A stretch of DNA of 64,000 nucleotides from Aggregicoccus sp. 17bor-14 (lineage in GTDB: Bacteria; Myxococcota; Myxococcia; Myxococcales; Myxococcaceae): contig NZ_VJZZ01000003.1 in NCBI RefSeq assembly GCF_009659535.1, positions 248,001-312,000 on the forward strand, in the 5' to 3' direction. How positions within the stretch are numbered: position 1 is the stretch's first letter; every line of letters begins with the position of its first letter. The notes beneath the pieces were generated by a model that had not been told where the DNA came from, did no database searches, and saw nothing but the letters and a program-made list of their open reading frames with translations. This document shows positions 1 through 64,000 of the stretch, piece by piece. A program made the position numbers and the translations under genes.

Positions 1-1293
1 GGAGAGGTAGGCGTCGAAGTCGAAGGTCACCAGGCCGCGCAGGTTCACCCGCTGGGTGTAGGCCATGCGCTTGAGGCCGGGGTCGAGGCGCACCCACAGC
101 CTCTCCGCGCCGCTGCCGCCGCCCGTGCCTCCGCCGCGGTACTGGCCGTAGGAGACGAAGGCGCGCACCCACGCGCGCTCCGCGAGCACGCCCTTGCCGT
201 CCTCCGTCACCTGCGCGGGGATGCCCGCGCGGCTCATCAGCGAGGCGGCGAGCGCGGGGGCCTCCAGGCCCGTGAGCGACTGGGCCTGCGCCGCGGAGAG
301 GCGCACCGCGCCGTACTCGTAGCGCGCCGGCACGCCCGAGGCGCGCAGGAGCGCGATGAGCAGCGAGGCCTGGTCGAAGTCGTTGCCGCGCGCCTCCGCC
401 AGCGTCGCCGCGGCGCCCTTCTTGCTGCCGTAGTACAGCTCCGGCTCCACGCGGGTGTGCACCCAGTTGTAGAGCGCGAGCGGCGTGCCGCCGAGCTTCG
501 CGGCCAGGGCCTTCACCTCCTCCGTCTGCAGCGTCTCGGGCGTCTGGGCGAGGTCCTCGTCCGCCGGGGTGGGCAGCGCGGCCATCACACCCGCGAGCGC
601 ACCGGCCCCGTACGAGGCCACCTGCACGCGCGGCGCGCCGTGGCCCTGCAGCACGTCCTGCACCGGCACCAGCGCGCCGTTCCACTGCTCCACCCAGGTC
701 TGCCCGCCCTGTGCCTCGGCGTAGAGCTCGCGCAGCTGCGGGGTGAGCGCGCCGTGGCGCGGGGCGAGCCGCGGCGTGCGCTGCTGCACCTTGAGCTGCT
801 GGGCGCGCGAGGGCGCAAACGAGCGCTCCGGCGGGCGCGGGGCGCCGCGGCGCAGGGCCTCGCCGAGCCCGGGGGCATTGAGCGCCGCGAGCTTCGCCTG
901 CGTCTGCGCGTCGCTCAGGCGCTGCGCGCGCGCCTCGGCGAGGGCGCGCAGCACGGGCGCGTCGGGGTCGGCGGCGCCCACGCGCTGGGCCTCGGCCTTC
1001 GCGCGGGCGAGCCGCTGCTGCTGCACCTGCGCCTGGGCGTAGGTGCGCGCCTCGTCCAGCGCCGCCTTGCGCCGCGCGGTGGCCTCGCTGCGCTGCTGGG
1101 CGAAGTAGGCCTCGGGGTCCGCGAGCTGCGCGGGCGAGAGGCCCAGCTGCTGCGCCGCCTCGGCCAGGGACTGGCGCTGGGCGCGCTCGGCGGCGAGCGC
1201 CTGCGAGAGGGGCTGGCCGCTGAGGAAGAGGGTGGTGAGGACTGCGAGGGTGGACGTCAGGGCCCGGAAGCTGGCCGTCTTGCGATTGAACAT
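1..1293 (-). CDS. Secreted transglutaminase-like domain protein, 5' part
   Basis: The first 431 residues are in the window; the rest lies beyond the left edge. An ATG at 1293 opens a frame with a Sec-type signal peptide (basic start FNRK, hydrophobic core to about residue 32, ALA-A cleavage region). A Gln/Ala/Arg-rich, probably helical stretch follows (about 40-150). From about residue 250 there is a transglutaminase-like core: LYNWVHTRVEP, then GNDFDQASLL at 303-312 and LLRASGVPARYEYGAV. In active transglutaminases a Cys sits at the helix start; here the stretch around 304-308 has none, so catalysis is doubtful. The same core occurs in large cell-surface proteins. It lies 86 bp downstream of the giant CARDB protein on the same strand, so the two may be cotranscribed. 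The fold assignment is fairly safe; the function is not. Confidence 0.75.
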   Translation of the reverse strand, partial: MFNRKTASFRALTSTLAVLTTLFLSGQPLSQALAAERAQRQSLAEAAQQLGLSPAQLADPEAYFAQQRSEATARRKAALDEARTYAQAQVQQQRLARAKAEAQRVGAADPDAPVLRALAEARAQRLSDAQTQAKLAALNAPGLGEALRRGAPRPPERSFAPSRAQQLKVQQRTPRLAPRHGALTPQLRELYAEAQGGQTWVEQWNGALVPVQDVLQGHGAPRVQVASYGAGALAGVMAALPTPADEDLAQTPETLQTEEVKALAAKLGGTPLALYNWVHTRVEPELYYGSKKGAAATLAEARGNDFDQASLLIALLRASGVPARYEYGAVRLSAAQAQSLTGLEAPALAASLMSRAGIPAQVTEDGKGVLAERAWVRAFVSYGQYRGGGTGGGSGAERLWVRLDPGLKRMAYTQRVNLRGLVTFDFDAYLS

Positions 1294-1317
1294 GGCGCTG
1301 CCTCTGTGTGGGGAGCT

Positions 1318-1353
1318 GGGGCGCCCCCGCCCGCTCGGGAGCGGGGGCGCCCA
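1318..1353 (-). terminator. GC-rich hairpin between two codirectional genes
   Basis: Positions 1318-1330 and 1341-1353 form a perfect 13-bp inverted repeat around a 10-nt loop, starting 27 nt after the stop of the giant protein gene. There is no T-run after it, as is common in very G+C-rich genomes. It could terminate or attenuate transcription before the transglutaminase-like gene, or protect the upstream mRNA end. Confidence 0.5.
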
Positions 1354-1379
1354 CAGGAAGGTGGGAGAAGGGAGGGGAG

Positions 1380-4300
1380 CTACTCGCAGCGCAGCCGCGG
1401 GGCGCCTGCGGGCGCTGCGGGCGTCTGCACCAGGGCCTGGCTGCCGCGCACGGCCACCTCGTTGGCGACCACCGCGCCGAAGATGCGGCCGTTGCTCGCG
1501 AGGTCGAGGTTGGCGGTGGGCGCGTAGACCTGCAGCGCGATGTCGCCTGCGTGGGGCACGGTGACGTAGTCGCCATTGCGCTCGAGGTCTGCCGCGGACA
1601 CCAGCACCAGGCTGCTGCCCTCGGCGGGACGCGCCTGCAGCCGCGAGTCTCCGCTGACGGCGAAGCTGCCCTCCACGTAGAGCTCCACGTGCGCGCCCGG
1701 TGCGGCGCCGAGGGTGGAAGTGCCGTCCACCCACACGTAGGGCAGGAAGTAGCGCCCCGAGGGCAGCAGCAGCGTGCGCTTGCCGCGCACCACGAGGCCG
1801 CCGTCCCACCACAGCCACTTGCTGCTCTCGGGCAGGGTCTGCAGCTTCGCGTTGTCGTTGCTCTCGCGCACGCGCAGCATCGCCGCCTGCACGTCGTAGC
1901 CGCAGCCGCAGGGGCTGGGCGCCGGCGTCACCCGCTCGGAGCCCAGCGCCAGCTTCGCGGTGCGCGCCACGGCGAGCTGGTTGCCGTAGTAGGCGCGCCC
2001 GTCCACCCCGCTCGCGCCCTGCAGCGAGAGGCTGCCGCCCACGACGAAGTCGCCGCCCAGGTGCGCAGTGCTCAGGATGTTGGCCGCACCGTTGGCCCCC
2101 GCGCTCGCCTTCTGCCCCGGCTCCGCCGCGCTCAGGTTGGCCCGGTCCTTGATGGCCAGGTTGTTGAGCGCACACACCGCGTAGTCGAAGCGCGGCAGCG
2201 TGCCGCCCTTGACGGTGAAGCCGATGCGCTGCTCCCGCACGTTGCCCGCGCGGTCCTCGGCGCGCACCCGCAGCTCGTGGGCGCCCGGGGCGCTCACCGT
2301 GTCACCGCTGTTGAAGGGGCTCCCGTCCAGCGTCGCGGAGACGCCCAGCAGCGCCGCGTCCGTGGCGGCGAAGGTGATGGTGAAGCCCTCGGCCACCTGG
2401 CCCTCGCTCACGCCCGTGACGTTCAGCTCGGGCAGGGTGAAGTCCAGCGTGAAGGCGAGCTGCTGGGCCGTGCGGTTGCCCGCCGCATCCAGCGCCTCCA
2501 CCTCGAGGGTGTGGGGGCCCTCGGCGGACACCTGCGCGCCGGGGGCGAGGGGGCTGCCGTCCACGCGCACCGTGGTGGTGCCCGGGTGCGCATCCGTCAC
2601 CTGCACCGTGGGCTGCACGGGCAGGCGGTAGGAGGCACCTGCGCTCACGCCGGCCACCTGCAGGGTGGGCGGGGTGGTGTCGAGCGCGAAGGCGCGCGAG
2701 GCGGTGGCGCTGTTGCCCGCCGCATCCGTCGCCGTCACGGTCCACAGGTGGTCGCCTTCGGCCGACACGCTCGTGCCCGAGGAGAAGTCCCCCGTGCCAT
2801 CCAGCGTGGACTTCAGCGTGACGCTCAGCGCGTCGCTCGCGCTGAAGGTGAGCGTCACCGGGCCGTGCACCACCGCGCCCTGGGCCACGCCTGCGAGCAG
2901 CAGCGCGGGCGCCTGGCGATCCAGCGTGAAGCGCAGCTGCAGCTCGCTGGCGTTGCCCTCCACGTCCACCGCCTCCACCGCGAGCACGTGCGTGCCCTCG
3001 GCGCTCACCGGGGTGCCGTTCGCGTACGGCAGGCCGTCCAGCGTCATCAGGGCGCTGAAGCGGCTCTCGTCCTCCACCTGCACGTCCGGAGTGACGGCGG
3101 CGGCGTTCGTCGCCTGGCCGTCGCTCACGCCCGCCACCCGGATGGTGGGGGGCGTGGTGTCCACGTGCAGCGCGGCGGAGACGAGCACGCGCTCCAGCGT
3201 GCGCCCGTCCAGCTCCACCACCAGCAGCTTCTGTCCCTCGGTGACGGCCGCGGTGGGCACGCTCAGGGTGCTCACCGCCGTGCCACCCGCGGGCACGTCC
3301 ACGCCCTGCGCGGCCGCGCCCTGCTCGGCGAGCGCCGCGGCATCCAGCAGCCGCACCTTCAGCGTGCGGCCCGCCACCGGCAGCGCGCCCGTGTTGCTCA
3401 GCGTCACCTTCACGGGGAGCGTCGGGCCCAGCGGGAAGGGCGAGCGCACGCTCACGGCCGCGCGCACGGTCTCCTCGGCCGCGTACTGCAGCGCGAAGGT
3501 GGCCTCGCGCGAGTCCATCACCCCACCCTGCGCATCGCGCACCTCGGCCTGCACGGTGTACGTGCCGGGCGGGAGGCTCGCGGAGAGGGCGAAGAGCTCG
3601 TTCGTGTCGAAGTGGCCCGCGGGCGGCAGCGGCGGCACAGGGCGCGTGGAGGCGAGCAGCTGCGCGCCTGCGGCATCGCGCACCGTCACCCGCACGGTGG
3701 CGCCGTTGAGCCAGGTGTTGAGGCTCAGGTTGCTGGTGCGCTGGCTGATGAGCACGTCGCGGCCGGGGGCGTACACGCCGCGGTCCGTCACCACCTCGGT
3801 GCTCGCGCCCGCTGCGCCCGTCACCGCCACGCGCGCCTCGGCGCGCGCGAGCAGGCGCCCGCTCTCCGTCGCCTCGGCGACGAGGCGGTAGGTGCCCGGG
3901 GGCAGCCGGCCCGTGTTCCAGGAGAGCGGCTGCCGGGCGCCGCCCTGGGGCTCGAGCAGCAGCTGCGTCGCGGGCAGCAGCGTGCCCAGCACGGTGCCGT
4001 CCTCGGCGAGCGCCCGGGCGCTGAGCCACACCTCCCGCGCGGAAGGCAGCACGTTGGTCAGCTGCACCTCGCCCGCGATCGCCGTCTCCGGGCCCGCGGA
4101 GGCGGGATTCGCCGCCACCGCGAGCGCGAGGCCCGAGGCCTCCACGGCGAGCGGCAGCGCCGCGCGGTTGTTCGTCTCGAGGAACTCCGGCACCTGGTCC
4201 GCCGGGTCCACCTCCAGCAGCACCTGGTTGCTCGCGGAGGGCGCGCTCAGCTCGGCCGAGAGCGCCACCGACTCGCCGTCCAGCAGCGCGGGCAGCACGC

Positions 4301-7300
4301 CCTCCTGCACCACGGCGCCGTCCATCACGAAGCGGTAGGCCGCGGCGGGCGCGCTCGCGCCCTGGTTGCGCACGGTGGCCTGCACGCTCACGCGCTCACC
4401 CTCGCGGGCCGAGCGGGGGCTGAGCGACACGAGCTGGGCGACGAGGTCCGGAAGCTGTGCGTCCGCGACGTCCAGCAGGAAGACGGCCTGGTTGTTCGAG
4501 CGGTCGCCGTCCAGCGCGAGCCCCTCGGGGTCGGCGGCGAGCTGCAGCTGGCGCTGCGAGGGCAGCGCGGTGAGCTGCACCGCCACGCGCGCGGCCTCAC
4601 CGGCAGCGAGCGCCGGCAGCGCCGTGCGGCCCTGGCCCTTCACCTCGAGCGCGCTCGCGGCGCAGGCCTGCTGGCCCACGTTGCGCACGCTCGCGGCGAG
4701 GGACACCGGAGCGCCCGCGGCCGGAGCGGCGGGGCTCGCCTGCAGGCTCGCGGCGTCCAGCGCGAGGTCGCACACCGCGGTGCCCGCGCCCACGAAGAGG
4801 CGGAAGGAGGCGGTGTTGTTCTCGTGGCCGGACTCCTCGATGGCGCCCTCGGCCTCCTCGGGGTTCACCACGGCCCAGATGCGGTGCTCGCCCTCCGGGT
4901 ACGCGTCCCAGAGGAGGCTCGCCGCCGCCTGGCCGGTGCGCGGAGCGAGCGGCCCCGCGGCGCGCGCCTCGCCCAGGCGCTTGCCGCCCTGCGCGGGGTC
5001 ACCGTCGTAGAACACCACGCGCACGTCGGAGGCGCTGAGCCCGCCCACGTTGCGCACGTTCGCCGTCAGCTGCACCTGCGCGCCCACGCGGCCCTGCGCG
5101 GGCAGCGCGGTGAGCGGAGTGGCGGCGAGCGCGAGGTCCGCCAGCAGGCGGCTCGGCTCCTTGTCGAACTGCTGGTTGTAGGTGTTGCCCTCGGGCTTGA
5201 GCCACCAGCGCAGGTCCGGGCTCACGCGCAGGTCGTCGCCCACCTGACCGCGGCGCAGGCTGCGCGTAGGCCAGGTGCTGGGCAGCTTCTTCCAGTGCGG
5301 GCTCGCGTACACGAGCACCTGGTTGCAGCCGTACACCGGGAACTGGTTCGCCTCCCACACCGCGCCGTCACCGTTGAGGCAGTCGCTGCTGCGCGAGACC
5401 ACCACCTCGGCGCGCGCCTCGGCGTCCGCGCCCAGCGCGGCCACCACCGGCACCTGCCGGTCGCTGTAGGCGAGGTCCCCGTCGATGGCGCCGCCGCTCA
5501 CCGGCATGGGGCTGGGGAAGGCGGTGAGGGGGCGGCCGCTGCGGCCGTCCAGCAGGAAGAGGCCGCGGTTGAGCGACTGCGGCAGCAGCTGCGGGCGGCC
5601 GAGCCCCAGCAGGTCCGCCGCCGAGGCCACCGACACGTCCGTGGACTCGAAGGGGACGATGGGCGTGTTCCACAGCGTCTGCAGCTCGGGCGAGAAGGCC
5701 GCGAAGTTCGGCTGCGTCGAGTTGTTGCTCACCGCCGGGTAGCTCAGGCCGTCCTGGCGCAGGGCGGCCGCGAGCATGCCGCGGTCGGAGGCCTCGTAGG
5801 CCACGCCCTGCCACTTGCGGTTGCCGGTGCGCAGGTCGTAGGCCTCGAGCGCGCCGCGGTACACGGGGATGACCAGCTCCGGCTGCCCGTCCAGGTCCAG
5901 GTCCACGATGGCGTGCTCACCCGCGCTGCTCACCGCGTCGCGCTTCCACAGCAGGCTGCCGCGGTGGTCCGTGAGGAACAGCTGCTGCGCGGCGACGAGC
6001 AGCTCCACGTCCCCGTCGCCGTCCACGTCCAGCGCATCCACGCGCACCGGGCTGCCGGTGCACGAGGCCGGCACGGGAGCAGCGTCCACGAGCGCGTGGC
6101 CGTCCTTGCCCGAGAAGCCGCGCAGGCGCTCGCCGTCGTAGTCCACCAGGTCGCTCACGCCGTCGGCGTCCAGGTCCGCGAGGCCGAGCGTGGCCCGGCG
6201 GCGCCAGCAGGCCCCCGCGTTGGAGACGGTGTCCTGGCTCCACTTCACCTGCCCGTCCGCGTCCAGCACGCTCAGGCGCTGGGTGCGCGCGGTGCCCGAG
6301 AGCCGCTCGGAGGCCACCACCACCTCCCCCTGCCCGTCACCGTCCAGGTCCGCGAGCACCACGTCGTCCAGCATGCTCAGGGCCTGGTGGCGCCAGCGCA
6401 GCGTGTGCCCGCCCTGCGCCGTGGGCGCGTACACGACGACGCCGCCCGAGACGCCCGCGGGGTCCAGCGTCACGGGCACGCTCGCGCGGTAGCCCACCAC
6501 CAGGTCCGGCGCCGCGCCCGGGTGCAGGCGCCCCACGCGCACCTCCTGCCCCGTCACGTAGCGCACGCCCGCGTAGGCGGGGCCCAGGTCCAGCTTCAGC
6601 AGCTCGCGCAGGAAGAGGTGGCGGCCGGCGAAGGTGCCGGTGGTGCTGTCGGTCAGCTGGCGCGCGCTGAAGCGGGTCAGCTTCGCGAACACCTCCACCG
6701 GGCCCTCCTTGCGCAGCCAGTCGAAGCTCGCGCTCGCGCTGCCGCTCGCGGGCACGGTGAGCGGGCTCTCGCCCAGCTTGCGCCCCTCGGAGAGGCCGGG
6801 GCGGCCCTGCCACCACTCCACGACGGTGCTGCCGGCGGTCGCCGCCCGGTTGTGCACCGTGGCGCTCAGGTGCACGCGCTCGCCCACGTCCGCGCCGGCG
6901 GGCGCGAAGGCCAGGTCCTCGGGCTGCAGGCTGAGCTGGATGGCCTCGGGCGAGACGGTGAGCTCCGCGCAGTTGTCGTTCTCGTTCTGCTCCTGCAGCG
7001 CGTTCTCCACGTCCACGCAGGCGCGCAGCGAGGGGGCCTGCGCGGGGCGCACCAGGGAGCCGAAGTCCACGCGCGCGCTGTCCCCGCCGGCGAGCTGCAC
7101 CGGCAGCCGCGCCCACACCCGGCCGTCCACCTGGTTCACCAGCTCCACGCTGCTGCTCACCGGCTCGCGCCCGCTGTTGCGCACGGTGGCGGTGAGGGCG
7201 AAGGTCTCCCCGGCCTTGGCGCTGCTGGGGTTCGCGCTGAGCTGATCGAGCGCCACCTCCACGCCCGGCTGCAGGCTCACGCTCACGCTGTGGGTGGCGG

Positions 7301-9128
7301 AGTTGTTGTTGCGGTTGGTGTCGTTGAGGCGGCGCTCGGGGTCCACCTCCACGCGCAGGCTGGTGCTCTTCTCCAGCGCGAGCTGCAGCTCCGCCTGAGC
7401 GCTCCCGCGCGCGGGCACGCTGGGCAGCTCCACCAGGCCCAGGGGCTGGGTGCTCACTCCGCCGGACTCGTACACGCCCACTGCCACGCGGTTCGCGTCG
7501 TTGGCGCCGGGGTTGGTCACCTGCACGCGCAGCGTGAAGGGCTGGCGCGCGCCCACCTCTCCGGGCGCGTGCGTGATGCCCGCGCTCACCACGGCCAGGT
7601 CCACCGGGAGGCTGGTGCCGGGATCGTAGAAGCGGAAGGCCGCGTTGTTCGTCTCGTCGCGCTCGGCGAGCACGTTGGCCGGGTCCACCACCGCGTGGAT
7701 GGCCGTGGCGCCGTTGGCCCCCGCGGCATCCCAGAGCACCGACACGGTGGTGCTCGCGTTGGAGGCGAGCCCCGCCGCCACGGTGGCCGTGCCCAGGCGC
7801 ACCCCGCCCACCGAGCCCTTGTACACGTCCACCGCCACGTCGCGCGCGAGCGTGCTGCCCACGTTGCGCACGGTGACGTCCACCCGCACCTGCGTGCCGC
7901 TCTGCTGCACGAAGGAGAGGGAGGTGTTGGAGACGCTGAGGTCCGAGCCGCGCTGCACTTCCATGCGCGCGGAGGCCGTGTTGTTCAGCTCGTCGAACTC
8001 CACCACGCTGCGCTCCGGGTCCACGAGCGCCTGCACGGTGTACGCGCCCTCGAGCCCATCGGTGGGGAGGCTCGCCGTCACGTGCGTGCGCGCGCCGCCC
8101 GCAAGCTGCGCGAGCGCGGCCTCCGCGAGCACCACCGGCTCACCGCCCGCGACGCTCGTGGCCACGAAGCGCACGCGGCCCGCCGGGGCGGCGAAGCCCG
8201 AGCGGTTCTCCACGTCCAGGCTCGCGAGCACGGGCTGCCCCTGCAGGGGCGCGGTGGGGCTGAGCAGCACCACGCCGCGGCCCGACTCGTCCGGCACCAC
8301 GCGCCAGTCGGGGCTCGCGCTCGCGAGCGCGCGCACCGCGATGGCGGTGAGCCGCACCGAGCCCGCCCAGCTGCCGTCCAGCGCCTGCAGACCCTCGAGG
8401 TTCGCGCGTGCGCGGGCAATGGCCTGTGCGTGGTCGCCGGGCGCGCCCACCAGCGCCACCACGGCCATGGCCGTCGCATCCGGCGTGCCGAAGGCGCCGT
8501 CCGCTCCCTGCGCGGCCTTCATGCAGGTGAGGGCGTGCTGCAGGGCGCCGTTCACCAGCACGTCGTGGGTGAAGTGGCGCAGCGCGAGCACCACCTCCGC
8601 GGTGAGCGGCACCGAGGCGCCGTTGTCCGCGTACGCGTAGCAGCCATCGGGGCGCGCGGAGAGCGCGAGCTGCCACGCGAGCGCGGAGTAGCTCGCGTAC
8701 GTCGCCTGGGGCAGGCCGCGCAGCGCACGCAGCGTGAGCGCGAGGTGCAGCGCGTCCGGCGCGTCGAAGCCGTCCGCGTGGCTCGTGCGCGCGACGACGT
8801 AGGGGGCGAGCCCCGCCACCGCGAGCTGCTGGCGCAGCACCAGCTCCGCGTCCACCTGGGCCGGCAGGTGGGTGAGGTACTGCTCGGCCCACAGCGCGGG
8901 CTCGCCCTGGCCCTGGCCCACGGCGCGCAGCGCCTCGAGCACGTCCGGGGTGGTGAGCGCCGGGTCCTCGCCGAGCGAGGCGCCGTAGCTGCCCGTCTCC
9001 GGGTCGCGGTACTGCTGCAGGAAGGCGAGGCCTCCGTCGATCGGCGCGGCGGCAGCGCCCGTCGCAACGGCCAGCGCCAGGCCGGCGGCTCCCCACAGCT
9101 TCAGTCCCTGCAGCGTCCTCGTCCTCAC
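1380..9128 (-). CDS. Giant secreted CARDB / FG-GAP / Ig-like protein
   Basis: The protein is 2582 aa. GTG at 9128 is chosen because it follows a GAGGGGGG ribosome site and opens directly on a signal peptide (RTRTLQGLK, hydrophobic run, ATGAAAA); the open frame extends 77 codons upstream without signal-peptide character. Approximate order: prenyltransferase/terpenoid-cyclase-like alpha-toroid repeats (30-275); about five CARDB adhesion-type beta domains (280-830); FG-GAP/VCBS-like propeller blades with DLDGDGQGE, DLDADGVSD, DVDGDGDVE and DLDLDGQPE calcium-type loops (845-1290); further CARDB-like domains (1320-1660); more beta domains; four Ig-like repeats each opening near a T-P-P/A-P motif (1990-2305); and a C-terminal domain (2310-2582) resembling the beta-helical end of some pilus-tip proteins (DUF7305-like, low certainty). 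It is probably surface-exposed or released. No enzymatic site was seen. Confidence 0.85.
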   Translation of the reverse strand: MRTRTLQGLKLWGAAGLALAVATGAAAAPIDGGLAFLQQYRDPETGSYGASLGEDPALTTPDVLEALRAVGQGQGEPALWAEQYLTHLPAQVDAELVLRQQLAVAGLAPYVVARTSHADGFDAPDALHLALTLRALRGLPQATYASYSALAWQLALSARPDGCYAYADNGASVPLTAEVVLALRHFTHDVLVNGALQHALTCMKAAQGADGAFGTPDATAMAVVALVGAPGDHAQAIARARANLEGLQALDGSWAGSVRLTAIAVRALASASPDWRVVPDESGRGVVLLSPTAPLQGQPVLASLDVENRSGFAAPAGRVRFVATSVAGGEPVVLAEAALAQLAGGARTHVTASLPTDGLEGAYTVQALVDPERSVVEFDELNNTASARMEVQRGSDLSVSNTSLSFVQQSGTQVRVDVTVRNVGSTLARDVAVDVYKGSVGGVRLGTATVAAGLASNASTTVSVLWDAAGANGATAIHAVVDPANVLAERDETNNAAFRFYDPGTSLPVDLAVVSAGITHAPGEVGARQPFTLRVQVTNPGANDANRVAVGVYESGGVSTQPLGLVELPSVPARGSAQAELQLALEKSTSLRVEVDPERRLNDTNRNNNSATHSVSVSLQPGVEVALDQLSANPSSAKAGETFALTATVRNSGREPVSSSVELVNQVDGRVWARLPVQLAGGDSARVDFGSLVRPAQAPSLRACVDVENALQEQNENDNCAELTVSPEAIQLSLQPEDLAFAPAGADVGERVHLSATVHNRAATAGSTVVEWWQGRPGLSEGRKLGESPLTVPASGSASASFDWLRKEGPVEVFAKLTRFSARQLTDSTTGTFAGRHLFLRELLKLDLGPAYAGVRYVTGQEVRVGRLHPGAAPDLVVGYRASVPVTLDPAGVSGGVVVYAPTAQGGHTLRWRHQALSMLDDVVLADLDGDGQGEVVVASERLSGTARTQRLSVLDADGQVKWSQDTVSNAGACWRRRATLGLADLDADGVSDLVDYDGERLRGFSGKDGHALVDAAPVPASCTGSPVRVDALDVDGDGDVELLVAAQQLFLTDHRGSLLWKRDAVSSAGEHAIVDLDLDGQPELVIPVYRGALEAYDLRTGNRKWQGVAYEASDRGMLAAALRQDGLSYPAVSNNSTQPNFAAFSPELQTLWNTPIVPFESTDVSVASAADLLGLGRPQLLPQSLNRGLFLLDGRSGRPLTAFPSPMPVSGGAIDGDLAYSDRQVPVVAALGADAEARAEVVVSRSSDCLNGDGAVWEANQFPVYGCNQVLVYASPHWKKLPSTWPTRSLRRGQVGDDLRVSPDLRWWLKPEGNTYNQQFDKEPSRLLADLALAATPLTALPAQGRVGAQVQLTANVRNVGGLSASDVRVVFYDGDPAQGGKRLGEARAAGPLAPRTGQAAASLLWDAYPEGEHRIWAVVNPEEAEGAIEESGHENNTASFRLFVGAGTAVCDLALDAASLQASPAAPAAGAPVSLAASVRNVGQQACAASALEVKGQGRTALPALAAGEAARVAVQLTALPSQRQLQLAADPEGLALDGDRSNNQAVFLLDVADAQLPDLVAQLVSLSPRSAREGERVSVQATVRNQGASAPAAAYRFVMDGAVVQEGVLPALLDGESVALSAELSAPSASNQVLLEVDPADQVPEFLETNNRAALPLAVEASGLALAVAANPASAGPETAIAGEVQLTNVLPSAREVWLSARALAEDGTVLGTLLPATQLLLEPQGGARQPLSWNTGRLPPGTYRLVAEATESGRLLARAEARVAVTGAAGASTEVVTDRGVYAPGRDVLISQRTSNLSLNTWLNGATVRVTVRDAAGAQLLASTRPVPPLPPAGHFDTNELFALSASLPPGTYTVQAEVRDAQGGVMDSREATFALQYAAEETVRAAVSVRSPFPLGPTLPVKVTLSNTGALPVAGRTLKVRLLDAAALAEQGAAAQGVDVPAGGTAVSTLSVPTAAVTEGQKLLVVELDGRTLERVLVSAALHVDTTPPTIRVAGVSDGQATNAAAVTPDVQVEDESRFSALMTLDGLPYANGTPVSAEGTHVLAVEAVDVEGNASELQLRFTLDRQAPALLLAGVAQGAVVHGPVTLTFSASDALSVTLKSTLDGTGDFSSGTSVSAEGDHLWTVTATDAAGNSATASRAFALDTTPPTLQVAGVSAGASYRLPVQPTVQVTDAHPGTTTVRVDGSPLAPGAQVSAEGPHTLEVEALDAAGNRTAQQLAFTLDFTLPELNVTGVSEGQVAEGFTITFAATDAALLGVSATLDGSPFNSGDTVSAPGAHELRVRAEDRAGNVREQRIGFTVKGGTLPRFDYAVCALNNLAIKDRANLSAAEPGQKASAGANGAANILSTAHLGGDFVVGGSLSLQGASGVDGRAYYGNQLAVARTAKLALGSERVTPAPSPCGCGYDVQAAMLRVRESNDNAKLQTLPESSKWLWWDGGLVVRGKRTLLLPSGRYFLPYVWVDGTSTLGAAPGAHVELYVEGSFAVSGDSRLQARPAEGSSLVLVSAADLERNGDYVTVPHAGDIALQVYAPTANLDLASNGRIFGAVVANEVAVRGSQALVQTPAAPAGAPRLRCE

Positions 9129-9377
9129 GGGTGCATCCCCCCTCGGCTGGCTCCAAGCGCGCGCACTCCCTTGGCGCGGCGCCCCTCTGGGCCAGCAGGC
9201 GGGCGGCAAGAAACAGTGTGCGGATGTGCGGGGAAAGGGGCCCCGGCAGTCCGGTCCTGGGGTGCGCCGAAGTGGCCGCAGCGCGCGCCCAGGCGCACCG
9301 CCCCCTCGGCGCCGGGGCAGGGAGGCGCGCGAGCGAGGGGGCCTCACGCGGCGCCCCACGGGGGCTCCCTGCCCGCC

Positions 9378-9383
9378 TAGACT
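9378..9383 (+). promoter_or_regulatory. Possible -10 element for a leaderless transcript
   Basis: TAGACT fits TAnnnT and ends 8 nt before the ATG at 9392. No Shine-Dalgarno sequence lies between them. Transcription starting at normal spacing would begin at the start codon. No convincing -35 is visible. The rest of the 9129-9391 gap separates two divergent genes and shows nothing else clear. Confidence 0.35.
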
Positions 9384-9391
9384 GCCCGCCC

Positions 9392-9907
9392 ATGACGACC
9401 GGCTACCTGTGCACCCGCTGCCGCGAGCAACACGCGGAGCTCCCCTTCTCCTACGAGGCCCCCGCTCCCACCGCCTGGAGCACCATCCCCGAGGCGGACC
9501 GCGCCAAGCGCGGCGTGCTGGGCGGCGAGCAGTGCGTCATCGACGGGCAGCACCACTTCGTGAAGGCGCGGCTGCTGCTGCCCGTGGCGGACTCGAAGGT
9601 GCCCTTCGAGTGGGTGGTGTGGGTGGCGCTGGACCCGAACGACTTCAAGCGCATGAGCGACCTGTGGAAGAAGTCGGGCCGCGAGAAGGAGCCCGGCTAC
9701 CCGGCGCTGCTCGCCACGCGCCTGCCCGGCTACGCGCGCGACACCGTGGCGCTGCAGGGCCTGCTGCGCACGCGGCCCGTGGGCGAGCGCCCCGTGCTGG
9801 AGCTCGAGCAGGTGGACCACCCGCTCGTGAACGAGCAGAAGGGCGGCATCACCCGCAAGCGCGTGCAGGAGCTCGCCGAGCTCGTGCGCCACGGGCCGCA
9901 GCAGTAG
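9392..9907 (+). CDS. DUF2199 domain protein
   Basis: This 171-aa soluble protein begins with MTTGYLCTRCREQHAELP, a short CxxC knuckle typical of DUF2199 proteins. It continues with the family's conserved parts: a YEAP-like segment, then EQCVIDGQHHFVKARLLLPV and FEWVVWVALDPNDFKRM. The length matches the family (about 150-180 aa). The biochemical role of DUF2199 is unknown; the CxxC suggests a single bound metal or a structural turn. There is no signal peptide. The gene stands alone, divergent from the giant protein gene and convergent with the quinone oxidoreductase. The start is supported by position; it has no ribosome site (see the TAGACT element). Confidence 0.8.
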   Translation: MTTGYLCTRCREQHAELPFSYEAPAPTAWSTIPEADRAKRGVLGGEQCVIDGQHHFVKARLLLPVADSKVPFEWVVWVALDPNDFKRMSDLWKKSGREKEPGYPALLATRLPGYARDTVALQGLLRTRPVGERPVLELEQVDHPLVNEQKGGITRKRVQELAELVRHGPQQ

Positions 9908-9914
9908 CGGCCGT

Positions 9915-9951
9915 GTCCTCCCTCTCCCCTGGGAGAGGGTCGGGGTGAGGG
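9915..9951. repeat. Dispersed palindromic repeat, copy 1
   Basis: CCCTCTCCC (9920-9928) and GGGAGAGGG (9931-9939) form a 9-bp stem, followed by TCGGGGTGAGGGA. A second element with the same plan (C-rich stem, then CGGGGTGAGGGG) lies at 17415-17456 in the same orientation. Similar short palindromes are scattered through many G+C-rich proteobacterial genomes. Here it sits between two convergent genes, where it could act as a bidirectional terminator. Confidence 0.6.
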
Positions 9952-9960
9952 AATCTCGCC

Positions 9961-10932
9961 CTACCCCGCCACCCGCAGCACGACCTTGCCCACTGCGCGC
10001 CGCTCCTGAAGCTCGCGCAGTGCCTCCGCGCCCCGCTCGAAGGGAAACACGCTCCCCACCAGCGGCCTCACCACGCCCGCGGCGGCGAGCTTCGCGAGCT
10101 CTGCGGCAATGTGCGGCGTGAGCGCGGGGTCCTGCGCGGCAAGGGCCCCCCACGCCACGCCGACCACGGACACGTTCTTGAGGAGCAGGCGGTTCACGGC
10201 GACCTCGGGGATGCGCCCACTGGTGAAGCCCACGACGAGGAGGCGGGCCTCGGGGGCGAGCACCTTGAGGCTGCGGTCGAACACGTCCCCACCCACCGGG
10301 TCCAGCACGAGGTCCGCGCCGCGCCCCTGCGTGAGCGACTTCACCTGGGCCACCCAATTCCCGGTGGACAGCACCACCTCGTGTGCACCGGCGCGCCGGG
10401 CGACCTCGGCCTTGCGCTCGTCGCTCACCACGGCAATCACGCGCGCCCCGCCGCCGCGCGCCACCTGCACGCTCGCGGTGCCCACGCCACCCGCAGCGCC
10501 GTGCACCAGCACGGTCTCTCCCGCGCGCAGGCCTCCGCGCCGGTGCAGCGCGAAGTGGGCCGTGTGGTAGTTCATCACCACGCCCGCGGCCTCCTCGAAG
10601 CTCCAGTCGGCGGGAATCGGGAACACCTGCTCGGGCGCGGCGACCACCTGCTCCGCGAAGCCGCCGAGCCAGGTGAGCGCCATCACCCGGTCACCTGGGT
10701 CGAAGCCCGAGCCCGCGGGCGCCTCGCGCACGGTGCCCGACACCTCCACGCCCGGCACGAAGGGCAGCTCCGGCTTCATCTGGTAGCGGCCCTGGGTGAG
10801 CAGCAGGTCCGGGAAGCTCACGCCCGCGGCCGCGACATCGATGAGCACCCCGCCCGAGGCGTCCGGCGCGGGCACCTCCACGAGGCGCAGGGAATCGGGT
10901 CCGCTCAGCTCGGTGCAGTGCAGGGCGCGCAT
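9961..10932 (-). CDS. NAD(P)H:quinone oxidoreductase, zinc-free MDR family
   Basis: The protein is 323 aa and belongs to the medium-chain dehydrogenase/reductase superfamily, quinone oxidoreductase branch. It has a GroES-like N-terminal half (MRALHCTELSGPDSLRL, then PFVPGVEVSGTV and FDPGDRVMAL), and a Rossmann half with the nucleotide loop HGAAGGVGTASVQVA near residue 150. The catalytic and structural zinc ligands of alcohol dehydrogenases are absent, as expected for this branch. It probably reduces quinones or enones with NADPH in the cytoplasm. ATG 10932 is preferred over an in-frame ATG 16 codons upstream because GGGAGG lies 6 nt before it and the family motif starts there. Single-gene unit. 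Confidence 0.9.
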   Translation of the reverse strand: MRALHCTELSGPDSLRLVEVPAPDASGGVLIDVAAAGVSFPDLLLTQGRYQMKPELPFVPGVEVSGTVREAPAGSGFDPGDRVMALTWLGGFAEQVVAAPEQVFPIPADWSFEEAAGVVMNYHTAHFALHRRGGLRAGETVLVHGAAGGVGTASVQVARGGGARVIAVVSDERKAEVARRAGAHEVVLSTGNWVAQVKSLTQGRGADLVLDPVGGDVFDRSLKVLAPEARLLVVGFTSGRIPEVAVNRLLLKNVSVVGVAWGALAAQDPALTPHIAAELAKLAAAGVVRPLVGSVFPFERGAEALRELQERRAVGKVVLRVAG

Positions 10933-11188
10933 GGGTGCCTCCCGGGTGCGTGGGGCCCGGAGCATGCGCGGGCCCCGCATCGCCCTGCCAGCGACTTCTG
11001 GCGCGCCGCGCTCACGGCTTCACGGACGAGCCTGGGAGCAGCATGAAGATGCAGAGCGGTGGGGCATCTCTGACAGGCGTGTCGGGGTTCGCGTCGCGCC
11101 GGCGCCTTCTGGAGACCCGTGTCACCTCTGTAGGTGCCTCGGCGCAGCTCTTGCTGAAAGCGGGAGTTCCTCACCTCCCGGAGCCTCC

Positions 11189-11695
11189 ATGTTCAGAGCT
11201 TCCTCGCCGTTGCTCGTCGTGCTCGCACTGGTCGGCTGTGGCTTCGAGCCACTGGAGCCGGAGGGGCCACAAGAGCTGCGCAGCCCCGAGTGTGACCAGG
11301 GACTGCCCGTCATCGCCTCGGGGCAGATCGCCGTCGGGGAGCGCTACACTCGCGCCGAGGATGCAACGCAGGTCGATCTCGAGCTGGTCAAGACAGACGG
11401 CGTCGATAGGCCGAAGACTTTGACCCGCGCAGTCTTGAAGAAGCCGCGAGCATTCCCCATCTCCTTCACGCTGTGCGCGGACTCGAGCGGCCTGAAGCCG
11501 GAAGACACCATCAACTGGGTGGTCGAGGTGCACGACGCACCCGGCGAACAAACGACCAGGGTGTACTCCAATCAGCCGTACAGCGGCGCACCCTTCACGG
11601 ATTACGTGATCACCATCAACTATGATGGGTGGCCCTTCACGGACACGGTCGGGGGCGCCGGGGGGGCGGACCCGGGGCGCCCCTCGTCGAGGTGA
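11189..11695 (+). CDS. Small lipoprotein, possibly YbaY/YscW-like
   Basis: The 168-aa product starts with a type II signal peptide: MFRASSPLLVVLALVGCGF, lipobox LVGC, Cys at residue 17. The mature part is a compact beta-rich domain (GQIAVGERYTRAEDATQVDLEL, then PRAFPISFTLC, then INWVVEVHD). This order of a polarisable first strand, an 'ISFTL' strand and a final 'V-E-V' strand resembles YbaY/YscW-type lipoproteins, but that is a pattern impression only. The C-terminus is Gly-rich and looks disordered. It is probably an anchored envelope protein. It ends 13 nt before the decayed trpG fragment on the other strand. No clear ribosome site. Confidence 0.65.
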   Translation: MFRASSPLLVVLALVGCGFEPLEPEGPQELRSPECDQGLPVIASGQIAVGERYTRAEDATQVDLELVKTDGVDRPKTLTRAVLKKPRAFPISFTLCADSSGLKPEDTINWVVEVHDAPGEQTTRVYSNQPYSGAPFTDYVITINYDGWPFTDTVGGAGGADPGRPSSR

Positions 11696-11708
11696 GTGCG
11701 AGGGCCGC

Positions 11709-11824
11709 CTAGAGCCGCCCCTCGAGGAAGTTCCTCTCCCGCCGCGGCCCTTCGGGCGTGAGCACGCTCAGTGGATGGAACTGCACGCCCACCCCTGGGC
11801 ACTCGCGTTGGCGCGGCGCCATGA
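11709..11824 (-). pseudogene. Decayed copy of the trpG 3' end
   Basis: This 116-bp stretch aligns without gaps to the last 116 bp of the intact trpG (15337-15452), stop codon included. I count 101 identical bases (87%). Translated, it keeps GVQFHP and SVLTPEGPR and ends NFLEGRL, but the catalytic Glu of the class I amidotransferase triad is Leu (FHPLS instead of FHPES). No start codon or upstream amidotransferase core is present. It is a remnant of a duplicated trpG/pabA copy, in the same orientation as the intact gene and separated from it by the patatin gene. Confidence 0.9.
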
Positions 11825-11905
11825 CCGGCCCCACCCTCGCGCGCGCCCCGCAGCCTCCCGCCAGCGCCCTCTCGCACCCGCGTTGCGCGCTGCGCCCGCG
11901 CGCGC

Positions 11906-14900
11906 TCAGGGCCCGAGGCGTGGGAGCAGCCAGTACGCCACGCCGTTGAAGTCGGCGAGCGAGACGCTCACGAAGAAGTTGCTGCTGCCCAGGGGGAAGT
12001 CGCGCGTCCCCAGCGCCAGGCCGAGCCGGTCCTGCAGCACGCTCACCCGCAGCTCGGCGCCCGTGGCGATGCGCCCGTCGCGCCAGTACACCGAGGCCCG
12101 GGGCCCTGCACTCAATGACGTGCCGCGCAGGTGCAGCGTGGGGAGCAGCCCCACGGTGGACGAGTACCGGCTGCGGCCGATCTCGAGGTCCAGCGGGGTC
12201 ACTGCCGAGAGCACCGAGACGTGCGGCGAGAGCCGCAGCGCGGGCTCGAGCCAGGAGAGCGAGACCCCACCGTTGCTCACGTCCAGCCCGATGCGGTACG
12301 GCAGCAGGTGCGCGAGCGCCCGGCGCCCCACGTCCGGCGCCGCGAGCGAGGCGCCGGGGATGGTGGAGGGGTCCAGGTCCAGCCGGGGGTAGCGGCCCCC
12401 CGGGCCCGGCCCCCGCATCCACAGCTCCCCCAGCCCGTGCGCGCGGAGCACCGCCCCCGAGAAGGGCGCGTCGCCGTGATACCTCCGCTCGGTGTCCAGC
12501 GAGCGGTCCAGCACCTTGCGTACGGTGTCGCGCGACCAGCCCTCGCCCTGCGCGAGCAGCTCGGACATGTTGCGCTCCACCGGCCGGTAGCCGCGCTCCC
12601 GGAGCGCCTGCACCAGCGCAACGAAGGAGACGTCGCGCACGCACAGTGGCTCCCGGGACTGCGGGTGGCAGGGCGTGCGCGCGGCGAGCAACGCGTCCGC
12701 CACCGCCGCGACGTTCGCGTCCGCGGGGCGCGGCGGCGCCCCCTGCTCGAGCCAGGCCCACGCGGGCTCGGCGAGCAACGCTGCGGCGCGAGCACGGTCG
12801 TCCAGGGCCGCTGCCAGCTCGGCGCGCGCGAGCCGGCGCAGCACCAGGCTCGCCGGCGGGGAGGCCGTCAGGCCGAGGCTGCGCGCCACCACCTGCATCG
12901 CCTCGCCGAGGCAGCGCTGCGTGTCGGGCTCGGCCAGGTCCAGCGCCTGCGGGGCCTCGCGCCTGCGCACCGGCGCGGTGAGCCGGGGCCAGGCCGCGGC
13001 GCCGCACACGCTCTCCGCGATGGCGTGGGCCGCGTCGTACACGCCCGCGTAGTAGTCGAACTCGCGCAGCGGCCGGTCCAGGAACGCCCCGAAGTAGCCC
13101 AGCTGCGCGCCGGCGATGGGCGCGAAGCGGCTGGAGGAGACCAGCACCCGCTCTCCTCCGCGCTGAGCGCCCAGCGCCTGCGCCTCGCGCGCGAGCGCAT
13201 TCACCCGGGTGATGGCCCGCTGCAGCGGCGGACCCAGCTTCGCGAGCGCGCGCACCCGCTCGGCCGCCTCTGCCGGCGCACCTGGCACCTCCTCGAGGGC
13301 CTGCAGCGCCGGCTGCAGGTCGCGCGCGGTGAACAGCTCGCCGAGCGGCACCGCGGCCACCGCCGCCCGCACCCGGGCCGCAGCCTCCGCGTGCGCGGGC
13401 GAGCGCGCCACGTCCGCGAGCGCTGCATCCAGCAGCGTGTGGGCAGCCTCGGCGCTGAGCACCCCGAGCACGCGGCCCGCGCGCACCGTGCGCAGCAGCT
13501 CGTCGCGCAGGCGCAGCAGGCGCCGGGCATCGAAGGGCCCGCGCGACACGCGGACCATCTCCTCGCTGAGCACGTCGAAGGCGGTGGCCGCCAGCACGAG
13601 CCGCGCCGAGATGGCCTCGCTGTCGGCGAGCAGGTCTCCCGAGCCGTCACCCAGGCGGGCCAGCTCGCGCTCCGCCCGCGCCGCCACCTGCTGCGCGAGC
13701 TGCTCCACCTCCTCGTCCGTGAGCGGCGCAGCCTCCGCCACCCGCGCTCCGCCGGCGATGGCCGATACCGCCTGCGCGCAGGCCTGCAGCCGCTGCTGCT
13801 CCTCGCGCGCCCCGGCCGCCCCATCCGCCTGGCATCCGAGCAGCATGCGCCCCACCGCAGCGCGCAGCCCCCGCCCGGACAGGCCGCGCGGCACCGCGAG
13901 CATCGGCAGGGGCGCGGGCTTGCCCACCGAGAGCGCCTGCAGCTGCTGGGAGAGGTCGATGAAGGGCACCAGCGCCACGCTCGCCTGCAGCAGCAGGCTG
14001 CGCGTCGTGCGGTTCCAGCCGCCGGCGCGGATCGCCCGCGCGAGGTCCGCGCTGCGTCCGGTGCTCACCAGCTCTCCGAGCAGCTGCAGCGCGCCCTCCA
14101 CCCCCTCCCGCGAGGGGGCCGGCGCGCTGGCGCCCCCGGGCGCGAGCCGGCGCAGCTCCGGGTCCACGAAGAGGTAGGTGGCGGGCTGCAGCGGGGCGGG
14201 CTCGAGGCTGGACTCGGTGAGATCGATGGCGAGCCCCACCGGCGCGTTGTCGAAGATGCCGCCGTCCACGTAGCTGCGCCGACACAGCGTGAGCGGCTCG
14301 CCGCGCACCGAGCGCGCGGGACAGGTGAGTGCACCAGAGCCTCCCGCCGGCGTCGGACAGCGCTCGGGCGTCACCTGCTGCGAGGCTGGGCAGCGCGCGC
14401 TGCAGTCGCACAGCACCCGCGGCGCGAAGGCGGCCGGAAAGGCGGCCGAGGCGAGCACGCCCTGCGACACCTGGCTCCACGGCAGCGCGCTGCCCCCGCC
14501 CGGCTCGGGGCGCTCGGCGAGCCACAGCACGTCGTCCTCCTCCTCGCGGGCCTGCTCGAGCGGCAGTCCCCCGAAGCGGGGCCTCCCGTCCGGCGTCACC
14601 TCGAGCCGCCAGGGCACGACGAAGCGCTGGGTGCGCACGGAGATGCCCGCCACCTCCCGCTCCTCGGCGCCGCTGCGGGTGACGGTGATGCCCACGGGCA
14701 GCTGGCAGCCGGGGCGGAAGGTGCGCCCGCCGCGCGCGGTGAGCAGCGAGGCGCCGAGCGCGTCCAGCGTCTGCACCAGGGGCCGGCTCGCGAGCAGCCC
14801 GTCGCCGGGCTGGTACGCCGAGGCCTGGTCCGGCAGCAGCCGGTCCAGGCCCACGGGCACCCACGTGTCACGCAGCAGGTTGTGGTCCACGGAGCTGTCG

Positions 14901-15232
14901 GCGCGCGACTGCGGCGCGGCGCACCAGAGCAGCGCCGAGAGCAGCGCGTTGATGCTGCCGGCCGAGGCGCCCGTCGCCGCGACGAGGCGCGGCCGCCCGG
15001 CGCGCGCGTCCATGGTGAGCTCCGGCACGCGCCGCGCGAACTCCACCACCGTCCAGCCCAGCCCCGCCTCGTAGGAGCCCAGGCTCACCCCGCCGCTCAG
15101 CACCAGGGTGAGCGGCAGGTCGGTGCGCTGCGCCGGAGCGGCCGGCGCCGGCGCTGGCTGCGCCCCAGCCGCCAGCGCTCCGCCGAGCGCCAGCGCGAGC
15201 GCGAGCGCGAGCAGCGTGTGCCGGCCGGTCAT
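11906..15232 (-). CDS. Patatin-like phospholipase, secreted, large
   Basis: The protein is 1108 aa, with a signal peptide rich in Ala-Leu pairs. The patatin domain starts at about residue 40: oxyanion loop VLSGGVSLGSYEAG, nucleophile elbow GASAGS with Ser90, and the DGG box YVDGGIFDNAPVG with Asp323 as the second dyad residue. All three are intact, so lipid acyl hydrolase activity is likely. Residues about 430-750 are a long helical Arg/Ala/Glu-rich region. The last 150-200 residues alternate hydrophobic and polar residues in short strands (GAELRVSVLQDRLGLALG, FFVSVSLADFNGVAYWLLPR), compatible with a small outer-membrane barrel. AGGGAG lies 7 nt before the ATG at 15232. Downstream of trpG on the same strand, 104 bp away; cotranscription is possible, but the flanking trpG remnant suggests it arrived by rearrangement. 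Confidence 0.85.
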   Translation of the reverse strand: MTGRHTLLALALALALGGALAAGAQPAPAPAAPAQRTDLPLTLVLSGGVSLGSYEAGLGWTVVEFARRVPELTMDARAGRPRLVAATGASAGSINALLSALLWCAAPQSRADSSVDHNLLRDTWVPVGLDRLLPDQASAYQPGDGLLASRPLVQTLDALGASLLTARGGRTFRPGCQLPVGITVTRSGAEEREVAGISVRTQRFVVPWRLEVTPDGRPRFGGLPLEQAREEEDDVLWLAERPEPGGGSALPWSQVSQGVLASAAFPAAFAPRVLCDCSARCPASQQVTPERCPTPAGGSGALTCPARSVRGEPLTLCRRSYVDGGIFDNAPVGLAIDLTESSLEPAPLQPATYLFVDPELRRLAPGGASAPAPSREGVEGALQLLGELVSTGRSADLARAIRAGGWNRTTRSLLLQASVALVPFIDLSQQLQALSVGKPAPLPMLAVPRGLSGRGLRAAVGRMLLGCQADGAAGAREEQQRLQACAQAVSAIAGGARVAEAAPLTDEEVEQLAQQVAARAERELARLGDGSGDLLADSEAISARLVLAATAFDVLSEEMVRVSRGPFDARRLLRLRDELLRTVRAGRVLGVLSAEAAHTLLDAALADVARSPAHAEAAARVRAAVAAVPLGELFTARDLQPALQALEEVPGAPAEAAERVRALAKLGPPLQRAITRVNALAREAQALGAQRGGERVLVSSSRFAPIAGAQLGYFGAFLDRPLREFDYYAGVYDAAHAIAESVCGAAAWPRLTAPVRRREAPQALDLAEPDTQRCLGEAMQVVARSLGLTASPPASLVLRRLARAELAAALDDRARAAALLAEPAWAWLEQGAPPRPADANVAAVADALLAARTPCHPQSREPLCVRDVSFVALVQALRERGYRPVERNMSELLAQGEGWSRDTVRKVLDRSLDTERRYHGDAPFSGAVLRAHGLGELWMRGPGPGGRYPRLDLDPSTIPGASLAAPDVGRRALAHLLPYRIGLDVSNGGVSLSWLEPALRLSPHVSVLSAVTPLDLEIGRSRYSSTVGLLPTLHLRGTSLSAGPRASVYWRDGRIATGAELRVSVLQDRLGLALGTRDFPLGSSNFFVSVSLADFNGVAYWLLPRLGP

Positions 15233-15336
15233 GGTCGCTCCCTGTCGGCGCGGGTCCGGAAGCCGGGCGCCGGCCTCCGCGCGCGCCCGCCCTACCTATG
15301 CCGGCCCCAGCCGCGGTGCAATGGAACCGCGCGGAG

Positions 15337-15900
15337 CTACAGCCGCCCCTCGAGGAAGTTCTTCACCAGCCGCGGTCCCTCGGGCGTGAGCACGCTCTCC
15401 GGATGGAACTGCACGCCCACCACCGGGCGCTCGCGGTGGCGCAGGCCCATGATGAGCCCGTCCTCGCTCCACGCGGTGGGCTCGAGCTCCCGGGGCAGGT
15501 CCTCGGCGCGCACCACCAGCGAGTGGTAGCGCGCCGCCTCGAAGCCGGGGCTCAGGCCCTCGAAGAGCCCCTTCCCGCCGTGCCGGATGTGCGCGGACTT
15601 CCCGTGCACGGGCTCGGGCGCGCGCACCACCTGGCCGCCGAAGGCCGCACCGATGGACTGGTGCCCGAGGCACACTCCGAGCACTGGCACCTGCGCCTCG
15701 CGGATGGCCTCCACGCTCACCCCGGCCTCGTGCGGCGTGCAGGGGCCGGGAGAGACCACGAGGTGGCTCGCGCCGCTCGCGCGCACGCCGGCCGCGTCGA
15801 TCTCGTCGTTGCGCACCACCTGCACCTCGGCGCCCAGCGTGAAGAGCAGCTGCACGAGGTTGAAGGTGAAGGAGTCGTAGTTGTCGATGACGAGGATCAC
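15337..15900 (-). CDS. trpG: Anthranilate synthase component II, glutamine amidotransferase
   Basis: This 187-aa class I glutamine amidotransferase supplies ammonia from glutamine to TrpE for anthranilate synthesis. It opens with ILVIDNYDSFTFNLVQ. The triad is complete: Cys77 in GVCLGHQSIG, His166 and Glu168 in VQFHPES. The oxyanion stretch SPGPCTPHEAG is also present. Length matches TrpG/PabA. The GTG start overlaps the trpE stop by 4 nt (GTGA), so the two are translationally coupled. The same family serves p-aminobenzoate synthesis, and sequence alone cannot exclude dual use. trpD and trpC do not follow; the next gene is a phospholipase. The 3' end is duplicated at 11709-11824. Confidence 0.95.
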   Translation of the reverse strand: MILVIDNYDSFTFNLVQLLFTLGAEVQVVRNDEIDAAGVRASGASHLVVSPGPCTPHEAGVSVEAIREAQVPVLGVCLGHQSIGAAFGGQVVRAPEPVHGKSAHIRHGGKGLFEGLSPGFEAARYHSLVVRAEDLPRELEPTAWSEDGLIMGLRHRERPVVGVQFHPESVLTPEGPRLVKNFLEGRL

Positions 15901-17408
15901 GCGCCCTCCTCCTCGCGCGCGAGCCGCAGCGCGGCCGCGAGCGCTCCTGCCTTGTGCTCGGTCTCGTCCGCCTCGTGCGAGGGCACCGAGTCCGCGACGA
16001 TGCCCGCGCCGGCGGTCCACATCGCGCGCGTGCCCTCCACGAAGAAGGTGCGCAGCGCGATGGCCAGGTCCAGCGTCCCGCCAAAGGAGAGGTAGCCCAC
16101 GGCGCCCGCGTAGGGGCCACGACGAATGGGCTCCAGCTCGTCGATGATCTGCATCGCGCGGATCTTCGGCGCACCGGACACCGTGCCCGCGGGGAAGGCG
16201 CACGCGAGCGCATCGAGCGCATCCTTCCCCTCGCCCAGCCGCCCGCGCACCTGACTCACGATGTGCATCACGTGGCTGTAGCGCTCCACCGTCATGAGCT
16301 CTTCCACACGCACGCTGCCCGGCGCGGCCACGCGGCCCACGTCGTTGCGCCCCAGGTCCACGAGCATGGTGTGCTCGGCGCGCTCCTTCGGGTCCGCGAG
16401 CAGCTCGCCCTCGAGCGCCCGGTCCTCCGCCTCGCTCGCGCCCCGCCGCCGCGTGCCGGCGATGGGGCGCACCACCACGTCGCCGTCGCGCACCTGCACC
16501 AGCAGCTCGGGCGAGGCGCCCACCAGCGCCCGCGCCTCACCGCGCGGCTCCCCGAGCTCGACGAGGAACAGGTACGGGGACGGGTTCACCCGCCGCAGCG
16601 CGCGGTAGAGCGCGAGCGGGCGCGGCGCCCCGCGCGCCTCGAAGCGCCGCGCGAGCACCACCTGCATGCAGTCGCCCGCGCGGATGTACTCCTGCGCGCG
16701 CGCCACCGCGGCCTCGAAGCCCGGCCGGTCCCACGTCGCCTGCGCTCCCTCCGCGCCCGCGACTCCGCCCGCGGCGCGATAGGCCTCCTCCGGCAGCGGC
16801 CGGCGCAGGCGCGCCACCAGCTCCTCCACCTGTCCCTCGGCGGCCCGCAGCGCCCCCTCCGCGCTCGCATGCTGCGCGGGCCTCGCGAGCGCCGTGACCT
16901 TGAGCGTCTGCGCGCGCGAGTCGAGCGTGACGAAGGCGTCCTGCAGCATCCACTCGGAGTCGGGGAAGGCGAGCGTGTGGGGGTGGCGGTCCGGCACGTG
17001 GCGCTCGAACCACGAGGCGCAGTTGTAGCCGAGGTAGCCCACGAGCCCGCCCACGAAGGGGGCCTCGCCCGGCAGCGTCGCCACCGCGTGCTCGCGCCAG
17101 AGAGCGCGCAGCACCTCGAGCGGTGCGCCCTCGCGCCGCTCCTCGCGGCCTCCGCGGATCAACGTGGCGCCCTTCGAATCCAGCCGCACGCGCCCCGAGG
17201 GCGAGGTGCCCACGTAGCTGTAGCGGCCGAAGCGCTCGCCGCCCACGCAGCTCTCGAGCACGAAGCCGCGCTCGTGGCCTCCGCCCAGCTTCAGGTAGGT
17301 GGAGAGGGGGGTGTCCAGGTCTGCGGGCAGCTCCCGGGACACGGGAACGGCCTCGCCCTTCAATGCGCGCTCGCGGTACACCCGCGCGCGCTCCTGCTGC
17401 GCTGTCAT
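15897..17408 (-). CDS. trpE: Anthranilate synthase component I
   Basis: The 503-aa product converts chorismate and ammonia to anthranilate, the first tryptophan-specific step. Family blocks in order: N-terminal DTPLSTYLKLGG and ESCVGGERFGRYSYVG (effector-site lobe), VGGLVGYLGYN, the chorismate-binding core DCMQVVLARRF, NPSPYLFLVE, GASPELLV, RPIAGTRRRG, HTMLVDLGRNDVGRV, FPAGTVSGAPKIRAM, and GYLSFGG near the end. All expected active-site segments look intact. ATG 17408 has AGGGGG about 7 nt upstream. Coupled to trpG by a 4-nt overlap. The upstream leader contains a palindromic repeat (17415-17456) and a short reading frame with two Trp codons, described separately. Confidence 0.95.
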   Translation of the reverse strand: MTAQQERARVYRERALKGEAVPVSRELPADLDTPLSTYLKLGGGHERGFVLESCVGGERFGRYSYVGTSPSGRVRLDSKGATLIRGGREERREGAPLEVLRALWREHAVATLPGEAPFVGGLVGYLGYNCASWFERHVPDRHPHTLAFPDSEWMLQDAFVTLDSRAQTLKVTALARPAQHASAEGALRAAEGQVEELVARLRRPLPEEAYRAAGGVAGAEGAQATWDRPGFEAAVARAQEYIRAGDCMQVVLARRFEARGAPRPLALYRALRRVNPSPYLFLVELGEPRGEARALVGASPELLVQVRDGDVVVRPIAGTRRRGASEAEDRALEGELLADPKERAEHTMLVDLGRNDVGRVAAPGSVRVEELMTVERYSHVMHIVSQVRGRLGEGKDALDALACAFPAGTVSGAPKIRAMQIIDELEPIRRGPYAGAVGYLSFGGTLDLAIALRTFFVEGTRAMWTAGAGIVADSVPSHEADETEHKAGALAAALRLAREEEGA

Positions 17409-17414
17409 GAGAGC

Positions 17415-17456
17415 CCCCCTCGCCCCCTGCGCACGCAGGGGGACGGGGTGAGGGGT
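17415..17456. repeat. Dispersed palindromic repeat, copy 2
   Basis: CCCCCTGCG (17423-17431) and CGCAGGGGG (17434-17442) form a 9-bp stem with a 2-nt loop, followed by ACGGGGTGAGGGG. The layout matches the element at 9915-9951. In the trpE transcript this hairpin lies directly before the ribosome site, 14 nt from the ATG, so it could influence trpE translation. Confidence 0.6.
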
Positions 17457-17489
17457 TGGCGCCTCACGTCGCAGCGCTGGGGGGGATCC

Positions 17490-17606
17490 TCAGCGCCGCC
17501 GCGAGACGAGCACCACCGCGCACGCCGCGTGCTGCGCCCGCCAGCGCGCCCACGCACCGCAGGTGGCGAGCGTGAGGCACAGCGCAGGGAGCAGGGTCGT
17601 GATCAC
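17490..17606 (-). CDS. Candidate 38-aa hydrophobic peptide upstream of trpE
   Basis: GTG at 17606 with GGAGAG upstream opens a 38-codon frame: ITTLLPALCLTLATCG, then AWARWRAQ, then a second hydrophobic stretch and a SRRR end. It lies 81 nt upstream of trpE on the same strand. Two Trp residues within four positions raise the idea of a tryptophan-sensing leader, but they are not tandem, and no terminator/antiterminator pair or T-run is visible. It could equally be a small membrane peptide or chance. I do not recognise a family. Confidence 0.25.
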   Translation of the reverse strand: MITTLLPALCLTLATCGAWARWRAQHAACAVVLVSRRR

Positions 17607-17864
17607 GGGGCACTCTCCAGGAGGCGAATCAGAAAGAGGCGAACCAGCAGAACCGCAGGACCAGATGATGACAGAGGCGAGCGCCGCATTGGAAGCGCCC
17701 GTTGCAATCCCGTTGCGTGCGAGTGACTGGAATCGGATCTCCTACCTGCACCGCTGCTCGCCTGCCCGCTCGCTCTCCCCCATCCGCGGCGCCGCTCCTG
17801 CTGGAGCACCGAAGCCGAGCAACCGTGGGCACTTGGAGCCTCGCGCGCCTCGGGAGCCTGGGTC

Positions 17865-19229
17865 TCAGTGCTCCGGGGCCGGCTCGCTGCGCAGCGCCCT
17901 CAGCTGCCTCTCCAGGGCATCGCGCGTGCGCGTGGGCACCTGCACCCGGCTGAGGTCCTCCGCGTACGTGAGCGCCTCCTCGAGGGTGCGGATGGCCTCG
18001 GCGCGCCGTCCCGCCATCTCCAGGAGGGTGGCACGGTCCCGGAGCACCCGCAGCCGCCGTGGGCCCTGCACCTTCGTCACGGCGCGGCCGCTCGCCGCAA
18101 TGGCGTCCGCCAGCCGGCCCTGCGCGTGGTAGAGCCCCGCGAGCCGCGTCGACGTGTTCGGGTCGCCGGGAAGGTCGCGCTCGCTCTGCTCGAGGGCCGC
18201 CACGGCGCGCTCCGGCGCGCCGAGCGCCACCGCGGCGCTCACCCGGTGCGAGTCGAGGGCGGCGCGCGCCTCGGCGGTGGGCGCGCGCGCCGCCTCCTGC
18301 TCGAGGAAGCCGAGCCACGCCTCCGCCGCCGCGCGCACGCCGGGCGCGTCGCTCGCCGTGCGGCGCGCGCGCACGAGCGACTGGTGGAGGGCGGAGCGGT
18401 CCTCCGGCACCAGCTCGATGAGGGGCGGGGCGAGCGCCTCGCGCACCCGGGCCTCGAGCGCGCCCTGGAGGCCCGCGTCCTTCGTCTCCAGTGCGCAGCC
18501 GAGCCCGCTCGCCGCGACGGCCGCCCACCGGGGCGAGCGCTCCAGGCGCGCGAGCTCCGACTGGGCCGTGCGCGCACAGGCCTCGTGGGCGCCTGCACGG
18601 CCCTGCGCGGAGAGCAGCGACTCCAGCGCGCGGCCGCGCCGCTCCCAGTCGGGAGGGGCGAGCTGCAGCGTGCGGGCGTAGGCGTCCACGGCCTCCGCGA
18701 CGTGGCCCGCCCCGAGCAGCGCATCGGCGCGCGCGAGCTCGGCCTCGAGGCCTGCGCCCGGGCCCCAGTAGGCGCGCTCGCCGCTCTCCAGGAGCGCGGC
18801 GACCTGCGTCACCGTGGCGCTGCCGGGCGAGCGCACCAGCACCTTGCCGCTGCGGGGGTCGAGCACCGTGAGGGTGGGCAGCACGTCGAAGGGGTACTCC
18901 TCCAGGAAGGCCGCGTTCTGCGCCAGCTCGGTGTTCAGCTCGAGCCACACGAAGCGCCGTCCGTAGCGCGCGAGCGCCGCGTCCGTGAACACGTTCGCGC
19001 GCATCGCGAGGCAGGGGCGGCACCAGGGCGCCCACAGGTCCACGAAGAGCGGCACCCCCTGGGCCTTCGCCGCCGCGAGCGCCCGCTCCGCGTCGTCCAC
19101 CACGAAGGGCAGCGCGTGGGCGGCTGTCTCGACCGGTGCCTCCGGGGCCTGCACGCGCGCCGCGGTGCAGGCGGGTGCAGTGGCGAGCAGCAGCAGCGGG
19201 AGCAGTGCGGAGCGCATGCTGCGCAGCAT
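17865..19229 (-). CDS. Thioredoxin-fold protein with TPR-like repeats, exported
   Basis: The 454-aa protein has an N-terminal export signal (LLPLLLLATAPACTAA). This may be a lipoprotein signal, but the residues before the Cys (APA) are not a canonical lipobox. Residues 45-165 form a thioredoxin-like domain: LFVDLWAPWCRPCLAM with redox pair Cys70 and Cys73, then the cis-Pro segment FDVLPTLTVLD. From about 185 to the end are helical repeats of the TPR type (AEAVDAYARTLQLAP, LAGLYHAQGRLADAIAASGRAV, EAIRTLEEALTYAEDL). It probably acts in envelope thiol chemistry, with the TPR part as a docking platform. ATG 19229 and ATG 19217 are both possible starts; neither has a clear ribosome site. No gene lies close downstream. 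Confidence 0.8.
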   Translation of the reverse strand: MLRSMRSALLPLLLLATAPACTAARVQAPEAPVETAAHALPFVVDDAERALAAAKAQGVPLFVDLWAPWCRPCLAMRANVFTDAALARYGRRFVWLELNTELAQNAAFLEEYPFDVLPTLTVLDPRSGKVLVRSPGSATVTQVAALLESGERAYWGPGAGLEAELARADALLGAGHVAEAVDAYARTLQLAPPDWERRGRALESLLSAQGRAGAHEACARTAQSELARLERSPRWAAVAASGLGCALETKDAGLQGALEARVREALAPPLIELVPEDRSALHQSLVRARRTASDAPGVRAAAEAWLGFLEQEAARAPTAEARAALDSHRVSAAVALGAPERAVAALEQSERDLPGDPNTSTRLAGLYHAQGRLADAIAASGRAVTKVQGPRRLRVLRDRATLLEMAGRRAEAIRTLEEALTYAEDLSRVQVPTRTRDALERQLRALRSEPAPEH

Positions 19230-19355
19230 AGCGCCCGGCGGCCGGCGGCAGCAGGCCCCCCCGGGGGAGGCCGCGCTTCCCTGGACGCTGCCTTCCTCCA
19301 GTCCACGGGCAGGCTCCTGCCGGGAAGGTGACCCCGGAGGGGCGCCCGCGCTTAG

Positions 19356-19988
19356 ATGGCTCCGATGAGACCCCTCTCCCCTGCCCTCCTCGCCCTACTG
19401 CTCGCGCTCTCCACCGCTGCCCTCGCTGCCGCGCCGAAGAAGAAGGCCAAAGCCCCGGAAGCCAAGGCCTCCCCGGTGCGGGTGGTACTCCAGACCGAGA
19501 AGGGTGAAATCGAGCTGCAGCTCGACGCGGCGCGCGCGCCGCAGACGGTGCGCAACTTCCTCGCCTACGTGGACGCGGGCCTCTACGACGGCGGGCTCTT
19601 CCACCGCACGGTGAAGCCCGACAACCAGCCGAACAGCGCGGTGAAGATCGAGGTCATCCAGGGCGGCACCGACCCGGCCCGCGAGGCCGAGCTGCTCCCC
19701 CCGATTCCCCTGGAGCGCACGCGGGTAACGGGACTCAAGCACCTGGACGGTACGCTCTCCATGGCGCGCGGTGCGCCCGACAGCGCCCAGGCGGACTTCT
19801 TCATCTGCCTCGGCGCTCAGCCCGAGCTCGACTTCGGCGGCAAGCGCAACCCGGACGGCCAGGGCTTCGCGGCCTTCGGCAAGGTCGTGAAGGGCATGGA
19901 CGTGGTGCGCGCCATCCAGCAGGCCCCTGCGAGCGGGCAGCAGCTCACCCCACCCGTCCGCATCCTGCGCGCGGCGCGAAAGCCGTAG
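19356..19988 (+). CDS. Cyclophilin-type peptidyl-prolyl isomerase, secreted
   Basis: This 210-aa cyclophilin carries a signal peptide (SPALLALLLALSTAALAAA) and a short Lys-rich linker. The isomerase domain begins at VRVVLQTEKGEIELQL and includes APQTVRNFLAYV, GLYDGGLFHRTV (the active-site Phe-His-Arg), and SMARGAPDSAQADFFICLG, which corresponds to the M-A-R and Q-F-F-I segments of the catalytic groove. GFAAFGKVVKGMDVV completes it. It should catalyse prolyl isomerisation in the periplasm. ATG 19356 gives the longest frame. ATG 19365 is a good alternative, because the signal peptide then begins MRPLSP and the TTAGAT at 19352 would fit as a -10 for a leaderless transcript. Confidence 0.9.
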   Translation: MAPMRPLSPALLALLLALSTAALAAAPKKKAKAPEAKASPVRVVLQTEKGEIELQLDAARAPQTVRNFLAYVDAGLYDGGLFHRTVKPDNQPNSAVKIEVIQGGTDPAREAELLPPIPLERTRVTGLKHLDGTLSMARGAPDSAQADFFICLGAQPELDFGGKRNPDGQGFAAFGKVVKGMDVVRAIQQAPASGQQLTPPVRILRAARKP

Positions 19989-20072
19989 GCGCGGGCGCGT
20001 CCCAGCGGAGACAGTCGGCACCCGCGTCCACGTGCACGCCGCCCCCCGGGAGGCGCTACAACCGGCCTTGCC

Positions 20073-21500
20073 ATGACGCCCTCACCGCTCGACCTCCCGG
20101 AAGCCGACTTCCGCCGCCTCAGCCAGCGCGTCTCGGAGCTCGCCTCCGGCTGGCTGCAGGGGCTGGACGCGCGCCCCATCACGCCCGCGGCGCGCGGGCA
20201 GGAGACGGAGGCGCTGTTCGACGGGGCGCTGCCGGAGGAGGGGCTGGGGGACGCGGCGCTCGACGCGCTGCTGCCCCTGATGGACGCGTGCCGCGCCTAC
20301 AACGCGCGCTTCCTCGGCTACGTGTTCGGCGCGGGCAGCCCCATGGGCGCGCTGGGCGACTTCCTCACCAGTGTGCTCAACCAGAACACCACCGCGTGGC
20401 GCAGCGCGCCCGCGGCGGTGAGCCTCGAGCGCGCGCTGGTGCGGGAGCTGGCACGCGCGGTGGGCTGCGAGGGCTTCGGCGGCAGCCTCTGCGGAGGCGG
20501 CTCCGCGGCCAACCTCATGGGGCTCGCCCTGGCGCGCGAGGCGCGTGCGCCCGCGAACGAGGACGGCGTGCAGCCGGGCGGCGTGGTGTACGCCTCCAGC
20601 GAGGTGCACATGTCCATCCCCAAGGCCATGGCGCTGCTGGGACTGGGCCGCAAGGCGCTGCGCCTCCTGCCGGTGGACGCCGGGATGCGGCTGGTGCCCG
20701 GGGCGCTCGCGCGCGCGGTGGAGGAGGACCTGGCTGCGGGGCGCCGCCCCATCGCGGTGGTGGCCAGCGCGGGCACGGTGAACACGGGCGCGGTGGACCC
20801 GCTCGAGGCGGTGGCGGACGTGGCCGCGGCGCACGGGCTGTGGCTGCACGTGGACGGAGCCTACGGAGGGCTCGCCGCGCTCGCGCGTCCGGAGCTGTTC
20901 CGGGGCCTGCAGCGCGCGGACTCGCTCTCGCTGGATGCGCACAAGTGGCTGCACCAGCCGGTGGACTGCGGGCTCTTCCTCTTCAAGGACGCGGGCCGCG
21001 CGCGCGCTGCGTTCAGCCACACGGGCGACTACGCGGCGGTGCTGGGCGGCGCCGGGGACGTGGAGGGCTTCGCCTTCTTCGACGAGTCCCTGGAGCTGAG
21101 CCGGCGCTTTCGCGCGCTCAAGCTGTGGCTCTCCCTGCGCTACCACGGGCTCGCCGCCTTCCGCGACGCCATCGGGCGCGACCTTGCGCACGCGCAGGCC
21201 CTGGGCGAGGCCATCCGCCGCGAGCCGCGTCTGCAGCACGTGGGGCAGGGTCCCTTGAGCGCAGTGTGCTTCCAGTACGTGGGGCGCGTGCCGGAGGCGC
21301 AGCGCGACGCCTTCAACGCGTCGCTGCTGCCCCGCCTCAACGCGCGCGGACGCGTGTACCTCTCCAACGCCGTGCTGGGCGGGCGCTTCTGCCTGCGCGC
21401 CTGCTTCGTCAACCACCGCACCCGGCCCGCGGACGTGCAGAGCGTGGTGGACGAGGTGCTCGCCACCGGCGCGGCGCTCGAGTCCGGGAGCTCCGCGTGA
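20073..21500 (+). CDS. Group II pyridoxal-phosphate-dependent decarboxylase
   Basis: The 475-aa enzyme belongs to the aromatic-L-amino-acid/glutamate/diaminobutyrate decarboxylase group. Visible landmarks: FGAGSPMGALGDFL, a substrate-loop Asn-Gln-Asn-Thr, GSLCGGGSAANLMGL (phosphate binding), SEVHMSIPKAMALLG (the His stacking on PLP), AGTVNTGAVDP, LHVDGAYGG with the Asp that pairs with the pyridine nitrogen, and SLDAHKWLHQP with Lys291 forming the Schiff base. The substrate cannot be told from sequence by eye. TACAAC 10 nt upstream of the ATG may be a -10 element, since no ribosome site is visible. It is followed by a phosphatase gene after 46 bp on the same strand, so cotranscription is possible. 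Confidence 0.88.
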   Translation: MTPSPLDLPEADFRRLSQRVSELASGWLQGLDARPITPAARGQETEALFDGALPEEGLGDAALDALLPLMDACRAYNARFLGYVFGAGSPMGALGDFLTSVLNQNTTAWRSAPAAVSLERALVRELARAVGCEGFGGSLCGGGSAANLMGLALAREARAPANEDGVQPGGVVYASSEVHMSIPKAMALLGLGRKALRLLPVDAGMRLVPGALARAVEEDLAAGRRPIAVVASAGTVNTGAVDPLEAVADVAAAHGLWLHVDGAYGGLAALARPELFRGLQRADSLSLDAHKWLHQPVDCGLFLFKDAGRARAAFSHTGDYAAVLGGAGDVEGFAFFDESLELSRRFRALKLWLSLRYHGLAAFRDAIGRDLAHAQALGEAIRREPRLQHVGQGPLSAVCFQYVGRVPEAQRDAFNASLLPRLNARGRVYLSNAVLGGRFCLRACFVNHRTRPADVQSVVDEVLATGAALESGSSA

Positions 21501-21546
21501 GCGCGTCCGAGGCCTTCGCCACGGGGCGCTGCGTGACGGAGGGCCG

Positions 21547-22677
21547 ATGACACGGAGGACGAGCCTCGGGGTTACCTGCCTCCTGGCGGTGGCCCTGGGC
21601 GCGCTGCCGGCGGCCGCGCGCGACGCCGGAGCTGCGGCGAGCATCGACGGGCCCTACGTGTTCCTGCAGGACGGCAAGCGCGAGCAGCTGCGCGTGCGCC
21701 GCAATGACCAGGGCGTGGTGGAGGCGACGCGCAGCGCGCTCGCGGGGGCCGAGGTCGAGGTGGAGGTCGACTCCGCCGGGGCGCACCGCTTCGAGGTCCC
21801 GCTGCGCAAGGCCCATCCCCGCGGGGCGACGCACTTCCCGATGCCGTCCCGCCTGCTCGTCGCCTCCGACCTGGAGGGACAGTTCGACGCCTTCACCTCG
21901 CTGATGCAGCACAACGGGGTGCTCGATGCGCGGCTGCACTGGCGCTTCGGCAGGGGCCACCTCGTGCTGGTGGGCGACCTGGTGGACCGTGGCCCCCACG
22001 TGCTGCCGCTGCTCTGGCTCGTCTACCGGATGGAGGCCGAGGCGCGCGCCGCAGGGGGCGCCGTGCACTACGTGCTCGGCAACCACGAGCAGATGCTGCT
22101 CACCGGCCAGACCCGCTACCAACACCCGAAGTACCTCGAGACGCTGCGCCTCACGGGGCAGGCGCCGCAGGCGCTGTGGGACGAGCACAGCGAGCTCGGC
22201 CGCTGGCTGCGCAGCAAGCCGGTGCTCCTCAGGGTCGGCGACTACCTGTTCATGCACGGGGGCCTCAGCCCCGAGGCGCTGGCGCTGCGGCCCACGCTGG
22301 ACGAGGTCGACCGGCTCGCGGCAACGTCGCTGACCCGCGACCCGCGCGAGCTGACCGATGCCCGGGCGAAGGCGGTCATCCGGGGGCCGCTCGGGGTGCT
22401 CTGGTACCGGGGCCTCGCCATGGACATGCCCGGCATCCCGAGGGCCACCCCGGCGCAAGTGCAGCAGGTGCTGCAGCACTTCGGCGTCCGCCACCTGGTC
22501 ATCGGCCACACGCTGGTGGAGCACGTCGGCTCCGACTACGGCGGCGCCGTCCTGCGCGTCGATGTCGGGCATGCCGCGGGCACGCGGGAGGCGCTGCTCA
22601 TCGAGAGGGGGAAGGCGTTTCGAGTGGATGCGAGCGGCCAGCGCGGCGCGCTGGAGCAGGCGGTCAACGCCGACTGA
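21547..22677 (+). CDS. PPP-family metallophosphoesterase, exported (Shewanella-like phosphatase type)
   Basis: The 376-aa protein has a signal peptide (LGVTCLLAVALGALPAAARD), so it acts outside the cytoplasm. The calcineurin-like metal site is seen in order: VASDLEGQFDAF (variant of the usual GDxHG, with Glu in place of His), VLVGDLVDRGPHVLPLL, VLGNHEQM, LFMHGGLSPEA and IGHTLVEHVG. The spacing and the DLEGQFD form point to the Shewanella-like branch of PPP phosphatases, which act on phosphoproteins or small phosphoesters. A roughly 85-residue N-terminal beta segment precedes the catalytic domain. The ATG follows a GA-rich stretch (GGAGGGCCG). Probably cotranscribed with the decarboxylase upstream; convergent with the next gene. 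Confidence 0.85.
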   Translation: MTRRTSLGVTCLLAVALGALPAAARDAGAAASIDGPYVFLQDGKREQLRVRRNDQGVVEATRSALAGAEVEVEVDSAGAHRFEVPLRKAHPRGATHFPMPSRLLVASDLEGQFDAFTSLMQHNGVLDARLHWRFGRGHLVLVGDLVDRGPHVLPLLWLVYRMEAEARAAGGAVHYVLGNHEQMLLTGQTRYQHPKYLETLRLTGQAPQALWDEHSELGRWLRSKPVLLRVGDYLFMHGGLSPEALALRPTLDEVDRLAATSLTRDPRELTDARAKAVIRGPLGVLWYRGLAMDMPGIPRATPAQVQQVLQHFGVRHLVIGHTLVEHVGSDYGGAVLRVDVGHAAGTREALLIERGKAFRVDASGQRGALEQAVNAD

Positions 22678-22711
22678 AGCTCCGCGGACGCACAGCACTG
22701 GAGCGCCGTGC

Positions 22712-23230
22712 TCAGTCGTTGCGGCGCAGCGCCGCTCCGAGAGCCCAGCCCTTCGCCTCGTCGAAGCAGCTGTCCACGGAGAAGAGCAGCATGTCGTCTC
22801 CCTGGCGCAGGCCGATCCAGCACCGCTCACGCGCGGGCTCCGCGCCGACGAGGCTCATCACGAAGGCGTTGCGGTAGCGCTGCTTCCAGCGCCAGAGCGC
22901 GCCATCTGCCGTGCGGGCGGTGCCGTCACCCTGGAAGGTCACGGCCTCCCGCCCTTCGCCCCAGCTGCCCACGAGGTCCTGCGCGGAGACGGCGCGGCTG
23001 ACCCTCGCGGGGTCGTCGATGCCTGTGTCCGGGGTCATCTCCCTGACGAACCGGACGACGATGGAGACGGCGAACGTCAGCGCACAGAGCGACGGCACGG
23101 CGAGGAGGGCCACCGCCACCCGGTGCCGCCTGCGGAAGCAGACGACCGCCGCCACGGCGTAGGCCACGCCCATCAGCGACAGGCCGAACAGGAGAAAGCC
23201 GGTGAGGACGACGCCGAAGGCGAAGGACAT
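22712..23230 (-). CDS. Small two-helix membrane protein of unknown function
   Basis: The 172-aa product has two N-terminal transmembrane segments (FAFGVVLTGFLLFGLSLMGV, then a second from about residue 38 to 62 after FRRRHR). The soluble C-terminal domain begins near residue 85: LVGSWGEGREAVTFQGDGTARTADG, then WRWKQRYRNAFVMSLVG and SVDSCFDEAKGW. The 'LVGSW.....TF..DGT' pattern resembles lipocalin-like small domains that follow 'GTW' motifs, but I do not recognise the family. ATG 23230 puts the first helix at the N-terminus; a longer frame adds 19 unlikely residues. Convergent with the phosphatase gene. Confidence 0.65.
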   Translation of the reverse strand: MSFAFGVVLTGFLLFGLSLMGVAYAVAAVVCFRRRHRVAVALLAVPSLCALTFAVSIVVRFVREMTPDTGIDDPARVSRAVSAQDLVGSWGEGREAVTFQGDGTARTADGALWRWKQRYRNAFVMSLVGAEPARERCWIGLRQGDDMLLFSVDSCFDEAKGWALGAALRRND

Positions 23231-23587
23231 CGCCTCAGCGTAGCCAGCCTCACGGGGGGGCGCACGCCTCTCGCTGCACGAGCACACATTGCACCCCGCG
23301 CGCCGCTCGCGAAGGAGGGTCGTCCACTTCAGGCGCTTGGTTCCGGACCGCGGTGAGCACGGCTCCCGGTCGTCACGCTGGACGACGTGCCGTGGCCCGA
23401 GCGGATTCTCTGCACGCAGGACTGCGTGGAAGAGGGCGTCCTCTTCCCGGACATGGACCTTCGTACCAGTCTTCGGGGGCAGCGCAGCGCTGCATCCAGA
23501 GCTCTGCCGACGCAGCCTCGTGCGAGCGGCGAGCCGGTCCTCACCTCCTCAGCTGACTGCGTGCACGTCCGGACGCAACCTGGGGGC
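23231..23587. other. 357-bp gap, no supported gene
   Basis: This gap separates two divergent genes. It has a few short open frames on both strands, but none has a ribosome site, clean codon pattern or recognisable motif. It is a little less G+C-rich than its surroundings. Promoters for both flanking genes should lie here; none stands out. Confidence 0.5.
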
Positions 23588-24436
23588 ATGGCACTGACTC
23601 AGAGAGAGCAGCAAGAGGTCGAGGCTGCGAACGCATCGGGGCGGACGCCGGTGGTGTTCGTGCATGGGCTGTGGTTGCTCGCCGGAAGCTGGAAGCCCTG
23701 GCGCGAGCACTTCGAGAAGCAGGGGTATGCAACGCTGGCACCGGACTGGCCCGACGACCCACCGAGTGTGGAGGAGGCGCGCGCCCACCCGGAGGCCGTC
23801 GCAGGACAGTCGCTCGGCAGCGTCACCGCTCACTTCGAAGAAGTGATTGGCCAGCTCCGCCAGAAACCCATCGTGATCGGTCACTCCACCGGCGGCCTGA
23901 TCACCCAGATCCTCGCGGGCCGCGGCCTGGCCGCCGGCGCGGCGGCGATCGATCCCGGGCCGTTCCGCGGCGTGCTGCCGCTGCCGTACTCCTCGTTGAA
24001 GGTGGCATCGATCGGCTTGCGCGATCCCCGGAACCGGCATCGCGGGGTGCCGCTGACGTACGAGCAGTTCCGCTACGGCTTCGCCAACGCCCTCCCCGAG
24101 GAGGAAGCGAAGGTCCTCTACGAGCGCGAAGCGGTCCCCGCCCCCGGAATGGCGCTGTTCCAGATGGCGTTCGCGAACCTGAACCCACGCACCGAGGCGC
24201 ACGTCGACACCCGACGGAGCGACCGCGGCCCGCTGCTGGTGGTCTCGGGGGAGCGCGACCACACGGTCCCGTGGGCCATCGCCCATGCGTCGTACGGGCG
24301 CTACAAGCACAACCCGAATCCCACCCGCCTCGTGAAGATCCCCGGCCGAGGCCACTCGCTCACCATCGACCACGGCTGGCAGGAGGTCGCCGACACGGTG
24401 CTGCGCTTCCTCGACGAGAACGCCGTGCGGCACTGA
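23588..24436 (+). CDS. Alpha/beta hydrolase
   Basis: This 282-aa soluble alpha/beta-hydrolase carries PVVFVHGLWLLAGSW (oxyanion HG), the nucleophile elbow IVIGHSTGGLI with Ser100, an acid candidate in LLVVSGERDHTVPW, and the catalytic His in IPGRGHSLTID. It closely matches small lipase/esterase-like proteins of actinobacteria and proteobacteria that use GHSTGG. The substrate is unknown. The ATG at 23588 is chosen over a frame extending to 23387, since that upstream part reads like noncoding sequence. Its codon use is a little less biased to G/C than neighbours (ATCGATCCC, CTGACTCAG), compatible with later acquisition, though weak evidence. Convergent with the SnoaL-like gene. Confidence 0.85.
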   Translation: MALTQREQQEVEAANASGRTPVVFVHGLWLLAGSWKPWREHFEKQGYATLAPDWPDDPPSVEEARAHPEAVAGQSLGSVTAHFEEVIGQLRQKPIVIGHSTGGLITQILAGRGLAAGAAAIDPGPFRGVLPLPYSSLKVASIGLRDPRNRHRGVPLTYEQFRYGFANALPEEEAKVLYEREAVPAPGMALFQMAFANLNPRTEAHVDTRRSDRGPLLVVSGERDHTVPWAIAHASYGRYKHNPNPTRLVKIPGRGHSLTIDHGWQEVADTVLRFLDENAVRH

Positions 24437-24476
24437 AGAACGCCCGGGCGCCCTCGTCGTGCGCGAGCGGCGCGCC

Positions 24477-24914
24477 TCAGTGCACCGTGGGCTGCGGGGG
24501 CAGGCTGGAGCTGAACATGTCGCGGTGCATGCGCCACGTGCCGTCCGCCTCGCGGTGCCACACGACCAGGTACTTGCCCTCGTCCGTCACCTGCGCGCCG
24601 CCCGGGGGCGCGAGGGTGAGCCGGTAGCGCCCGGTCTCCACGGCGAGCGCGCCGCCGGCCTCCACGTCCAGCGTCTCCAGGCGCCCCGCCTTGAAGCCGG
24701 CCTGGATGAGGCCTGCCCAGAACGCCTCGATGTCTCGCGGGCCCTGGACGGGTCCCGCGTTGGCGGGCAGCACCTGGGCCTGGGCGGTGTAGAGCGCCGC
24801 CAGGGCGCCTGCGTCCCCGCGCGAGACCGCCTCCATGAAGCGCGCATTGTTCTGCGCGATCGCGGCGCGGGCATCGGTGGGCTGGGACGCGGTCATCGGC
24901 TCGGCAGTGGACAT
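24477..24914 (-). CDS. SnoaL-like / DUF4440 protein
   Basis: This 145-aa protein of the NTF2-like fold has the DUF4440 arrangement: a helix with NARFMEAVSRGDAGALAALYT, a strand with AQVLPANAGPVQGPRDIEAFW, then sheet segments ending in GKYLVVWHREADGTWRMHRDMF. Such proteins include ketosteroid-isomerase-like and SgcJ-type enzymes, but most have no known substrate. The conserved final W-R-M-H-R-D-M-F strand is intact. There is no signal peptide. ATG 24914 has GAGGAGG 6 nt upstream, so the start is firm. Divergent from the Ig-like lipoprotein; an inverted repeat lies in the gap between them. Confidence 0.85.
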   Translation of the reverse strand: MSTAEPMTASQPTDARAAIAQNNARFMEAVSRGDAGALAALYTAQAQVLPANAGPVQGPRDIEAFWAGLIQAGFKAGRLETLDVEAGGALAVETGRYRLTLAPPGGAQVTDEGKYLVVWHREADGTWRMHRDMFSSSLPPQPTVH

Positions 24915-24972
24915 GGCATCCTCCTCGGCAGTGAGCCCGGGTGGGCCCGCTGCGGCCGCTAGCACCGTGTGC

Positions 24973-25005
24973 GGCACCTGCCCCTCACCCCTTGGTTCAG
25001 GTGCC
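24973..25005. promoter_or_regulatory. Perfect inverted repeat in a divergent promoter region
   Basis: GGCACCTG (24973-24980) and CAGGTGCC (24998-25005) are exact reverse complements 17 nt apart, within the 244-bp gap between the divergent DUF4440 and Ig-like lipoprotein genes. It could be a dimeric regulator's operator or a hairpin. No matching regulator gene is nearby. Confidence 0.35.
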
Positions 25006-25158
25006 CGCCCGCGCTCGCCCTCACGCAGGGCAAGGGGCGCGCGCAGCCCCGAACCCACGCCACACTGTTCACCGTCAGGGAAGACGCGGTTCACGGCTTG
25101 TGCCGCTCCCGGGCAGTATCTACCTCGCAGCGTCCACGTCCGTGGAGGGGAGCTGCTC

Positions 25159-26589
25159 GTGAATCGGTGCGGTCTGGGAGTGCTGGCGCTCGTCGCAGCG
25201 GTGCTGTCGGGGTGCGGGGGGGGGGGGGGGGGGGGCGGCAGCCCGGAAGGAGCGGACGGTCGTCAGACGCAGCGCCTCATCGTGAGCGGAAGCGGACAGA
25301 CGGGCCGCATCGGTGAGGCCCTGGCGGAGCCGCTCGTCGCGCGCCTCGTCGACGAGCGTGACGAGCCCATCGCGGGTCAGACCATCTCCTTCGTGGTGAC
25401 GTCTGGCGGCGGCAGCGCGTTCGCAGGTGCGGGGACCACCAACAGCGATGGTTACGTGCGCGAGCGCTGGACGCTGGGCATGACCACCGCCGAGCCCCAG
25501 AAGGTGGAGGCGCGGATGGTGGACAGCGGCACCGGCGAGGCGCGGGTCCTCGCAGAGTTCACGGCCACGGCGCTGCCGGGCCCCGCGGTCGGGCTCCGGG
25601 TGGCGCCTTCGTCGCCGTCGACCGGGCCCGCCGGAGGCACTGCCACGCTGGCGGTCGAGGTCCTGGATGCGCACGGCAACAGGGTCCCCGACGTCCAGGT
25701 CGGCTGGGAGCGTGTCACCGCCGATGCGACGCCTGCTGCCGCGACGAGCGTGTCCGGTGCGGACGGCGTCGCGCGCATGGACTGGGCGCTCTCGGGGACG
25801 ATCGGTACGGCGGGTGCCGCGGCGACGCTCGGTCAGGTACGCGCGAGCCTCAGCATCTCGATCATGCCCGGCCCGGGCGTCCGCTTCGAGCACGTGGTCA
25901 CCGAGCTGGTGGGCGGCGCTCCCGGCGGCAAGCCTGCGGTCGCGCCGAACTTCCGGGTGTTCGATGCCTTCGGCCACGCGACGAGCACGGACGTGACGCT
26001 GACCGTACTCGAGGGGGGCGGGCACCTGGCGCTCGAGGGGAACCCGACGCGTGCGACCGTGCGCACTACCTCCCTCGGCTGGCTGGTGGAGGACGCGTGC
26101 GTCCCGGGCTCCTGCAACCCGCTACAGGGGAACAGCTACTGGGTGCTGGGGCCGACGCCGGGGCGGAACGTCCTCGCTGCGACGCTGGCGAATGGAGAGG
26201 AGATCCGCTTCACCACGTACGCGCAGGCCCCGATGGCTGCGTTCGCGCGGCGTGACGACGGCCAGCCGAATGGGTGGATCGACTGGGAGCGCGACGTCCT
26301 CACCTTCCGCGTCCACGCCTGTCAGACGGACACCTCGTTCCGGCGCACCCTGCAGGTGGGGGATCGGATCTCCGAGATCGTCTTTCGCCAGGGCATCCCG
26401 TACTTCGACGCACCGGTGCACCTCGAGGCGACGCCGTGCCACTGGGTTGCGCAGGTCGACGTCACGGGCCTGCCGCCGCCGTGGACCGTGACCCTGCGCG
26501 CCGAGGACGCGGGCAACGCCTCGAGCACGGAGACGGTGAAGGTTGCACGCTGCACGGACAACAGAATCCAGCTCTGCCCCGTGCCGTAA
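25159..26589 (+). CDS. Ig-like-repeat lipoprotein with a poly-G tract
   Basis: The 476-aa lipoprotein starts at GTG 25159 (GGAGGGG upstream). Signal: LGVLALVAAVLSGCGG with lipobox LSGC at residues 17-20. The Cys is followed by eight Gly, encoded by a run of 20 G at 25216-25235. The mature part holds two bacterial Ig-like (Big-type) repeats of the invasin/intimin style: LIVSGSGQTGRIGEALAEPL with DERDEPIAGQTISF and GTTNSDGYVRERWTLG, then LRVAPSSPSTGPAGGTATL with DAHGNRVPDVQV and SGADGVARMDWALS. The C-terminal half is a separate beta-rich domain with paired Cys (DACVPGSCNP; HACQTDTSF; ARCTDNRIQLC). It is probably a surface or outer-membrane adhesion-like protein. Changes in the G tract would shift the frame and switch it off. 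Confidence 0.85.
   Translation: MNRCGLGVLALVAAVLSGCGGGGGGGGSPEGADGRQTQRLIVSGSGQTGRIGEALAEPLVARLVDERDEPIAGQTISFVVTSGGGSAFAGAGTTNSDGYVRERWTLGMTTAEPQKVEARMVDSGTGEARVLAEFTATALPGPAVGLRVAPSSPSTGPAGGTATLAVEVLDAHGNRVPDVQVGWERVTADATPAAATSVSGADGVARMDWALSGTIGTAGAAATLGQVRASLSISIMPGPGVRFEHVVTELVGGAPGGKPAVAPNFRVFDAFGHATSTDVTLTVLEGGGHLALEGNPTRATVRTTSLGWLVEDACVPGSCNPLQGNSYWVLGPTPGRNVLAATLANGEEIRFTTYAQAPMAAFARRDDGQPNGWIDWERDVLTFRVHACQTDTSFRRTLQVGDRISEIVFRQGIPYFDAPVHLEATPCHWVAQVDVTGLPPPWTVTLRAEDAGNASSTETVKVARCTDNRIQLCPVP
25216..25235 (+). repeat. Homopolymeric tract of 20 G
   Basis: Twenty consecutive G lie inside the lipoprotein gene directly after the lipobox Cys codon. The tract reads in frame as Gly codons, completed by GGC GGC. 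Tracts this long are prone to slippage in replication, so the length given here may be one of several in the population, or partly a sequencing artefact. Confidence 0.95.
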
Positions 26590-26623
26590 CCCAGGGCAAG
26601 AGGGCCCGCTGCGCCGCCCGCGC

Positions 26624-29065
26624 TCACTCGCGGGCGAGCAGCTCGGCAGGCGGGATGCGGGCGGCGCGGCGCGCCGGCACCCAGCAGGCCAGCATCGCCA
26701 CCCCCAGGAGCGCAAGCGCCGCGGCGGCGAGCGCCAGGGGCTCCGTGGGCCGCACCTCGAAGAGGACGGACTGCAGCGCGCGCGTGCCCGGCAGCGCCGC
26801 GGCGAGCCCCAGCACCAGGCCCGCCAGCGCGCGCAGCGCCCCCTGCCTCATCACCCCGCGCACGATGGCCCCGGGGGCTGCCCCCAGCGCCATGCGCACG
26901 CCGAGCTCCCGGCGCTGCTGCGCGACCGCGTACGCCATCACGCCGAAGACGCCCAGCGCCGCGAGCGCGACCGCGACCGTGGCGAACGCGCCCACCAGCC
27001 ACGTGAGCCGCAGCGGCGTGGCGACGGAGGTGGCGAGCCGCTCCTCCATTGGCGAGAGGTCGCGCACCGGCGCGTCCGCGTCCACCGCGCGCACCGCCTC
27101 GCGCAGGGGCCCCGCGAGCGCTGCGGCGCTCAGGCTCGAGCGGAGCACGAGGTTCATGGTCCGGAAGGGGCCGCCGCGCGCCGGCTCGTAGACGGCCTCC
27201 GCGCCCTGGGCGAGCCCCAGGTACTTCACGTCCCCCACCACGCCGACCACGGTCGTCGGCGGGCAGTCGCTGCACCCACCGGAGCGGAACTGCCGGCCCA
27301 GCACGCTCTCCCCCGGGTAGTGGCGCTGCGCCCAGGCGCGGCTCACCAGCGCCACCGGCGGCCCGTTCGCTCCCCCGTCCCCGGCCTGCAGCGCGCGGCC
27401 GTCGAGCAGCGGTACGCCCAGCGTGGGCAGCAGCCCCGGCGTCACCCAGGCCCACGGCGCGGTGGGCTCGGACTCGTCCGGGCCGACGGGCCGGTCCACG
27501 AGGTTGAAGTTGTTCACGTCGCCGCCGTTGTCGGGCGGCAGCGAGGTGGTGAGCGCTGCCGACTCGACGCCCGGCTCCGCCTGCACGCGCTCCAGCACCG
27601 CGGCCCAGAAGCGCTCCAGCGCCACCGGGTCGGGCTCGCCCTTCCCCGGCTCGCTCACCGTGGCGGTGAGGATGCGCTCGGGCGCGAAGCCCACGTCCAC
27701 CTGCTGCAGCCGCAGGAACGAGGCGAGCAGCAGCCCCGCCCCCAGCAGCAGCGGCAGCGCGAGGCCGAGCTCCCCGACGACGAGGCCGCCCTGCACCAGC
27801 CGCGCGCCGCGCGAGGCGCCCGCGCGCGCATCGCCCGAGCGCATGGACGCGGCCAGCGGCCGGGTGAGCCCCAGCGCCAGCGGGTAGAGGCCGACGAGGG
27901 CCCCGCTCACCAGCGCGAGCACGAGCGCGAAGCCCACCGCGCGCGCGTCCAGGCCCGCGGTCTCCAGGCGCGGCAGCGCTGGCCCCACCGCACGCAGCGC
28001 CGCGAGCCCCGCGACCGAGAGCGCGAGCCCCGCCAGGCCTCCGAGGCCCGCGAGCACGAAGCTCTCGGTGAGGAGCATCCGCGCCAGCCGTCCCCGCCCT
28101 GCGCCGAGCGCCGCGCGCACCGCCAGCTCCCGCTCGCGGCCCGCCGCGCGCACCAGCACGAGGTTCGCGACGTTGGCCACCGCGATGAGCAGCACCAGCC
28201 CCACCGCCCCCGCGAGCACCCCGAGCGGCCGCGACGCGTCGGCGGTGAGCACGTCGTGCAGGCGGTAGGGCGTGAGGCGGGCGTTGGCGTCGCGGAAGCT
28301 CGAGGCCCACAGGGGGAAGAGGCGCCGGCTGAGCACGTCGAGCTCGCGCGCGGCGGCGTCCAGCGTCGCGCCCTCGCGCAGGCGGGCAATGGCCACGAAG
28401 CCGAAGGGGCCGCGGCGCTCGGGCGCGGACAGCTGGAGCACGGGCCACAGGTCCGCGAGCACCCCGGCGTGCCGCTGCGCCCCGCCCGGCAGCACGCCCA
28501 CCACGGTGTGCGGCACCCGGTCCAGCACCAGCGTGCGCCCCAGCGCGTCTCCTCCACCCAGGTGCTGCGCCGCGAAGGCCTCGCTCACCACGACGAGAGG
28601 CGGCGCGCCCGGCCGGTCGTCGCCCTCGCGCAGGCCAGGGCCCCGCGCCATCGGGACCCCCAGCGTCGTGAAGAAGCCCGCCGTGACGCGCGCCACCCGC
28701 ACCCACTGCGCGCCCGAGGGCGTGGACAGCGCCGCGCCTCCCGCCTGCAGCAGCGCCACCGAGGCGAGGCTGGGCGGGCGCTGGTCGCGCAGCGCCTGCC
28801 AGTCCGCGTTGCTCACCGTCCAGCGGTTGGTGGGCGAGCTCTGCTGGAAGATGCGGACCAGCCGCTCCGGCGCCGGGTACGGCAGCGGCGCGAGCAGCAC
28901 GGCGTGGGCCGCGCTGAAGACGGCCGTGGACGCCCCGATGCCCAGGGCCAGCGTGAGCACTGCCGCCAGCGCGAAGCCGGGGCTGTGGCGCAGGCCGCGC
29001 AGGGCGTAGCGCGCGTCGGCCGCTGCGTCCTGCAGCGGTCGGCGTCGAAGACGGTGCCAGGGCAT
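26624..29065 (-). CDS. ADOP-family ABC transporter permease (MacB/FtsX-like)
   Basis: The 813-aa protein contains two fused FtsX/MacB-type halves. The N-terminus (DARYALRGLRHSPGFALAAVLTLALGIGASTAVFS) is typical of ADOP permeases of acidobacteria and myxobacteria. After it come a periplasmic MacB-like core, three helices from about residue 270 (VLAGAVGLVLLIAVANVANLVL, RERELAVRAALGAGRGRLAR), a second TM group near 420 (GGLVVGELGLALPLLLGAG), a second periplasmic core, and a final three-helix FtsX domain (GVFGVMAYAVAQQRRELGVRMALG, then LACWVPARRAARIPPAELL). It probably works as a mechanotransmission-type exporter or lipoprotein mover with a separate ATPase; none is encoded nearby. ATG 29065, with GAGGAGGTCCC upstream, is a good start. 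Single-gene unit. Confidence 0.9.
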   Translation of the reverse strand: MPWHRLRRRPLQDAAADARYALRGLRHSPGFALAAVLTLALGIGASTAVFSAAHAVLLAPLPYPAPERLVRIFQQSSPTNRWTVSNADWQALRDQRPPSLASVALLQAGGAALSTPSGAQWVRVARVTAGFFTTLGVPMARGPGLREGDDRPGAPPLVVVSEAFAAQHLGGGDALGRTLVLDRVPHTVVGVLPGGAQRHAGVLADLWPVLQLSAPERRGPFGFVAIARLREGATLDAAARELDVLSRRLFPLWASSFRDANARLTPYRLHDVLTADASRPLGVLAGAVGLVLLIAVANVANLVLVRAAGRERELAVRAALGAGRGRLARMLLTESFVLAGLGGLAGLALSVAGLAALRAVGPALPRLETAGLDARAVGFALVLALVSGALVGLYPLALGLTRPLAASMRSGDARAGASRGARLVQGGLVVGELGLALPLLLGAGLLLASFLRLQQVDVGFAPERILTATVSEPGKGEPDPVALERFWAAVLERVQAEPGVESAALTTSLPPDNGGDVNNFNLVDRPVGPDESEPTAPWAWVTPGLLPTLGVPLLDGRALQAGDGGANGPPVALVSRAWAQRHYPGESVLGRQFRSGGCSDCPPTTVVGVVGDVKYLGLAQGAEAVYEPARGGPFRTMNLVLRSSLSAAALAGPLREAVRAVDADAPVRDLSPMEERLATSVATPLRLTWLVGAFATVAVALAALGVFGVMAYAVAQQRRELGVRMALGAAPGAIVRGVMRQGALRALAGLVLGLAAALPGTRALQSVLFEVRPTEPLALAAAALALLGVAMLACWVPARRAARIPPAELLARE

Positions 29066-29217
29066 GGGACCTCCTCGCGGCCGCCTTCCACGGTCGCTGA
29101 CGGGACGAGCGTTCTCCCGTCACTCCGCGGGCGTCAAGCGACGCGAGGTCCAAGGCGCGCGTGGGACGCGCGGCCCGGTGTGTCCCTCTGCCTCCGGACC
29201 GAACTGCCGGGCGGCGC

Positions 29218-29748
29218 CTACCAGTCGTCGCCGAGCTTCACGGGCTCGCCGACCGGAGCCCACATCCCCTCCCACCACGTGTAATCGTAGCGGGTGGTGC
29301 TCACGAGGTTGTCGCCGTCCAGGTCGCCGTCCACCAGGAGCGTCAGCGTGCCGGTGGTGCCGCTGAAGGTGGCCGTGCCCGAGTAGCGCAGGTAGAGCTG
29401 GCCCGAGGGGAAGAAGCCGAGCTTGTCCCAGCCCGCCATGCCCGCCGCGCCCGACGGGAGGTTCTGGCTGAAGTTGGCGCGCCCGGTGGTCGGGTCACTC
29501 ACGGGGTTCTGCGCGAGGAGCACCCCGTTGATGCCGGGCAGGTCCTGCGTGCGCAGCTGCTGCACCGCCATGACGATGGAGTGCACGATGATCTCGCGCT
29601 CCGCGCGCTTCGCGCGCAGGGCGAACAGGTGCATCTGCGGGACGGCCACGGTCGCGAGGATGCCGGCGATGGCCACCACGATCATCAGCTCGACGAGGGT
29701 GAAGCCGCGTGCACGGAGGAGCGCGCGGCGCAGGACGGGACGGGACAT
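29218..29748 (-). CDS. Type IV pilin-like / pseudopilin protein
   Basis: The 176-aa product has a class III signal: a basic leader of 15 residues (MSRPVLRRALLRARG) and prepilin cleavage before FTLVELMIVVAIAGILATVAVP, with the conserved Glu at position 5 of the mature helix. Residues after the helix (KRAEREIIVHSIVMAVQQLR) continue the alpha-1 spine. The C-terminal head is beta-rich with a DGDLDGDN stretch that could bind calcium, as in major pseudopilins of type II secretion. It has no C-terminal Cys pair. ATG 29748 is preferred (GAGG about 10 nt upstream). An alternative ATG at 29775 overlaps the upstream gene's stop by 1 nt (TGATG). Cotranscribed with the gene upstream. Confidence 0.85.
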   Translation of the reverse strand: MSRPVLRRALLRARGFTLVELMIVVAIAGILATVAVPQMHLFALRAKRAEREIIVHSIVMAVQQLRTQDLPGINGVLLAQNPVSDPTTGRANFSQNLPSGAAGMAGWDKLGFFPSGQLYLRYSGTATFSGTTGTLTLLVDGDLDGDNLVSTTRYDYTWWEGMWAPVGEPVKLGDDW

Positions 29749-29774
29749 GGTGGAGGGACCTCGCAGGGCGGACA

Positions 29775-30668
29775 TCAGTGGGCGGCGCCCACGGGCGCCG
29801 GCTCGAGAAGGAAGGTGGAGGGGCTCATCGGCACGACGCGCAGGCCCTGCTGCTCCTGCGCGTGCAGCCAGGCGCGCAGCTCGGGCGAGGGGGCGCGGCC
29901 GTCCTGCGTGCGCACGATGCGCCGCGCGCCCTCGGTCTGCAGCAGGCCGAGCCCGGCAGGCGCTCCGGGGACGCTCTGGTAGGGCGGAGCGCCGGACCCG
30001 CGCATCTCCCACAGCTGCAGGCCCGCGCCCGTGATCAGCACCGCCCCGAGCACCGCGAGCGCCACCTTCTGCTTGCGCTGGCGCGCGCCGTCCGCCCGCG
30101 AGAAGAGCACCACCTTGCCCGCGCCCTGGGCGGCCGCGGCGTTCGACTTGGAGGCAAAGCCGGCGGGCTGCGCGGCGGGCTGCGCAGCCGGCACGCCCTT
30201 CACGCGCACCTCGGAGAGCGCTACCGCGTCGCGCACGAGCGCGTCGCGCACGGCGCTCACGCGCGCGAGCACCTCGGGCGTCGCCTTGCCCTCGTAGCCG
30301 CGCAGTGGGTCCAGCGCTCCGTCCACCTGGGCGAGCAGCACGTTGAGCGCCTCGGGCTCGGGCACGCCGGCGCGCGCCGTGTGCTCGAGCGCCAGCGCGA
30401 GCCGCAGCTGCGTGCCCAGCGCGGCGCGCAGCGGCGCGGGGTCGAAGGACAGCGCGTCGCCGCGCAGCGCGTCCTCGTCGATGGCCGTGAGGGCGCTGCG
30501 CAGCTGGCGCACCACCGTGGCCGCGGCCGCCGGCGCAGCCACCTCGCCGCGCAGCAGCTGCAGCGCGAGCTCCGGCGGGGGCGCCCCGAGCGGCCAGCGC
30601 GGAGCGGCCTCCGGGGGCTTCATCCAGTTCGAGGGCAGAGCCGTCTGGGCGGGGTTCGCGTCACTCAT
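29775..30668 (-). CDS. Membrane protein of unknown function paired with pilin gene
   Basis: The 297-aa protein has a cytoplasmic-looking helical N-terminal part (ELALQLLRGEVAAPAAAATVVRQLRSALTAI; then TQLRLALALEHTARAG; then LAQVDGALDPLRGYEGKATPEVLARVSAVRDAL). A low-complexity Ala/Gln linker follows, then one transmembrane helix at about residues 205-225 (VALAVLGAVLITGAGLQLWE). A small C-terminal domain (about 70 aa) would be periplasmic and ends GLRVVPMSPSTFLLEP. I do not recognise a family. Its position directly before a pilin-like gene, at most 26 nt apart, suggests a role in assembling or anchoring that pilin. The ATG at 30668 lies just downstream of an unusually A+T-rich patch. Confidence 0.65.
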   Translation of the reverse strand: MSDANPAQTALPSNWMKPPEAAPRWPLGAPPPELALQLLRGEVAAPAAAATVVRQLRSALTAIDEDALRGDALSFDPAPLRAALGTQLRLALALEHTARAGVPEPEALNVLLAQVDGALDPLRGYEGKATPEVLARVSAVRDALVRDAVALSEVRVKGVPAAQPAAQPAGFASKSNAAAAQGAGKVVLFSRADGARQRKQKVALAVLGAVLITGAGLQLWEMRGSGAPPYQSVPGAPAGLGLLQTEGARRIVRTQDGRAPSPELRAWLHAQEQQGLRVVPMSPSTFLLEPAPVGAAH

Positions 30669-31073
30669 CGTCCCATGAGCGTAAAAAAATATACGTTTGG
30701 TGACAAACACAGCTTCCCCTACGTCCGCTTACAACTCTGGAGAATCAGGGCGTTCCCGGGGAGAGGAGGCCACCCGGGCCACCCTCACGCCGCAGACCCG
30801 GGCAGGGACGGCCCCCCGGCGGGGCGTCGGGGCCCCCATGCCGTGCGCATGAACAGCACCCCCACGGGCGCGCAGCTGGGCCCGCCCCCCGTGCAGCTCT
30901 TTCCGCTGCCCTCGCGTTGAGGGTGAGCCCGCAGCCCTCCGCTCCGCAGGTCTGCCCCGGGGTACGGGGCTGCACTCCCGTACGGTGGCGGCTGCAGGGC
31001 GGGTAACGAATCTGGCCAGGTGGGTTCGGTGGTCCCGTAATCATCCGCCTGGGCTGGTGGACAGGAGGCCCCT
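30669..31073. other. 405-bp divergent gap with an A+T-rich patch
   Basis: This gap separates the minus-strand pilin unit from the plus-strand HTTM block. At 30681-30713 there is a run of A/T (GTAAAAAAATATACGTTTGG) that stands out sharply from the surrounding base composition, 13-45 nt upstream of the 30668 start codon. It is a good place for a promoter or for a DNA-bending protein on the minus strand; on that strand it reads TTGTCA, then TATATTTTTTTA. The rest shows no gene. Confidence 0.5.
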
Positions 31074-31406
31074 GTGCGTACGGCAGCCGGTGTCGCGTTC
31101 CTGCTCCTCCAGCTCGTCTGGATGCTCGTCGAGCAGCGTGGGCCCACGCGCTACTTCTGCTGGGCGCCGAACGACTACATGACGCGCTACCACCTCGAGG
31201 TCCGCGTGGCGGGGCGTGCGCTCTCCCCGGCGGAGATCCAGCAGCGCTACCACCTGCCGGCCGAGGACCTGTCCGAGAACGTCCCCCAGCACCTCATCGA
31301 CATCCTCGAGCAGCGCGAGCGGACCTCCGGACGCGGGGAGGAGGCCGCGGTGGCGCTGCGCTACCGCGTGAACGGCCGGGAGGAGCGGACATGGAGTCGC
31401 CCCTAG
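31074..31406 (+). CDS. Small membrane-anchored partner of the HTTM protein
   Basis: The 110-aa product starts at GTG 31074 with AGGAGG at good spacing. An N-terminal hydrophobic anchor (TAAGVAFLLLQLVWMLVEQ) leads to a compact domain: RYFCWAPNDYMTRYHLEVRVAGRALSP, then EIQQRYHLPAEDLSENVP and a C-terminal helix LIDILEQRE followed by VALRYRVNGRE. I do not recognise a named family. The coding end overlaps the HTTM gene by 16 nt, and its stop codon lies inside the first copy of a 15-bp tandem repeat. Such tight overlap suggests the two products form a complex at the membrane. Confidence 0.75.
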   Translation: MRTAAGVAFLLLQLVWMLVEQRGPTRYFCWAPNDYMTRYHLEVRVAGRALSPAEIQQRYHLPAEDLSENVPQHLIDILEQRERTSGRGEEAAVALRYRVNGREERTWSRP

Positions 31407-32488
31407 AGGAGTCGCCCCTAGAGGAGTCGCCCCTAGAGCACGGCCCGGTGCCGTCCCCAGACGTGCTCGCGCGCGAGCGCCCGGTGCGGGCCTCCTGGAA
31501 CCCGCTCGCGGTGAGCGGCACGGCGCTGCCGCCCAACGTCCTGCTCGCGGCGAAGCTCATCGCCGTGAGCTTCATTGCCACCGGGCAGGTGCAGGCGCTC
31601 CCCTCCCCCTTCCTCCCCTTCGTCGCCGTGCTGGACGGGCTGCCCCTCCAGCCCGTGCTCCAGGCGCTGTTCCTCACGGCGACGACGGCTCTGCTGCTCA
31701 ACCGCGCCGTGCGCACCTGTTGCCTGGTGCTGGGCGCGACCCTGTTCGTCGCGCTCCTGTCGTCGCGCCTCTACTTCGAGAACAACAGGACCTTCACGGC
31801 CTGCGTGCTCTTCCTCACGGGCCTGTACGAGCCACGCCAGAGGCACTCGCTCATCCGCCTCCAGCTCGTCGTCCTGTACTTCGGTGCGGCGCTCAACAAG
31901 GTGCTGGACCCCGACTGGCGCTCCGGCCAGTTCTTCGAGAACTGGGTCACCCACGTGCTGCAGTACCCGGGCTACGCGCGCTTCAGCGCCCTGCTGCCCC
32001 CGCTGGCGCTCTCCGCCCTCCTGGACTGGCTGGCCATCGCCACCGAGGCGGCGCTCGCGCTCGGCTTCCTCGTGCCCCGGCTGCGGCGCCCGGCCATCGT
32101 CCTCGGAGTGCTGTGGCACACCGGGCTCCTGCTGATCACCGGCCGCACGTTCGGGATGTTCTACTACGCGCTGCTGAGCAGCTATGTCGCAGTGGCCGCC
32201 TGGCCTCGGGCACCGCTCACCCTGCTCTACACGCCGGCGCGCCGCGGGGCGGGCGGGCTGCGCTCCCTGCTGCAGCGCCTCGACTTCGACCACGCCTTGC
32301 ACTGGGTCCGGAGCGACGCCGCCGCGGCGCGCGGGCCCGGCGTGCGCGCCAACGCCTACCGAGGCCTGGCCGCCTACGTGGCAGCCCTCCGGTACACGCC
32401 GGCCACGTACTTCGTCCTCCTGCTCGGAGTCCTGATGCTCCGTCCCCTCAGCCAGGTGTACCGCAGCCTCCTGATGAAGCTCGCCTGA
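31391..32488 (+). CDS. HTTM-domain integral membrane protein
   Basis: The 365-aa protein has several transmembrane segments and resembles the HTTM family, relatives of vitamin K-dependent gamma-carboxylase. Supporting pieces: LLAAKLIAVSFIATGQ, RAVRTCCLVLGATLFVALLSSR, LYFENNRTFTACVLFLTGLYEP, then LIRLQLVVLYFGAALNKVLDPDWRSGQFFENWV, which is the most family-like stretch, and LGVLWHTGLLLITGRTFGMFYYALLSSYVA. What HTTM proteins catalyse is mostly unknown; related enzymes carry out hydroquinone-driven oxygenation/carboxylation. The first 17 residues are three repeats of ESPLE encoded by a 15-bp tandem repeat. ATG 31391 has GGAGG 8 nt upstream, so the repeat is really in the protein. A methyltransferase gene follows after 27 nt. 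Confidence 0.8.
   Translation: MESPLEESPLEESPLEHGPVPSPDVLARERPVRASWNPLAVSGTALPPNVLLAAKLIAVSFIATGQVQALPSPFLPFVAVLDGLPLQPVLQALFLTATTALLLNRAVRTCCLVLGATLFVALLSSRLYFENNRTFTACVLFLTGLYEPRQRHSLIRLQLVVLYFGAALNKVLDPDWRSGQFFENWVTHVLQYPGYARFSALLPPLALSALLDWLAIATEAALALGFLVPRLRRPAIVLGVLWHTGLLLITGRTFGMFYYALLSSYVAVAAWPRAPLTLLYTPARRGAGGLRSLLQRLDFDHALHWVRSDAAAARGPGVRANAYRGLAAYVAALRYTPATYFVLLLGVLMLRPLSQVYRSLLMKLA
31394..31438 (+). repeat. Three tandem 15-bp repeats at a gene overlap
   Basis: The unit GAGTCGCCCCTAGAG occurs three times without mismatch. It encodes ESPLE in the HTTM frame and includes the TAG stop of the upstream gene in the other frame. Unit length is a multiple of 3, so copy-number change would alter the HTTM N-terminus without a frameshift, leaving the upstream stop in the first copy. 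Confidence 0.95.
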
Positions 32489-32515
32489 CGCGCTGCCCTT
32501 CCCGCTGGAGCCCGC

Positions 32516-33376
32516 ATGCAGCTGCTCCCGTTCCTCGAGCCCTCCGCCGCAGCCCCGGCCGCCCGCGCCTACCAGGCGAGCGTGAACGCGCAGTTCGCAC
32601 AGGAGGCCGGGTACTGGAAGGGCGTGTACGCGCAGCAGTCTCTCGCCGGCCTGATCTACCAGCTGCGCCACGCGACCGCGCTCGCGTGGATCGACGCGCT
32701 GGCGCTGCCTCCGCTCTCGGCCGTGCTGGAGATCGGCTGTGGCGCCGCGCTCATGTCGGTCGCGCTCGCCCGGCGCGGACACCGCGTGGCGTGCATCGAT
32801 GCGAGCGCGGAGATGGTGAGGCAGGCCTGCACCGGGGTCCAGGAGGCGGGCGTGAGCGACCGGGTCACCGTCCACGAGGGCGACGCCCATGCGCTGCGCT
32901 TCGCCGCGGGCTCGCAGCGCCTGGTGGTCGCGCTCGGCGTGCTGCCCTGGCTGTACTCGCCGGCCCTGGCGCTCGCCGAGATGGTGCGCGTGCTGCGGCC
33001 GGGAGGCTACGTGCTCCTGAGCTCCGACAACCGCCTTCGCCTCGACCACCTGCTGGACCCCCGGCGCACGCCGGCGCTCGCCCCCGCCAGGCGCCTCCTG
33101 CGTCCGCTGGCGCGCGCGCTCGGAGTCCGCCGGCCCGCAGGCCTCGCCTCCCTGATGACGTATCGGAAGCTCACCCGGCTGCTGCGGGGCGCCGGGCTCG
33201 AGCCCCTCCGGCACCGGACCTTCGGCTTCGGGCCCTTCTCACTGCTCGGCAGGCCCCTGCTGCCGGGCCCGCTCGGGATCCGCCTGCACCAGCGCCTGCA
33301 GGCGCTCGCGGACCGCGGCGTCCCGGTGCTCCGGGCCACGGGGGCCCAGGACCTGGTGCTCGCGCACCGTGTGTAG
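32516..33376 (+). CDS. SAM-dependent methyltransferase, class I
   Basis: This 286-aa class I (Rossmann) methyltransferase shows motif I VLEIGCGAALMSVALARRG near residue 72, an acidic motif II VACIDASAEMVRQA, motif post-II VTVHEGDAHALRF, motif IV-like VVALGVLPWLYSP, and RVLRPGGYVLLSSDN. The last 100 residues are basic (RRTPALAPARRLLRPLARALGVRR) and may bind a membrane or an acidic acceptor. The arrangement resembles UbiE/BioC-like small-molecule methyltransferases; the acceptor is unknown. It lies 27 nt after the HTTM gene, so it is probably in the same transcript. A 205-bp gap with no visible gene precedes comA. Confidence 0.85.
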   Translation: MQLLPFLEPSAAAPAARAYQASVNAQFAQEAGYWKGVYAQQSLAGLIYQLRHATALAWIDALALPPLSAVLEIGCGAALMSVALARRGHRVACIDASAEMVRQACTGVQEAGVSDRVTVHEGDAHALRFAAGSQRLVVALGVLPWLYSPALALAEMVRVLRPGGYVLLSSDNRLRLDHLLDPRRTPALAPARRLLRPLARALGVRRPAGLASLMTYRKLTRLLRGAGLEPLRHRTFGFGPFSLLGRPLLPGPLGIRLHQRLQALADRGVPVLRATGAQDLVLAHRV

Positions 33377-33581
33377 CAGGGCAGGCGTGCGTGCATGCGA
33401 GACGGGGGCGGACCCACGCACGACCAGAGTCCAGTGCCCGTGCACTCGGGCAGACCCTATCCCAGGGAGGCCTCACGGCACCGTGGCGAGGCGCCGCGCG
33501 TTCCAGGGGGCTCCGCGGTCATCCCCTCTGGAGTGACCGGGACTTGCAGAGACTCTCTGGCGCAGCCACGAGGCACCGCGC

Positions 33582-34385
33582 ATGGACGGCATGACGAAGC
33601 GGCACGGCACCCAGCAGTACCTGCACCTCATCGGGGTGCGAGAGCTCCCGCGGCTGACCAGCCCCTTCGACCCGGGCTACGATCCCCTGACGGTCGAGGC
33701 GCACCTGGCGCAGAGCGCGCACCTGATGGCCTCGCTCAAGATCTCCATGGCCTGCTGGCTGATCGCCGACGAGGCCACGACGCGGCGGAAGATCGCAGCG
33801 GCGCGGGCCCACGGCGTTCCGACGGTCACCGGCGGGGGCCCCTTCGAGGTGGCGGCCGCCCAGGGGCAGCTCGAGGCCTACCTCGACCTGTGCGCGGAGC
33901 TGGGGGTGACGCGCATCGAGTGTGGCGAGGGCTTCACGCACCTGGCCGGTGAGCCGGGCGCCATCGTCCGGAGGGCCCACGCGCGGGGGCTGGCCGTGCA
34001 GTTCGAGCTCGGCAAGAAGCACGAGGGGCCCTTCACCGAGGCCTCCCTGCGCGAGGCGCTCTCGCTGGGGCGGGTCTGGCTGGACGCCGGCGCCGAGCAG
34101 CTGGTCGTCGAGGCGCGCGAGAGCGCGCGGGGAGTCGGGGCCTTCGGTGACGACGGGTCCCTGCGCTTCGAGTACGTGGAGCCCTTCGCCGAGCTGTTCG
34201 GGTTGGGGCGGGTGATCTTCGAGGCGCCCACCAAGGCGAGCCAGTTCGCCTTCCTCGAGCACTTCGGGCCGCAGGTGCAGCTCGGGAACGTGCGCCTGGA
34301 GGAGCTGCTGCGCGTGGAGATCTTCCGGCGCGGGCTCCACTCGGACGCGTTCGCCCTCCCCAACCTCCGTCCGGCCCACCCATGA
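33582..34385 (+). CDS. comA: Phosphosulfolactate synthase (ComA family)
   Basis: The 267-aa TIM-barrel protein matches the ComA family, which adds sulfite to phosphoenolpyruvate to give (2R)-phospho-3-sulfolactate. Blocks: LASLKISMACWLI (barrel strand with the usual Lys), HGVPTVTGGGPFEVA (the TGG-GP-E loop), CAELGVTRIECGEGF, GLAVQFELGKKHEG, AGAEQLVVEARESARGVG, and the C-terminal KASQFAFLEHFGPQVQLGNV, which corresponds to the 'P..Q..LI..FG..VNLGNI' signature. Length fits the family (250-280 aa). An alternative ATG four codons in (MTKRHG) is possible. The end overlaps comB by 4 nt (ATGA). ComA is best known from methanogens and Bacillus spores; its presence in this context is unusual. Confidence 0.85.
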   Translation: MDGMTKRHGTQQYLHLIGVRELPRLTSPFDPGYDPLTVEAHLAQSAHLMASLKISMACWLIADEATTRRKIAAARAHGVPTVTGGGPFEVAAAQGQLEAYLDLCAELGVTRIECGEGFTHLAGEPGAIVRRAHARGLAVQFELGKKHEGPFTEASLREALSLGRVWLDAGAEQLVVEARESARGVGAFGDDGSLRFEYVEPFAELFGLGRVIFEAPTKASQFAFLEHFGPQVQLGNVRLEELLRVEIFRRGLHSDAFALPNLRPAHP

Positions 34386-35149
34386 GCGCACGCAAGACGG
34401 TCGCGATCCACTGCTTCCAGGACGGCGCCGCCCCCTCCTTCTCCAGGTCGAAGGGCCACGCCATCGTGGCCGTGGACGTCATCCGGGCGACGACCACGGC
34501 CGTCACCGCCCTCGCCGCCGGCCGCCGCTGCTTCCCCGTCGCGACGGTGGACGCCGCGGTCCGGCGCGCCCGGCAGCTCGCGAGCCCGCTCCTGGTCGGC
34601 GAGCTCGGCGGGAACATGCCGTACGGCTTCGACCTCACCAACAGCCCGGCGGCGCTGGCGGCGCGCACGGACGTGGGGCGGCCCATGGTCCTGCTCTCCA
34701 CCTCCGGCACCCCGCTCATCTGCGCGCCCGGGACCTCGCAGCCGACCTATGTCGCGTGCCTGCGCAACTACCGGGTGCAGGCCCGGCACCTGGCGGCGCA
34801 CCACGACGCGGTCACCGTCATCGGCGCGGGGGCGCGCGGCGAGTTCCGCGAGGAGGATCAGCTGTGCTGCGCCTGGATCGCGGAGCAGCTGCTGCGCCTG
34901 GGCCACGAGCCGGAGGACGAGAGGACGCGGGCCCTGGTCGAGCGCTGGAGCGGAGCGCCGGTGGAGGCCCTCCTCTGCAGCGCGAGCGTGGCCTACCTGC
35001 GACGCACCGGCCAGCTCGCGGACCTGGAGTTCGTGCTGTCCCACGTCGACGACGTCGGCGAGGTGTACCGCCGCTGCGGGCGCGAGCTCGTGCGCGCGCC
35101 CGTCCTCCCCCTTCCGCTCACCCGGTCGCTCGAACATGCGCAGGCGTGA
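34382..35149 (+). CDS. comB: 2-phosphosulfolactate phosphatase (ComB family)
   Basis: The 255-aa protein is a ComB-family Mg-dependent phosphatase that turns phosphosulfolactate into 3-sulfolactate. Family signatures: AIVAVDVIRATTTAVTALAAG (acidic metal/catalytic segment), LVGELGGNMPYGFDLTNSP (the GE-G...GFD-NSP box), VLLSTSGTPLI, and VIGAGARGEFREEDQLCCAWIAE, matching the G-x-x-E-D-x-x-x-A block of the family. Length is as expected. Its ATG overlaps the comA stop, and its own stop overlaps the ATP-grasp gene by 14 nt, so all three are likely translationally coupled. Together with ComA it should make sulfolactate; the following ligase suggests this is an intermediate rather than the final product. 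Confidence 0.85.
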   Translation: MSARKTVAIHCFQDGAAPSFSRSKGHAIVAVDVIRATTTAVTALAAGRRCFPVATVDAAVRRARQLASPLLVGELGGNMPYGFDLTNSPAALAARTDVGRPMVLLSTSGTPLICAPGTSQPTYVACLRNYRVQARHLAAHHDAVTVIGAGARGEFREEDQLCCAWIAEQLLRLGHEPEDERTRALVERWSGAPVEALLCSASVAYLRRTGQLADLEFVLSHVDDVGEVYRRCGRELVRAPVLPLPLTRSLEHAQA

Positions 35150-36509
35150 GGCAGCGCCCGTGGACCTGGCCCCGGCGCCCCTGGACACCTCCGTCCCGGT
35201 GGTGGTCCTGTCCACGGGCTACTGCGGGATGGGCATCGCGCGCACCCTGGGGCGTCTCGGCGTCCGGATGCACGGCGTGCACCGCAGCGCGGATGCGCCC
35301 GCGGCCCACTCGCGCTACTGGCGGGAGCGGCTCACCTGGCCCTTCGACCCGGAGCGGGAGGGCGCGCTCGCGTGGCTGATCGGGATCGGCAGGCGCATCG
35401 GGGCGCGCCCCATCCTCATCCCCACCGACGACCGGGGCAGCATCTTCGTGAACGAGCACGCGGGCGCGCTGCGCGAGGTGTTCCGCTTCCCGGAGAAGCC
35501 CGCCGGCCTCGCGCGCACCCTCGCGAGCAAGAAGAGCATGTACCAGCTCTGCAAGCGGCTCTCGATCCCCACCCCCGAGACCGTCTTCCCGCGCTCGCGC
35601 GACGACGTGGCGGCGTACGCCCGCGCCGCGCGCTTCCCCGTGATGCTCAAGGGGATCGACACGGTCCTGCTCTACGAGCGCACCGGCACGCGGATGGTGG
35701 CCGTGCAGAGCGCCGACGAGCTGCTCTCGCTCTACGAGCGGATGGAGTCCCCCGAGGCGCCGAACCTGATGCTGCAGGAGCTCATCCCGGGAGGCTCCGA
35801 GCAGGTGTGGATGTTCAACGGCTACTTCGATGCGCAGTCCCGCTGCCTGTTCGGGCTCACCGGCAAGAAGCTGCGCCAGTACCCCGCGTACGCCGGCGTG
35901 ACCAGCCTGGGCGTCTGCGTGGCGAACGAGGCCGTCGCGCGCCAGACCTGCGAGCTCATGCGGGCGGTGGGCTACCGCGGCATCCTGGACATCGGCTTCA
36001 AGTTCGACGCGCGCACGGGCGAGTACAAGCTCCTGGACGTCAACCCGCGGGTCGGCGCGACGTTCCGGCTCTTCGTCGACTCCGCCGGCATGGACGTCGT
36101 GCGGGCGCTGTACCTGGACCTCACGGGGCAGCGCGTCCTGCCGGGCCGTCCGCTCGAGGGACGCAAGTGGATCGTGGAGCCCTACGATCTCTCCTCCTCC
36201 GTGCGCTACCTGCGCGACGGGGTCATCGGCCCGCGCGAGTGGGCCCGCTCCTTCCGCGGGCTCCAGGAGGGCGCCCTGTTCGCGTGGGACGACTTGGGTC
36301 CCCTGTTCGCCGCAGGGGGGCGTTCGTTGAGCCGGGGACTGCGCAGGCTGCGCGCGGGCATGGCCCCGGCGCTGCCGCCACGCCGCCGGGTGCAACAGCT
36401 CACGGAGGCTCACGGGGCTGCGGTCCTCCAGCCAGCCCGTCCCCGGCCCTCCCCTCTGCCGGCGCCAGCGGGGACGGGGGGCCGGCGCGCGCGCCCCAGC
36501 GGCGCTTGA
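35136..36509 (+). CDS. ATP-grasp carboxylate ligase
   Basis: This 457-aa ATP-grasp enzyme has an N-terminal preATP-grasp segment (VPVVVLSTGYCGMGIARTLGRLGVRMHGV), lid and adenine-binding strands (FPVMLKGIDTVLLYERTGTRMV, LMLQELIPGGSEQVWMFNGYF) and the metal-binding C-terminal sheet (GILDIGFKFDARTGEYKLLDVNPRVGATF) with the usual D-x-N-P-R. It therefore activates a carboxylate as acyl-phosphate and joins it to an amine, thiol or alcohol; it resembles carboxylate-amine ligases of polysaccharide and natural-product clusters. Coupled to comB, sulfolactate is an obvious candidate acid, but that is inference. The tail after residue 410 is Arg/Pro-rich and low complexity. ATG 35136 gives a 14-nt overlap with comB; GTG 35160 in frame is an alternative. 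Confidence 0.85.
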   Translation: MRRREAAPVDLAPAPLDTSVPVVVLSTGYCGMGIARTLGRLGVRMHGVHRSADAPAAHSRYWRERLTWPFDPEREGALAWLIGIGRRIGARPILIPTDDRGSIFVNEHAGALREVFRFPEKPAGLARTLASKKSMYQLCKRLSIPTPETVFPRSRDDVAAYARAARFPVMLKGIDTVLLYERTGTRMVAVQSADELLSLYERMESPEAPNLMLQELIPGGSEQVWMFNGYFDAQSRCLFGLTGKKLRQYPAYAGVTSLGVCVANEAVARQTCELMRAVGYRGILDIGFKFDARTGEYKLLDVNPRVGATFRLFVDSAGMDVVRALYLDLTGQRVLPGRPLEGRKWIVEPYDLSSSVRYLRDGVIGPREWARSFRGLQEGALFAWDDLGPLFAAGGRSLSRGLRRLRAGMAPALPPRRRVQQLTEAHGAAVLQPARPRPSPLPAPAGTGGRRARPSGA

Positions 36510-36735
36510 AGGTGGCGCGGTGCGCCTCCCACCACTCGCGCCACTCGCGGATGGCGGCCTCGCGCTCGGCCCGCGGACCCGCGGGCTGGAAGTGGAGTCA
36601 GGTGCTGGTGGCGTCGCGCAACACCATCTCCGCGAGGAAGCGCGTGCGCAGGTCCTCGCTCTCCAGGAGCGCGATGAGCTCGGGAATGGTGCGCGCTCCG
36701 AGCGCCGCGCGGTCGTGGGCAAAGGTGTCGTCCAT
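36510..36735 (-). pseudogene. Broken small HEAT-like protein gene
   Basis: From ATG 36735 the minus strand encodes MDDTFAHDRAALGARTIPEL and continues with IALLESEDLRTRFLAEMVLRDATST, a clear helical HEAT-like unit. After 45 codons a TGA (36598-36600) interrupts it. The same frame continues in coding style with FQPAGPRAEREAAIREWREWWEAHR, the kind of tail these small HEAT proteins carry. A single nonsense change seems to have broken the gene. The 3' end runs up to or into the ATP-grasp gene on the other strand, so its exact end is unclear. The remaining gap to 36877 shows no gene. Confidence 0.6.
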
Positions 36736-36877
36736 GCGGGGAGGGTAATGCCCGCGCGGGGCGCCTGCCGGCCGGCCGCCACCGCGTGGCGGTGTTCGTG
36801 CTCGATGCCGCGCTGCAGCTCGTGCTCGCCGGCGCCTGGGGGCTGCGAGGGAGAGCGCTGCGCGTTAGGCCTGGAGG

Positions 36878-37288
<411 letters not shown>

Positions 37289-37305
37289 GCCGGGAGTCAG
37301 ACGGT

Positions 37306-37340
37306 CTCGGCTGCAGGTCCGCGCGCCCTGCAGTGCCGAG
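37306..37340. terminator. Hairpin between convergent genes
   Basis: CTCGGC-TGCAGG (37306-37317) pairs with CCTGCA (37327-37332) and, after a 2-nt bulge, GCCGAG (37335-37340). It lies in the 77-bp space between the convergent DUF2256/DUF3253 gene and the minus-strand membrane protein gene, the expected site for a shared terminator. No T-run follows. Confidence 0.5.
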
Positions 37341-37365
37341 AACCGGCGTGACGCGCCCCGCCGCT

Positions 37366-37974
37366 CTATCCGGTGACGAGGTCGCGCAGGCGCAGCACGT
37401 CGTCCAGGACGGGCTGCAGCACCTCGGGGCGCTCGTACACGTCGGAAGGCATTCCCGTGAGCTCCATGACCCACTGAACGGAGGGGGCCCGTCCGGCCTC
37501 GATCCGCACCTCGCGCTTGACCTTCACGGTCGAGTACGCGCGGGGAAAGACGCGCGGAAGGTACGCCGCGAGCTCCGGGTCGGACAGCTTGCGCGCAATG
37601 GCAGCGTGCGCCGGCCCGGTGACGAGCAGCCGGGTGGTGCCCGCGGTGACCCAGCTGTGCCGCGCAGGAACGGAGAAGGCGTACACGTATTTGACTGCCT
37701 CGGCTGGCGCGATCACGGCCCCTGGACCGCCATCCAGATCGAGCACCAGGCTGCAGTAGTAGCCACCACCGCCGACTCCCCCGCCGCCCGCCAGCCGGCG
37801 CAGCGTGCACCGGGCCCCGCCGTAGCGAAAGGACACCGCGTCGGTCAGCCAGGAGGTCGTGCCCTGAAAGTGCGCGGCGAGCGGCGCGGCCTGCTGCCTT
37901 GCCCTGCGGGTGAGGAGCACGAAGACGAGGCCGATGGGCGCGAAGATGATGAGCGACAAGGGGAGCGAGATCAC
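37366..37974 (-). CDS. Membrane-anchored protein of unknown function
   Basis: The 202-aa product has one N-terminal transmembrane segment (LPLSLIIFAPIGLVFVLLTRRARQQ) and a globular rest with a Gly-rich loop (RRLAGGGGVGGGGYYC), a strand SLVLDLDGG, and a helix ARKLSDPELAAYLPRVFPRAY. The C-terminal part ends PEVLQPVLDDVLRLRDLV. I do not recognise the family; the layout resembles other membrane-tethered proteins with one soluble domain in the cytoplasm. GTG 37974 is used because GGAG lies at proper spacing and the anchor starts right there. It stands between a convergent and a divergent neighbour, so it is a single-gene unit. Confidence 0.7.
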   Translation of the reverse strand: MISLPLSLIIFAPIGLVFVLLTRRARQQAAPLAAHFQGTTSWLTDAVSFRYGGARCTLRRLAGGGGVGGGGYYCSLVLDLDGGPGAVIAPAEAVKYVYAFSVPARHSWVTAGTTRLLVTGPAHAAIARKLSDPELAAYLPRVFPRAYSTVKVKREVRIEAGRAPSVQWVMELTGMPSDVYERPEVLQPVLDDVLRLRDLVTG

Positions 37975-38144
37975 AGCCGGCTTCTCCGTTTCCAGGGGTC
38001 AGCCCCGGAGGGCGCCCGCTGCCACCTTGGCACTGACCTCCCGGACAAACCAATGCCCTTGCTGCTCCGTATGAGCGACAAGGAGGCGCGCCAGGGCGGG
38101 CGCCGGACCCCGCCCTCGAGCGGAACGAAAAGGTGGATGGACAC

Positions 38145-39047
38145 GTGACTCAGCCCATTGTTGCGCTCGCGGGTAGCACGGGGGATCTCGGTGAGCGGCT
38201 GTGCAAGGCCCTGGTCGCACGCGGTGCCTCGGTGAGGGCGCTGCTGCGCCCGGAGGCTGCCGAGGCGGACGCAGCCCGGCTCCTCGAGCTCGGCGCCACG
38301 CCGGTGCGTGCAGACCCGCAGGACGTCGCCGCCCTGGCGACCGCGCTCGAGGGCGCCTCGTGCGTCGTCTCGGCGCTCAACGGGCTGCGCGAGGTCATCG
38401 TCGGGCGTCAGGGCGTGTTGCTCGATGCGGCGGTCCGGGCGGGCGTCCCGCGCTTCATCCCCTCCGACTACGCAGCGGACTTCACGAAGACGCGGCCGGG
38501 GGACAACCGCAACTTCGACCTGCGCCGGGAGTTCATGGCGCGCGCGGACCGCGCTCCCCTGCAGGTGACGTCCATCCTCAACGGCGCCTTCATGGACATG
38601 CTGGGCCGCGAGATGCCGCTCATCCAGCCCGCCATCCACCGCGTCCTCTACTGGCAGGACGCGGACCAGCTCCTCGACTTCACGGCGAAGGACGACGTCG
38701 CCGCGTACACCGCCGCCGTGGCGACGGACGCGCGGACGGCGCCGCGCTTCCTGCGCATCGCGGGCGAGAGCCTCAGCGCGCGCGGCCTCGCCGCGGCGGT
38801 GAGCGAGGTGAGCGGCGAGCGCTACCGCACGCTCTGGGCGGGAAACCTCGCCACGCTGGGACTGATGATCCGCGTCGCGAAGCGCCTTGCGCCCCAGCCC
38901 GACGCGGTGTTTCCGCCCTGGCAGGGCATGCAGTACTCACGCGACATGTTCAGCGGCCGGGGCAAGCTCCAGCCGCTCGACAACGCGCGCTATCCCGAGC
39001 TGCGCTGGACCTCCGTGCGGCAGCTGCTCGCGCAGAGGCCGCGGTGA
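38145..39047 (+). CDS. NmrA-like NAD(P)-binding oxidoreductase
   Basis: The 300-aa protein is an atypical short-chain dehydrogenase of the NmrA/isoflavone-reductase type. It has the nucleotide loop VALAGSTGDLGERLCKAL at the very start, then RALLRPE, a D-P-Q-D segment, VVSALNG, and FIPSDYAADFTKTRPG. The position of the usual catalytic Tyr-x3-Lys is not obviously filled, so it may sense rather than convert dinucleotides, or reduce an unknown substrate. GTG 38145 puts the Rossmann strand near the N-terminus; an in-frame GTG at 38133 is the alternative. Single-gene unit, divergent from the membrane protein. Confidence 0.82.
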   Translation: MTQPIVALAGSTGDLGERLCKALVARGASVRALLRPEAAEADAARLLELGATPVRADPQDVAALATALEGASCVVSALNGLREVIVGRQGVLLDAAVRAGVPRFIPSDYAADFTKTRPGDNRNFDLRREFMARADRAPLQVTSILNGAFMDMLGREMPLIQPAIHRVLYWQDADQLLDFTAKDDVAAYTAAVATDARTAPRFLRIAGESLSARGLAAAVSEVSGERYRTLWAGNLATLGLMIRVAKRLAPQPDAVFPPWQGMQYSRDMFSGRGKLQPLDNARYPELRWTSVRQLLAQRPR

Positions 39048-39074
39048 CTTCACGGCACGGATGCCTCGGCGCTG

Positions 39075-39833
39075 TCACGCCTCCGAATCGAAGGTGATTC
39101 GGACACCGTCGCGTCCGATGGCCTTGCGCGCCAGCTCTGTGGCGGTGGCGAGGTCGAGGTTGAGAAGGCGTGCGACCTCGGAGATCGCGATGCCGGGCCG
39201 CGCCCTCGCGAGGTCCGCAATCGTCGCGTTCATCGACGACGTCATCGGCTCGGCGAAGCGAACCCTCCTTCCCCTGTCGAACCCGATCCGGAGCAGCGTC
39301 TCGTAAGCATCGAAGTCGCTCGGCCACTGCTGCTGCGCGACGATGTCTTGCAGCTGGCGTGCATCCAGGCGCAGCATGCAGAAGACGTCGTTCTGTCGCT
39401 CCTCCTGCCCGATGAGCCAGCCCTGACCGCACAAGCGGCAGCGCGCGGCCCACAGCCACCAATACGGGTCCCCCCGCTGCGCGACCTGCTCCAGGCTGCG
39501 AAAGACGTCGCCATCCGACCACTCCCGCCCCGCCTCGAACGCGGGTGCCGGTGCCTGGAAGTGCCCCATGTCCACGACGTCGAGCGTCCTCAGCCGGATG
39601 CAGCAGCAGTCGGGCGAGGGACGCCCCCGGGCGTGGGCCGCGAGCGCGCACCGCAGAGACCAGACTTCCGCCCGGTCGGTGAAGTGGGTCGAGATGGCCA
39701 TCAGGAAGAGCGCCTGCCCCAGCTCGCTCTCGAGCCGCGGCTCGGCGTAGACCCACCTCTCGAACTCGGGCACGGGAACGTCGCCTCGAACGAAGGCCCA
39801 GAGCCGCTCGGTGATGTCGTCGGGGGTTCGCAT
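39075..39833 (-). CDS. Protein of unknown function with a CxxC and a helical C-terminus
   Basis: The 252-aa soluble protein starts MRTPDDITERLWAFVRGDVP. It has Trp/Tyr-rich segments (FERWVYAEPRLESELGQALF, GDPYWWLWAARCRLCGQGWL) with a Cys-x-x-Cys pair, a Cys-Cys-Cys cluster (PDCCCIRLRTLD), and a C-terminal part IADLARARPGIAISEVARLL followed by LDLATATELARKAIG that could be a helix-turn-helix-like hairpin. I do not recognise the family; the small size and aromatic N-terminal domain recall immunity proteins, but no toxin gene is nearby. ATG 39833 is the only good start. Convergent with the NmrA-like gene. Confidence 0.65.
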   Translation of the reverse strand: MRTPDDITERLWAFVRGDVPVPEFERWVYAEPRLESELGQALFLMAISTHFTDRAEVWSLRCALAAHARGRPSPDCCCIRLRTLDVVDMGHFQAPAPAFEAGREWSDGDVFRSLEQVAQRGDPYWWLWAARCRLCGQGWLIGQEERQNDVFCMLRLDARQLQDIVAQQQWPSDFDAYETLLRIGFDRGRRVRFAEPMTSSMNATIADLARARPGIAISEVARLLNLDLATATELARKAIGRDGVRITFDSEA

Positions 39834-39913
39834 TGCCAGCTCGCGGGGAGCATAGGACGAGGAGCCCCTGGGCGAGGGACTGCAGATGGCGCCCGTGGCC
39901 GCACCGGGAGGTG

Positions 39914-40294
39914 TCAGGGCCGGGCCACCGAGGACGGCGCCGCTGAAGGCACCTGCGAGGTGAGGGCGCGCAGCTCGCCGGCCAGGCGGGCCGAGTCGTG
40001 GTCCGGCCCCACGCCCTCGATGAGGAGGAGCTCGCCCTCGAGGTGGCGCGTGCGCAGTGGGAGGATGTGCCGGTAGGCCGGCGAGTCGTACCAGGCGCGC
40101 GCGGCCGCCATGGTGGGGAACTCGATGAGCACGGGCGTACCCTGCCAGGTCCCCTCCTTCACCTCCGGCGCAGCGCCGTGGATGCGGAAGCGCCCGCCGA
40201 AGGGGTCCAGCGTCGCCTGGATCCTCTCCATGTACTCGAACACCTCCGGGTGGGGCTGGGCGCTGCGCAGGTGCGCCAGGGCAAATGCGGTCAT
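39914..40294 (-). CDS. DUF1330 family protein
   Basis: This 126-aa dimeric alpha+beta-barrel type protein starts MTAFALAHLRSAQPHPEVFEYM and includes the DUF1330 core: IQATLDPFGGRFRIHGAAPEV, then PVLIEFPTMAAARAWYDSPAY and HILPLRTRHLEGELLLIEG. The W-Y-D-S-x-x-Y segment is the most conserved part of the family. DUF1330 proteins are small, cytoplasmic and of unknown activity. ATG 40294 has GGAGAG 6 nt upstream, so the start is firm; the frame extends further upstream but without support. The C-terminus is a short Ser/Ala/Pro tail. Confidence 0.85.
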   Translation of the reverse strand: MTAFALAHLRSAQPHPEVFEYMERIQATLDPFGGRFRIHGAAPEVKEGTWQGTPVLIEFPTMAAARAWYDSPAYRHILPLRTRHLEGELLLIEGVGPDHDSARLAGELRALTSQVPSAAPSSVARP

Positions 40295-40531
40295 GGTTCT
40301 CTCCTTCGCTCCTTCGGACGCCGGCAGGGGCGCCGCTGTCCGGAGCTGCGCCTGAACATGCGCCACGCGGGGAGCCCGGGCGATGACCTGCAAGGTAAGG
40401 CCGGCTCGTTCGAGCTCAGCGCCGCGCCTGGCGCATCCCTTTGGACACGCGCTGTGCGGCGGCGGTCACTCTCTCGGCAGATGTCGGCCCCGCTCGAGGC
40501 CGCTCGGGCATGGTTCCCTCACGAGGTGACG

Positions 40532-41074
40532 ATGGACGGAGTGAGGGCACTGCCGAGGAGCGCCTTCGGGCTTCTTTGCCTGACGTCGTACCTCGCGTGC
40601 GAACCACAGGAGGCGCCTGACTCGCGCGAAGTGGCCGAGCCGCGAGGAGTCCTGGCCGTCGCAAGCGCGAGCGCACAATGGTTGCGTGACCGCTACGCAG
40701 CCCATCTCTGCGAGCGCGACGGAGGGAGCTGGGACTCAGAGGACGGCTACTGCGCTGGCCCCGCATGGTGTGAGGCGGCCGGAGGCACTTTCATCCGCGA
40801 AGCTCCGGGTTACGTCTGCGAGAGCAGCCGCGCGGGTCCTGCCTGCGGGACCGACAACGACTGCGCCGCGGGAGCGGAGTGCATGCGCCACCACGGTGGC
40901 TTCGCGGGCGGGATGACCGAGCGTCGCACGTGCGAGGTGCCGTGTGCTGCGGACGGGGCCTGCCCATCGCGGATGAGCTGCGTCCACCACCTGTGTGGCG
41001 GCCCGAGGTCGAGGACCTCGAGCGGTGCTGTCTGCGCCCCATGGTTGGACGCGCCGCGCGGCGCTGCGAAGTGA
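40532..41074 (+). CDS. Secreted Cys-rich protein
   Basis: The 180-aa product has an N-terminal hydrophobic stretch (SAFGLLCLTSYLACEPQ) that looks like an export signal and may be a lipoprotein signal, although the residue three before the Cys is Tyr. The mature part is Cys-rich (AHLCERDGGSW, then GYCAGPAWCEAAGGTF), followed by a compact knot-like module (PACGTDNDCAAGAECM, then CEVPCAADGACPSRMSCV and HHLCGG) in which Cys occur every 4-7 residues. Such modules are common in myxobacterial secreted proteins. ATG 40532 with GAGG at 7 nt is the best start. Function unknown. Confidence 0.7.
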   Translation: MDGVRALPRSAFGLLCLTSYLACEPQEAPDSREVAEPRGVLAVASASAQWLRDRYAAHLCERDGGSWDSEDGYCAGPAWCEAAGGTFIREAPGYVCESSRAGPACGTDNDCAAGAECMRHHGGFAGGMTERRTCEVPCAADGACPSRMSCVHHLCGGPRSRTSSGAVCAPWLDAPRGAAK

Positions 41075-41112
41075 GGGCCCCGAGCGCGAAGTTCCCGCGC
41101 CGGAATACGGCC

Positions 41113-41481
41113 TCAGCGCCGCGCCTGGCGCACGTGCCAGCACACGCCGGCCAGGTCGATGAGGTGCAGCTCGCGGCCCCACGGGAAGTCGGTGGGCGCT
41201 CGCAGCTGCACTCCCGGGAAGCGCTCGGGCAGCTGCTTCTGCGCGAGCGCCGCCGCGTAGGCCTCGAGGTCCTCCACCTCGTAGACGATCATCTGCTGCG
41301 CGGCCCACTGCGCCCCGCTGTGCTCCTGCAGGATGAAGTACGCGCCGCCGAAGCGCAGGCCGGCGTAGCCGCCCTCCTGCCACTCCGGCGCGAAGCCCAG
41401 CTCGGCGAAGAGCGCGAGCGCCTGCGCGAAGTCGGGCCCCGAGGGGGCGAAGGGATAGAGGGACGTCGCGCGCACCGTCAT
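41113..41481 (-). CDS. VOC-superfamily (glyoxalase-like) protein
   Basis: This 122-aa single-module vicinal-oxygen-chelate protein has paired beta-alpha-beta-beta-beta units: ALFAELGFAPEWQEGGYAGL and FGGAYFILQEHSG form the first, and VYEVEDLEAYAAALAQKQLPERFP and ELHLIDLAGVCWHVRQ the second. The final H-L-I-D-x-x-G-V strand is the usual metal-side end of these proteins, but the Glu that completes most metal sites is not obvious, so it may be a binding protein rather than an enzyme. Its start overlaps the stop of the acyl-CoA-binding gene (ATGA), so the two are coupled. Confidence 0.82.
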   Translation of the reverse strand: MTVRATSLYPFAPSGPDFAQALALFAELGFAPEWQEGGYAGLRFGGAYFILQEHSGAQWAAQQMIVYEVEDLEAYAAALAQKQLPERFPGVQLRAPTDFPWGRELHLIDLAGVCWHVRQARR

Positions 41482-41735
41482 GAGGCGAGCAGCCTGTCGA
41501 CGAGCGCGACGTAGCGCCTCATCGCCTCCTCGCGGCCCACGCCCTTCATCCCCGTCCAGGCGTCGAACTTCGCGCGGCCCTTGAGGTCCAGCATGCCAGG
41601 GCGCTTGCCCTGCACGTCGCCTTCCGTGCCCTGCTTGTAGAGCGCGTACAGCTCCAGCAGCGTGTCGTTGGAGGGACGGGTGCGGAGCGTCTTCACCCGC
41701 TGCTGCGCCGACGCGAAGTCTTCCGGGAGGGCCAT
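41478..41735 (-). CDS. Acyl-CoA-binding protein
   Basis: The 85-aa four-helix protein has the whole ACBP signature: FASAQQRVKTLRTRPSNDTL, LLELYALYKQGTEGDVQG (the Y-x-x-Y-K-Q-x-T-x-G-D motif that binds the CoA phosphates) and KFDAWTGMKGVGREEAMRRYVALV. Size matches eukaryotic ACBP, which keeps long-chain acyl-CoA soluble in the cytoplasm. ACBP is uncommon in bacteria but recurrent in myxobacteria. ATG 41735 is the natural start; GGGAGG lies 4 nt upstream on the coding strand's opposite side only, so the ribosome site is weak. Coupled to the VOC gene by a 4-nt overlap. Confidence 0.93.
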   Translation of the reverse strand: MALPEDFASAQQRVKTLRTRPSNDTLLELYALYKQGTEGDVQGKRPGMLDLKGRAKFDAWTGMKGVGREEAMRRYVALVDRLLAS

Positions 41736-41801
41736 GCGCCCATCTTGCCTCGCCGGCGCCGGCTTTGCGTCCCCCCTTGCGTCCTGGCCTATCGTGGCCG
41801 C

Positions 41802-42338
41802 GTGACTCCGCGCCTCGTCTTTCAACCCACCATGCAGAGCCTGCTGCATGCGCTCGGCCCCCGGCTCGACGCCGGCTGCGCGGCGCGGCTGCTCCAGGTG
41901 GGGGTGAACACGGAGGCCCCGCTGCTGGACGCCTACCCCGTCTCCGTCTTCGCTGCCGCGCTGCGCGTAGCGGCCGGGGCGCTGGCGCCCGGACTCCCGG
42001 AGGAGGAGGGCGTGCGGCGCGTGGGCCGCTGCTTCGTCCAGCGCTTCAGCGAGACGCGGCTCGGCCGCGCGGGGCTCACCCTGGCGAGGCTGATGGGCCC
42101 CGAGTACCTCGTGCGCCACTTCGGCCAGGCCATCCGCCTGGGCGACAACTACACGCAGGTGCACGCGCAGCAGCAGGCGCCGCGGCACTTCCTGGTGACG
42201 GTGCATCCCGCGCAGCTGCCCGGCTTCTACGTGGGCTTGTTCGAGGAGGGCCTGCGCGCCCTGGGCGCGAGCGCGGTGGAGGCCCAGCTGCACGCGCTGC
42301 ACGGCGAGGGCTTCGTCTTCTCGGTTCGCTGGAGCTGA
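41802..42338 (+). CDS. TIGR02265 / DUF2378 family protein
   Basis: The 178-aa protein belongs to the Myxococcus/Stigmatella paralogous family TIGR02265 (DUF2378), present in many copies per genome in Myxococcaceae. It shows the family's pattern: an N-terminal helix, a 'LLDAYPVSVFAAALRVAAG' segment, EEGVRRVGRCFVQRF, LARLMGPEYLVRHFGQA, RLGDNYTQVHAQQ, and a C-terminal sheet HFLVTVHPAQLPGFYVGLFEEGL. Function is unknown; some family members are linked to heme-NO-binding-like folds, and the layout here is compatible. GTG 41802 is preferred to the longer frame; TATCGT 6 nt upstream could be a -10 for a leaderless mRNA. This gene is the best marker of the host lineage in the window. Confidence 0.8.
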   Translation: MTPRLVFQPTMQSLLHALGPRLDAGCAARLLQVGVNTEAPLLDAYPVSVFAAALRVAAGALAPGLPEEEGVRRVGRCFVQRFSETRLGRAGLTLARLMGPEYLVRHFGQAIRLGDNYTQVHAQQQAPRHFLVTVHPAQLPGFYVGLFEEGLRALGASAVEAQLHALHGEGFVFSVRWS

Positions 42339-42463
42339 GCGGGGCGAGCAGCCCGCGGGCCCCACCTGCCGCTTCGAGAACGGGCGCTGCGCCGCCCGGA
42401 CGCTTGCGCGGCGCTTGCTTCCGGAGCCCTCTTGGGCCCTAGTGCCCCCCGCCCCCGCGTCAC

Positions 42464-44575
42464 ATGGCTGCGTCCCCCGACTACCAGGCGCTCTTCGCGC
42501 TCTCGCCCAACCCGTACTGCCTGCTGGACCGGCAGCTGCGCTACGTGACGGCCAACGCCGCCTACCTGCAGGTGACGGCGAGCCGGCTCGAGGACCTGGT
42601 GGGCCGCGGCCTCTTCGACGCCTTCCCCCACGACCCGGCGGACCCGAACAACGCGCCGGCCCTGCAGCTGCGCGCCTCGCTCGAGAAGGTGCTCGCCACG
42701 CGCGAGCGCGACGTGCTCGCCCTCATCCGCTACCGGGTGCCGCGCCTCGAGGGGGGGCACCCCGTGGTGGAGGACCGCTACTGGAGCGCCACCCACACCC
42801 CCGTGCTCGATGCGCACGGCGAGGTGGCCTTCATCCTCCAGCACACCACGGACGTGACGGAGCTGCAGCGCCTCAAAGAGGCGAGCGCCGCGCCGCTGCA
42901 GGTGGAGGCGGGGGTGCTGCAGCGGGCGCACCAGGTGCAGCTCGCCAACCACCTGCTGGACGCGGAGCGGCGCCACCTGCGCGCGCTCTTCGAGCAGGCG
43001 CCGGGCTTCGTGGGCGTGCTGCGCGGCCCCACCCACGTCTTCGAGCTGGCCAACGCCGCCTACCTGCAGCTGGTGGGCGGGCGCCCGCTGGTGGGCAAGC
43101 CGGTGCACGAGGCGCTGCCCGAGGTGGCCGAGCAGGGCTTCCTCGAGCTGCTGGACCGGGTGCTGGCCACGGGCGAGCCCTACGTGGGGCGCGACGTGCC
43201 GGTGCACCTGCTGCGGCACGCAGGGGAGCCCGCGGAGCAGCGCTTCGTGGACTTCGTGTACCAGCCCATCTTCGACGCGCAGGGCCGGGCCTCGGGCATC
43301 TTCGTGCTGGGCCACGACGTGACGGAGAAGAAGCGGCTGGAGCTCGCGCGCGCGGAGCTGCTCGAGCGCGAGCAGGCGGCGCGCCGCGAGGCGGAGGAGG
43401 CCAACCGCCTCAAGGACGACTTCCTCGCCACCGTGAGCCACGAGCTGCGCACGCCCCTCACCGCCATCCTCGGGTGGGTGCAGATCCTGTGCACGCAGGG
43501 CTTCCCGGAGGAGCGGCGGCGCCGGGCGCTGGAGACGGTGGAGCGCAACGCGCGCGCCCAGGCGCAGCTCATCGACGACCTGCTGGACATCAGCCGCGTG
43601 CTCGCCGGCAACCTGCGCCTGGAGCCGCGGCCCGTGGCGCTGGGCGCCGTGGTGGAGGCGGCGCTGGAGAGCGTGCGCCCGGCGGCCGAGGCGCGGGGGC
43701 TACAGCTGGAGGCGGCGATCGAGCCCCACGCCCAGGTGCTGGGGGATGCGGCGCGGCTGCAGCAGGTGGTGTGGAACCTCGTCTCCAACGCGGTGAAGTT
43801 CACGCCCCCGGGAGGCCGGGTGCAGGTGCGGGTGGCCCCGCGCGACGGCGCGCTCGAGCTGCGGGTGGCGGACACGGGGCAGGGCATCCCGCAGGACTTC
43901 CTGCCGCACGTCTTCGAGCGCTTCCGCCAGGCGGACGGCTCGCCCACGCGCCAGCACGGCGGCCTGGGGCTGGGGCTCGCCATCGCCAAGCACCTGGTGG
44001 AGCTGCACGGCGGCAGCATCGGGGCGGAGAGCCCCGGCGACGGCCAGGGTGCCACCTTCCGCGTCACGCTGCCGCTCGCCGCCGAGCGCCTCGCCGCGCT
44101 CTCCGCCGTGCCGCCCACGCCCGCGCAGGTGCCCGCGCCGGCTGCCCAGCGCGCGAGCACCCCGGCGCAGCCCTTCACCTGCCCGGCGCAGATGGACGGG
44201 CTGCGGGTGCTGGTGGTGGACGACGAGGCGGACGTGCGCGAGATGCTGCGCGTGGTGCTGGAGAGCTGCGGCGCCCAGGTGCACGCCGCGGGCTCGGTCG
44301 AGGAGGCCTTCGCGCTGTTTCGCCGCACGCGCCCCGACATCCTCCTGTCGGACGTGGGGATGCCGGGCGAGGACGGCTACGCGCTCGTGCGCCGCATCCG
44401 GGCGCTGGGCGCCGCGGACGGGGGGCGCACACCCGCCGTGGCCCTCACCGCCTACGCGCGCGCCGAGGATCGCACGCGCGCGCTGCTCGCCGGCTTCCAC
44501 GCGCACGTGCCCAAGCCGGTGGAGCCCGCGGAGCTGGTGGCGGCCCTGAGCGCGCTCGCGCCCGAGCGGGCGTAG
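42464..44575 (+). CDS. Hybrid sensor histidine kinase with two PAS domains
   Basis: The 703-aa cytoplasmic protein has no transmembrane segment. Order: PAS1 (residues 5-125; ALFALSPNPYCLLDRQLRYV to FILQHTTDVTE), a helical linker, PAS2 (170-290; ALFEQAPGFVGVLRGPTHVF to FVLGHDVTEKK), a dimerisation/phosphoacceptor helix pair with FLATVSHELRTPL (His326), and an ATPase domain with N box NLVSNAVKF, G1 box DTGQGIP and G2 box GGLGLGLAIA. A Pro/Ala linker follows, then a receiver domain (VLVVDDEADV, phosphoacceptor Asp630 in LLSDVGMPGEDGY, and Lys near KPVEPAEL). A soluble redox or ligand sensor is likely. There is no partner regulator gene next to it. Confidence 0.93.
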   Translation: MAASPDYQALFALSPNPYCLLDRQLRYVTANAAYLQVTASRLEDLVGRGLFDAFPHDPADPNNAPALQLRASLEKVLATRERDVLALIRYRVPRLEGGHPVVEDRYWSATHTPVLDAHGEVAFILQHTTDVTELQRLKEASAAPLQVEAGVLQRAHQVQLANHLLDAERRHLRALFEQAPGFVGVLRGPTHVFELANAAYLQLVGGRPLVGKPVHEALPEVAEQGFLELLDRVLATGEPYVGRDVPVHLLRHAGEPAEQRFVDFVYQPIFDAQGRASGIFVLGHDVTEKKRLELARAELLEREQAARREAEEANRLKDDFLATVSHELRTPLTAILGWVQILCTQGFPEERRRRALETVERNARAQAQLIDDLLDISRVLAGNLRLEPRPVALGAVVEAALESVRPAAEARGLQLEAAIEPHAQVLGDAARLQQVVWNLVSNAVKFTPPGGRVQVRVAPRDGALELRVADTGQGIPQDFLPHVFERFRQADGSPTRQHGGLGLGLAIAKHLVELHGGSIGAESPGDGQGATFRVTLPLAAERLAALSAVPPTPAQVPAPAAQRASTPAQPFTCPAQMDGLRVLVVDDEADVREMLRVVLESCGAQVHAAGSVEEAFALFRRTRPDILLSDVGMPGEDGYALVRRIRALGAADGGRTPAVALTAYARAEDRTRALLAGFHAHVPKPVEPAELVAALSALAPERA

Positions 44576-44617
44576 GACGTCGGCAAGGCAGGCTCGGGCA
44601 AGACGCCGCGGGTGCGG

Positions 44618-44636
44618 GCGCTCGCGGCTCGAGCGC
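44618..44636. terminator. Hairpin between convergent genes
   Basis: GCGCTCG (44618-44624) and CGAGCGC (44630-44636) form a 7-bp stem with a 5-nt loop in the 81-bp space between the convergent histidine kinase and GCS2 genes. It is a likely shared terminator; no T-run follows. Confidence 0.4.
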
Positions 44637-44656
44637 GCGAGGCTTTCGAACCCGAC

Positions 44657-46126
44657 TCAGACGGGCCACGTGTGCACGGGCTGCCCTGCCTCGCTCAGCG
44701 CGAGGTAGCGCTCCAGCAGACCGCGCAGTGCGGTCTCGCGCGGCTGCGTGCGCTCGAGCGCCGCGAGCGTGCGGCGCTGCCACGCGGCGCCGGTGAGCCC
44801 GGAGGCCGCGCGCTGCGCGATGACGTCCAACAGTCCGTCCGCCTCCTCCGCCGCGACGCCCGCATCCACCAGGCCGCGGTGCGCCACCGGCAGCAGCAGC
44901 GGGATGAGCTCGCGCGCGGGCAGGTCGCGCGGTGAGGGCGCCACGGGCGAGGGCCACGCGAGCCGCGCCTCGAGGCCGTAGCGGGCAGCGGCGTAGAAGC
45001 TGTCGCGCGCGGCCGTGAAGGGCAGGCCCGGCAGCAGCGCGTCCACCTCCGGCGCCAGGCCCAGCGTCAGCCCCACGAGGAAGGCCGCGTTCGCGAGCAT
45101 GTCCTGCACCGTGGGCCCCGCGGGCAGCGCGCGCAGCTCGATGCGCACGTGGCCCTCACCCTCCGGGTCGTACACCGCGCGGTTCCAGCTCCACACGGTG
45201 CTCTGGTGCAGCCGCAGCTCCTCGAGCCCGGGCACCGCGCCCGCCCTCACGCGCGCGAGCGGCTCCTCCTCGCCCACCACTGGCAAGAGCGGCGCAAAGA
45301 GGGCCACGCTCTCGGCGAACAGCTCCAGCGCCCCCTCGCGCACCCAGCCCTGCCCGAAGCCCACCCGCGGCGCCTCGTGCACGCTGTCGCGCGTGTCGAG
45401 CGACTGCTGGAACAGCGCGACGCGCGTCTCGTCCCACAGCCGCCGGCCGAGGAAGAGGGGCGAGTTCACGCTCGCTGCGAGGGCGGGTGCGGTCGCGAGC
45501 TGCGCGGCGTTGAAGAGGCGCGCGAAGGTCCGCGGCTCCACCCGCAGGTGGATCTGGAAGGAGGTGTTCGCCGCCTCCAGCGTGACGTCGTCCCACGCGA
45601 GCTCCAGCAGGTCCTCTCCCTGGATGCGGATGCGGAAGGGCTCGGGGCTCGCCTCGCGCAGGCTGCGCGAGAGGGCGCGGTAGCGTGGCAGGTCCGTGAG
45701 CGCCTGACTGCCCAGGTCCTCGCGCCGCACCGTGGGCACGAGGCCCACCACCGCGATGCGCCCGCCCTGCGCCGCGGCTGCGCGCCGCGCCTCGCCGAGC
45801 CCGTGCTGCAGCTCGCGCTCGAGTGCAGTGAAGGGCCGGCCCGCGAGCAGCGTGGGCCGCAGGTTGAGCTCGAGGTTGAAGCGCCCCATCTCCGGCGTGA
45901 CACGTGGGTCCGGCGTCGCATCCAGCACCTGGCGGTTGCGCGGCAAGGGCAGCCCGCGCGCATCCACCAGCGACAGCTCCAGCTCCGCGCCGAGTGACGA
46001 GGGCCCCGCGCCGAAGCCCGGCCGCGCGAGCAGCACCTGCAGCGCGCGCAGCGAGTCCTGCAGGCGCTGAGCGAAGTGCGCGTGGTCGGCCTCCGTGAAG
46101 CGCGTGCGGTCGATGGGCAGTCCCAT
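44657..46126 (-). CDS. GCS2-family carboxylate-amine ligase
   Basis: The 489-aa enzyme belongs to the glutamate-cysteine ligase 2 (GCS2) superfamily, which joins an amino acid to a carboxylate activated by ATP. Visible blocks: LGAELELSLVDARG (first metal-binding strand, E-x-E), GRFNLELNLRP (second), then LTDLPRYRAL, FQIHLRVEP, SVNSPLFLGRRLWDETRVALFQ, LHQSTVWSWNRAVYD and HVRIELRALPAGPTV. It may be a glutamate-cysteine ligase feeding glutathione, or act on another amine; sequence by eye does not settle it. ATG 46126 is chosen because the GLPIDRTRF segment begins there, although no ribosome site is visible. Single gene, divergent from the ligase cassette. Confidence 0.8.
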   Translation of the reverse strand: MGLPIDRTRFTEADHAHFAQRLQDSLRALQVLLARPGFGAGPSSLGAELELSLVDARGLPLPRNRQVLDATPDPRVTPEMGRFNLELNLRPTLLAGRPFTALERELQHGLGEARRAAAAQGGRIAVVGLVPTVRREDLGSQALTDLPRYRALSRSLREASPEPFRIRIQGEDLLELAWDDVTLEAANTSFQIHLRVEPRTFARLFNAAQLATAPALAASVNSPLFLGRRLWDETRVALFQQSLDTRDSVHEAPRVGFGQGWVREGALELFAESVALFAPLLPVVGEEEPLARVRAGAVPGLEELRLHQSTVWSWNRAVYDPEGEGHVRIELRALPAGPTVQDMLANAAFLVGLTLGLAPEVDALLPGLPFTAARDSFYAAARYGLEARLAWPSPVAPSPRDLPARELIPLLLPVAHRGLVDAGVAAEEADGLLDVIAQRAASGLTGAAWQRRTLAALERTQPRETALRGLLERYLALSEAGQPVHTWPV

Positions 46127-46354
46127 GTTTGAAGGGGGTAGGCCGCCGCGCCGTGCGCGGGAAGTCCTCGGGCCCGCGCCGCCCGCCTGCTCGCTCAGCC
46201 CCGGTGGCGCCGTCGGGCTGGCCCCGGAGCTGCGAGGCCCCGCATCGGGCGCGCAGGCGGCCGGAGAAGCGCTACCCGCCTGCCCGCCTGCTCTCCCGCC
46301 GGCACCCTCCCGCCCGCTGCGCCGCCTCCGCCCGGTCGCTAAATCTCTGGAACT

Positions 46355-47374
46355 GTGGGCACTTACCCCTTCCAGGACCGGCCGCCGTTGGTGGCCGTTA
46401 CACCGCAGGGGATGTACTGCGCGGCCGGGGACTTCCACATCGACCCCTGGCGCCCGGTGCCCCGCGCCCTCATCACCCACGCGCACGGCGACCACGCGCG
46501 CACCGGCAGCGAGCACTACCTCGCGGCGGAGCCCGGTCGGCCCCTCCTGCGCAAGCGCCTCGGCGACGTGGCGCTGCAGACGCTGCCCTACGGCGAGAAG
46601 CTCGAGGTCAACGGCGTCACCGTGAGCTTCCACCCCGCGGGGCACGTGCTGGGCAGCGCGCAGATCCGCCTCGAGCACCGCGGTGAGGTCTGGGTCGTGA
46701 GCGGCGACTACAAGCGCACGCCGGACCCCACCTGCGCGGCCTTCGAGCCGGTGCGCTGCGACACCTTCATCACCGAGGCCACCTTCGGCCTGCCCATCTA
46801 CCGCTGGGACGACCCGCGCCTCGTGGCGAAGGACATCCTCGCCTGGTGGGAGGGCAACCGCGCCGCGGGCAAGAGCTCGGTGCTCTTCTGCTACGCGCTG
46901 GGCAAGGCGCAGCGCATCCTCGCGCACCTCGGCGAGCTCTCGGACGGCTACGCGTACCTGCACGGCGCGGTGAACGCGCTCGTCGCCTGCTACCGCGAGG
47001 CGGGCGTGCCCATGCTGCGCACCCAGCTCGTCTCCGAGGCCGACAAGGCCAACGCCTTCCACGGCGCGCTCGTGCTCGCGCCGCCGAGCGCCGGCGGCAG
47101 CACCTGGATGCGCCGCTTCGGCGAGTACGAGACGGGCTTCGCCTCCGGGTGGATGCGCGTGCGCGGCAACCGGCGCCGGCGCGGCTTCGACCGCGGCTTC
47201 GTGCTCAGCGACCATGCGGACTGGCCCGAGCTCTTGCAGAGCATCGCCGAGAGCGAGGCGAGCCGCGTGCTGGTGACGCACGGCTTCAGCGAGCCGCTCG
47301 CGCGCTACCTCAAGGAGAAGGGCGTGGACGCGGCGCCGCTCGCCACCCCCTTCGAAGGCGAGGCGGAGGACTAG
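46355..47374 (+). CDS. Ligase-associated DNA exonuclease (metallo-beta-lactamase fold)
   Basis: The 339-aa protein of the beta-lactamase-fold/beta-CASP group is the nuclease that accompanies ATP-dependent ligase in this repair cassette. The metal motif THAHGDHARTGS (HxHxDH) lies near residue 45, HPAGHVLGSAQI is the second His site, and VWVVSGDYKR gives the Asp. ITEATFGLPIYRW, LFCYALGKAQR and VLSDHADWPEL complete the core. It is expected to trim DNA ends before ligation. GTG 46355 has TAAATC about 9 nt upstream and no ribosome site, so it may be leaderless. It overlaps the ligase gene by 1 nt (TAGTG). Confidence 0.88.
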   Translation: MGTYPFQDRPPLVAVTPQGMYCAAGDFHIDPWRPVPRALITHAHGDHARTGSEHYLAAEPGRPLLRKRLGDVALQTLPYGEKLEVNGVTVSFHPAGHVLGSAQIRLEHRGEVWVVSGDYKRTPDPTCAAFEPVRCDTFITEATFGLPIYRWDDPRLVAKDILAWWEGNRAAGKSSVLFCYALGKAQRILAHLGELSDGYAYLHGAVNALVACYREAGVPMLRTQLVSEADKANAFHGALVLAPPSAGGSTWMRRFGEYETGFASGWMRVRGNRRRRGFDRGFVLSDHADWPELLQSIAESEASRVLVTHGFSEPLARYLKEKGVDAAPLATPFEGEAED

Positions 47375-48969
47375 TGCGCGCACTCGCGGACCTCTACGAC
47401 GCGCTGGACACCACTACCTCCACCAACGCGAAGGTGGAGGCGCTGGTGCGCTACTTCGAGCGCACGCCGCCGCAGGACGCCGCGTGGGCGCTGTACTTCC
47501 TCACCGGGCGGCGCCTCAAGCGGCTCATCGCCACGAAGTACCTGGTGGGCTGGACGCTGGAGCTCTCCGGCATCCCCGAGTGGCTCTTCGACGAGACCTA
47601 CGCGAGCGTGGGCGACCTGGCCGAGGTCATCGCCCTGCTGCTGGACGCGCAGCTCCCCGCGCACGCGGGCGAGGACATGCCGCTCTCGTGGTGGCTCGAG
47701 GAGCGCATCCTCCCCCTGCGCGAGCTCGGCCCCGAGGAGCAGCGCGAGCGCGTCACCGCCTGGTGGAAGGTGCTGCCGCGCCGCGAGCTGTTCTTGCTCA
47801 ACAAGCTGCTCACGGGCGAGCTGCGCGTGGGCGTGAGCGACACGCTCGTCGTGCGCGCGCTCGCGCAGCGCGCGGGCCTGCCGCCGGCCACCGTGAGCCA
47901 CCGGCTGATGGGCACCTGGAGCCCGTCCCGCACCTTCTTCGAGCGGCTCGTCTCGCCGGACGTCTCGGATGCGGACGGCAGCCGCCCCTACCCCTTCTAC
48001 CTCGCGAGCCCGCTCGAGCAGCCGCCCTCGGAGCTGGGCGCGCTCGAGGACTGGCTCGTCGAGTGGAAGTGGGACGGCATCCGCGGGCAGCTCATCCGCC
48101 GCGGCGGCAGCGTGTACCTGTGGAGCCGCGGCGAGGAGCTCATCACCGAGCGCTTCCCGGAGATCTCCGAGGCGGCGCGCGCCCTGCCGGACGGCACCGT
48201 CATCGACGGCGAGGTGCTCGCGTACGAGAACGGCCAGCCTCTGCCCTTCGCGCGACTGCAGCGGCGCATCGGGCGGCAGAAGCTCACCGCCAAGGTGCTC
48301 GCCGAGGCCCCCGCGGCCTTCATGGCCTACGACCTGCTCGAGGAGGCTGGAGAGGACCTGCGCGAGAAGCCCCTGCGCGAGCGCCGGGCGCGCCTGGAGC
48401 GGCTGCTCGAGGGACGCACCGCCTTCCCCATCTCGCCCGCCGTCGCGGCCGAGAGCTGGGAGCAGCTCGCCCAGGTGCGCGAGGAGGCGCGCTCGCGCAG
48501 CGTGGAGGGCTTCATGCTCAAGCGCCTCGAGTCGCGCTACCAGCACGGGCGCAAGCGCGGCGACTGGTGGAAGTGGAAGATCGACCCCTTCACCGTGGAC
48601 GCGGTGCTGCTCTACGCGAACCCGGGCCACGGCCGGCGCGCGAGCCTCTACACCGACTACACCTTCGCGGTGTGGAACGGCCCCGAGCTGCAGCCGGTGG
48701 CCAAGGCCTACTCGGGCCTCACCGACGAGGAGATCCTCAAGCTGGACCGGTGGATCCGCGCGCACACCCGCGAGAAGTTCGGCCCGGTGCGCTCGGTGGA
48801 GCCGCACCACGTCTTCGAGCTGCACTTCGAGGCCATCGCCCCGAGCCCGCGCCACAAGTCCGGCGTGGCGCTGCGCTTCCCGCGCATTGCGCGCTGGCGC
48901 ACGGACAAGAGGCCGCAGGACGCGGACACGCTGGACCGGCTCAAGGGGCTCCTGCATGCCCCGGTTTGA
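47374..48969 (+). CDS. ATP-dependent DNA ligase
   Basis: The 531-aa enzyme seals DNA nicks with ATP. An N-terminal DNA-binding domain (1-215) leads to the nucleotidyltransferase domain with motif I EWKWDGIRGQ, Lys232 being the adenylated residue. Then come VYLWSRGEE, VIDGEVLAY, FMAYDLLE and SVEGFMLKR (motifs III-IV), GDWWKWKID (motif V), and a C-terminal OB domain (VDAVLLYANPGHGRRASLY to FPRIARWRTDKRPQDADTL). It is the bacterial ligase branch linked to Lhr-type helicases rather than LigD. GTG 47374 overlaps the exonuclease stop; the end overlaps the helicase start by 14 nt. No promoter is expected inside. Confidence 0.95.
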   Translation: MRALADLYDALDTTTSTNAKVEALVRYFERTPPQDAAWALYFLTGRRLKRLIATKYLVGWTLELSGIPEWLFDETYASVGDLAEVIALLLDAQLPAHAGEDMPLSWWLEERILPLRELGPEEQRERVTAWWKVLPRRELFLLNKLLTGELRVGVSDTLVVRALAQRAGLPPATVSHRLMGTWSPSRTFFERLVSPDVSDADGSRPYPFYLASPLEQPPSELGALEDWLVEWKWDGIRGQLIRRGGSVYLWSRGEELITERFPEISEAARALPDGTVIDGEVLAYENGQPLPFARLQRRIGRQKLTAKVLAEAPAAFMAYDLLEEAGEDLREKPLRERRARLERLLEGRTAFPISPAVAAESWEQLAQVREEARSRSVEGFMLKRLESRYQHGRKRGDWWKWKIDPFTVDAVLLYANPGHGRRASLYTDYTFAVWNGPELQPVAKAYSGLTDEEILKLDRWIRAHTREKFGPVRSVEPHHVFELHFEAIAPSPRHKSGVALRFPRIARWRTDKRPQDADTLDRLKGLLHAPV

Positions 48970-51532
48970 GCGCGTGGACGGCAAGCTGCGCCCGGTGGTG
49001 AAGGGCGCGAAGCGTCCGCGCGCCCAGAAGCGCCCCGCCCCTCCTCCCGCCCCGCCCGGTGACGCCACGCCGCCCATGGACGCGCTGCGCGCCTGGTTCT
49101 CGGAGCGCGGCTGGAAGCCCTACCCCTTCCAGGAGGAGGCGTGGAGCGCGTACGCGCGCGGCGAGAGCGGGCTCATCCACGTGCCCACCGGCGCAGGCAA
49201 GACCTACGCGGCCTACCTCGCCCCGCTCGCGGAGGTGGCCGAGCGCGGCGAGCGCGGCCTGCAGATCCTCTACCTCACGCCCTTGCGCGCGGTGAGCCGC
49301 GACATCGAGCTCGCCCTCCATGCGCCCCTCACGGCGCTGCAGGCCGACATCGACGTGCAGAGCCGCACGGGCGACACCTCGAGCAGCCTGCGCGCGCGCC
49401 AGCGCGAGCGCCTGCCCGAGGTGCTCATCACCACGCCCGAGTCGCTCTCGCTGCTGCTCGCGGGCGAGCGCGCGGCGGAGAGCTTCTCGCAACTGCGTTG
49501 CATCATCGTGGACGAGTGGCACGAGCTGCTCTCCACCAAGCGCGGCACCCAGGTGGAGCTCGCGCTCGCGCGGCTGCGCCACTTCGCGCCCGGGGTGCGC
49601 ACCTGGGCCCTCTCCGCCACGCTCGCGAACCTGGAGGAGGCGGCGCAGGCGGTGGTCGGTGTAGGCGCAAAGGCCACCCGCGTGCGCGCCACGCTCGAGC
49701 GCCCGCTGGAGATCCAGACGCTCATCCCGGAGCGCGTGGACGCCTTCCCCTGGGCGGGGCACCTGGGCTTCAGCATGCTGGAGAAGGTGTCCGCGTGGCT
49801 GGACCCCGCGCAGAGCACGCTGCTGTTCTGCAACACGCGCAGCCAGGCGGAGCGCTGGTACGAGGGCCTCCGCTTCCAGCACCCCGAGTGGGACGACCTG
49901 CTCGCGCTGCACCACGGCTCGCTGGACCGCGCGGAGCGCGAGCGCGTGGAGGCGGGGCTCAAGGACGGGCGGGTGCGCCTCGTGGTCTGCACCTCGTCCT
50001 TGGACCTGGGCGTGGACTTCGGGCCGGTGGAGCGGGTGGTGCAGATCGGCAGCCCCAAGGGCATCGGCCGCACGCTGCAGCGCGCCGGGCGCAGCGCGCA
50101 CCGCCCCGGCGCGACCAGCCGGCTGCTCTTCGTGCCCACGCACGCGCTCGAGCTGGTGGAGATGGCGGCCGCGCGCGAGGCGCTCGCGCGCGGCGAGGTG
50201 GAGGCGCGCGCGCCGCTCTCCAAGCCCCTGGACGTGCTCGCCCAGCACCTCGTCACCTGCGCGCTGGGCGGCGGCTTCACGCGCGAGGCCCTGCGCGCGG
50301 AGGTCCGCACCGCGCTCTCCTACCAGCACCTCACGGACGAGGAGTTCGAGTGGACGCTCGCGCTGGTGAAGGAGGGCGGCCCCACCCTGCGCGCCTACCC
50401 GGACTTCCGCCGCGTGGTGGAGACGGCGGACGGGCGCCTCACCGTGGCGGACGCGCGCATCGCGCGGCTGCACAAGCTGAACATCGGCACCATCTCCTCG
50501 GACGCCACCGTGCTCCTGCAGTACTGGAACGGGGCGAAGCTGGGCTGCATCGAGGAGGGCTACGTCGGGCGCCTTCGCGCAGGGGACGTGTTCCTCTTCG
50601 GCGGCCGCGCGCTCGAGTTCCAGCGCATGAAGGACATGACGGCGTACGTGCGCCCTGCGCGCAAGCGCCCCACCCAGACGCCGCGCTGGCACGGCGGGCG
50701 CCTGCCCCTGTCGCCCTCGCTCGCCGCCGCGCTGCGCCGCACGCTGCAGGCGGCGCGCGTGGGGGACGTGACGAGCGACGAATTGGCCGCGGCCTGGCCG
50801 GTGCTCGAGGCGCAAGCGCGGCTCAGCCGCATCCCCGGCGAGGGCGCGCTCCTCGTCGAGACGCTGCGCACCCGCGAGGGCCACCACCTCTTCCTCTACC
50901 CCTTCGAGGGCCGGCTCGTGCACGAGGGGCTCGCGGCCCTGCTCGCGCTGCGCCTCACCCGCGTGCAGACCGCCACCTTCAGCCTCTCGGTGAACGACTA
51001 CGGGCTCGAGCTGCTCACCCCCACGCCCTTCCCCTTCGAGGAGGCGCTCACCCCGGCCCTCTTCAGCCGCGAGCACCTGACGCAGGACATCCTGGAGAGC
51101 GTGAACCTGGGCGAGCTCGCGCGCCGCACCTTCCGCGACATCGCGCGCGTGGCGGGCCTCGTGCTGCCGGGGCTCCCGAGCGCGCGCAAGAGCACCCGCC
51201 AGGTGCAGGCGAGCAGCGGCCTGCTCTACGACGTCTTCCAGAAGTACGACCCGGAGAACCTCCTGCTGCAGCAGGCGCGCCGCGAGGTGCTCGAGCAGCA
51301 CTTCCAGCAGAGCCGCCTCGCCTCCGCGCTCGCCCGGCTGGAGGGCAGCGCGCTCGAGCGCGTCACCCTGCGCCGCCCCACCCCGCTCGCCTTCCCGCTC
51401 CTGGTGGAGCGCATCAGCGCGAGCCTCTCCAACGAGTCCCTCCTCGAGCGCGTGGAGCGACTGAAGGCCCGATGGACCCGCGACGAACCTCCGAGCCTGG
51501 CCGCCCCTCAGGGCGACAGCCTCTTCGCGTGA
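48956..51532 (+). CDS. Ligase-associated DEXH helicase (Lhr type)
   Basis: The 858-aa superfamily 2 DNA helicase belongs to the short Lhr branch that accompanies ATP-dependent ligase. An N-terminal basic segment precedes the Q-motif-like YPFQEEAW. Walker A is VPTGAGKTYAAYLAP with Lys82, followed by YLTPLRAVSRD, VLITTPESLSLLL, VDEWHELL (DEWH box), WALSATLANLEEAA, LFCNTRSQAERWY, LVVCTSSLDLGVDFG and LQRAGRSAHRPG (motif VI). The region after about residue 450 forms the winged-helix and Lhr-core accessory part. It is expected to unwind 3'-tailed duplexes in repair. Starts inside the ligase gene and ends in a 4-nt overlap (GTGA) with the phosphoesterase. Confidence 0.93.
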   Translation: MPRFERVDGKLRPVVKGAKRPRAQKRPAPPPAPPGDATPPMDALRAWFSERGWKPYPFQEEAWSAYARGESGLIHVPTGAGKTYAAYLAPLAEVAERGERGLQILYLTPLRAVSRDIELALHAPLTALQADIDVQSRTGDTSSSLRARQRERLPEVLITTPESLSLLLAGERAAESFSQLRCIIVDEWHELLSTKRGTQVELALARLRHFAPGVRTWALSATLANLEEAAQAVVGVGAKATRVRATLERPLEIQTLIPERVDAFPWAGHLGFSMLEKVSAWLDPAQSTLLFCNTRSQAERWYEGLRFQHPEWDDLLALHHGSLDRAERERVEAGLKDGRVRLVVCTSSLDLGVDFGPVERVVQIGSPKGIGRTLQRAGRSAHRPGATSRLLFVPTHALELVEMAAAREALARGEVEARAPLSKPLDVLAQHLVTCALGGGFTREALRAEVRTALSYQHLTDEEFEWTLALVKEGGPTLRAYPDFRRVVETADGRLTVADARIARLHKLNIGTISSDATVLLQYWNGAKLGCIEEGYVGRLRAGDVFLFGGRALEFQRMKDMTAYVRPARKRPTQTPRWHGGRLPLSPSLAAALRRTLQAARVGDVTSDELAAAWPVLEAQARLSRIPGEGALLVETLRTREGHHLFLYPFEGRLVHEGLAALLALRLTRVQTATFSLSVNDYGLELLTPTPFPFEEALTPALFSREHLTQDILESVNLGELARRTFRDIARVAGLVLPGLPSARKSTRQVQASSGLLYDVFQKYDPENLLLQQARREVLEQHFQQSRLASALARLEGSALERVTLRRPTPLAFPLLVERISASLSNESLLERVERLKARWTRDEPPSLAAPQGDSLFA

Positions 51533-52167
51533 AGGGCGAGGCCCTGGAGCTGCTCGCCGCGCGCGCCCTGTACTGGCCCGCGGGCGGGGGCGGCGCGGGC
51601 GTGCTCGCCGTCGCGGACCTGCACTGGGGCAAGACGGAGAGCTTCCACCAGCACGGCATCGCCCTGCCCACCGGCGTGCTCCAGGACGACCTGCAGCGCC
51701 TCTCGGCCGCCCTGCAGGGCACGGGCGCCCGCCGCCTCCTCCTGCTCGGAGACCTCGTGCACTCGCGCGCGGGGCTCACCCCCGCCGTCGTCTCCGAGGC
51801 CGCCGCCTGGCGCGCCCGCCACCCCGAGGTGCAGGTGGTGCTGGTGCGCGGCAACCACGACCGGCACGTGCCCCGGCTTCCCGAGGCCTGGGGCATCGAG
51901 GACGTGCCCGGCCCGCTGGACGAGGGCCCCTTCCGCTTCGCCCACCACCCCGAGCCCGCCGAAGGCCGCTACGCCTGGGCCGGGCACCTGCACCCCACGG
52001 TGCGCCTGGGCGGGGGCGCGGACCGGCTGCGCCTGCCCTGCTTCCACCTCGGCCGCGAGGTGGGCGTGCTGCCCGCCTTCAGCGCCTTCACCGGCGGCCA
52101 GGACGTGACGCGCCGCGCCGGCGAGCGCGTGTACGCCGTGGCCGGGTCGGAGGTCGTGCGGGTATGA
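51529..52167 (+). CDS. pdeM: Ligase-associated metallophosphoesterase (PdeM)
   Basis: The 212-aa calcineurin-like phosphoesterase is the fourth member of the ligase cassette. Metal-binding motifs in order: VLAVADLHWGKTESF, LLLGDLVHSRAG, VLVRGNHDRHVPRL, and WAGHLHPTVRLGG (the GHxH end). RLPCFHLG and VLPAFSAFTGG are typical of the branch. It should act on DNA or RNA phosphodiesters during end processing. GTG 51529 gives a 4-nt overlap with the helicase. ATG 51472, with a GAAGG upstream and a longer N-terminus containing QPLRVKGE, is a good alternative that would overlap the helicase by 61 nt. Translationally coupled to the HNH gene by ATGA. Confidence 0.9.
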   Translation: MKGEALELLAARALYWPAGGGGAGVLAVADLHWGKTESFHQHGIALPTGVLQDDLQRLSAALQGTGARRLLLLGDLVHSRAGLTPAVVSEAAAWRARHPEVQVVLVRGNHDRHVPRLPEAWGIEDVPGPLDEGPFRFAHHPEPAEGRYAWAGHLHPTVRLGGGADRLRLPCFHLGREVGVLPAFSAFTGGQDVTRRAGERVYAVAGSEVVRV

Positions 52168-52520
52168 GCCGCGCCAAGCGCCGCCGCATCCTGGACATCA
52201 TCGCCACGGACGCCACCTTCGCGCGCGTGGAGCACCGCGGCCGCGAGGTGTGGCAGGGCAAGTGCCTGCACTGCGGGACGCACCTGGTGGTGGGCACGGA
52301 CGGCGAGCCGGTGAGCCGCGCCACCATCGAGCACATCGTGCCGCGGGTGCACGGCGGCACGGACGCGCTGGAGAACCTCGGGCTCGCCTGCGCGCGCTGC
52401 AACGCCGGCAAGGGCGTGCGCCACGATCGCAACTACCTGCGCGACCCGCGCGCCCGCGAGCTCGTGGAGCGCCTGCTGCAGCGCCGCCGCGAGCGCTGGC
52501 GCGCGCCCGACCTTCGATAG
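52164..52520 (+). CDS. HNH endonuclease
   Basis: The 118-aa protein begins with a basic helix (SRAKRRRILDIIA) and holds a compact HNH site: GKCLHCGTHL (first Cys pair), ATIEHIVPRVHGGTDALENL (catalytic E-H-I-V-P-x-x-x-G-G, and the Asn), then ACARCNAGKG with the second Cys pair. This is the zinc-supported HNH type. The C-terminus is Arg-rich, suited to DNA contact. Its ATG overlaps the pdeM stop, so it is coupled to the ligase-exonuclease-helicase-phosphoesterase set and probably works with it. HNH genes are not a standard part of that cassette. The gene ends the operon. Confidence 0.9.
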   Translation: MSRAKRRRILDIIATDATFARVEHRGREVWQGKCLHCGTHLVVGTDGEPVSRATIEHIVPRVHGGTDALENLGLACARCNAGKGVRHDRNYLRDPRARELVERLLQRRRERWRAPDLR

Positions 52521-52695
52521 ACCCTGAACCTTGGACAGCCGCACCCGCGCATCGGGCCCGGGTGCTACGTCCGCCGGACGGGGTGTAGGAGGGAATGGCA
52601 CGCGCAGGCCCCGCTTCGCGCGGGCTCTTGGAGCCCCCTGCGCACGCCCCTCCGCATCGCCGGGCGGGCCCGATTTACCGGCCCTGCAACACCCT

Positions 52696-52714
52696 CCCGC
52701 ACTCGGGGTGCGGG
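52696..52714 (+). terminator. Hairpin, probable end of the repair operon
   Basis: CCCGCAC (52696-52702) and GTGCGGG (52708-52714) form a 7-bp stem with a 5-nt loop, 175 nt past the HNH stop and upstream of the candidate promoter of the respiratory operon. No T-run follows. Confidence 0.4.
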
Positions 52715-52741
52715 ATGCCCGTCAGCGCTCAGCCGAAACTG

Positions 52742-52770
52742 TTGACACTGCCGGAACGATGGTCGATGGT
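52742..52770 (+). promoter_or_regulatory. Candidate sigma-70 promoter of the act operon
   Basis: TTGACA (52742-52747) is a perfect -35. At 17-nt spacing follows GATGGT (52765-52770), matching only three of six -10 positions. It lies about 250 nt upstream of actA in a locally less G+C-rich region. Plausible, not proven. Confidence 0.4.
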
Positions 52771-53020
52771 CCGCGCGCTTTTTCGGGCAGGGAGGGTCGA
52801 GGGTCCTGCCCGCGGCGACAACCCGTAATGATCTTGAGAAGCCAGACGTGATCGCCACTCGTGCGCCAGCACTCGGAGCCATCGCAACGTCCGGCGGCTC
52901 ATGGCATATGCGGTCCGCGCTCCTTCCGCGCAACTCGAGTCGCTGCGTAAGCCCTTCCGGTCTGAAGTCATTGAAGAAGACATCTCCCGAAGTGGTCCAC
53001 TGCTTGCCCCCGGTCCTGGT

Positions 53021-53680
53021 ATGAGCGGTCCTCTCTTCCCACGCTGGACGAACACGGTGTCGCGGCTGTCTGCCGCGGCCCTCCTTGCGATCCCCGCCAT
53101 CGCGATCGGCGGCCTCATGGCCTACGTCCGCTCGCCCTTGGTGACCAACCAGTTCCACCCGGTGGAGCAGCCCATCGAGTTCGATCACCGCCATCACGCG
53201 GGTGACGAGCAGATCGACTGCCGCTACTGCCACTGGACGGTGGAGAACTCCCCGTCCGCCGGCATCCCGTCCACCACGGTGTGCGTCAGCTGCCACGCGC
53301 AGGTGTGGAACAAGAGCCCGTACCTCAACGAGGTGCGCAAGGCCTTCTTCACCGACCAGCCCATCCCCTGGGTGCGGGTGCACAACCTGCCGGACTTCGT
53401 CTACTTCAACCACTCCATCCACGTGAACAAGGGCGTCGGCTGCGTCACCTGCCACGGCCGCGTGGACCAGATGGGCGCCGTGTACCAGCAGGCCCCGCTC
53501 ACCATGGGCTGGTGCCTGGACTGCCACCGCAACCCCGCGCCGAACCTGCGTCCGGCCGAGGCCATCACCTCCATGACCTGGAAGCCGCCCGAGGGCGTGG
53601 ACCCGGTCGAGTACGGAAAGACGCTCGCGGCCCAGTACGACGTCCACTCGCGCACGAGCTGCACCACGTGCCACCGCTGA
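53021..53680 (+). CDS. actA: Alternative complex III subunit ActA, pentaheme cytochrome c
   Basis: The 219-aa subunit carries electrons within alternative complex III, the quinol:electron acceptor oxidoreductase that replaces bc1. It has one N-terminal transmembrane helix (VSRLSAAALLAIPAIAIGGLMAYV) and five heme c sites: CRYCH, CVSCH, CVTCH, CLDCH and CTTCH. The helix keeps the heme domain on the periplasmic side. ATG 53021 (MSGPLFPRWTN) is chosen because the transmembrane helix follows at normal distance; the frame extends 40 codons upstream without family character. First gene of a long, tightly packed operon; actB starts 23 nt after its stop. Confidence 0.92.
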   Translation: MSGPLFPRWTNTVSRLSAAALLAIPAIAIGGLMAYVRSPLVTNQFHPVEQPIEFDHRHHAGDEQIDCRYCHWTVENSPSAGIPSTTVCVSCHAQVWNKSPYLNEVRKAFFTDQPIPWVRVHNLPDFVYFNHSIHVNKGVGCVTCHGRVDQMGAVYQQAPLTMGWCLDCHRNPAPNLRPAEAITSMTWKPPEGVDPVEYGKTLAAQYDVHSRTSCTTCHR

Positions 53681-53703
53681 ACCCGAAGCACCCTGGCGCC
53701 CCC

Positions 53704-56700
53704 ATGAAGGACACCTCCCCTACTTCGTTCGCGCTCCCTGTCGTGAGTGACGCGACCCCGGCCCCCGCCAGCAGCCATGGCGCGGACCACACGCACGACG
53801 CCGTCGGCGAGATGTTCGACGCCGCCGCCAGCGTGCCCGCGGCCTCCGGCACCACGCCGGCCGGCTACGGCAAGACCTACTGGCGCTCCATCGAGGAGAA
53901 GCTGGCCACCCCCGAGTTCCTCGAGGCCACCCGCCCCGAGTTCCCCGAGGGCGCGGACCTGCCCCCCTCCGGCTTCATGCGCCGCGAGTTCATGCAGCTG
54001 CTCGGCGCGAGCCTCGCGCTCGCCGGCGTGAGCGCCTGCAGCACCCGCCCCGTGAACGAGAAGATGCTGCCCTACACCAAGACCCCCACGGGTCTGGCGC
54101 CGGGCAACCCGCTCACCTACGCGAGCGCCTTCACCTTCGGCGGCCACACCAGCGGCCTGCTCGTCACCGCCTGGGAGGGTCGCCCCACCAAGGTGGAGGG
54201 CAACCCCCAGCACCCGGTGAACCAGGGCGCCGCCGGCCCCTTCGAGCAGGCGCTGCTGCTCAGCCTCTATGACCCGCAGCGCGCCCGCGTGCTGCGCCAG
54301 GGCAAGAGCCCCAAGGCGCTGCGCACGCTCGCCGAGGACGTGGCCGCGCTGGTGAACAAGGCCGCCGCGACCGACGGCGGCGCGAAGATCCGCTTCCTCG
54401 TGGAGCCCAACGCGGGCCCCACCCTGCAGGACCTGCGCAAGCGCATCGGGCAGAAGCTGCCCCAGGCCAAGTTCGTGGAGTTCGTGGGCGTGACCCAGGA
54501 CCCGGCCAGCGAGGGCGCCAACGCGCTCTTCGGCCAGAGCCTCACCGCGCTCTACGACTTCAGCCAGGCGGACGTCATCCTCAGCCTGGACGCGGACTTC
54601 CTCGAGAGCCGCCCGGCGAACCTCGCCTACGCGCGCGCCTTCGCCAACCGCCGCGACCCGAACGTGGGCGAGCTCAACCGCCTCTACGTGGCCGAGCCCC
54701 GCATGACCATCACCGGCGGCATGGCGGACCACCGCCTGCGGGTGAAGAGCGCCGAGGTCGCCGCCGTGGCGGCCGCCGTGCTGCAGGCCGTGGGCGGCCC
54801 CGCCGCGCAGCTGGCCTCCGCCGCGGGCAAGTTCCCGCTCCCGCCCAGCGCCCAGAAGTTCGTGGCCACCGTCGCCGCGGACCTCAAGAGCAAGGCGGGC
54901 CGCAGCGTCGTCGTCGCCGGCGAGCGCATGCCGGCGGCCGTGCACGCCATGGCGCACGCCATCAACGCGGCGCTGGGCAGCGTGGGCAAGACCGTCACCT
55001 TCGTGCCGGCCCCGGGCAGCCAGCCCACCGGCCCGAGCGCCCTGCGCGCGCTCGCCGAGGAGCTCAAGAGCGGCGCCGCGGACACCCTGGTCATCACCGC
55101 CTGGAACCCCGTGTACGCGGCCCCCGCGGACGCGGGCCTCGCCGAGCTGCTGGACGCGACGAAGAACGCGAACCGCGGCAACCTGCGCGTGCTCTACACC
55201 AGCATGCACGAGGACGAGACCAGCGCCCACGCGGACTGGTTCGTCCCGGCCGCGCACCCCATGGAGACCTGGGCGGACGGCCGCTCCATCGACGGCACCG
55301 TCACCCTCGGCCAGCCGCTCATCCAGCCGCTCTACAACGGCGTCTCCGAGAGCGAGCTGCTCGCGCTGTTCCTCGGCAACAACCCGAACGGCGCGCTGCC
55401 CAGCAGCTACGCCCTGCTGCGCGACTACTGGCGCACCCAGGCGGGCGCCGGTGACTTCGAGACCGCGTGGGAGACCTGGGTGGGCGAGGGCTTCGTGCCC
55501 CGCTCCGCCGCCCAGGCCGTGCAGGTGACCCCGGACTACGGCCGCGCCGCCCAGGCGCTCGCCGCCTACCAGCAGCCGGCCGGGGGCGAGCTCGAGATCA
55601 ACTTCGTCCCCGACTACAAGGTCTACGACGGCCGCTTCGCCAACAACGCCTGGCTGCAGGAGCTCGCGCACCCGGTCACCAAGATGACCTGGGACAACGC
55701 CGCGCTGCTCAGCCCGGCCACCGCGGGCGCGAAGAACCTCGAGGCCGGCGACGTGGTCACCATCCAGTACGGCGGCCGCAGCCTCGAGGCCCCCGTGTGG
55801 ATCGTGCCCGGCCACGCGGACGACACCCTCACGCTCGCCATCGGCTACGGCCGCACCGGCCTGCACGAGACCGTGGCGCAGGGCGTGGGCGTCAACGCCA
55901 ACCTGCTGCGCCGCACGGACGCCCCCTGGTTCGACGGCGGCGCCACCGTGACCAAGGTGCGCAAGAGCTACAAGTTCTCGCTCACCCAGATCCACTGGCG
56001 CATGGAGGGCCGCCCGCTCGCGCTCGACATGAGCTACGACGAGTTCAAGAAGGAGCCCAAGGTCCTCGAGCGCGTGCGCGGCGAGCAGGTGAACCTGCTC
56101 GCGGACTACCCCTACGAGGGCTACAAGTGGGGCATGGCCATCGACCTGGCCCGCTGCACCGGCTGCGCCGCGTGCGTCGTCGCCTGCCAGGCCGAGAACA
56201 ACATCCCGGTCGTGGGCAAGGAGCAGGTGGGCAAGGGCCGCGAGATGGCCTGGCTGCGCATCGACCGCTACTTCTCCGGTGACGAGCGCGACCCGGAGAT
56301 GGTGATGCAGCCGGTGATGTGCGTGCACTGCGAGAAGGCGCCCTGCGAGTACGTGTGCCCCGTGAACGCCACCGTCCACTCGGACGAGGGCCTCAACGAG
56401 ATGGTGTACAACCGCTGCGTCGGCACCCGCTACTGCTCGAACAACTGCCCCTACAAGGTCCGCCGCTTCAACTACCTGCACTTCACCGGCGGCAAGACCG
56501 CGCCGGAGAAGATGCTGATGAACCCGGACGTCACGGTGCGCGCGCGCGGCGTGATGGAGAAGTGCACGTACTGCGTGCAGCGCATCGAGCGCACCCGCAT
56601 CAACTCGCGCATCGAGAAGCGCAGCATCCGCGAGGCGGAGCTCAAGACCGCCTGCCAGCAGACCTGCCCCACCCAGGCCATCGTGTTCGGCACGCTGCAG

Positions 56701-56877
56701 GTCCCCAAGGGCGAGAAGCCCTGGGCCGTGGCGGCGCTGCACGAGGACCCGCGTGCCTACAAGCTGCTGCACGAGCTCGGCACCCGCCCGCGCACCAGCC
56801 ACCTGGTCCGCGTCCGCAATCCCCACCCGGACCTCGTCGCCGAGGCTCCCCAGGCTGAGCACGAAGGAGGCCACTGA
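53704..56877 (+). CDS. actB: Alternative complex III subunit ActB, Mo-oxidoreductase-like fused to FeS protein
   Basis: This 1057-aa fusion has a molybdopterin-oxidoreductase-like part (about 115-790), which in ActB proteins is known to bind no molybdenum cofactor, and a ferredoxin-like part (about 795-1035). The latter has four Cys groups for one [3Fe-4S] and three [4Fe-4S] clusters: [37 protein letters not shown] with CTYC, and CQQTCP. It passes electrons from quinol oxidation. A twin-arginine/lipobox-like element ([20 protein letters not shown]) lies at about residues 93-112, after an N-terminal region with a short His-rich stretch (SHGADHTHD). ATG 53704 gives the complete family N-terminus. 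Ends 3 nt before actC. Confidence 0.95.
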
Positions 56878-56880
56878 GTC

Positions 56881-58323
56881 ATGGCCGAGATCGCTACCGT
56901 CCCCTACGCGGTCGACCCGCTGGAGCCGCGCCACCTGGTGGCGCCGCACCACGACGACGCCACCCTCAACGAGACCCTGCTCGACCACGTCTGGCGCAAG
57001 CCCGGCAAGGGCTGGTTCATGTTGATGGGCTGCACCCTCACCCTGCTCGGTCTGCTCGTGGTCGGCGTGACGTACACGCTCGCCCGCGGCATCGGCGTGT
57101 GGGGCAACAACCAGCCGGTGGGCTGGGGCTTCGGCATCATCAACTTCGTGTGGTGGGTGGGTATCGGCCACGCCGGTACCCTCATCAGCGCCATCCTCCT
57201 GCTCTTCCAGCAGAAGTGGCGCACCTCCATCAACCGCTTCGCGGAGGCCATGACCCTGTTCGCGGTCATGTGCGCGGGCCTCTTCCCGCTGCTGCACACG
57301 GGCCGCCCCTGGTTCGCGTTCTGGCTCTTCCCCTACCCCTCCACCCTGGGCGCCTGGCCGCAGTTCCGCAGCCCCCTGGTGTGGGACGTGTTCGCGGTGT
57401 CCACGTACATCACCGTGAGCGCCCTGTTCTGGTACGTGGGCCTCATCCCGGACCTCGCCGCGCTGCGTGACTCGTCCAAGAGCAAGGTCGCGCGCACCGT
57501 GTACGGCATGTTCAGCCTCGGCTGGCGCGGCAGCGGGCGGCACTGGCACAACTACAAGATCGCGTACCTGCTGCTCGCGGGCCTCAGCACCCCGCTGGTG
57601 CTCAGCGTGCACACGATCGTGTCCTTCGACTTCGCCACCAGCCTCATCCCCGGCTGGCACGCCACCATCTTCCCGCCCTACTTCGTGGCCGGCGCCGTGT
57701 TCAGCGGCTTCGCCATGGTGGTGACGCTGATGGTGCCCGCGCGCAAGTACCTCGGCCTGCGCGACGTCATCACGGACCGCCACCTCGAGAACATGAACAA
57801 GGTCATCCTCGCGACCGGCCTGCTCGTGTCCTACGGCTACATGATGGAGCACTTCATCGCCTGGTACTCCGGCAACGAGTACGAGATGTGGACCTTCTAC
57901 GTGAACCGCGCCACGGGTCCCTACGCGCCGGTGTACTGGCTGATGATCACCTGCAACGTGGTCACGCCGAACATCTTCTGGTTCCGCAAGTGCCGCCAGT
58001 CCATCCCCATCATGTGGGTGGCCAGCATCGTGGTGAACATCGGCATGTGGTGCGAGCGCTTCATCATCATCGTCACCTCGCTGAGCCAGGACTTCCTGCC
58101 CTCCAGCTGGGACGTGTACGCGCCCACCTGGGTGGACTGGTCCATCTACATCGGTACCCTGGGCCTGTTCGGCACCCTGTTCCTGCTGTTCCTCAAGTTC
58201 GTCCCGGCCGTGGCCATCAGCGAGGTGAAGGAGCTGCAGCTCGAGCTGCGCCACCACGCCGAGCACGCCGCGCACGGCGGTGGCCACGCTCACGGCCACG
58301 CTCACACCGAGGGAGCGCACTAA
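56881..58323 (+). CDS. actC: Alternative complex III subunit ActC, NrfD-like quinol-binding subunit
   Basis: The 480-aa integral membrane protein of the NrfD family is the main quinol-oxidising subunit of alternative complex III. About ten transmembrane segments are visible, from [20 protein letters not shown], through [20 protein letters not shown] (the conserved G-x-x-H-A-G quinone-site helix), to [22 protein letters not shown]. The last 23 residues are an unusual His-rich tail (9 His, with repeated H-A-H/G-H-A units) that would face the cytoplasm. AGGAGG inside the actB end serves as its ribosome site. Part of the act-cox operon. Confidence 0.95.
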
Positions 58324-58327
58324 GCCC

Positions 58328-58873
58328 ATGGAAGCCAAGGTCCTCGATAGCTGGGTGCTCGCCGAGTTCCCCACCCCCACCGCCCTGGTGGAGGCCACCA
58401 ACACGGTGCGCCTCAAGGGGTACACGAACCTCGACACCTACTCGCCCTACCCGCTGCACGGTGGCTCGGAGGCCCTCGGCCTGCCGCGCTCCAAGGTCCC
58501 GCTCATCGCGCTCACCGGCGCGATGACCGGCCTCATCACGGCCTTCGCCATGCAGACGTACATGAACACCTTCGACTACCCCATCAACGTGGGTGGCCGT
58601 CCGCTGTTCAGCCTGCCCTCGTGGTTCCCCATCATGTTCGAGCTCACGGTGCTCATCAGCGCCCTGAGCATCGTGTTCGGGCTCTTCGGCCTGTCGCGCC
58701 TCCCGCAGCCCTACCACCCGGTGTTCGAGAACGAGGCCTTCCGCAGCGCCTCCACGCACGGCTACTGGCTGAGCGTGGGGCACGCGACCGGCACGGACGC
58801 CACCGAGGTGATGAACCAGCTCACGGCCCTGGGCGCGACCCAGGTGTCCGTCGTCACCGGAGAGAAGGAATGA
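58328..58873 (+). CDS. actD: Alternative complex III subunit ActD
   Basis: The 181-aa membrane subunit of DUF3341 type begins with a soluble ferredoxin-like half (LDSWVLAEFPTPTALVEATN, RLKGYTNLDTYSPYPLHGG), then two transmembrane helices (PLIALTGAMTGLITAFAMQTYM; then FPIMFELTVLISALSIVFGLFG) and a short cytoplasmic tail (HPVFENEAFRSAS, then DATEVMNQLTALGATQVSVV). ActD does not carry cofactors; it supports the quinol-oxidising core. ATG 58328 follows actC by 4 nt. The end overlaps actE by 4 nt (ATGA). Confidence 0.93.
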   Translation: MEAKVLDSWVLAEFPTPTALVEATNTVRLKGYTNLDTYSPYPLHGGSEALGLPRSKVPLIALTGAMTGLITAFAMQTYMNTFDYPINVGGRPLFSLPSWFPIMFELTVLISALSIVFGLFGLSRLPQPYHPVFENEAFRSASTHGYWLSVGHATGTDATEVMNQLTALGATQVSVVTGEKE

Positions 58874-59442
58874 GGCGGCTCCTCCTGCCAGTCGCGGCGC
58901 TCGCGCTCGCCGGCTGTGACATCTCCTCGGACTTCCTGCAGCGCATGGAGTCGCAGCCGCGCTACAGCTACTACGAGGAGTCCGAGTTCTTCGCCGACGG
59001 CCGCGCCATGCGCCTGCCGCCGGACCACACGGTTCCGCGCCAGCGCCCGGTGGGCAACCCCGCGCTCACCACCGGCCGCATGAACGGCCAGTTCGTGGTG
59101 GACATGCCCATCGAGCTGAACCAGGCGGTGCTCGCCCGCGGCCAGAAGCGCTACAACATCGTGTGCGCCCAGTGCCACGGCGTGCTCGGTGACGGCAACA
59201 GCGTGGTCGCCGAGAACATGGCGCTGCGCCTGCCGCCCAGCCTGCTCGAGCTGCAGAACAAGCCGAACGGCCACTTCTTCGCCGCCATCACCGAGGGCTA
59301 CGGCGTGATGCCCAGCTTCTCCGGTGAGATCGACGTCCAGGACCGCTGGGCCATCGTCGCCTACGTCCGCGCGCTGCAGACCGCCCGCAAGAGCGGCCCC
59401 TCTGCCCCCGGCGCGCAGCCCCCCCCTCAGGAGAACCGATGA
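58870..59442 (+). CDS. actE: Alternative complex III subunit ActE, monoheme cytochrome c lipoprotein
   Basis: This 190-aa lipoprotein has the lipobox LALAGC (Cys at about 16) and one heme c site, CAQCH, near residue 100, with the distal Met probably in YGVMPSF. RYNIVCAQCHGVLGDGNSVV is a typical class I cytochrome start and RWAIVAYVRALQ the C-terminal helix. It hands electrons from the complex to the oxidase or to a soluble carrier. The mature N-terminus would be lipid-anchored on the periplasmic side. Overlaps both neighbours by 4 nt. Confidence 0.93.
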   Translation: MRRLLLPVAALALAGCDISSDFLQRMESQPRYSYYEESEFFADGRAMRLPPDHTVPRQRPVGNPALTTGRMNGQFVVDMPIELNQAVLARGQKRYNIVCAQCHGVLGDGNSVVAENMALRLPPSLLELQNKPNGHFFAAITEGYGVMPSFSGEIDVQDRWAIVAYVRALQTARKSGPSAPGAQPPPQENR

Positions 59443-60629
59443 TTTCCATCGAGCGCTTCACCGGCGGCTCCAAGGCCATGCTCGTCTCGGGCGTGATCGG
59501 CCTGGCGGGCCTGCTGCTCACGGCCGTGGGGTTCTTCATGAACCCGCAGGCCACCATGTTCAGCTACCTCCTCGCGTTCGCCTACTGGTGCGGCATCGCG
59601 GTGGCGTCCATCATCCTGCTCTGCATCTTCCACACCGCGAAGGCCAAGTGGCCCACGGTGGTGCGCCGCGCGCTGGAGACCCAGGGCGTGAGCGTGGGTG
59701 TGTTCGCGGTGCTCATCCTGCCCATCATCTTCGTGGGCATGAAGTACCTGTACCCCTGGCACACCACGCCGGACACCTACAACGCGGAAGAGCTGCACCA
59801 GCTCGCGCACAAGCAGCACGGCTACCTGAACATGCCGTTCTTCATCGCGCGCCAGGTCATCTACTTCCTCGTCTGGATCTTCGTGAGCAACCGGCTCTTC
59901 GGCTGGAGCACCCGCCAGGACGAGACCGGTGAGCTCGAGCTCACCAACAAGGCGCGCCGCCTGGGTCCGGGCAGCCTCCCCTTCCTTGGGCTCACCATTA
60001 CTTTTGCTGGCTTCGACTGGCTGATGAGCCTCACGCCGCTCTGGCAGTCCACCATCTACGGCGCGTATTACTTCGCCGGCAGCTTCCTGGCCGCATTCGC
60101 GGTGCTGACCATCGCCACCGTGAACGCGCGCGGGGACAACCTGTACGGCAACCTGGTGACGACGCACCACCTGCACAACCTGGGCAAGTTCCTGCTCGCG
60201 TTCGTCGCCTTCTGGGCCTACATCGGCTTCAGCCAGGCGCTGCTCGTGTGGATCGCGAACCTCCCCGAGGAGGCCGCCTGGTACTCGGTGCGCATCTTCG
60301 GCGGCTGGCGCCCGATGTCGATCGCCCTGTTCTTCGGGCACTTCGTCATCCCCTTCTTCGTGCTGCTCAGCCGCGACATCAAGCTGCAGCCCCGGCCGCT
60401 CGCGGTCATCGCCACCTACATCCTGGTCATCCACTTCATCGACCTGTACTGGCTCGTCTGGCCGGCCTACAGCGCGGGCAGCCCCACCTTCCACTTCACG
60501 CTCGTCACGGCGTTCGCGGGCGTGGGCGGCCTCTCGGTGGCCTACGGCCTCTTCCGCTTCCGCGGCCAGTACAGCCTGCCGGTGAAGGACCCCTACATCG
60601 CTGACTCGCTGAGGTACGTGCAGCCATGA
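59439..60629 (+). CDS. actF: Alternative complex III subunit ActF, NrfD-like
   Basis: The 396-aa integral membrane protein is the second NrfD-type subunit of alternative complex III, structurally similar to ActC. About ten transmembrane helices are visible: AMLVSGVIGLAGLLLTAVGF, FAYWCGIAVASIILLCIFH, FAVLILPIIFVGM, FIARQVIYFLVWIFVSN, LTITFAGFDWLMSLTPLWQS, FLAAFAVLTIATV, LAFVAFWAYIGFSQALLVWI, FGHFVIPFFVLLSRDI, AVIATYILVIHFIDLYWLVW and FAGVGGLSVAYGLF. It may translocate protons; it binds no heme. Coupled by 4-nt overlaps to actE and to the next gene. Confidence 0.93.
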   Translation: MISIERFTGGSKAMLVSGVIGLAGLLLTAVGFFMNPQATMFSYLLAFAYWCGIAVASIILLCIFHTAKAKWPTVVRRALETQGVSVGVFAVLILPIIFVGMKYLYPWHTTPDTYNAEELHQLAHKQHGYLNMPFFIARQVIYFLVWIFVSNRLFGWSTRQDETGELELTNKARRLGPGSLPFLGLTITFAGFDWLMSLTPLWQSTIYGAYYFAGSFLAAFAVLTIATVNARGDNLYGNLVTTHHLHNLGKFLLAFVAFWAYIGFSQALLVWIANLPEEAAWYSVRIFGGWRPMSIALFFGHFVIPFFVLLSRDIKLQPRPLAVIATYILVIHFIDLYWLVWPAYSAGSPTFHFTLVTAFAGVGGLSVAYGLFRFRGQYSLPVKDPYIADSLRYVQP

Positions 60630-61096
60630 AGAAGACCCAGAGTGAGCTCGAGTCGCGCATCGTCACCGGTGCGCACGGGGTGGCCGCGGAAGAGGACCAC
60701 TTCAGCATGGGCAAGGTGCTCGCGGTGGGCATCGGCTCGCTGGTGCTCTTCGGCATCGGTGGGCTGGGCGCCTACGGCATCCTCACCCACGCGGAGAAGG
60801 AGGCGCAGCCGGACGGCCCCGCCCCCACTCCGGCCGCCATCGGGCAGTACGAGATCGGCATCGTGAACCAGCGCCTGTTCGACGTCGACAGCCACGCGCT
60901 CACCAAGATCAGCGCCCAGCAGCTGGCGCTGAAGAACGGCTGGGGCGAGAAGCCCGGCCAGGTGGTGCACATGCCCATCGACCAGGCCATGGACTCGGTC
61001 ATCGCCGCCAAGGGCATCCCCCCGGTGCCCGCGGTGCAGTCGCCGCCCTCCACGCCCCCGGCCCCGCCTCCGCAGAGCAAGCGCAACCCCTACTGA
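60626..61096 (+). CDS. Small membrane protein in the ActG position
   Basis: The 156-aa protein has one transmembrane helix near residues 29-49 (GKVLAVGIGSLVLFGIGGLG) with the C-terminal domain outside. That domain has a 'YEIGIVNQRLFDVDSHALTK' beta-strand, an RLFDV-type turn, and a helix QVVHMPIDQAMDSVIAAKGI, then a Pro-rich tail. It overlaps actF by 4 nt and precedes the SCO gene by 45 nt. It holds the place of the small extra ACIII subunit (ActG) in other organisms, but by sequence I cannot confirm it. Could be an assembly factor for the ACIII-caa3 pair. Confidence 0.75.
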   Translation: MKKTQSELESRIVTGAHGVAAEEDHFSMGKVLAVGIGSLVLFGIGGLGAYGILTHAEKEAQPDGPAPTPAAIGQYEIGIVNQRLFDVDSHALTKISAQQLALKNGWGEKPGQVVHMPIDQAMDSVIAAKGIPPVPAVQSPPSTPPAPPPQSKRNPY

Positions 61097-61141
61097 CGCG
61101 CTCCACCCCCTCGCCCTCCCCCTTCCCGCTGCAGGCCCCCC

Positions 61142-61999
61142 ATGCGCTCCCCCCTCTCGAACCTCGCTGCCGTCCTGGCCCTGCTGGCGCTCGCCGCCAC
61201 GGCGCCCGCGCACGCGCTGCCGGGCAAGTTCGAGTCGGATGACGTCATCCGCCGGGCCCAGAGCGGCGAGCCGCCTCCGCTGCAGGGGGTGGACGTGGTG
61301 GAGAAGCTCGGGGAGCCCGTGGCGCTGCAGGCCCGCTTCACGGACGACACCGGCCGCGAGGGTCCCTTCGCAAGCTGGCTGCAGCCGGGCAAGCCCGTGC
61401 TGCTCACGCTGGTGTTCTACCGCTGCAAGATGCTCTGCAACCTGGTCGTCAACGACCAGGTGCGGGCCATGAAGGAGCTGGGCCTCAAGCTGGGCCAGGA
61501 CTACAGCGTCCTCACCGTCAGCATCGACCCCAAGGACACCCCGGCCGAGAGCCAGGAGCGCCGCGGCCGCTACCTGCAGAGCATGGGCAAGCCCCTGGAC
61601 GCGGACTGGCGCTTCCTCACCGGCACCGAGCAGAACATCCGCGCGCTCGCGGACAGCGTCGGTTTCAAGTACACGTACGACGAGGCGACGAAGCAGTACG
61701 CCCACCCCGCGGTGGTCCAGGTGCTCAGCCCCACGGGCACCGTGTCCCGCTACCTCTACGGCACCTCCTTCCGCACCCAGGACGTCGGGCTCGCGCTGGT
61801 GGAGGCCCGGCAGAACAAGGTGGGCCTCAGCCTCGAGCGCATCATCCTGTCCTGCTTCAAGTATGACGCCGCCTCGCGGCGGTATGGCTTCTACATCTTC
61901 GGATTTCTCCGGCTGGGCGCGCTCGCGGTCTTCGGAGCCCTCTCCGCGATGCTCGTGGTCCTCTGGAGGCGCGAGCTGAAGAAAGGCACGGCGGTATGA
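61142..61999 (+). CDS. SCO1/SenC copper chaperone
   Basis: The 285-aa protein inserts copper into the CuA centre of oxidase subunit II. An N-terminal signal (LAAVLALLALAATAPAHA) precedes the thioredoxin-like SCO domain. Copper ligands are Cys95 and Cys99 in RCKMLCNLV and His188 in YAHPAVV. TVSIDPKDTPAE and WRFLTGTEQNIRALAD are the family's other hallmark stretches. Unusually for SCO proteins, a C-terminal transmembrane helix is present (YIFGFLRLGALAVFGALSAMLVVLW), giving a membrane anchor at the C-terminus. Overlaps coxB by 4 nt (ATGA), which fits co-delivery of chaperone and target. Confidence 0.93.
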   Translation: MRSPLSNLAAVLALLALAATAPAHALPGKFESDDVIRRAQSGEPPPLQGVDVVEKLGEPVALQARFTDDTGREGPFASWLQPGKPVLLTLVFYRCKMLCNLVVNDQVRAMKELGLKLGQDYSVLTVSIDPKDTPAESQERRGRYLQSMGKPLDADWRFLTGTEQNIRALADSVGFKYTYDEATKQYAHPAVVQVLSPTGTVSRYLYGTSFRTQDVGLALVEARQNKVGLSLERIILSCFKYDAASRRYGFYIFGFLRLGALAVFGALSAMLVVLWRRELKKGTAV

Positions 62000-62997
62000 A
62001 CGATTTCCTCCACAACCTCCTGTTCCTCCCGGAGCAGGCCTCCACGTTCGCCGAGAAGGTGGACTCGCTGCACTTCTTCGTCGTCGGCGTGACCATGCTC
62101 ATGTCGATCGGCGTGGGCACCGCCGCGATCTTCTTCTTCTTCCGCTACCGCCGGCGCGAGGACCACCAGCACACGGACTACGTGGTGCCGAGCCTCAAGA
62201 CCGAGGCGCTCTTCATCAGCGTGCCCCTGGTGTTCTTCCTCACCTGGTTCGCCATCGGCCTGCGCGACTACGTGCACATGACCCAGCCGCCCAAGGACGC
62301 GATGGACGTCTACGTCATGGGCAAGCAGTGGATGTGGAAGTTCTCCTACCCGGAGGGCCCCAACGGCGTGAACGTCCTGCACGTTCCCGCCAACCGCGAC
62401 GTGCGCCTGCTGATGACCAGCCGCGACGTCATCCACTCCTTCTTCGTGCCGGCGTTCCGCATCAAGAAGGACGTGCTGCCGGGCCGCTACACCCAGGTGT
62501 GGTTCAACGCCACCAAGCCGGGCACCTACCAGGTGTTCTGCACGGAGTACTGCGGCCTGTCCCACTCGAAGATGCTCGCGGAGGTGGTGGTGCTCGCCCC
62601 CGAGGACTTCGACACCTGGGTGAAGGAGCAGCGCAAGGGCAGCCTGCAGAACCGCCAGGACGCGCTGGCGGACGTGAGCCTGGTGGACCCGCCCGCGCGC
62701 ATGGCCGAGCAGGGCCAGGCGCTGGTCGGCAGCCAGGGCTGCCTCAAGTGCCACAGCGTGGACGGCACGCCCCACATCGGGCCCACCTTCCGCGGCCTCT
62801 ATGACCGCGAGGAGAGCCTCGAGGGCGGCCAGAAGGTGCACGTGGACGAGGCCTACATCACCCAGTCGATGATGGACCCCGGTGCGCACATCGTCACGGG
62901 CTTCGGCAACGTGATGCCGAGCTACCAGGGCAAGCTGCACGGCGCCGAGAGCGCCGCCATCGTCGAGTACATCAAGACCCTGCGCGCCGAGCAGTAA
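61996..62997 (+). CDS. coxB: Cytochrome c oxidase subunit II with fused cytochrome c (caa3 type)
   Basis: The 333-aa subunit has two N-terminal transmembrane helices ([23 protein letters not shown]; then [19 protein letters not shown]), then the cupredoxin domain with the full CuA site: His in [10 protein letters not shown], Cys182, Glu184, Cys186, His190 and Met193 in [21 protein letters not shown] is the aromatic electron-entry segment. Residues 235-333 are a fused cytochrome c with CLKCH (Cys249, Cys252, His253) and a likely axial Met in NVMPSYQG. The fusion marks a caa3 oxidase that can take electrons directly from alternative complex III. Confidence 0.95.
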
Positions 62998-63032
62998 GGG
63001 CGCGCCCCAAGGACTTCCCGAGGGACCTTCTC

Positions 63033-64000
<968 letters not shown>

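Follow-up and report, generated by a model that had tools for sequence, protein, structure and literature searches.

What does a bacterium make with a ComA-family and a ComB-family protein that are encoded directly ahead of an ATP-grasp ligase? Sulfolactate is an intermediate of coenzyme M synthesis and a component of Bacillus spores. The gene arrangement lies in a 64,000-nucleotide stretch of Aggregicoccus sp. 17bor-14 DNA (the window), part of a genome of 6.92 Mb in 38 contigs. The answer that we prefer, tentatively and at somewhat less than an even chance, is that a rare, probably laterally acquired cassette makes sulfolactate or a close relative and then ligates it. The genes concerned, with positions in the window, are the following.

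31074 to 31406, + strand: small membrane-anchored protein without a Pfam match, in an SdpA-like position and paired with the HTTM protein
31391 to 32488, + strand: HTTM/SdpB-like membrane protein (PF05090, 4.4e-7), a context gene
32516 to 33376, + strand: class I SAM-dependent methyltransferase (Methyltransf_11, 4.1e-20), 205 nt upstream of comA
33582 to 34385, + strand: ComA-family protein of 267 aa, divergent and phosphosulfolactate synthase-like (PF02679, 1.8e-45)
34382 to 35149, + strand: ComB-family protein of 255 aa, 2-phosphosulfolactate phosphatase-like (PF04029, 2.8e-34)
35136 to 36509, + strand: ATP-grasp ligase-like protein, 457 aa when read from the ATG, with an alternative GTG start at 35160

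Inspection of the coordinates confirmed the 4-nt overlap of comA (33582-34385) and comB (34382-35149) that the first-pass annotation had described. The ATP-grasp gene does follow comB; however, the 14-nt overlap claimed for this pair exists only if the ATG at 35136 is the start, whereas a start at GTG 35160 leaves a gap of 10 nt. No Shine-Dalgarno-like sequence precedes the ATG, whereas the GTG has GAGG upstream and is the start chosen by the gene caller. The GC3 of comA, comB, and the ATP-grasp gene is 0.95 to 0.965, compared to 0.949 in the neighbouring genes, and because of this match all three appear to be genuine coding sequences. Each is open over its full length, free of frameshifts and internal stops. 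Neither a sigma-70-like promoter nor an intrinsic terminator was seen at the locus, which is weak evidence in a GC-rich genome. No glycosyltransferase, deacetylase, or other acceptor-making gene was found near the ATP-grasp gene, and the remainder of the 64-kb window contains no glycan cluster and no natural-product cluster. Judged by eye, the gene order at 53021-63998 is like that of an alternative complex III and cytochrome oxidase cluster, and is ordinary.

Ordinary coenzyme M synthesis was rejected as the role of the locus. The downstream enzymes of that pathway had already been reported as missing from the window, and we found no match to ComC (PF02615) or ComD (TIGR03845) anywhere in the genome. 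Archaeal-type coenzyme M synthesis is therefore unlikely, and sulfolactate would be an end or branch product. The lyases and PLP enzyme of bacterial-type coenzyme M synthesis are likewise absent from the neighbourhood checked beside comA, where the neighbours are the methyltransferase, ComB, and the ATP-grasp protein.

The window ComA matches PF02679 (E = 1.8e-45; 155.8 bits, cut-off 25.2). Its score against TIGR03849, the archaeal ComA equivalog, is 148.7 bits, below the 280-bit cut-off; the scores of four other ComAs, from bacteria or phage, are 230-277 bits, also below 280, and those of the paralogs 86-104. In the tree, the window ComA groups with true ComA against the paralogs (100/100) and forms the longest end branch, 2.46. 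By identity, its closest relatives (31-35%) are the ComAs of bacterial coenzyme M clusters.

Residues were compared to those of eight true ComAs, among them the M. jannaschii protein and five encoded in bacterial coenzyme M loci. Kept in the window ComA are D30, K53, K146, E177-x-R179-E180-S181, E214-A215-P216-x-K218-x-x-Q221, and N236; of these, D30, K146, R179-E180-S181, P216, K218, Q221, and N236 are absent from the paralog clade. K146 aligns with K137 of M. jannaschii ComA, the proposed general acid. D50, G55, G57, T86, S115, G182, R253, and T256 are lost. The replacements are ISMACW at the G-x-G after the strand-2 lysine, GGG for GGT, G115, A182, and H-S-D-A for R-x-D-T. The expectation of the first-pass annotation that ComA has its key active-site residues is thus borne out for the lysine, E-x-R-E-S, EAP-x-K-x-x-Q, and N, but fails for G-x-G, GGT, S115, G182, R253, and T256, which are invariant or nearly so in the eight true ComAs. 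An AlphaFold run on a two-row alignment returned an uncertain barrel (pLDDT 57). Judged from its residues and its place in the tree, the protein is a ComA with remodelled loops.

Remodelling could have gone as far as a change of substrate: PEP and sulfite would no longer be used, and the hydroxy acid made by the operon and conjugated by the ligase would not be a sulfonate. The loss of G55, G57, T86, S115, G182, R253, and T256, most of them at predicted active-site barrel loops, points in this direction, as do the TIGR03849 score (148.7 compared to 230-277 in the four other bacterial or phage ComAs) and the length of the end branch. However, every signature that divides true ComA from the paralogs is present, E-R-E-S and K146 included, and we consider the change of substrate unlikely, while taking it seriously.

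The ComB-family protein matches PF04029 (E = 2.8e-34) and aligns to 2z0j, 1vr0, and 2yyv; its best score against the NCBIfam equivalog profiles is 82.9 bits, compared to a cut-off of 332. When set beside three solved ComB proteins and the Legionella ComB, it keeps the DxxRAT, GE, F..xNSP, GT, and ED motifs (D32, R35-A36-T37, G73-E74, N87-S88-P89, and D159), and M79 replaces a lysine conserved in all four. The key residues expected of ComB are thus mostly present; the exception among the motifs is TTNGT, which reads STSGT, with S108 in place of the N of T-N-G-T.

For the ATP-grasp ORF, Pfam returned a weak CPSase_L_D2 match only (3.8e-5). A profile of ten relatives (A1) matches carbamoyl-phosphate synthetase, biotin carboxylase, D-Ala-D-Ala ligase, and L-amino acid ligase in the PDB, and the protein keeps the invariant K, Q, and N-x-R (N-P-R) columns, in agreement with the ATP-grasp fold and with nucleotide binding. 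The set of Mg ligands (acid or Gln, acid, Asn) is incomplete: the first metal-ligand-type position is Gly287 (ATG numbering), the others are Asp and Asn, and Asp285 lies two residues earlier on the strand. The position of Gly287 is Glu or Asp in every relative aligned in register; L071, which is very distant, has the one other letter, and the FEVEF members show apparent gaps, but both seem to be artefacts of the alignment. Asp285 could compensate for Gly287, and the Asp-x-Gly could represent a shifted metal ligand or a mark of reduced activity. A search for the Asp-x-Gly pattern found it only in the window genome among 193 searched. Actinobacteria may have an Asp-x-Gly group of ATP-grasp proteins. 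AlphaFold, run on a two-row alignment of the ligase, gave no usable model (pLDDT 39).

At 25-33% identity, relatives of the ATP-grasp protein are frequent in the phylum, and such proteins turn up repeatedly in glycan clusters. Named bacterial genomes scanned with the ligase yielded one Omnitrophota relative at 25% identity. One relative adjoins a PIG-L deacetylase and a glycosyltransferase, a neighbourhood that fits acylation of an amine. On a Priestia megaterium plasmid (L040, 5025-8161), genes for a PIG-L deacetylase, a glycosyltransferase, and an ATP-grasp protein are consecutive, near spore coat/exosporium genes, in a bacillithiol-like arrangement. An Omnitrophota MAG (L007, 6511-10200) encodes a 1229-aa ORF that contains a CapK-like adenylating domain and a glycosyltransferase, both recognised by eye, together with an ATP-grasp domain.

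The ATP-grasp protein might also have no part in the chemistry. Cells would then store sulfolactate free, as a solute, in the way inferred for Bacillus spores, and the ligase would be co-transcribed but unrelated or weakly active. Myxobacteria sporulate too, and both the Gly at the metal-ligand-type position and the lack of acceptor genes nearby agree with this explanation. So does B. subtilis, in which a bacterial ComA-ComB pair alone (yitCD) is linked to abundant sulfolactate, and mature spores contain 5% sulfolactate (PMC517825). However, the ligase tightly abuts comB, and the window ComA has lost residues that plain sulfolactate makers keep. We therefore regard storage of the free acid as improbable, without dismissing it.

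No second ComA of the window type was found among 195 genomes of the phylum, and no second comA-comB-ATP-grasp triplet in these genomes or in the plasmid or phage collections. With a single ComA of this type in the phylum, conservation speaks neither for nor against the placement of the ATP-grasp gene beside comAB. Six other genomes of the phylum contain ComA-like proteins, with 28-33% identity to the window ComA; the sixth match (G149) is weak and lies inside a larger ORF. Five of the six loci were read, and at least four are beside MmgE/PrpD-like genes. The paralogs placed in the tree form a clade separate from true ComA. A conserved myxobacterial pathway was rejected, as all five further ComA-like loci read in the order are of the MmgE/PrpD-linked paralog type.

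ComA-like paralogs with a conserved TEIRGPYY motif adjoin MmgE/PrpD-family genes (L038 and L043-L047); these neighbours are annotated in Salinibacter and were recognised by sequence in several genomes of the phylum, more tentatively at L043. The TEIRGPYY paralogs may represent a second, uncharacterised ComA-family function. True ComAs on plasmids belong either to coenzyme M clusters, in alkene-using bacteria and a methanotroph, or to a Legionella fusion; the ComA on the Salinibacter plasmid is of the paralog type. Searches of viral contigs for relatives of ComA and the ligase returned one phage ComA and one weak ATP-grasp. This phage ComA (L070, 5854-6657 of IMGVR_UViG_3300025117_000202) is full-length, has canonical motifs, and scores 244.5 bits against TIGR03849; no relative of it was found in the annotated phage collection. 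The same contig carries an intein-containing terminase-like gene and a portal-like gene.

That the locus represents the remains of an acquired operon, in decay or without function, as its restriction to a single genome of the phylum and the unusual substitutions in all three proteins might suggest, is very improbable in view of the full-length frames without frameshift or internal stop, the native GC3 (0.95-0.965), and the tight overlaps.

A full-length relative of the methyltransferase gene at 32516-33376 was found neither among 145 genomes of the order nor on plasmids; the gene is as isolated as comA. Because of this isolation and its position 205 nt before comA, it may belong to the cassette as a fourth member. 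The HTTM protein and its small partner were also considered as members; this is unlikely, since the pair is found elsewhere without the cassette. The two co-occur in three genomes (G050, G052, and G093) that have neither comAB nor the window's methyltransferase, and the small protein directly upstream of HTTM is conserved in L055-L057. They are probably a separate module. At 31074-32488, the small membrane protein and the HTTM/SdpB-like protein form a pair that resembles sdpA-sdpB.

In the preferred reading, a cassette that makes and then ligates sulfolactate or a close relative, the ComA-family enzyme would add sulfite, or perhaps another nucleophile in view of its altered loops, to phosphoenolpyruvate. 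Removal of the phosphate by ComB would then yield (R)-3-sulfolactate or a similar lactate substituted at position 3, which the ATP-grasp protein would couple to an acceptor with an amine or hydroxyl group, for example an amino sugar or an amino acid. A tailoring role is possible for the methyltransferase. The gene identities given by the first-pass annotation hold, and its interpretation is supported in part. Activation of the sulfolactate carboxylate by the ligase, as the first-pass annotation proposed, is possible; the hydroxyl could equally be the nucleophile, as the lactate hydroxyl is in VanA-type ligases, and the ligase need not use sulfolactate. Direct observation covers the presence, overlap, and family membership of the genes, the residues kept and lost, and the absence of ComC and ComD; the substrates, the order of the reactions, the ligation, and the acceptor are our inference. 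Because both key enzymes have unusual active sites, the pathway is a testable guess.

The cassette is supported by the comA-comB overlap and the abutment of comB and the ligase in one reading direction, by the true-ComA residues and the 100/100 grouping, by the largely intact ComB motifs, by the absence of ComC and ComD, by the yitCD precedent, and by the ATP-grasp relatives in glycan clusters. Against it are the failure to find a second triplet in the collections searched, the losses in ComA, Gly287 of the ligase, and the lack of acceptor-making genes nearby. The gene set is real, rare, and phylogenetically isolated, and the conjugation chemistry is a plausible hypothesis. A more specific proposal is doubtful: that the methyltransferase, ComA, ComB, and the ATP-grasp protein form a cassette for a new class of conjugates of sulfolactate (or of a 3-substituted lactate), through a remodelled ComA and a shifted ligase metal ligand (Asp-x-Gly for x-x-Glu).

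If true, an operon that makes and then ligates sulfolactate would give bacteria a new way of producing sulfonated small molecules or glycans, and would supply sulfolactate to the environmental sulfonate cycle. Nucleophile choice by the ComA barrel could also be tested with the altered ComA. In the literature searched, no paper connects sulfolactate to myxobacteria or phosphosulfolactate synthase to ATP-grasp.

The archaeal ComA-ComB steps of coenzyme M synthesis (M. jannaschii ComA, 1qwg) use the same two families in series, and the ComA lysine, E-x-R-E-S, EAP-x-K-x-x-Q, and N are common to both; in contrast, the window genome lacks ComC and ComD, an ATP-grasp gene follows, and several ComA loop residues are lost. 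The yitCD genes of B. subtilis are likewise a ComA-ComB pair outside coenzyme M synthesis; however, they are linked to free spore sulfolactate, and a coupled ATP-grasp is not described there (PMC517825). The bacterial coenzyme M clusters of Xanthobacter, Mycolicibacterium, Nocardioides, and Methylocystis hold the closest ComA relatives (31-35%), but have fumarase-type lyases and a PLP enzyme in place of the window's ComB and ATP-grasp (PMC11507031).

The ATP-grasp family of glycan clusters (carbamoyl phosphate synthase-like; Bradyrhizobium, Priestia, Pacificitalea, and Omnitrophota) has the same domain layout as the window protein, and a C-terminal FAWDDLGP motif is common to the latter and the Omnitrophota protein. 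Identity is 25-33%, and these proteins have Glu or Asp where the window protein has Gly. In Legionella lytica, a comA-comB pair is also tied to an activating ligase. On its plasmid (L036, 3562-8433 of NZ_CP071528.1), the gene for a 970-aa fatty-acyl-AMP ligase-carrier-ComA fusion (FAAL-ACP-ComA) lies between those for a BioF/serine palmitoyltransferase-like enzyme, upstream, and ComB, downstream. This ligase differs from the window's in that it is an AMP-forming fatty-acyl ligase fused to ComA and accompanied by the BioF-like enzyme; the locus looks like one for lipid synthesis, possibly a sulfonolipid-type pathway built on sulfolactate.

Follow-up and report, generated by a model that had tools for sequence, protein, structure and literature searches.

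A small HNH nuclease gene at the end of a myxobacterial ligase-Lhr repair cassette is probably a neighbour rather than a fifth member

The window, a stretch of 64,000 nt from Aggregicoccus sp. 17bor-14, contains four adjacent genes on the forward strand whose products all score above their NCBIfam equivalog cut-offs. These are EXO, a ligase-associated MBL-fold exonuclease (46355..47374, GTG start; TIGR04122, 493.5 bits against a cut-off of 325), LIG, an ATP-dependent DNA ligase (47374..48969, GTG start; TIGR04120, 635.9 bits against 400), LHR, a DEXH helicase of the Lhr-core type with the domains WH_Lhr and DEAD_assoc (48956..51532, ATG start; TIGR04121, 1095 bits against 850), and PdeM, a metallophosphoesterase/endonuclease (51529..52167, GTG start; TIGR04123, 220.9 bits against 150). 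According to the open reading frames and the sequence, EXO and LIG share 1 nt, LIG and LHR 14 nt and LHR and PdeM 4 nt (GTGA), the last value depending on the start chosen for PdeM, for which an alternative in-frame ATG at 51472 would give a 61-nt overlap with LHR. The ligase-associated DNA damage response cassette, which Ejaz and Shuman are said to have described in JBC in 2018, is composed of LigB, EXO, Lhr-core and MPE (PdeM); all four genes are present here, in the order EXO-LIG-LHR-PdeM, with the difference that an additional, unrelated HNH gene is situated 3' of PdeM. The same operon content, EXO-LIG-LHR-PdeM, is given in PMC10140301, and according to PMC8301817, in the text of which the term 'HNH' does not appear, 276 of 319 genomes have MPE in the vicinity of bacterial lhr.

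The HNH gene (52164..52520, forward strand, ATG start) encodes a stand-alone nuclease of 118 aa that can be placed in the HNH endonuclease superfamily, exceeding the gathering score of PF01844 (42.5 bits against 21.4) and containing paired CxxC motifs together with the sequence EH..P...GG.....NL..AC.RCN. In an alignment of 12 rows the residues E56-H57, N71, C34, C37, C76, C79 and N80 are invariant, and by analogy with the HNH family these presumably comprise the catalytic His and Asn and the zinc-binding cysteines. The AlphaFold model has a mean pLDDT of 91, and two further conserved parts, N-terminal TDxTFE...W.GKC and C-terminal R..RWR, are the family's own. Motif and fold suggest that the protein most likely acts as an H-N-N type DNA endonuclease which depends on metal and cuts one strand (nicking) or both. 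Downstream follow genes which, judging from their sequences, we take to be those of an alternative complex III (ACIII) operon, beginning with a multihaem cytochrome c (52901..53680, forward strand, ORF limits) and continuing with an ORF (53281..56877, forward strand) that holds an ActB-type molybdopterin/iron-sulfur subunit and in which the true start lies further in.

When comparing the protein with known nucleases, the best sequence-profile relatives of its core were the HNH domains of IscB, Cas9d and AceCas9 (IscB NCBIfam, E 1.3e-9; AceCas9 8d2k, E 1.1e-9), but the NCBIfam cut-off is missed (37.6 against 175 bits) and, as the protein is just 118 aa long, the RuvC and guide-RNA machinery is absent. 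GmeHNH, a Mn-dependent HNH nicking endonuclease (PDB 4h9d), is likewise small and stand-alone and shares the core motif (E 0.0014 in the profile comparison; Foldseek probability 0.95), but only ~30–70 residues are alignable and the family described here has conserved N- and C-terminal parts of its own. Over its HNH part, the model had its top Foldseek match in EcoKMcrA (PDB 6ghc), a modification-dependent restriction enzyme (E 6.6e-3, TM 0.41); globally the similarity is weak and concerns a portion of the 283 residues of that chain. EcoKMcrA has a modified-base-binding domain, for which the present protein is too short.

PdeM extends to 52167 and HNH begins at 52164, which gives an overlap of 4 nt (ATGA). 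The initial annotation, which described a known four-gene cassette with junction overlaps of 1–14 nt and an HNH gene tied to its end by ATGA, agrees in both respects with the overlaps and equivalog scores found here. The ATGA overlap itself occurs in the window's genome only, 1 of 39 junctions measured in the 42 genomes where the two genes are linked (G096, G097 and G129 were left out); the remaining 38 have gaps of 1–7 nt, and all 39 are tight, between -4 and +7 nt. This tightness has been maintained over several genera, as useful co-expression would look, and runs counter to independence of the two; the adjacency of two DNA-acting enzymes is suggestive in the same direction. Since only a few nt part the HNH start from the PdeM stop, and the two overlap here, HNH is probably co-transcribed with the cassette in the window's genome and probably translated from a Shine-Dalgarno-like stretch inside the last PdeM codons. 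A σ70 scan of the region, which is of little weight for this group, revealed no promoter- or terminator-like site, and an Rfam search of the region gave no matches. The overlap most likely represents compaction of neighbours and is no proof of a common pathway.

The linkage was followed in 195 genomes of the phylum, 64 of which belong to the clade of the window. The count set 66 HNH rows (66 genomes, E at most 2.6e-14) against 58 PdeM rows (55 above the cut-off and 3 partial); the two HNH pieces of G062 were merged, and weaker HNH-domain matches, the second copies G061:C2 and G098:C46 and two PdeM pieces, the second one of G085 and the first one of the split G120, were left out. HNH adjoins PdeM in 42 of the 64 clade genomes, 39 with PdeM above the cut-off and 3 with a partial PdeM (cut by the contig end in G120, partly deleted in G124 and G126). 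Ten genomes have HNH and a cassette at another place (G060-065, G090-093), six retain HNH but lack the cassette (G072, G073, G119, G128, G130, G131), five retain the cassette but lack HNH (G076, G078, G084, G086, G088) and one lacks both (G099). Gains, losses and moves of HNH do not track those of the cassette, and the separations run both ways. In an ActB tree of 43 chosen rows the window has a basal position within the clade, and the dissociations fall on different branches. In a ligase tree of 35 chosen rows the group with relocated cassettes is a single clade within the ingroup, and the cassette was therefore probably moved and not newly acquired. As the relocation in groups g2 and g6 was probably one event, counting genomes overstates how many times the two separated independently.

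Four g19 genomes without the cassette carry GAGGTGTAGG, the last PdeM codons, immediately 5' of the HNH start, and blastn matches to this scar were obtained in two of the four (18/18 and 21/22 nt). The HNH gene of these genomes is under strong purifying selection (dN/dS 0.038–0.089, six pairs). Truncated or fossil HNH genes were found in some genomes of the Corallococcus group that have the cassette; at the loci L088 and L200 an intact PdeM is followed by HNH remnants, and HNH is shortened in G082 and has an early stop in G075. By our own tally, 46 of the 55 clade genomes that have the cassette and 8 of the 9 that lack it contain a seemingly intact HNH. As this comparison shows, the cassette and HNH are dispensable to each other, each having been lost, moved or broken several times with the other persisting.

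Outside the clade, neither the HNH gene nor any HNH motif is located beside PdeM in any of 82 PdeM-bearing genomes (69 loci in the class of G203, G203 included, plus 8, plus 4, plus G189), and the cassette is beside HNH relatives at none of 58 loci; the scan of genome contigs covered the best 80 of 105 relatives. The fifth position is therefore not a peculiarity of one strain, being occupied in 42 of the 64 clade genomes, but it was found in no independent lineage. The neighbours of the HNH relatives outside the clade vary from group to group and so suggest no functional partner; judging from their sequences, they are presumably, for instance, kbl/tdh-like in Luteimonas, whereas Sorangium has a globin/YjbQ/PdxH-like set. 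In full-text searches, with subscription journals mostly outside their reach, no description of HNH at the cassette position was found, nor any literature combining HNH, Lhr and ATP-dependent DNA ligase or joining an HNH endonuclease with alternative complex III.

Because either partner has often been lost or moved with the other intact, HNH is best regarded as a neighbour of the cassette and not as its fifth part. It is very probably an independent, chromosomal and vertically inherited stand-alone nuclease that functions independently of the cassette and has, from the ancestor of the myxobacterial clade onwards, merely chanced to lie between it and the ACIII operon. The initial annotation had concluded that coupling implies participation in the same repair or defence process. 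This conclusion could not be upheld: the partners separate repeatedly and in both directions, HNH persists under purifying selection where the cassette has been lost or relocated, the cassette outlasts decay of HNH, and the adjacency was found at none of the 82 PdeM genomes and 58 HNH loci outside the clade.

It is unlikely, though the best of the alternatives, that HNH is a facultative accessory nuclease co-expressed with the ligase-Lhr pathway, the linked gene being co-induced with the cassette for an optional nicking step and having another use elsewhere. A nick made by HNH would, for example, give the Lhr helicase and the exonuclease an opening in the strand, which these and PdeM would enlarge before ligation. 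Such a role is consistent with the tight junctions retained in 42 of 64 clade genomes, with both HNH and the cassette products acting on DNA and with the early branching of the linked state in the ActB tree, but HNH intactness is independent of the cassette, intact cassettes survive next to fossil HNH genes and no linkage was found in the genomes compared outside the clade. If this accessory role were true, a separate role of HNH would account for its survival without the cassette.

A functional tie between HNH and the ACIII operon is very improbable. The order is constant, with the ACIII cytochrome c following HNH at 103 of 103 loci (partly redundant; HNH identity at least 68%) and the operon ~0.5 kb downstream throughout the clade, also in genomes without the cassette, but ~480–650 nt separate HNH from the cytochrome gene, relatives outside the clade adjoin other housekeeping genes and the pairing has no biochemical logic. 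A leftover of a phage, intron or defence island is scarcely credible: mobile elements often carry HNH domains, PADLOC gave weak PtuB matches (best E 1.8e-8) and PHROG many HNH matches, all of them partial-domain, but none of 50,697 phage or 72,556 plasmid records has a match covering 80% of HNH, five of six plasmid matches are annotated as IscB, and the gene has a conserved place, is under purifying selection and has no PtuA or other defence partner alongside. A mobile-element leftover, which the initial annotation had named as a refuting result, is thus disfavoured. Mobile or defence origin was rejected on the PADLOC, PHROG, phage and plasmid searches, and a Septu PtuB or other defence HNH on the flanks, which are PdeM and ACIII and lack a PtuA ATPase.

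The locus provides a clean counterexample to inferring function from the overlap of start and stop codons, as a junction overlapped by ATGA splits both ways in close relatives, with scars that reveal what went missing. It also marks a small, conserved and uncharacterised family of HNH nucleases in myxobacteria, the function of which is open to testing in relatives that naturally lack either HNH or the cassette.

The window carries five successive genes on the forward strand, EXO (MBL-fold exonuclease, 46355-47374), LIG (ATP-dependent DNA ligase, 47374-48969), LHR (Lhr-core helicase, 48956-51532), PdeM (metallophosphoesterase/endonuclease, 51529-52167) and the small nuclease gene HNH (52164-52520), and their open reading frames and sequence bear out the described overlaps of 1, 14, 4 and 4 nt. 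Each of the first four exceeds the equivalog cut-off of its NCBIfam model for ligase-associated DNA damage response proteins (TIGR04122, TIGR04120, TIGR04121 and TIGR04123, respectively), and HNH scores 42.5 bits against Pfam HNH (cut-off 21.4). The PdeM start was placed at GTG 51529, an alternative in-frame ATG at 51472 giving an overlap of 61 nt with LHR instead of 4 nt. The cassette itself is already known (PMC10140301 and PMC8301817) and is reportedly described by Ejaz and Shuman 2018.

When HNH, PdeM and ligase proteins were used as queries against 195 genomes of the phylum, strong HNH orthologues clustered in one clade of 64 genomes (groups g1, g2, g4-g8 and g19 of the family). HNH directly follows PdeM in 42 of these, 39 with PdeM over the cut-off together with G120, where a contig end interrupts PdeM, and two genomes with a partly deleted cassette (G124, G126). 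The linkage is not confined to one strain: several genera have retained it, PdeM and HNH lying only a few nt apart. The two are both present but apart in ten genomes (6/6 of g2 and 4/4 of g6), HNH is found alone, the cassette gone, in six and the cassette alone, HNH gone, in five, and G099 has neither. The ATGA overlap is present in the window but particular to this genome, being the sole overlap among 39 linked junctions measured; all others show gaps of 1-7 nt, and the tight PdeM-HNH junction is thus old. From its sequence context HNH is likely co-transcribed with the cassette.

Among the phylum genomes outside the clade 14 contain a ligase over the cut-off and eight a strong HNH, both occurring only in G155 and there on different contigs. 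Outside the clade, 82 PdeM-bearing genomes were examined for an HNH profile or motif match in the PdeM flank, which extended 1455 nt or more downstream in every one, and none had such a match. Of these genomes, 69 come from the class that includes a Rhodovarius genome and 12 are HNH-bearing Lysobacterales or belong to the class of a Luteimonas genome; the last is G189, which has PdeM and lacks HNH. Among the best 80 of 105 relatives, HNH loci from named genomes, 22 belong to the clade and none of the 58 others adjoins a cassette, the nearest case (L166) having PdeM and LHR ~8 kb off on the other strand. HNH and PdeM can coexist unlinked, since PdeM scored over the cut-off in 9 of the 14 HNH-bearing genomes searched for it outside the clade; the neighbours of HNH there vary from group to group.

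Gene calls place HNH directly upstream of an operon that we take, from its gene content, to be that of alternative complex III (ACIII), whether the cassette adjoins, sits elsewhere or is missing. The ACIII cytochrome c match begins 476-646 nt downstream of HNH in 103/103 loci at ≥68% HNH identity, a set that is partly redundant (the same genomes fetched by several routes) and leaves out G096, G097 and G129. One of the loci studied, L124 (BNCN01000001.1, titled Comamonas sp. KCTC 72670), is typical of Myxococcus and occupies the same place as in G125, so the record label looks wrong.

In four cassette-less g19 genomes GAGGTGTAGG precedes the HNH start and matches the last PdeM codons (Glu-Val-stop) in linked relatives, by blastn in two (18/18 and 21/22 nt) and over a shorter stretch, by eye, in the other two; no such remnant was found before HNH in g4, g2 or g6. 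Purifying selection on HNH is strong in these four genomes, where six pairs give dN/dS 0.038-0.089; the corresponding ranges are 0.052-0.372 for cassette-bearing g19 (21 pairs) and 0.080-0.249 for g5 (ten pairs). Among the five HNH-less genomes, leaving G078 (L199) outside this reading, ~20 HNH codons remain behind an intact PdeM in L088 and ~8 in L200, only the HNH start remains in L089, and L090 has no recognisable HNH. HNH is cut after residue 37 in G082, has a stop at codon 5 in G075, has lost 29 residues in G062, the catalytic stretch among them, and lacks its N-terminus in G090. Decaying cassettes were seen in G124 (L196 8477-10439; EXO, LHR and PdeM fragments with an internal stop) and G126 (L197 4954-8294; LHR missing and PdeM without its first half, EXO, LIG and HNH retained).

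Since the window's genome lies at the clade base in a tree of ActB, the ACIII molybdopterin/iron-sulfur subunit (support 81), the linked state is probably ancestral for the clade. Relocation of the cassette was counted as one event because the moved-cassette genomes form one group and their ligases cluster inside the ingroup of the ligase tree. Cassette losses (g4, the four g19 genomes), the partial deletions in G124 and G126, and HNH losses (G084 versus G076/G078/G086/G088) fall on separate ActB branches. G140, on a long branch immediately outside the clade (support 80), lacks HNH upstream of ACIII and carries EXO and LIG there, other genes intervening; from this one genome the cassette may have been at the site before HNH. 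Within G140 L186 5580-12220 a presumed penicillin-amidase-like gene separates EXO and LIG, a presumed amidohydrolase-like gene precedes ACIII, and LHR, PdeM and HNH are absent.

Other cassettes also vary. The relocated LHR of G064 (L084 5524-7566) matches in two pieces with ~90 residues (195-283) missing and is perhaps broken or deleted; ~3.6 kb lie between EXO and LIG in the relocated cassette of G093 (L087 908-7079) and ~1.75 kb between LHR and LIG in the distant one of G189 (L091 12848-14599). Family f2 (e.g. G021, G023, G030; L184, L185, L188) has EXO and LIG pairs with no LHR or PdeM nearby, by gene content a two-gene form of the cassette.

The HNH protein, which belongs to a known superfamily but is itself uncharacterised, has 118 residues, and C34/C37, C76/C79, E56-H57, P60, G64-G65, N71, N80 and K83-G84 are invariant in 12 aligned relatives, forming what we assume is an H-N-N type core. 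AlphaFold models it with high confidence (mean pLDDT 91.0, pTM 0.84). The fold search gave no match at E ≤ 0.001; the best were to HNH portions of EcoKMcrA (E 6.6e-3), of Cas9s and of GmeHNH, a small nicking enzyme (4h9d, probability 0.95). Profile comparison puts AceCas9 (E 1.1e-9) and an IscB (6.9e-8) closest among sequences of solved structure, and our best guess is a putative nuclease.

The initial annotation read the overlaps as making HNH a fifth cassette member in the same repair or defence process. Such a five-gene functional unit is not supported by the genome comparison, the partners separating both ways and showing no linkage outside the clade. A facultative role of HNH in the process served by the cassette would fit the persistence of the close HNH-PdeM spacing through several genera, and there were fewer separation events than genomes showing them; set against the same separations, we consider it quite unlikely. 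HNH is tied to a chromosomal place rather than to the cassette.
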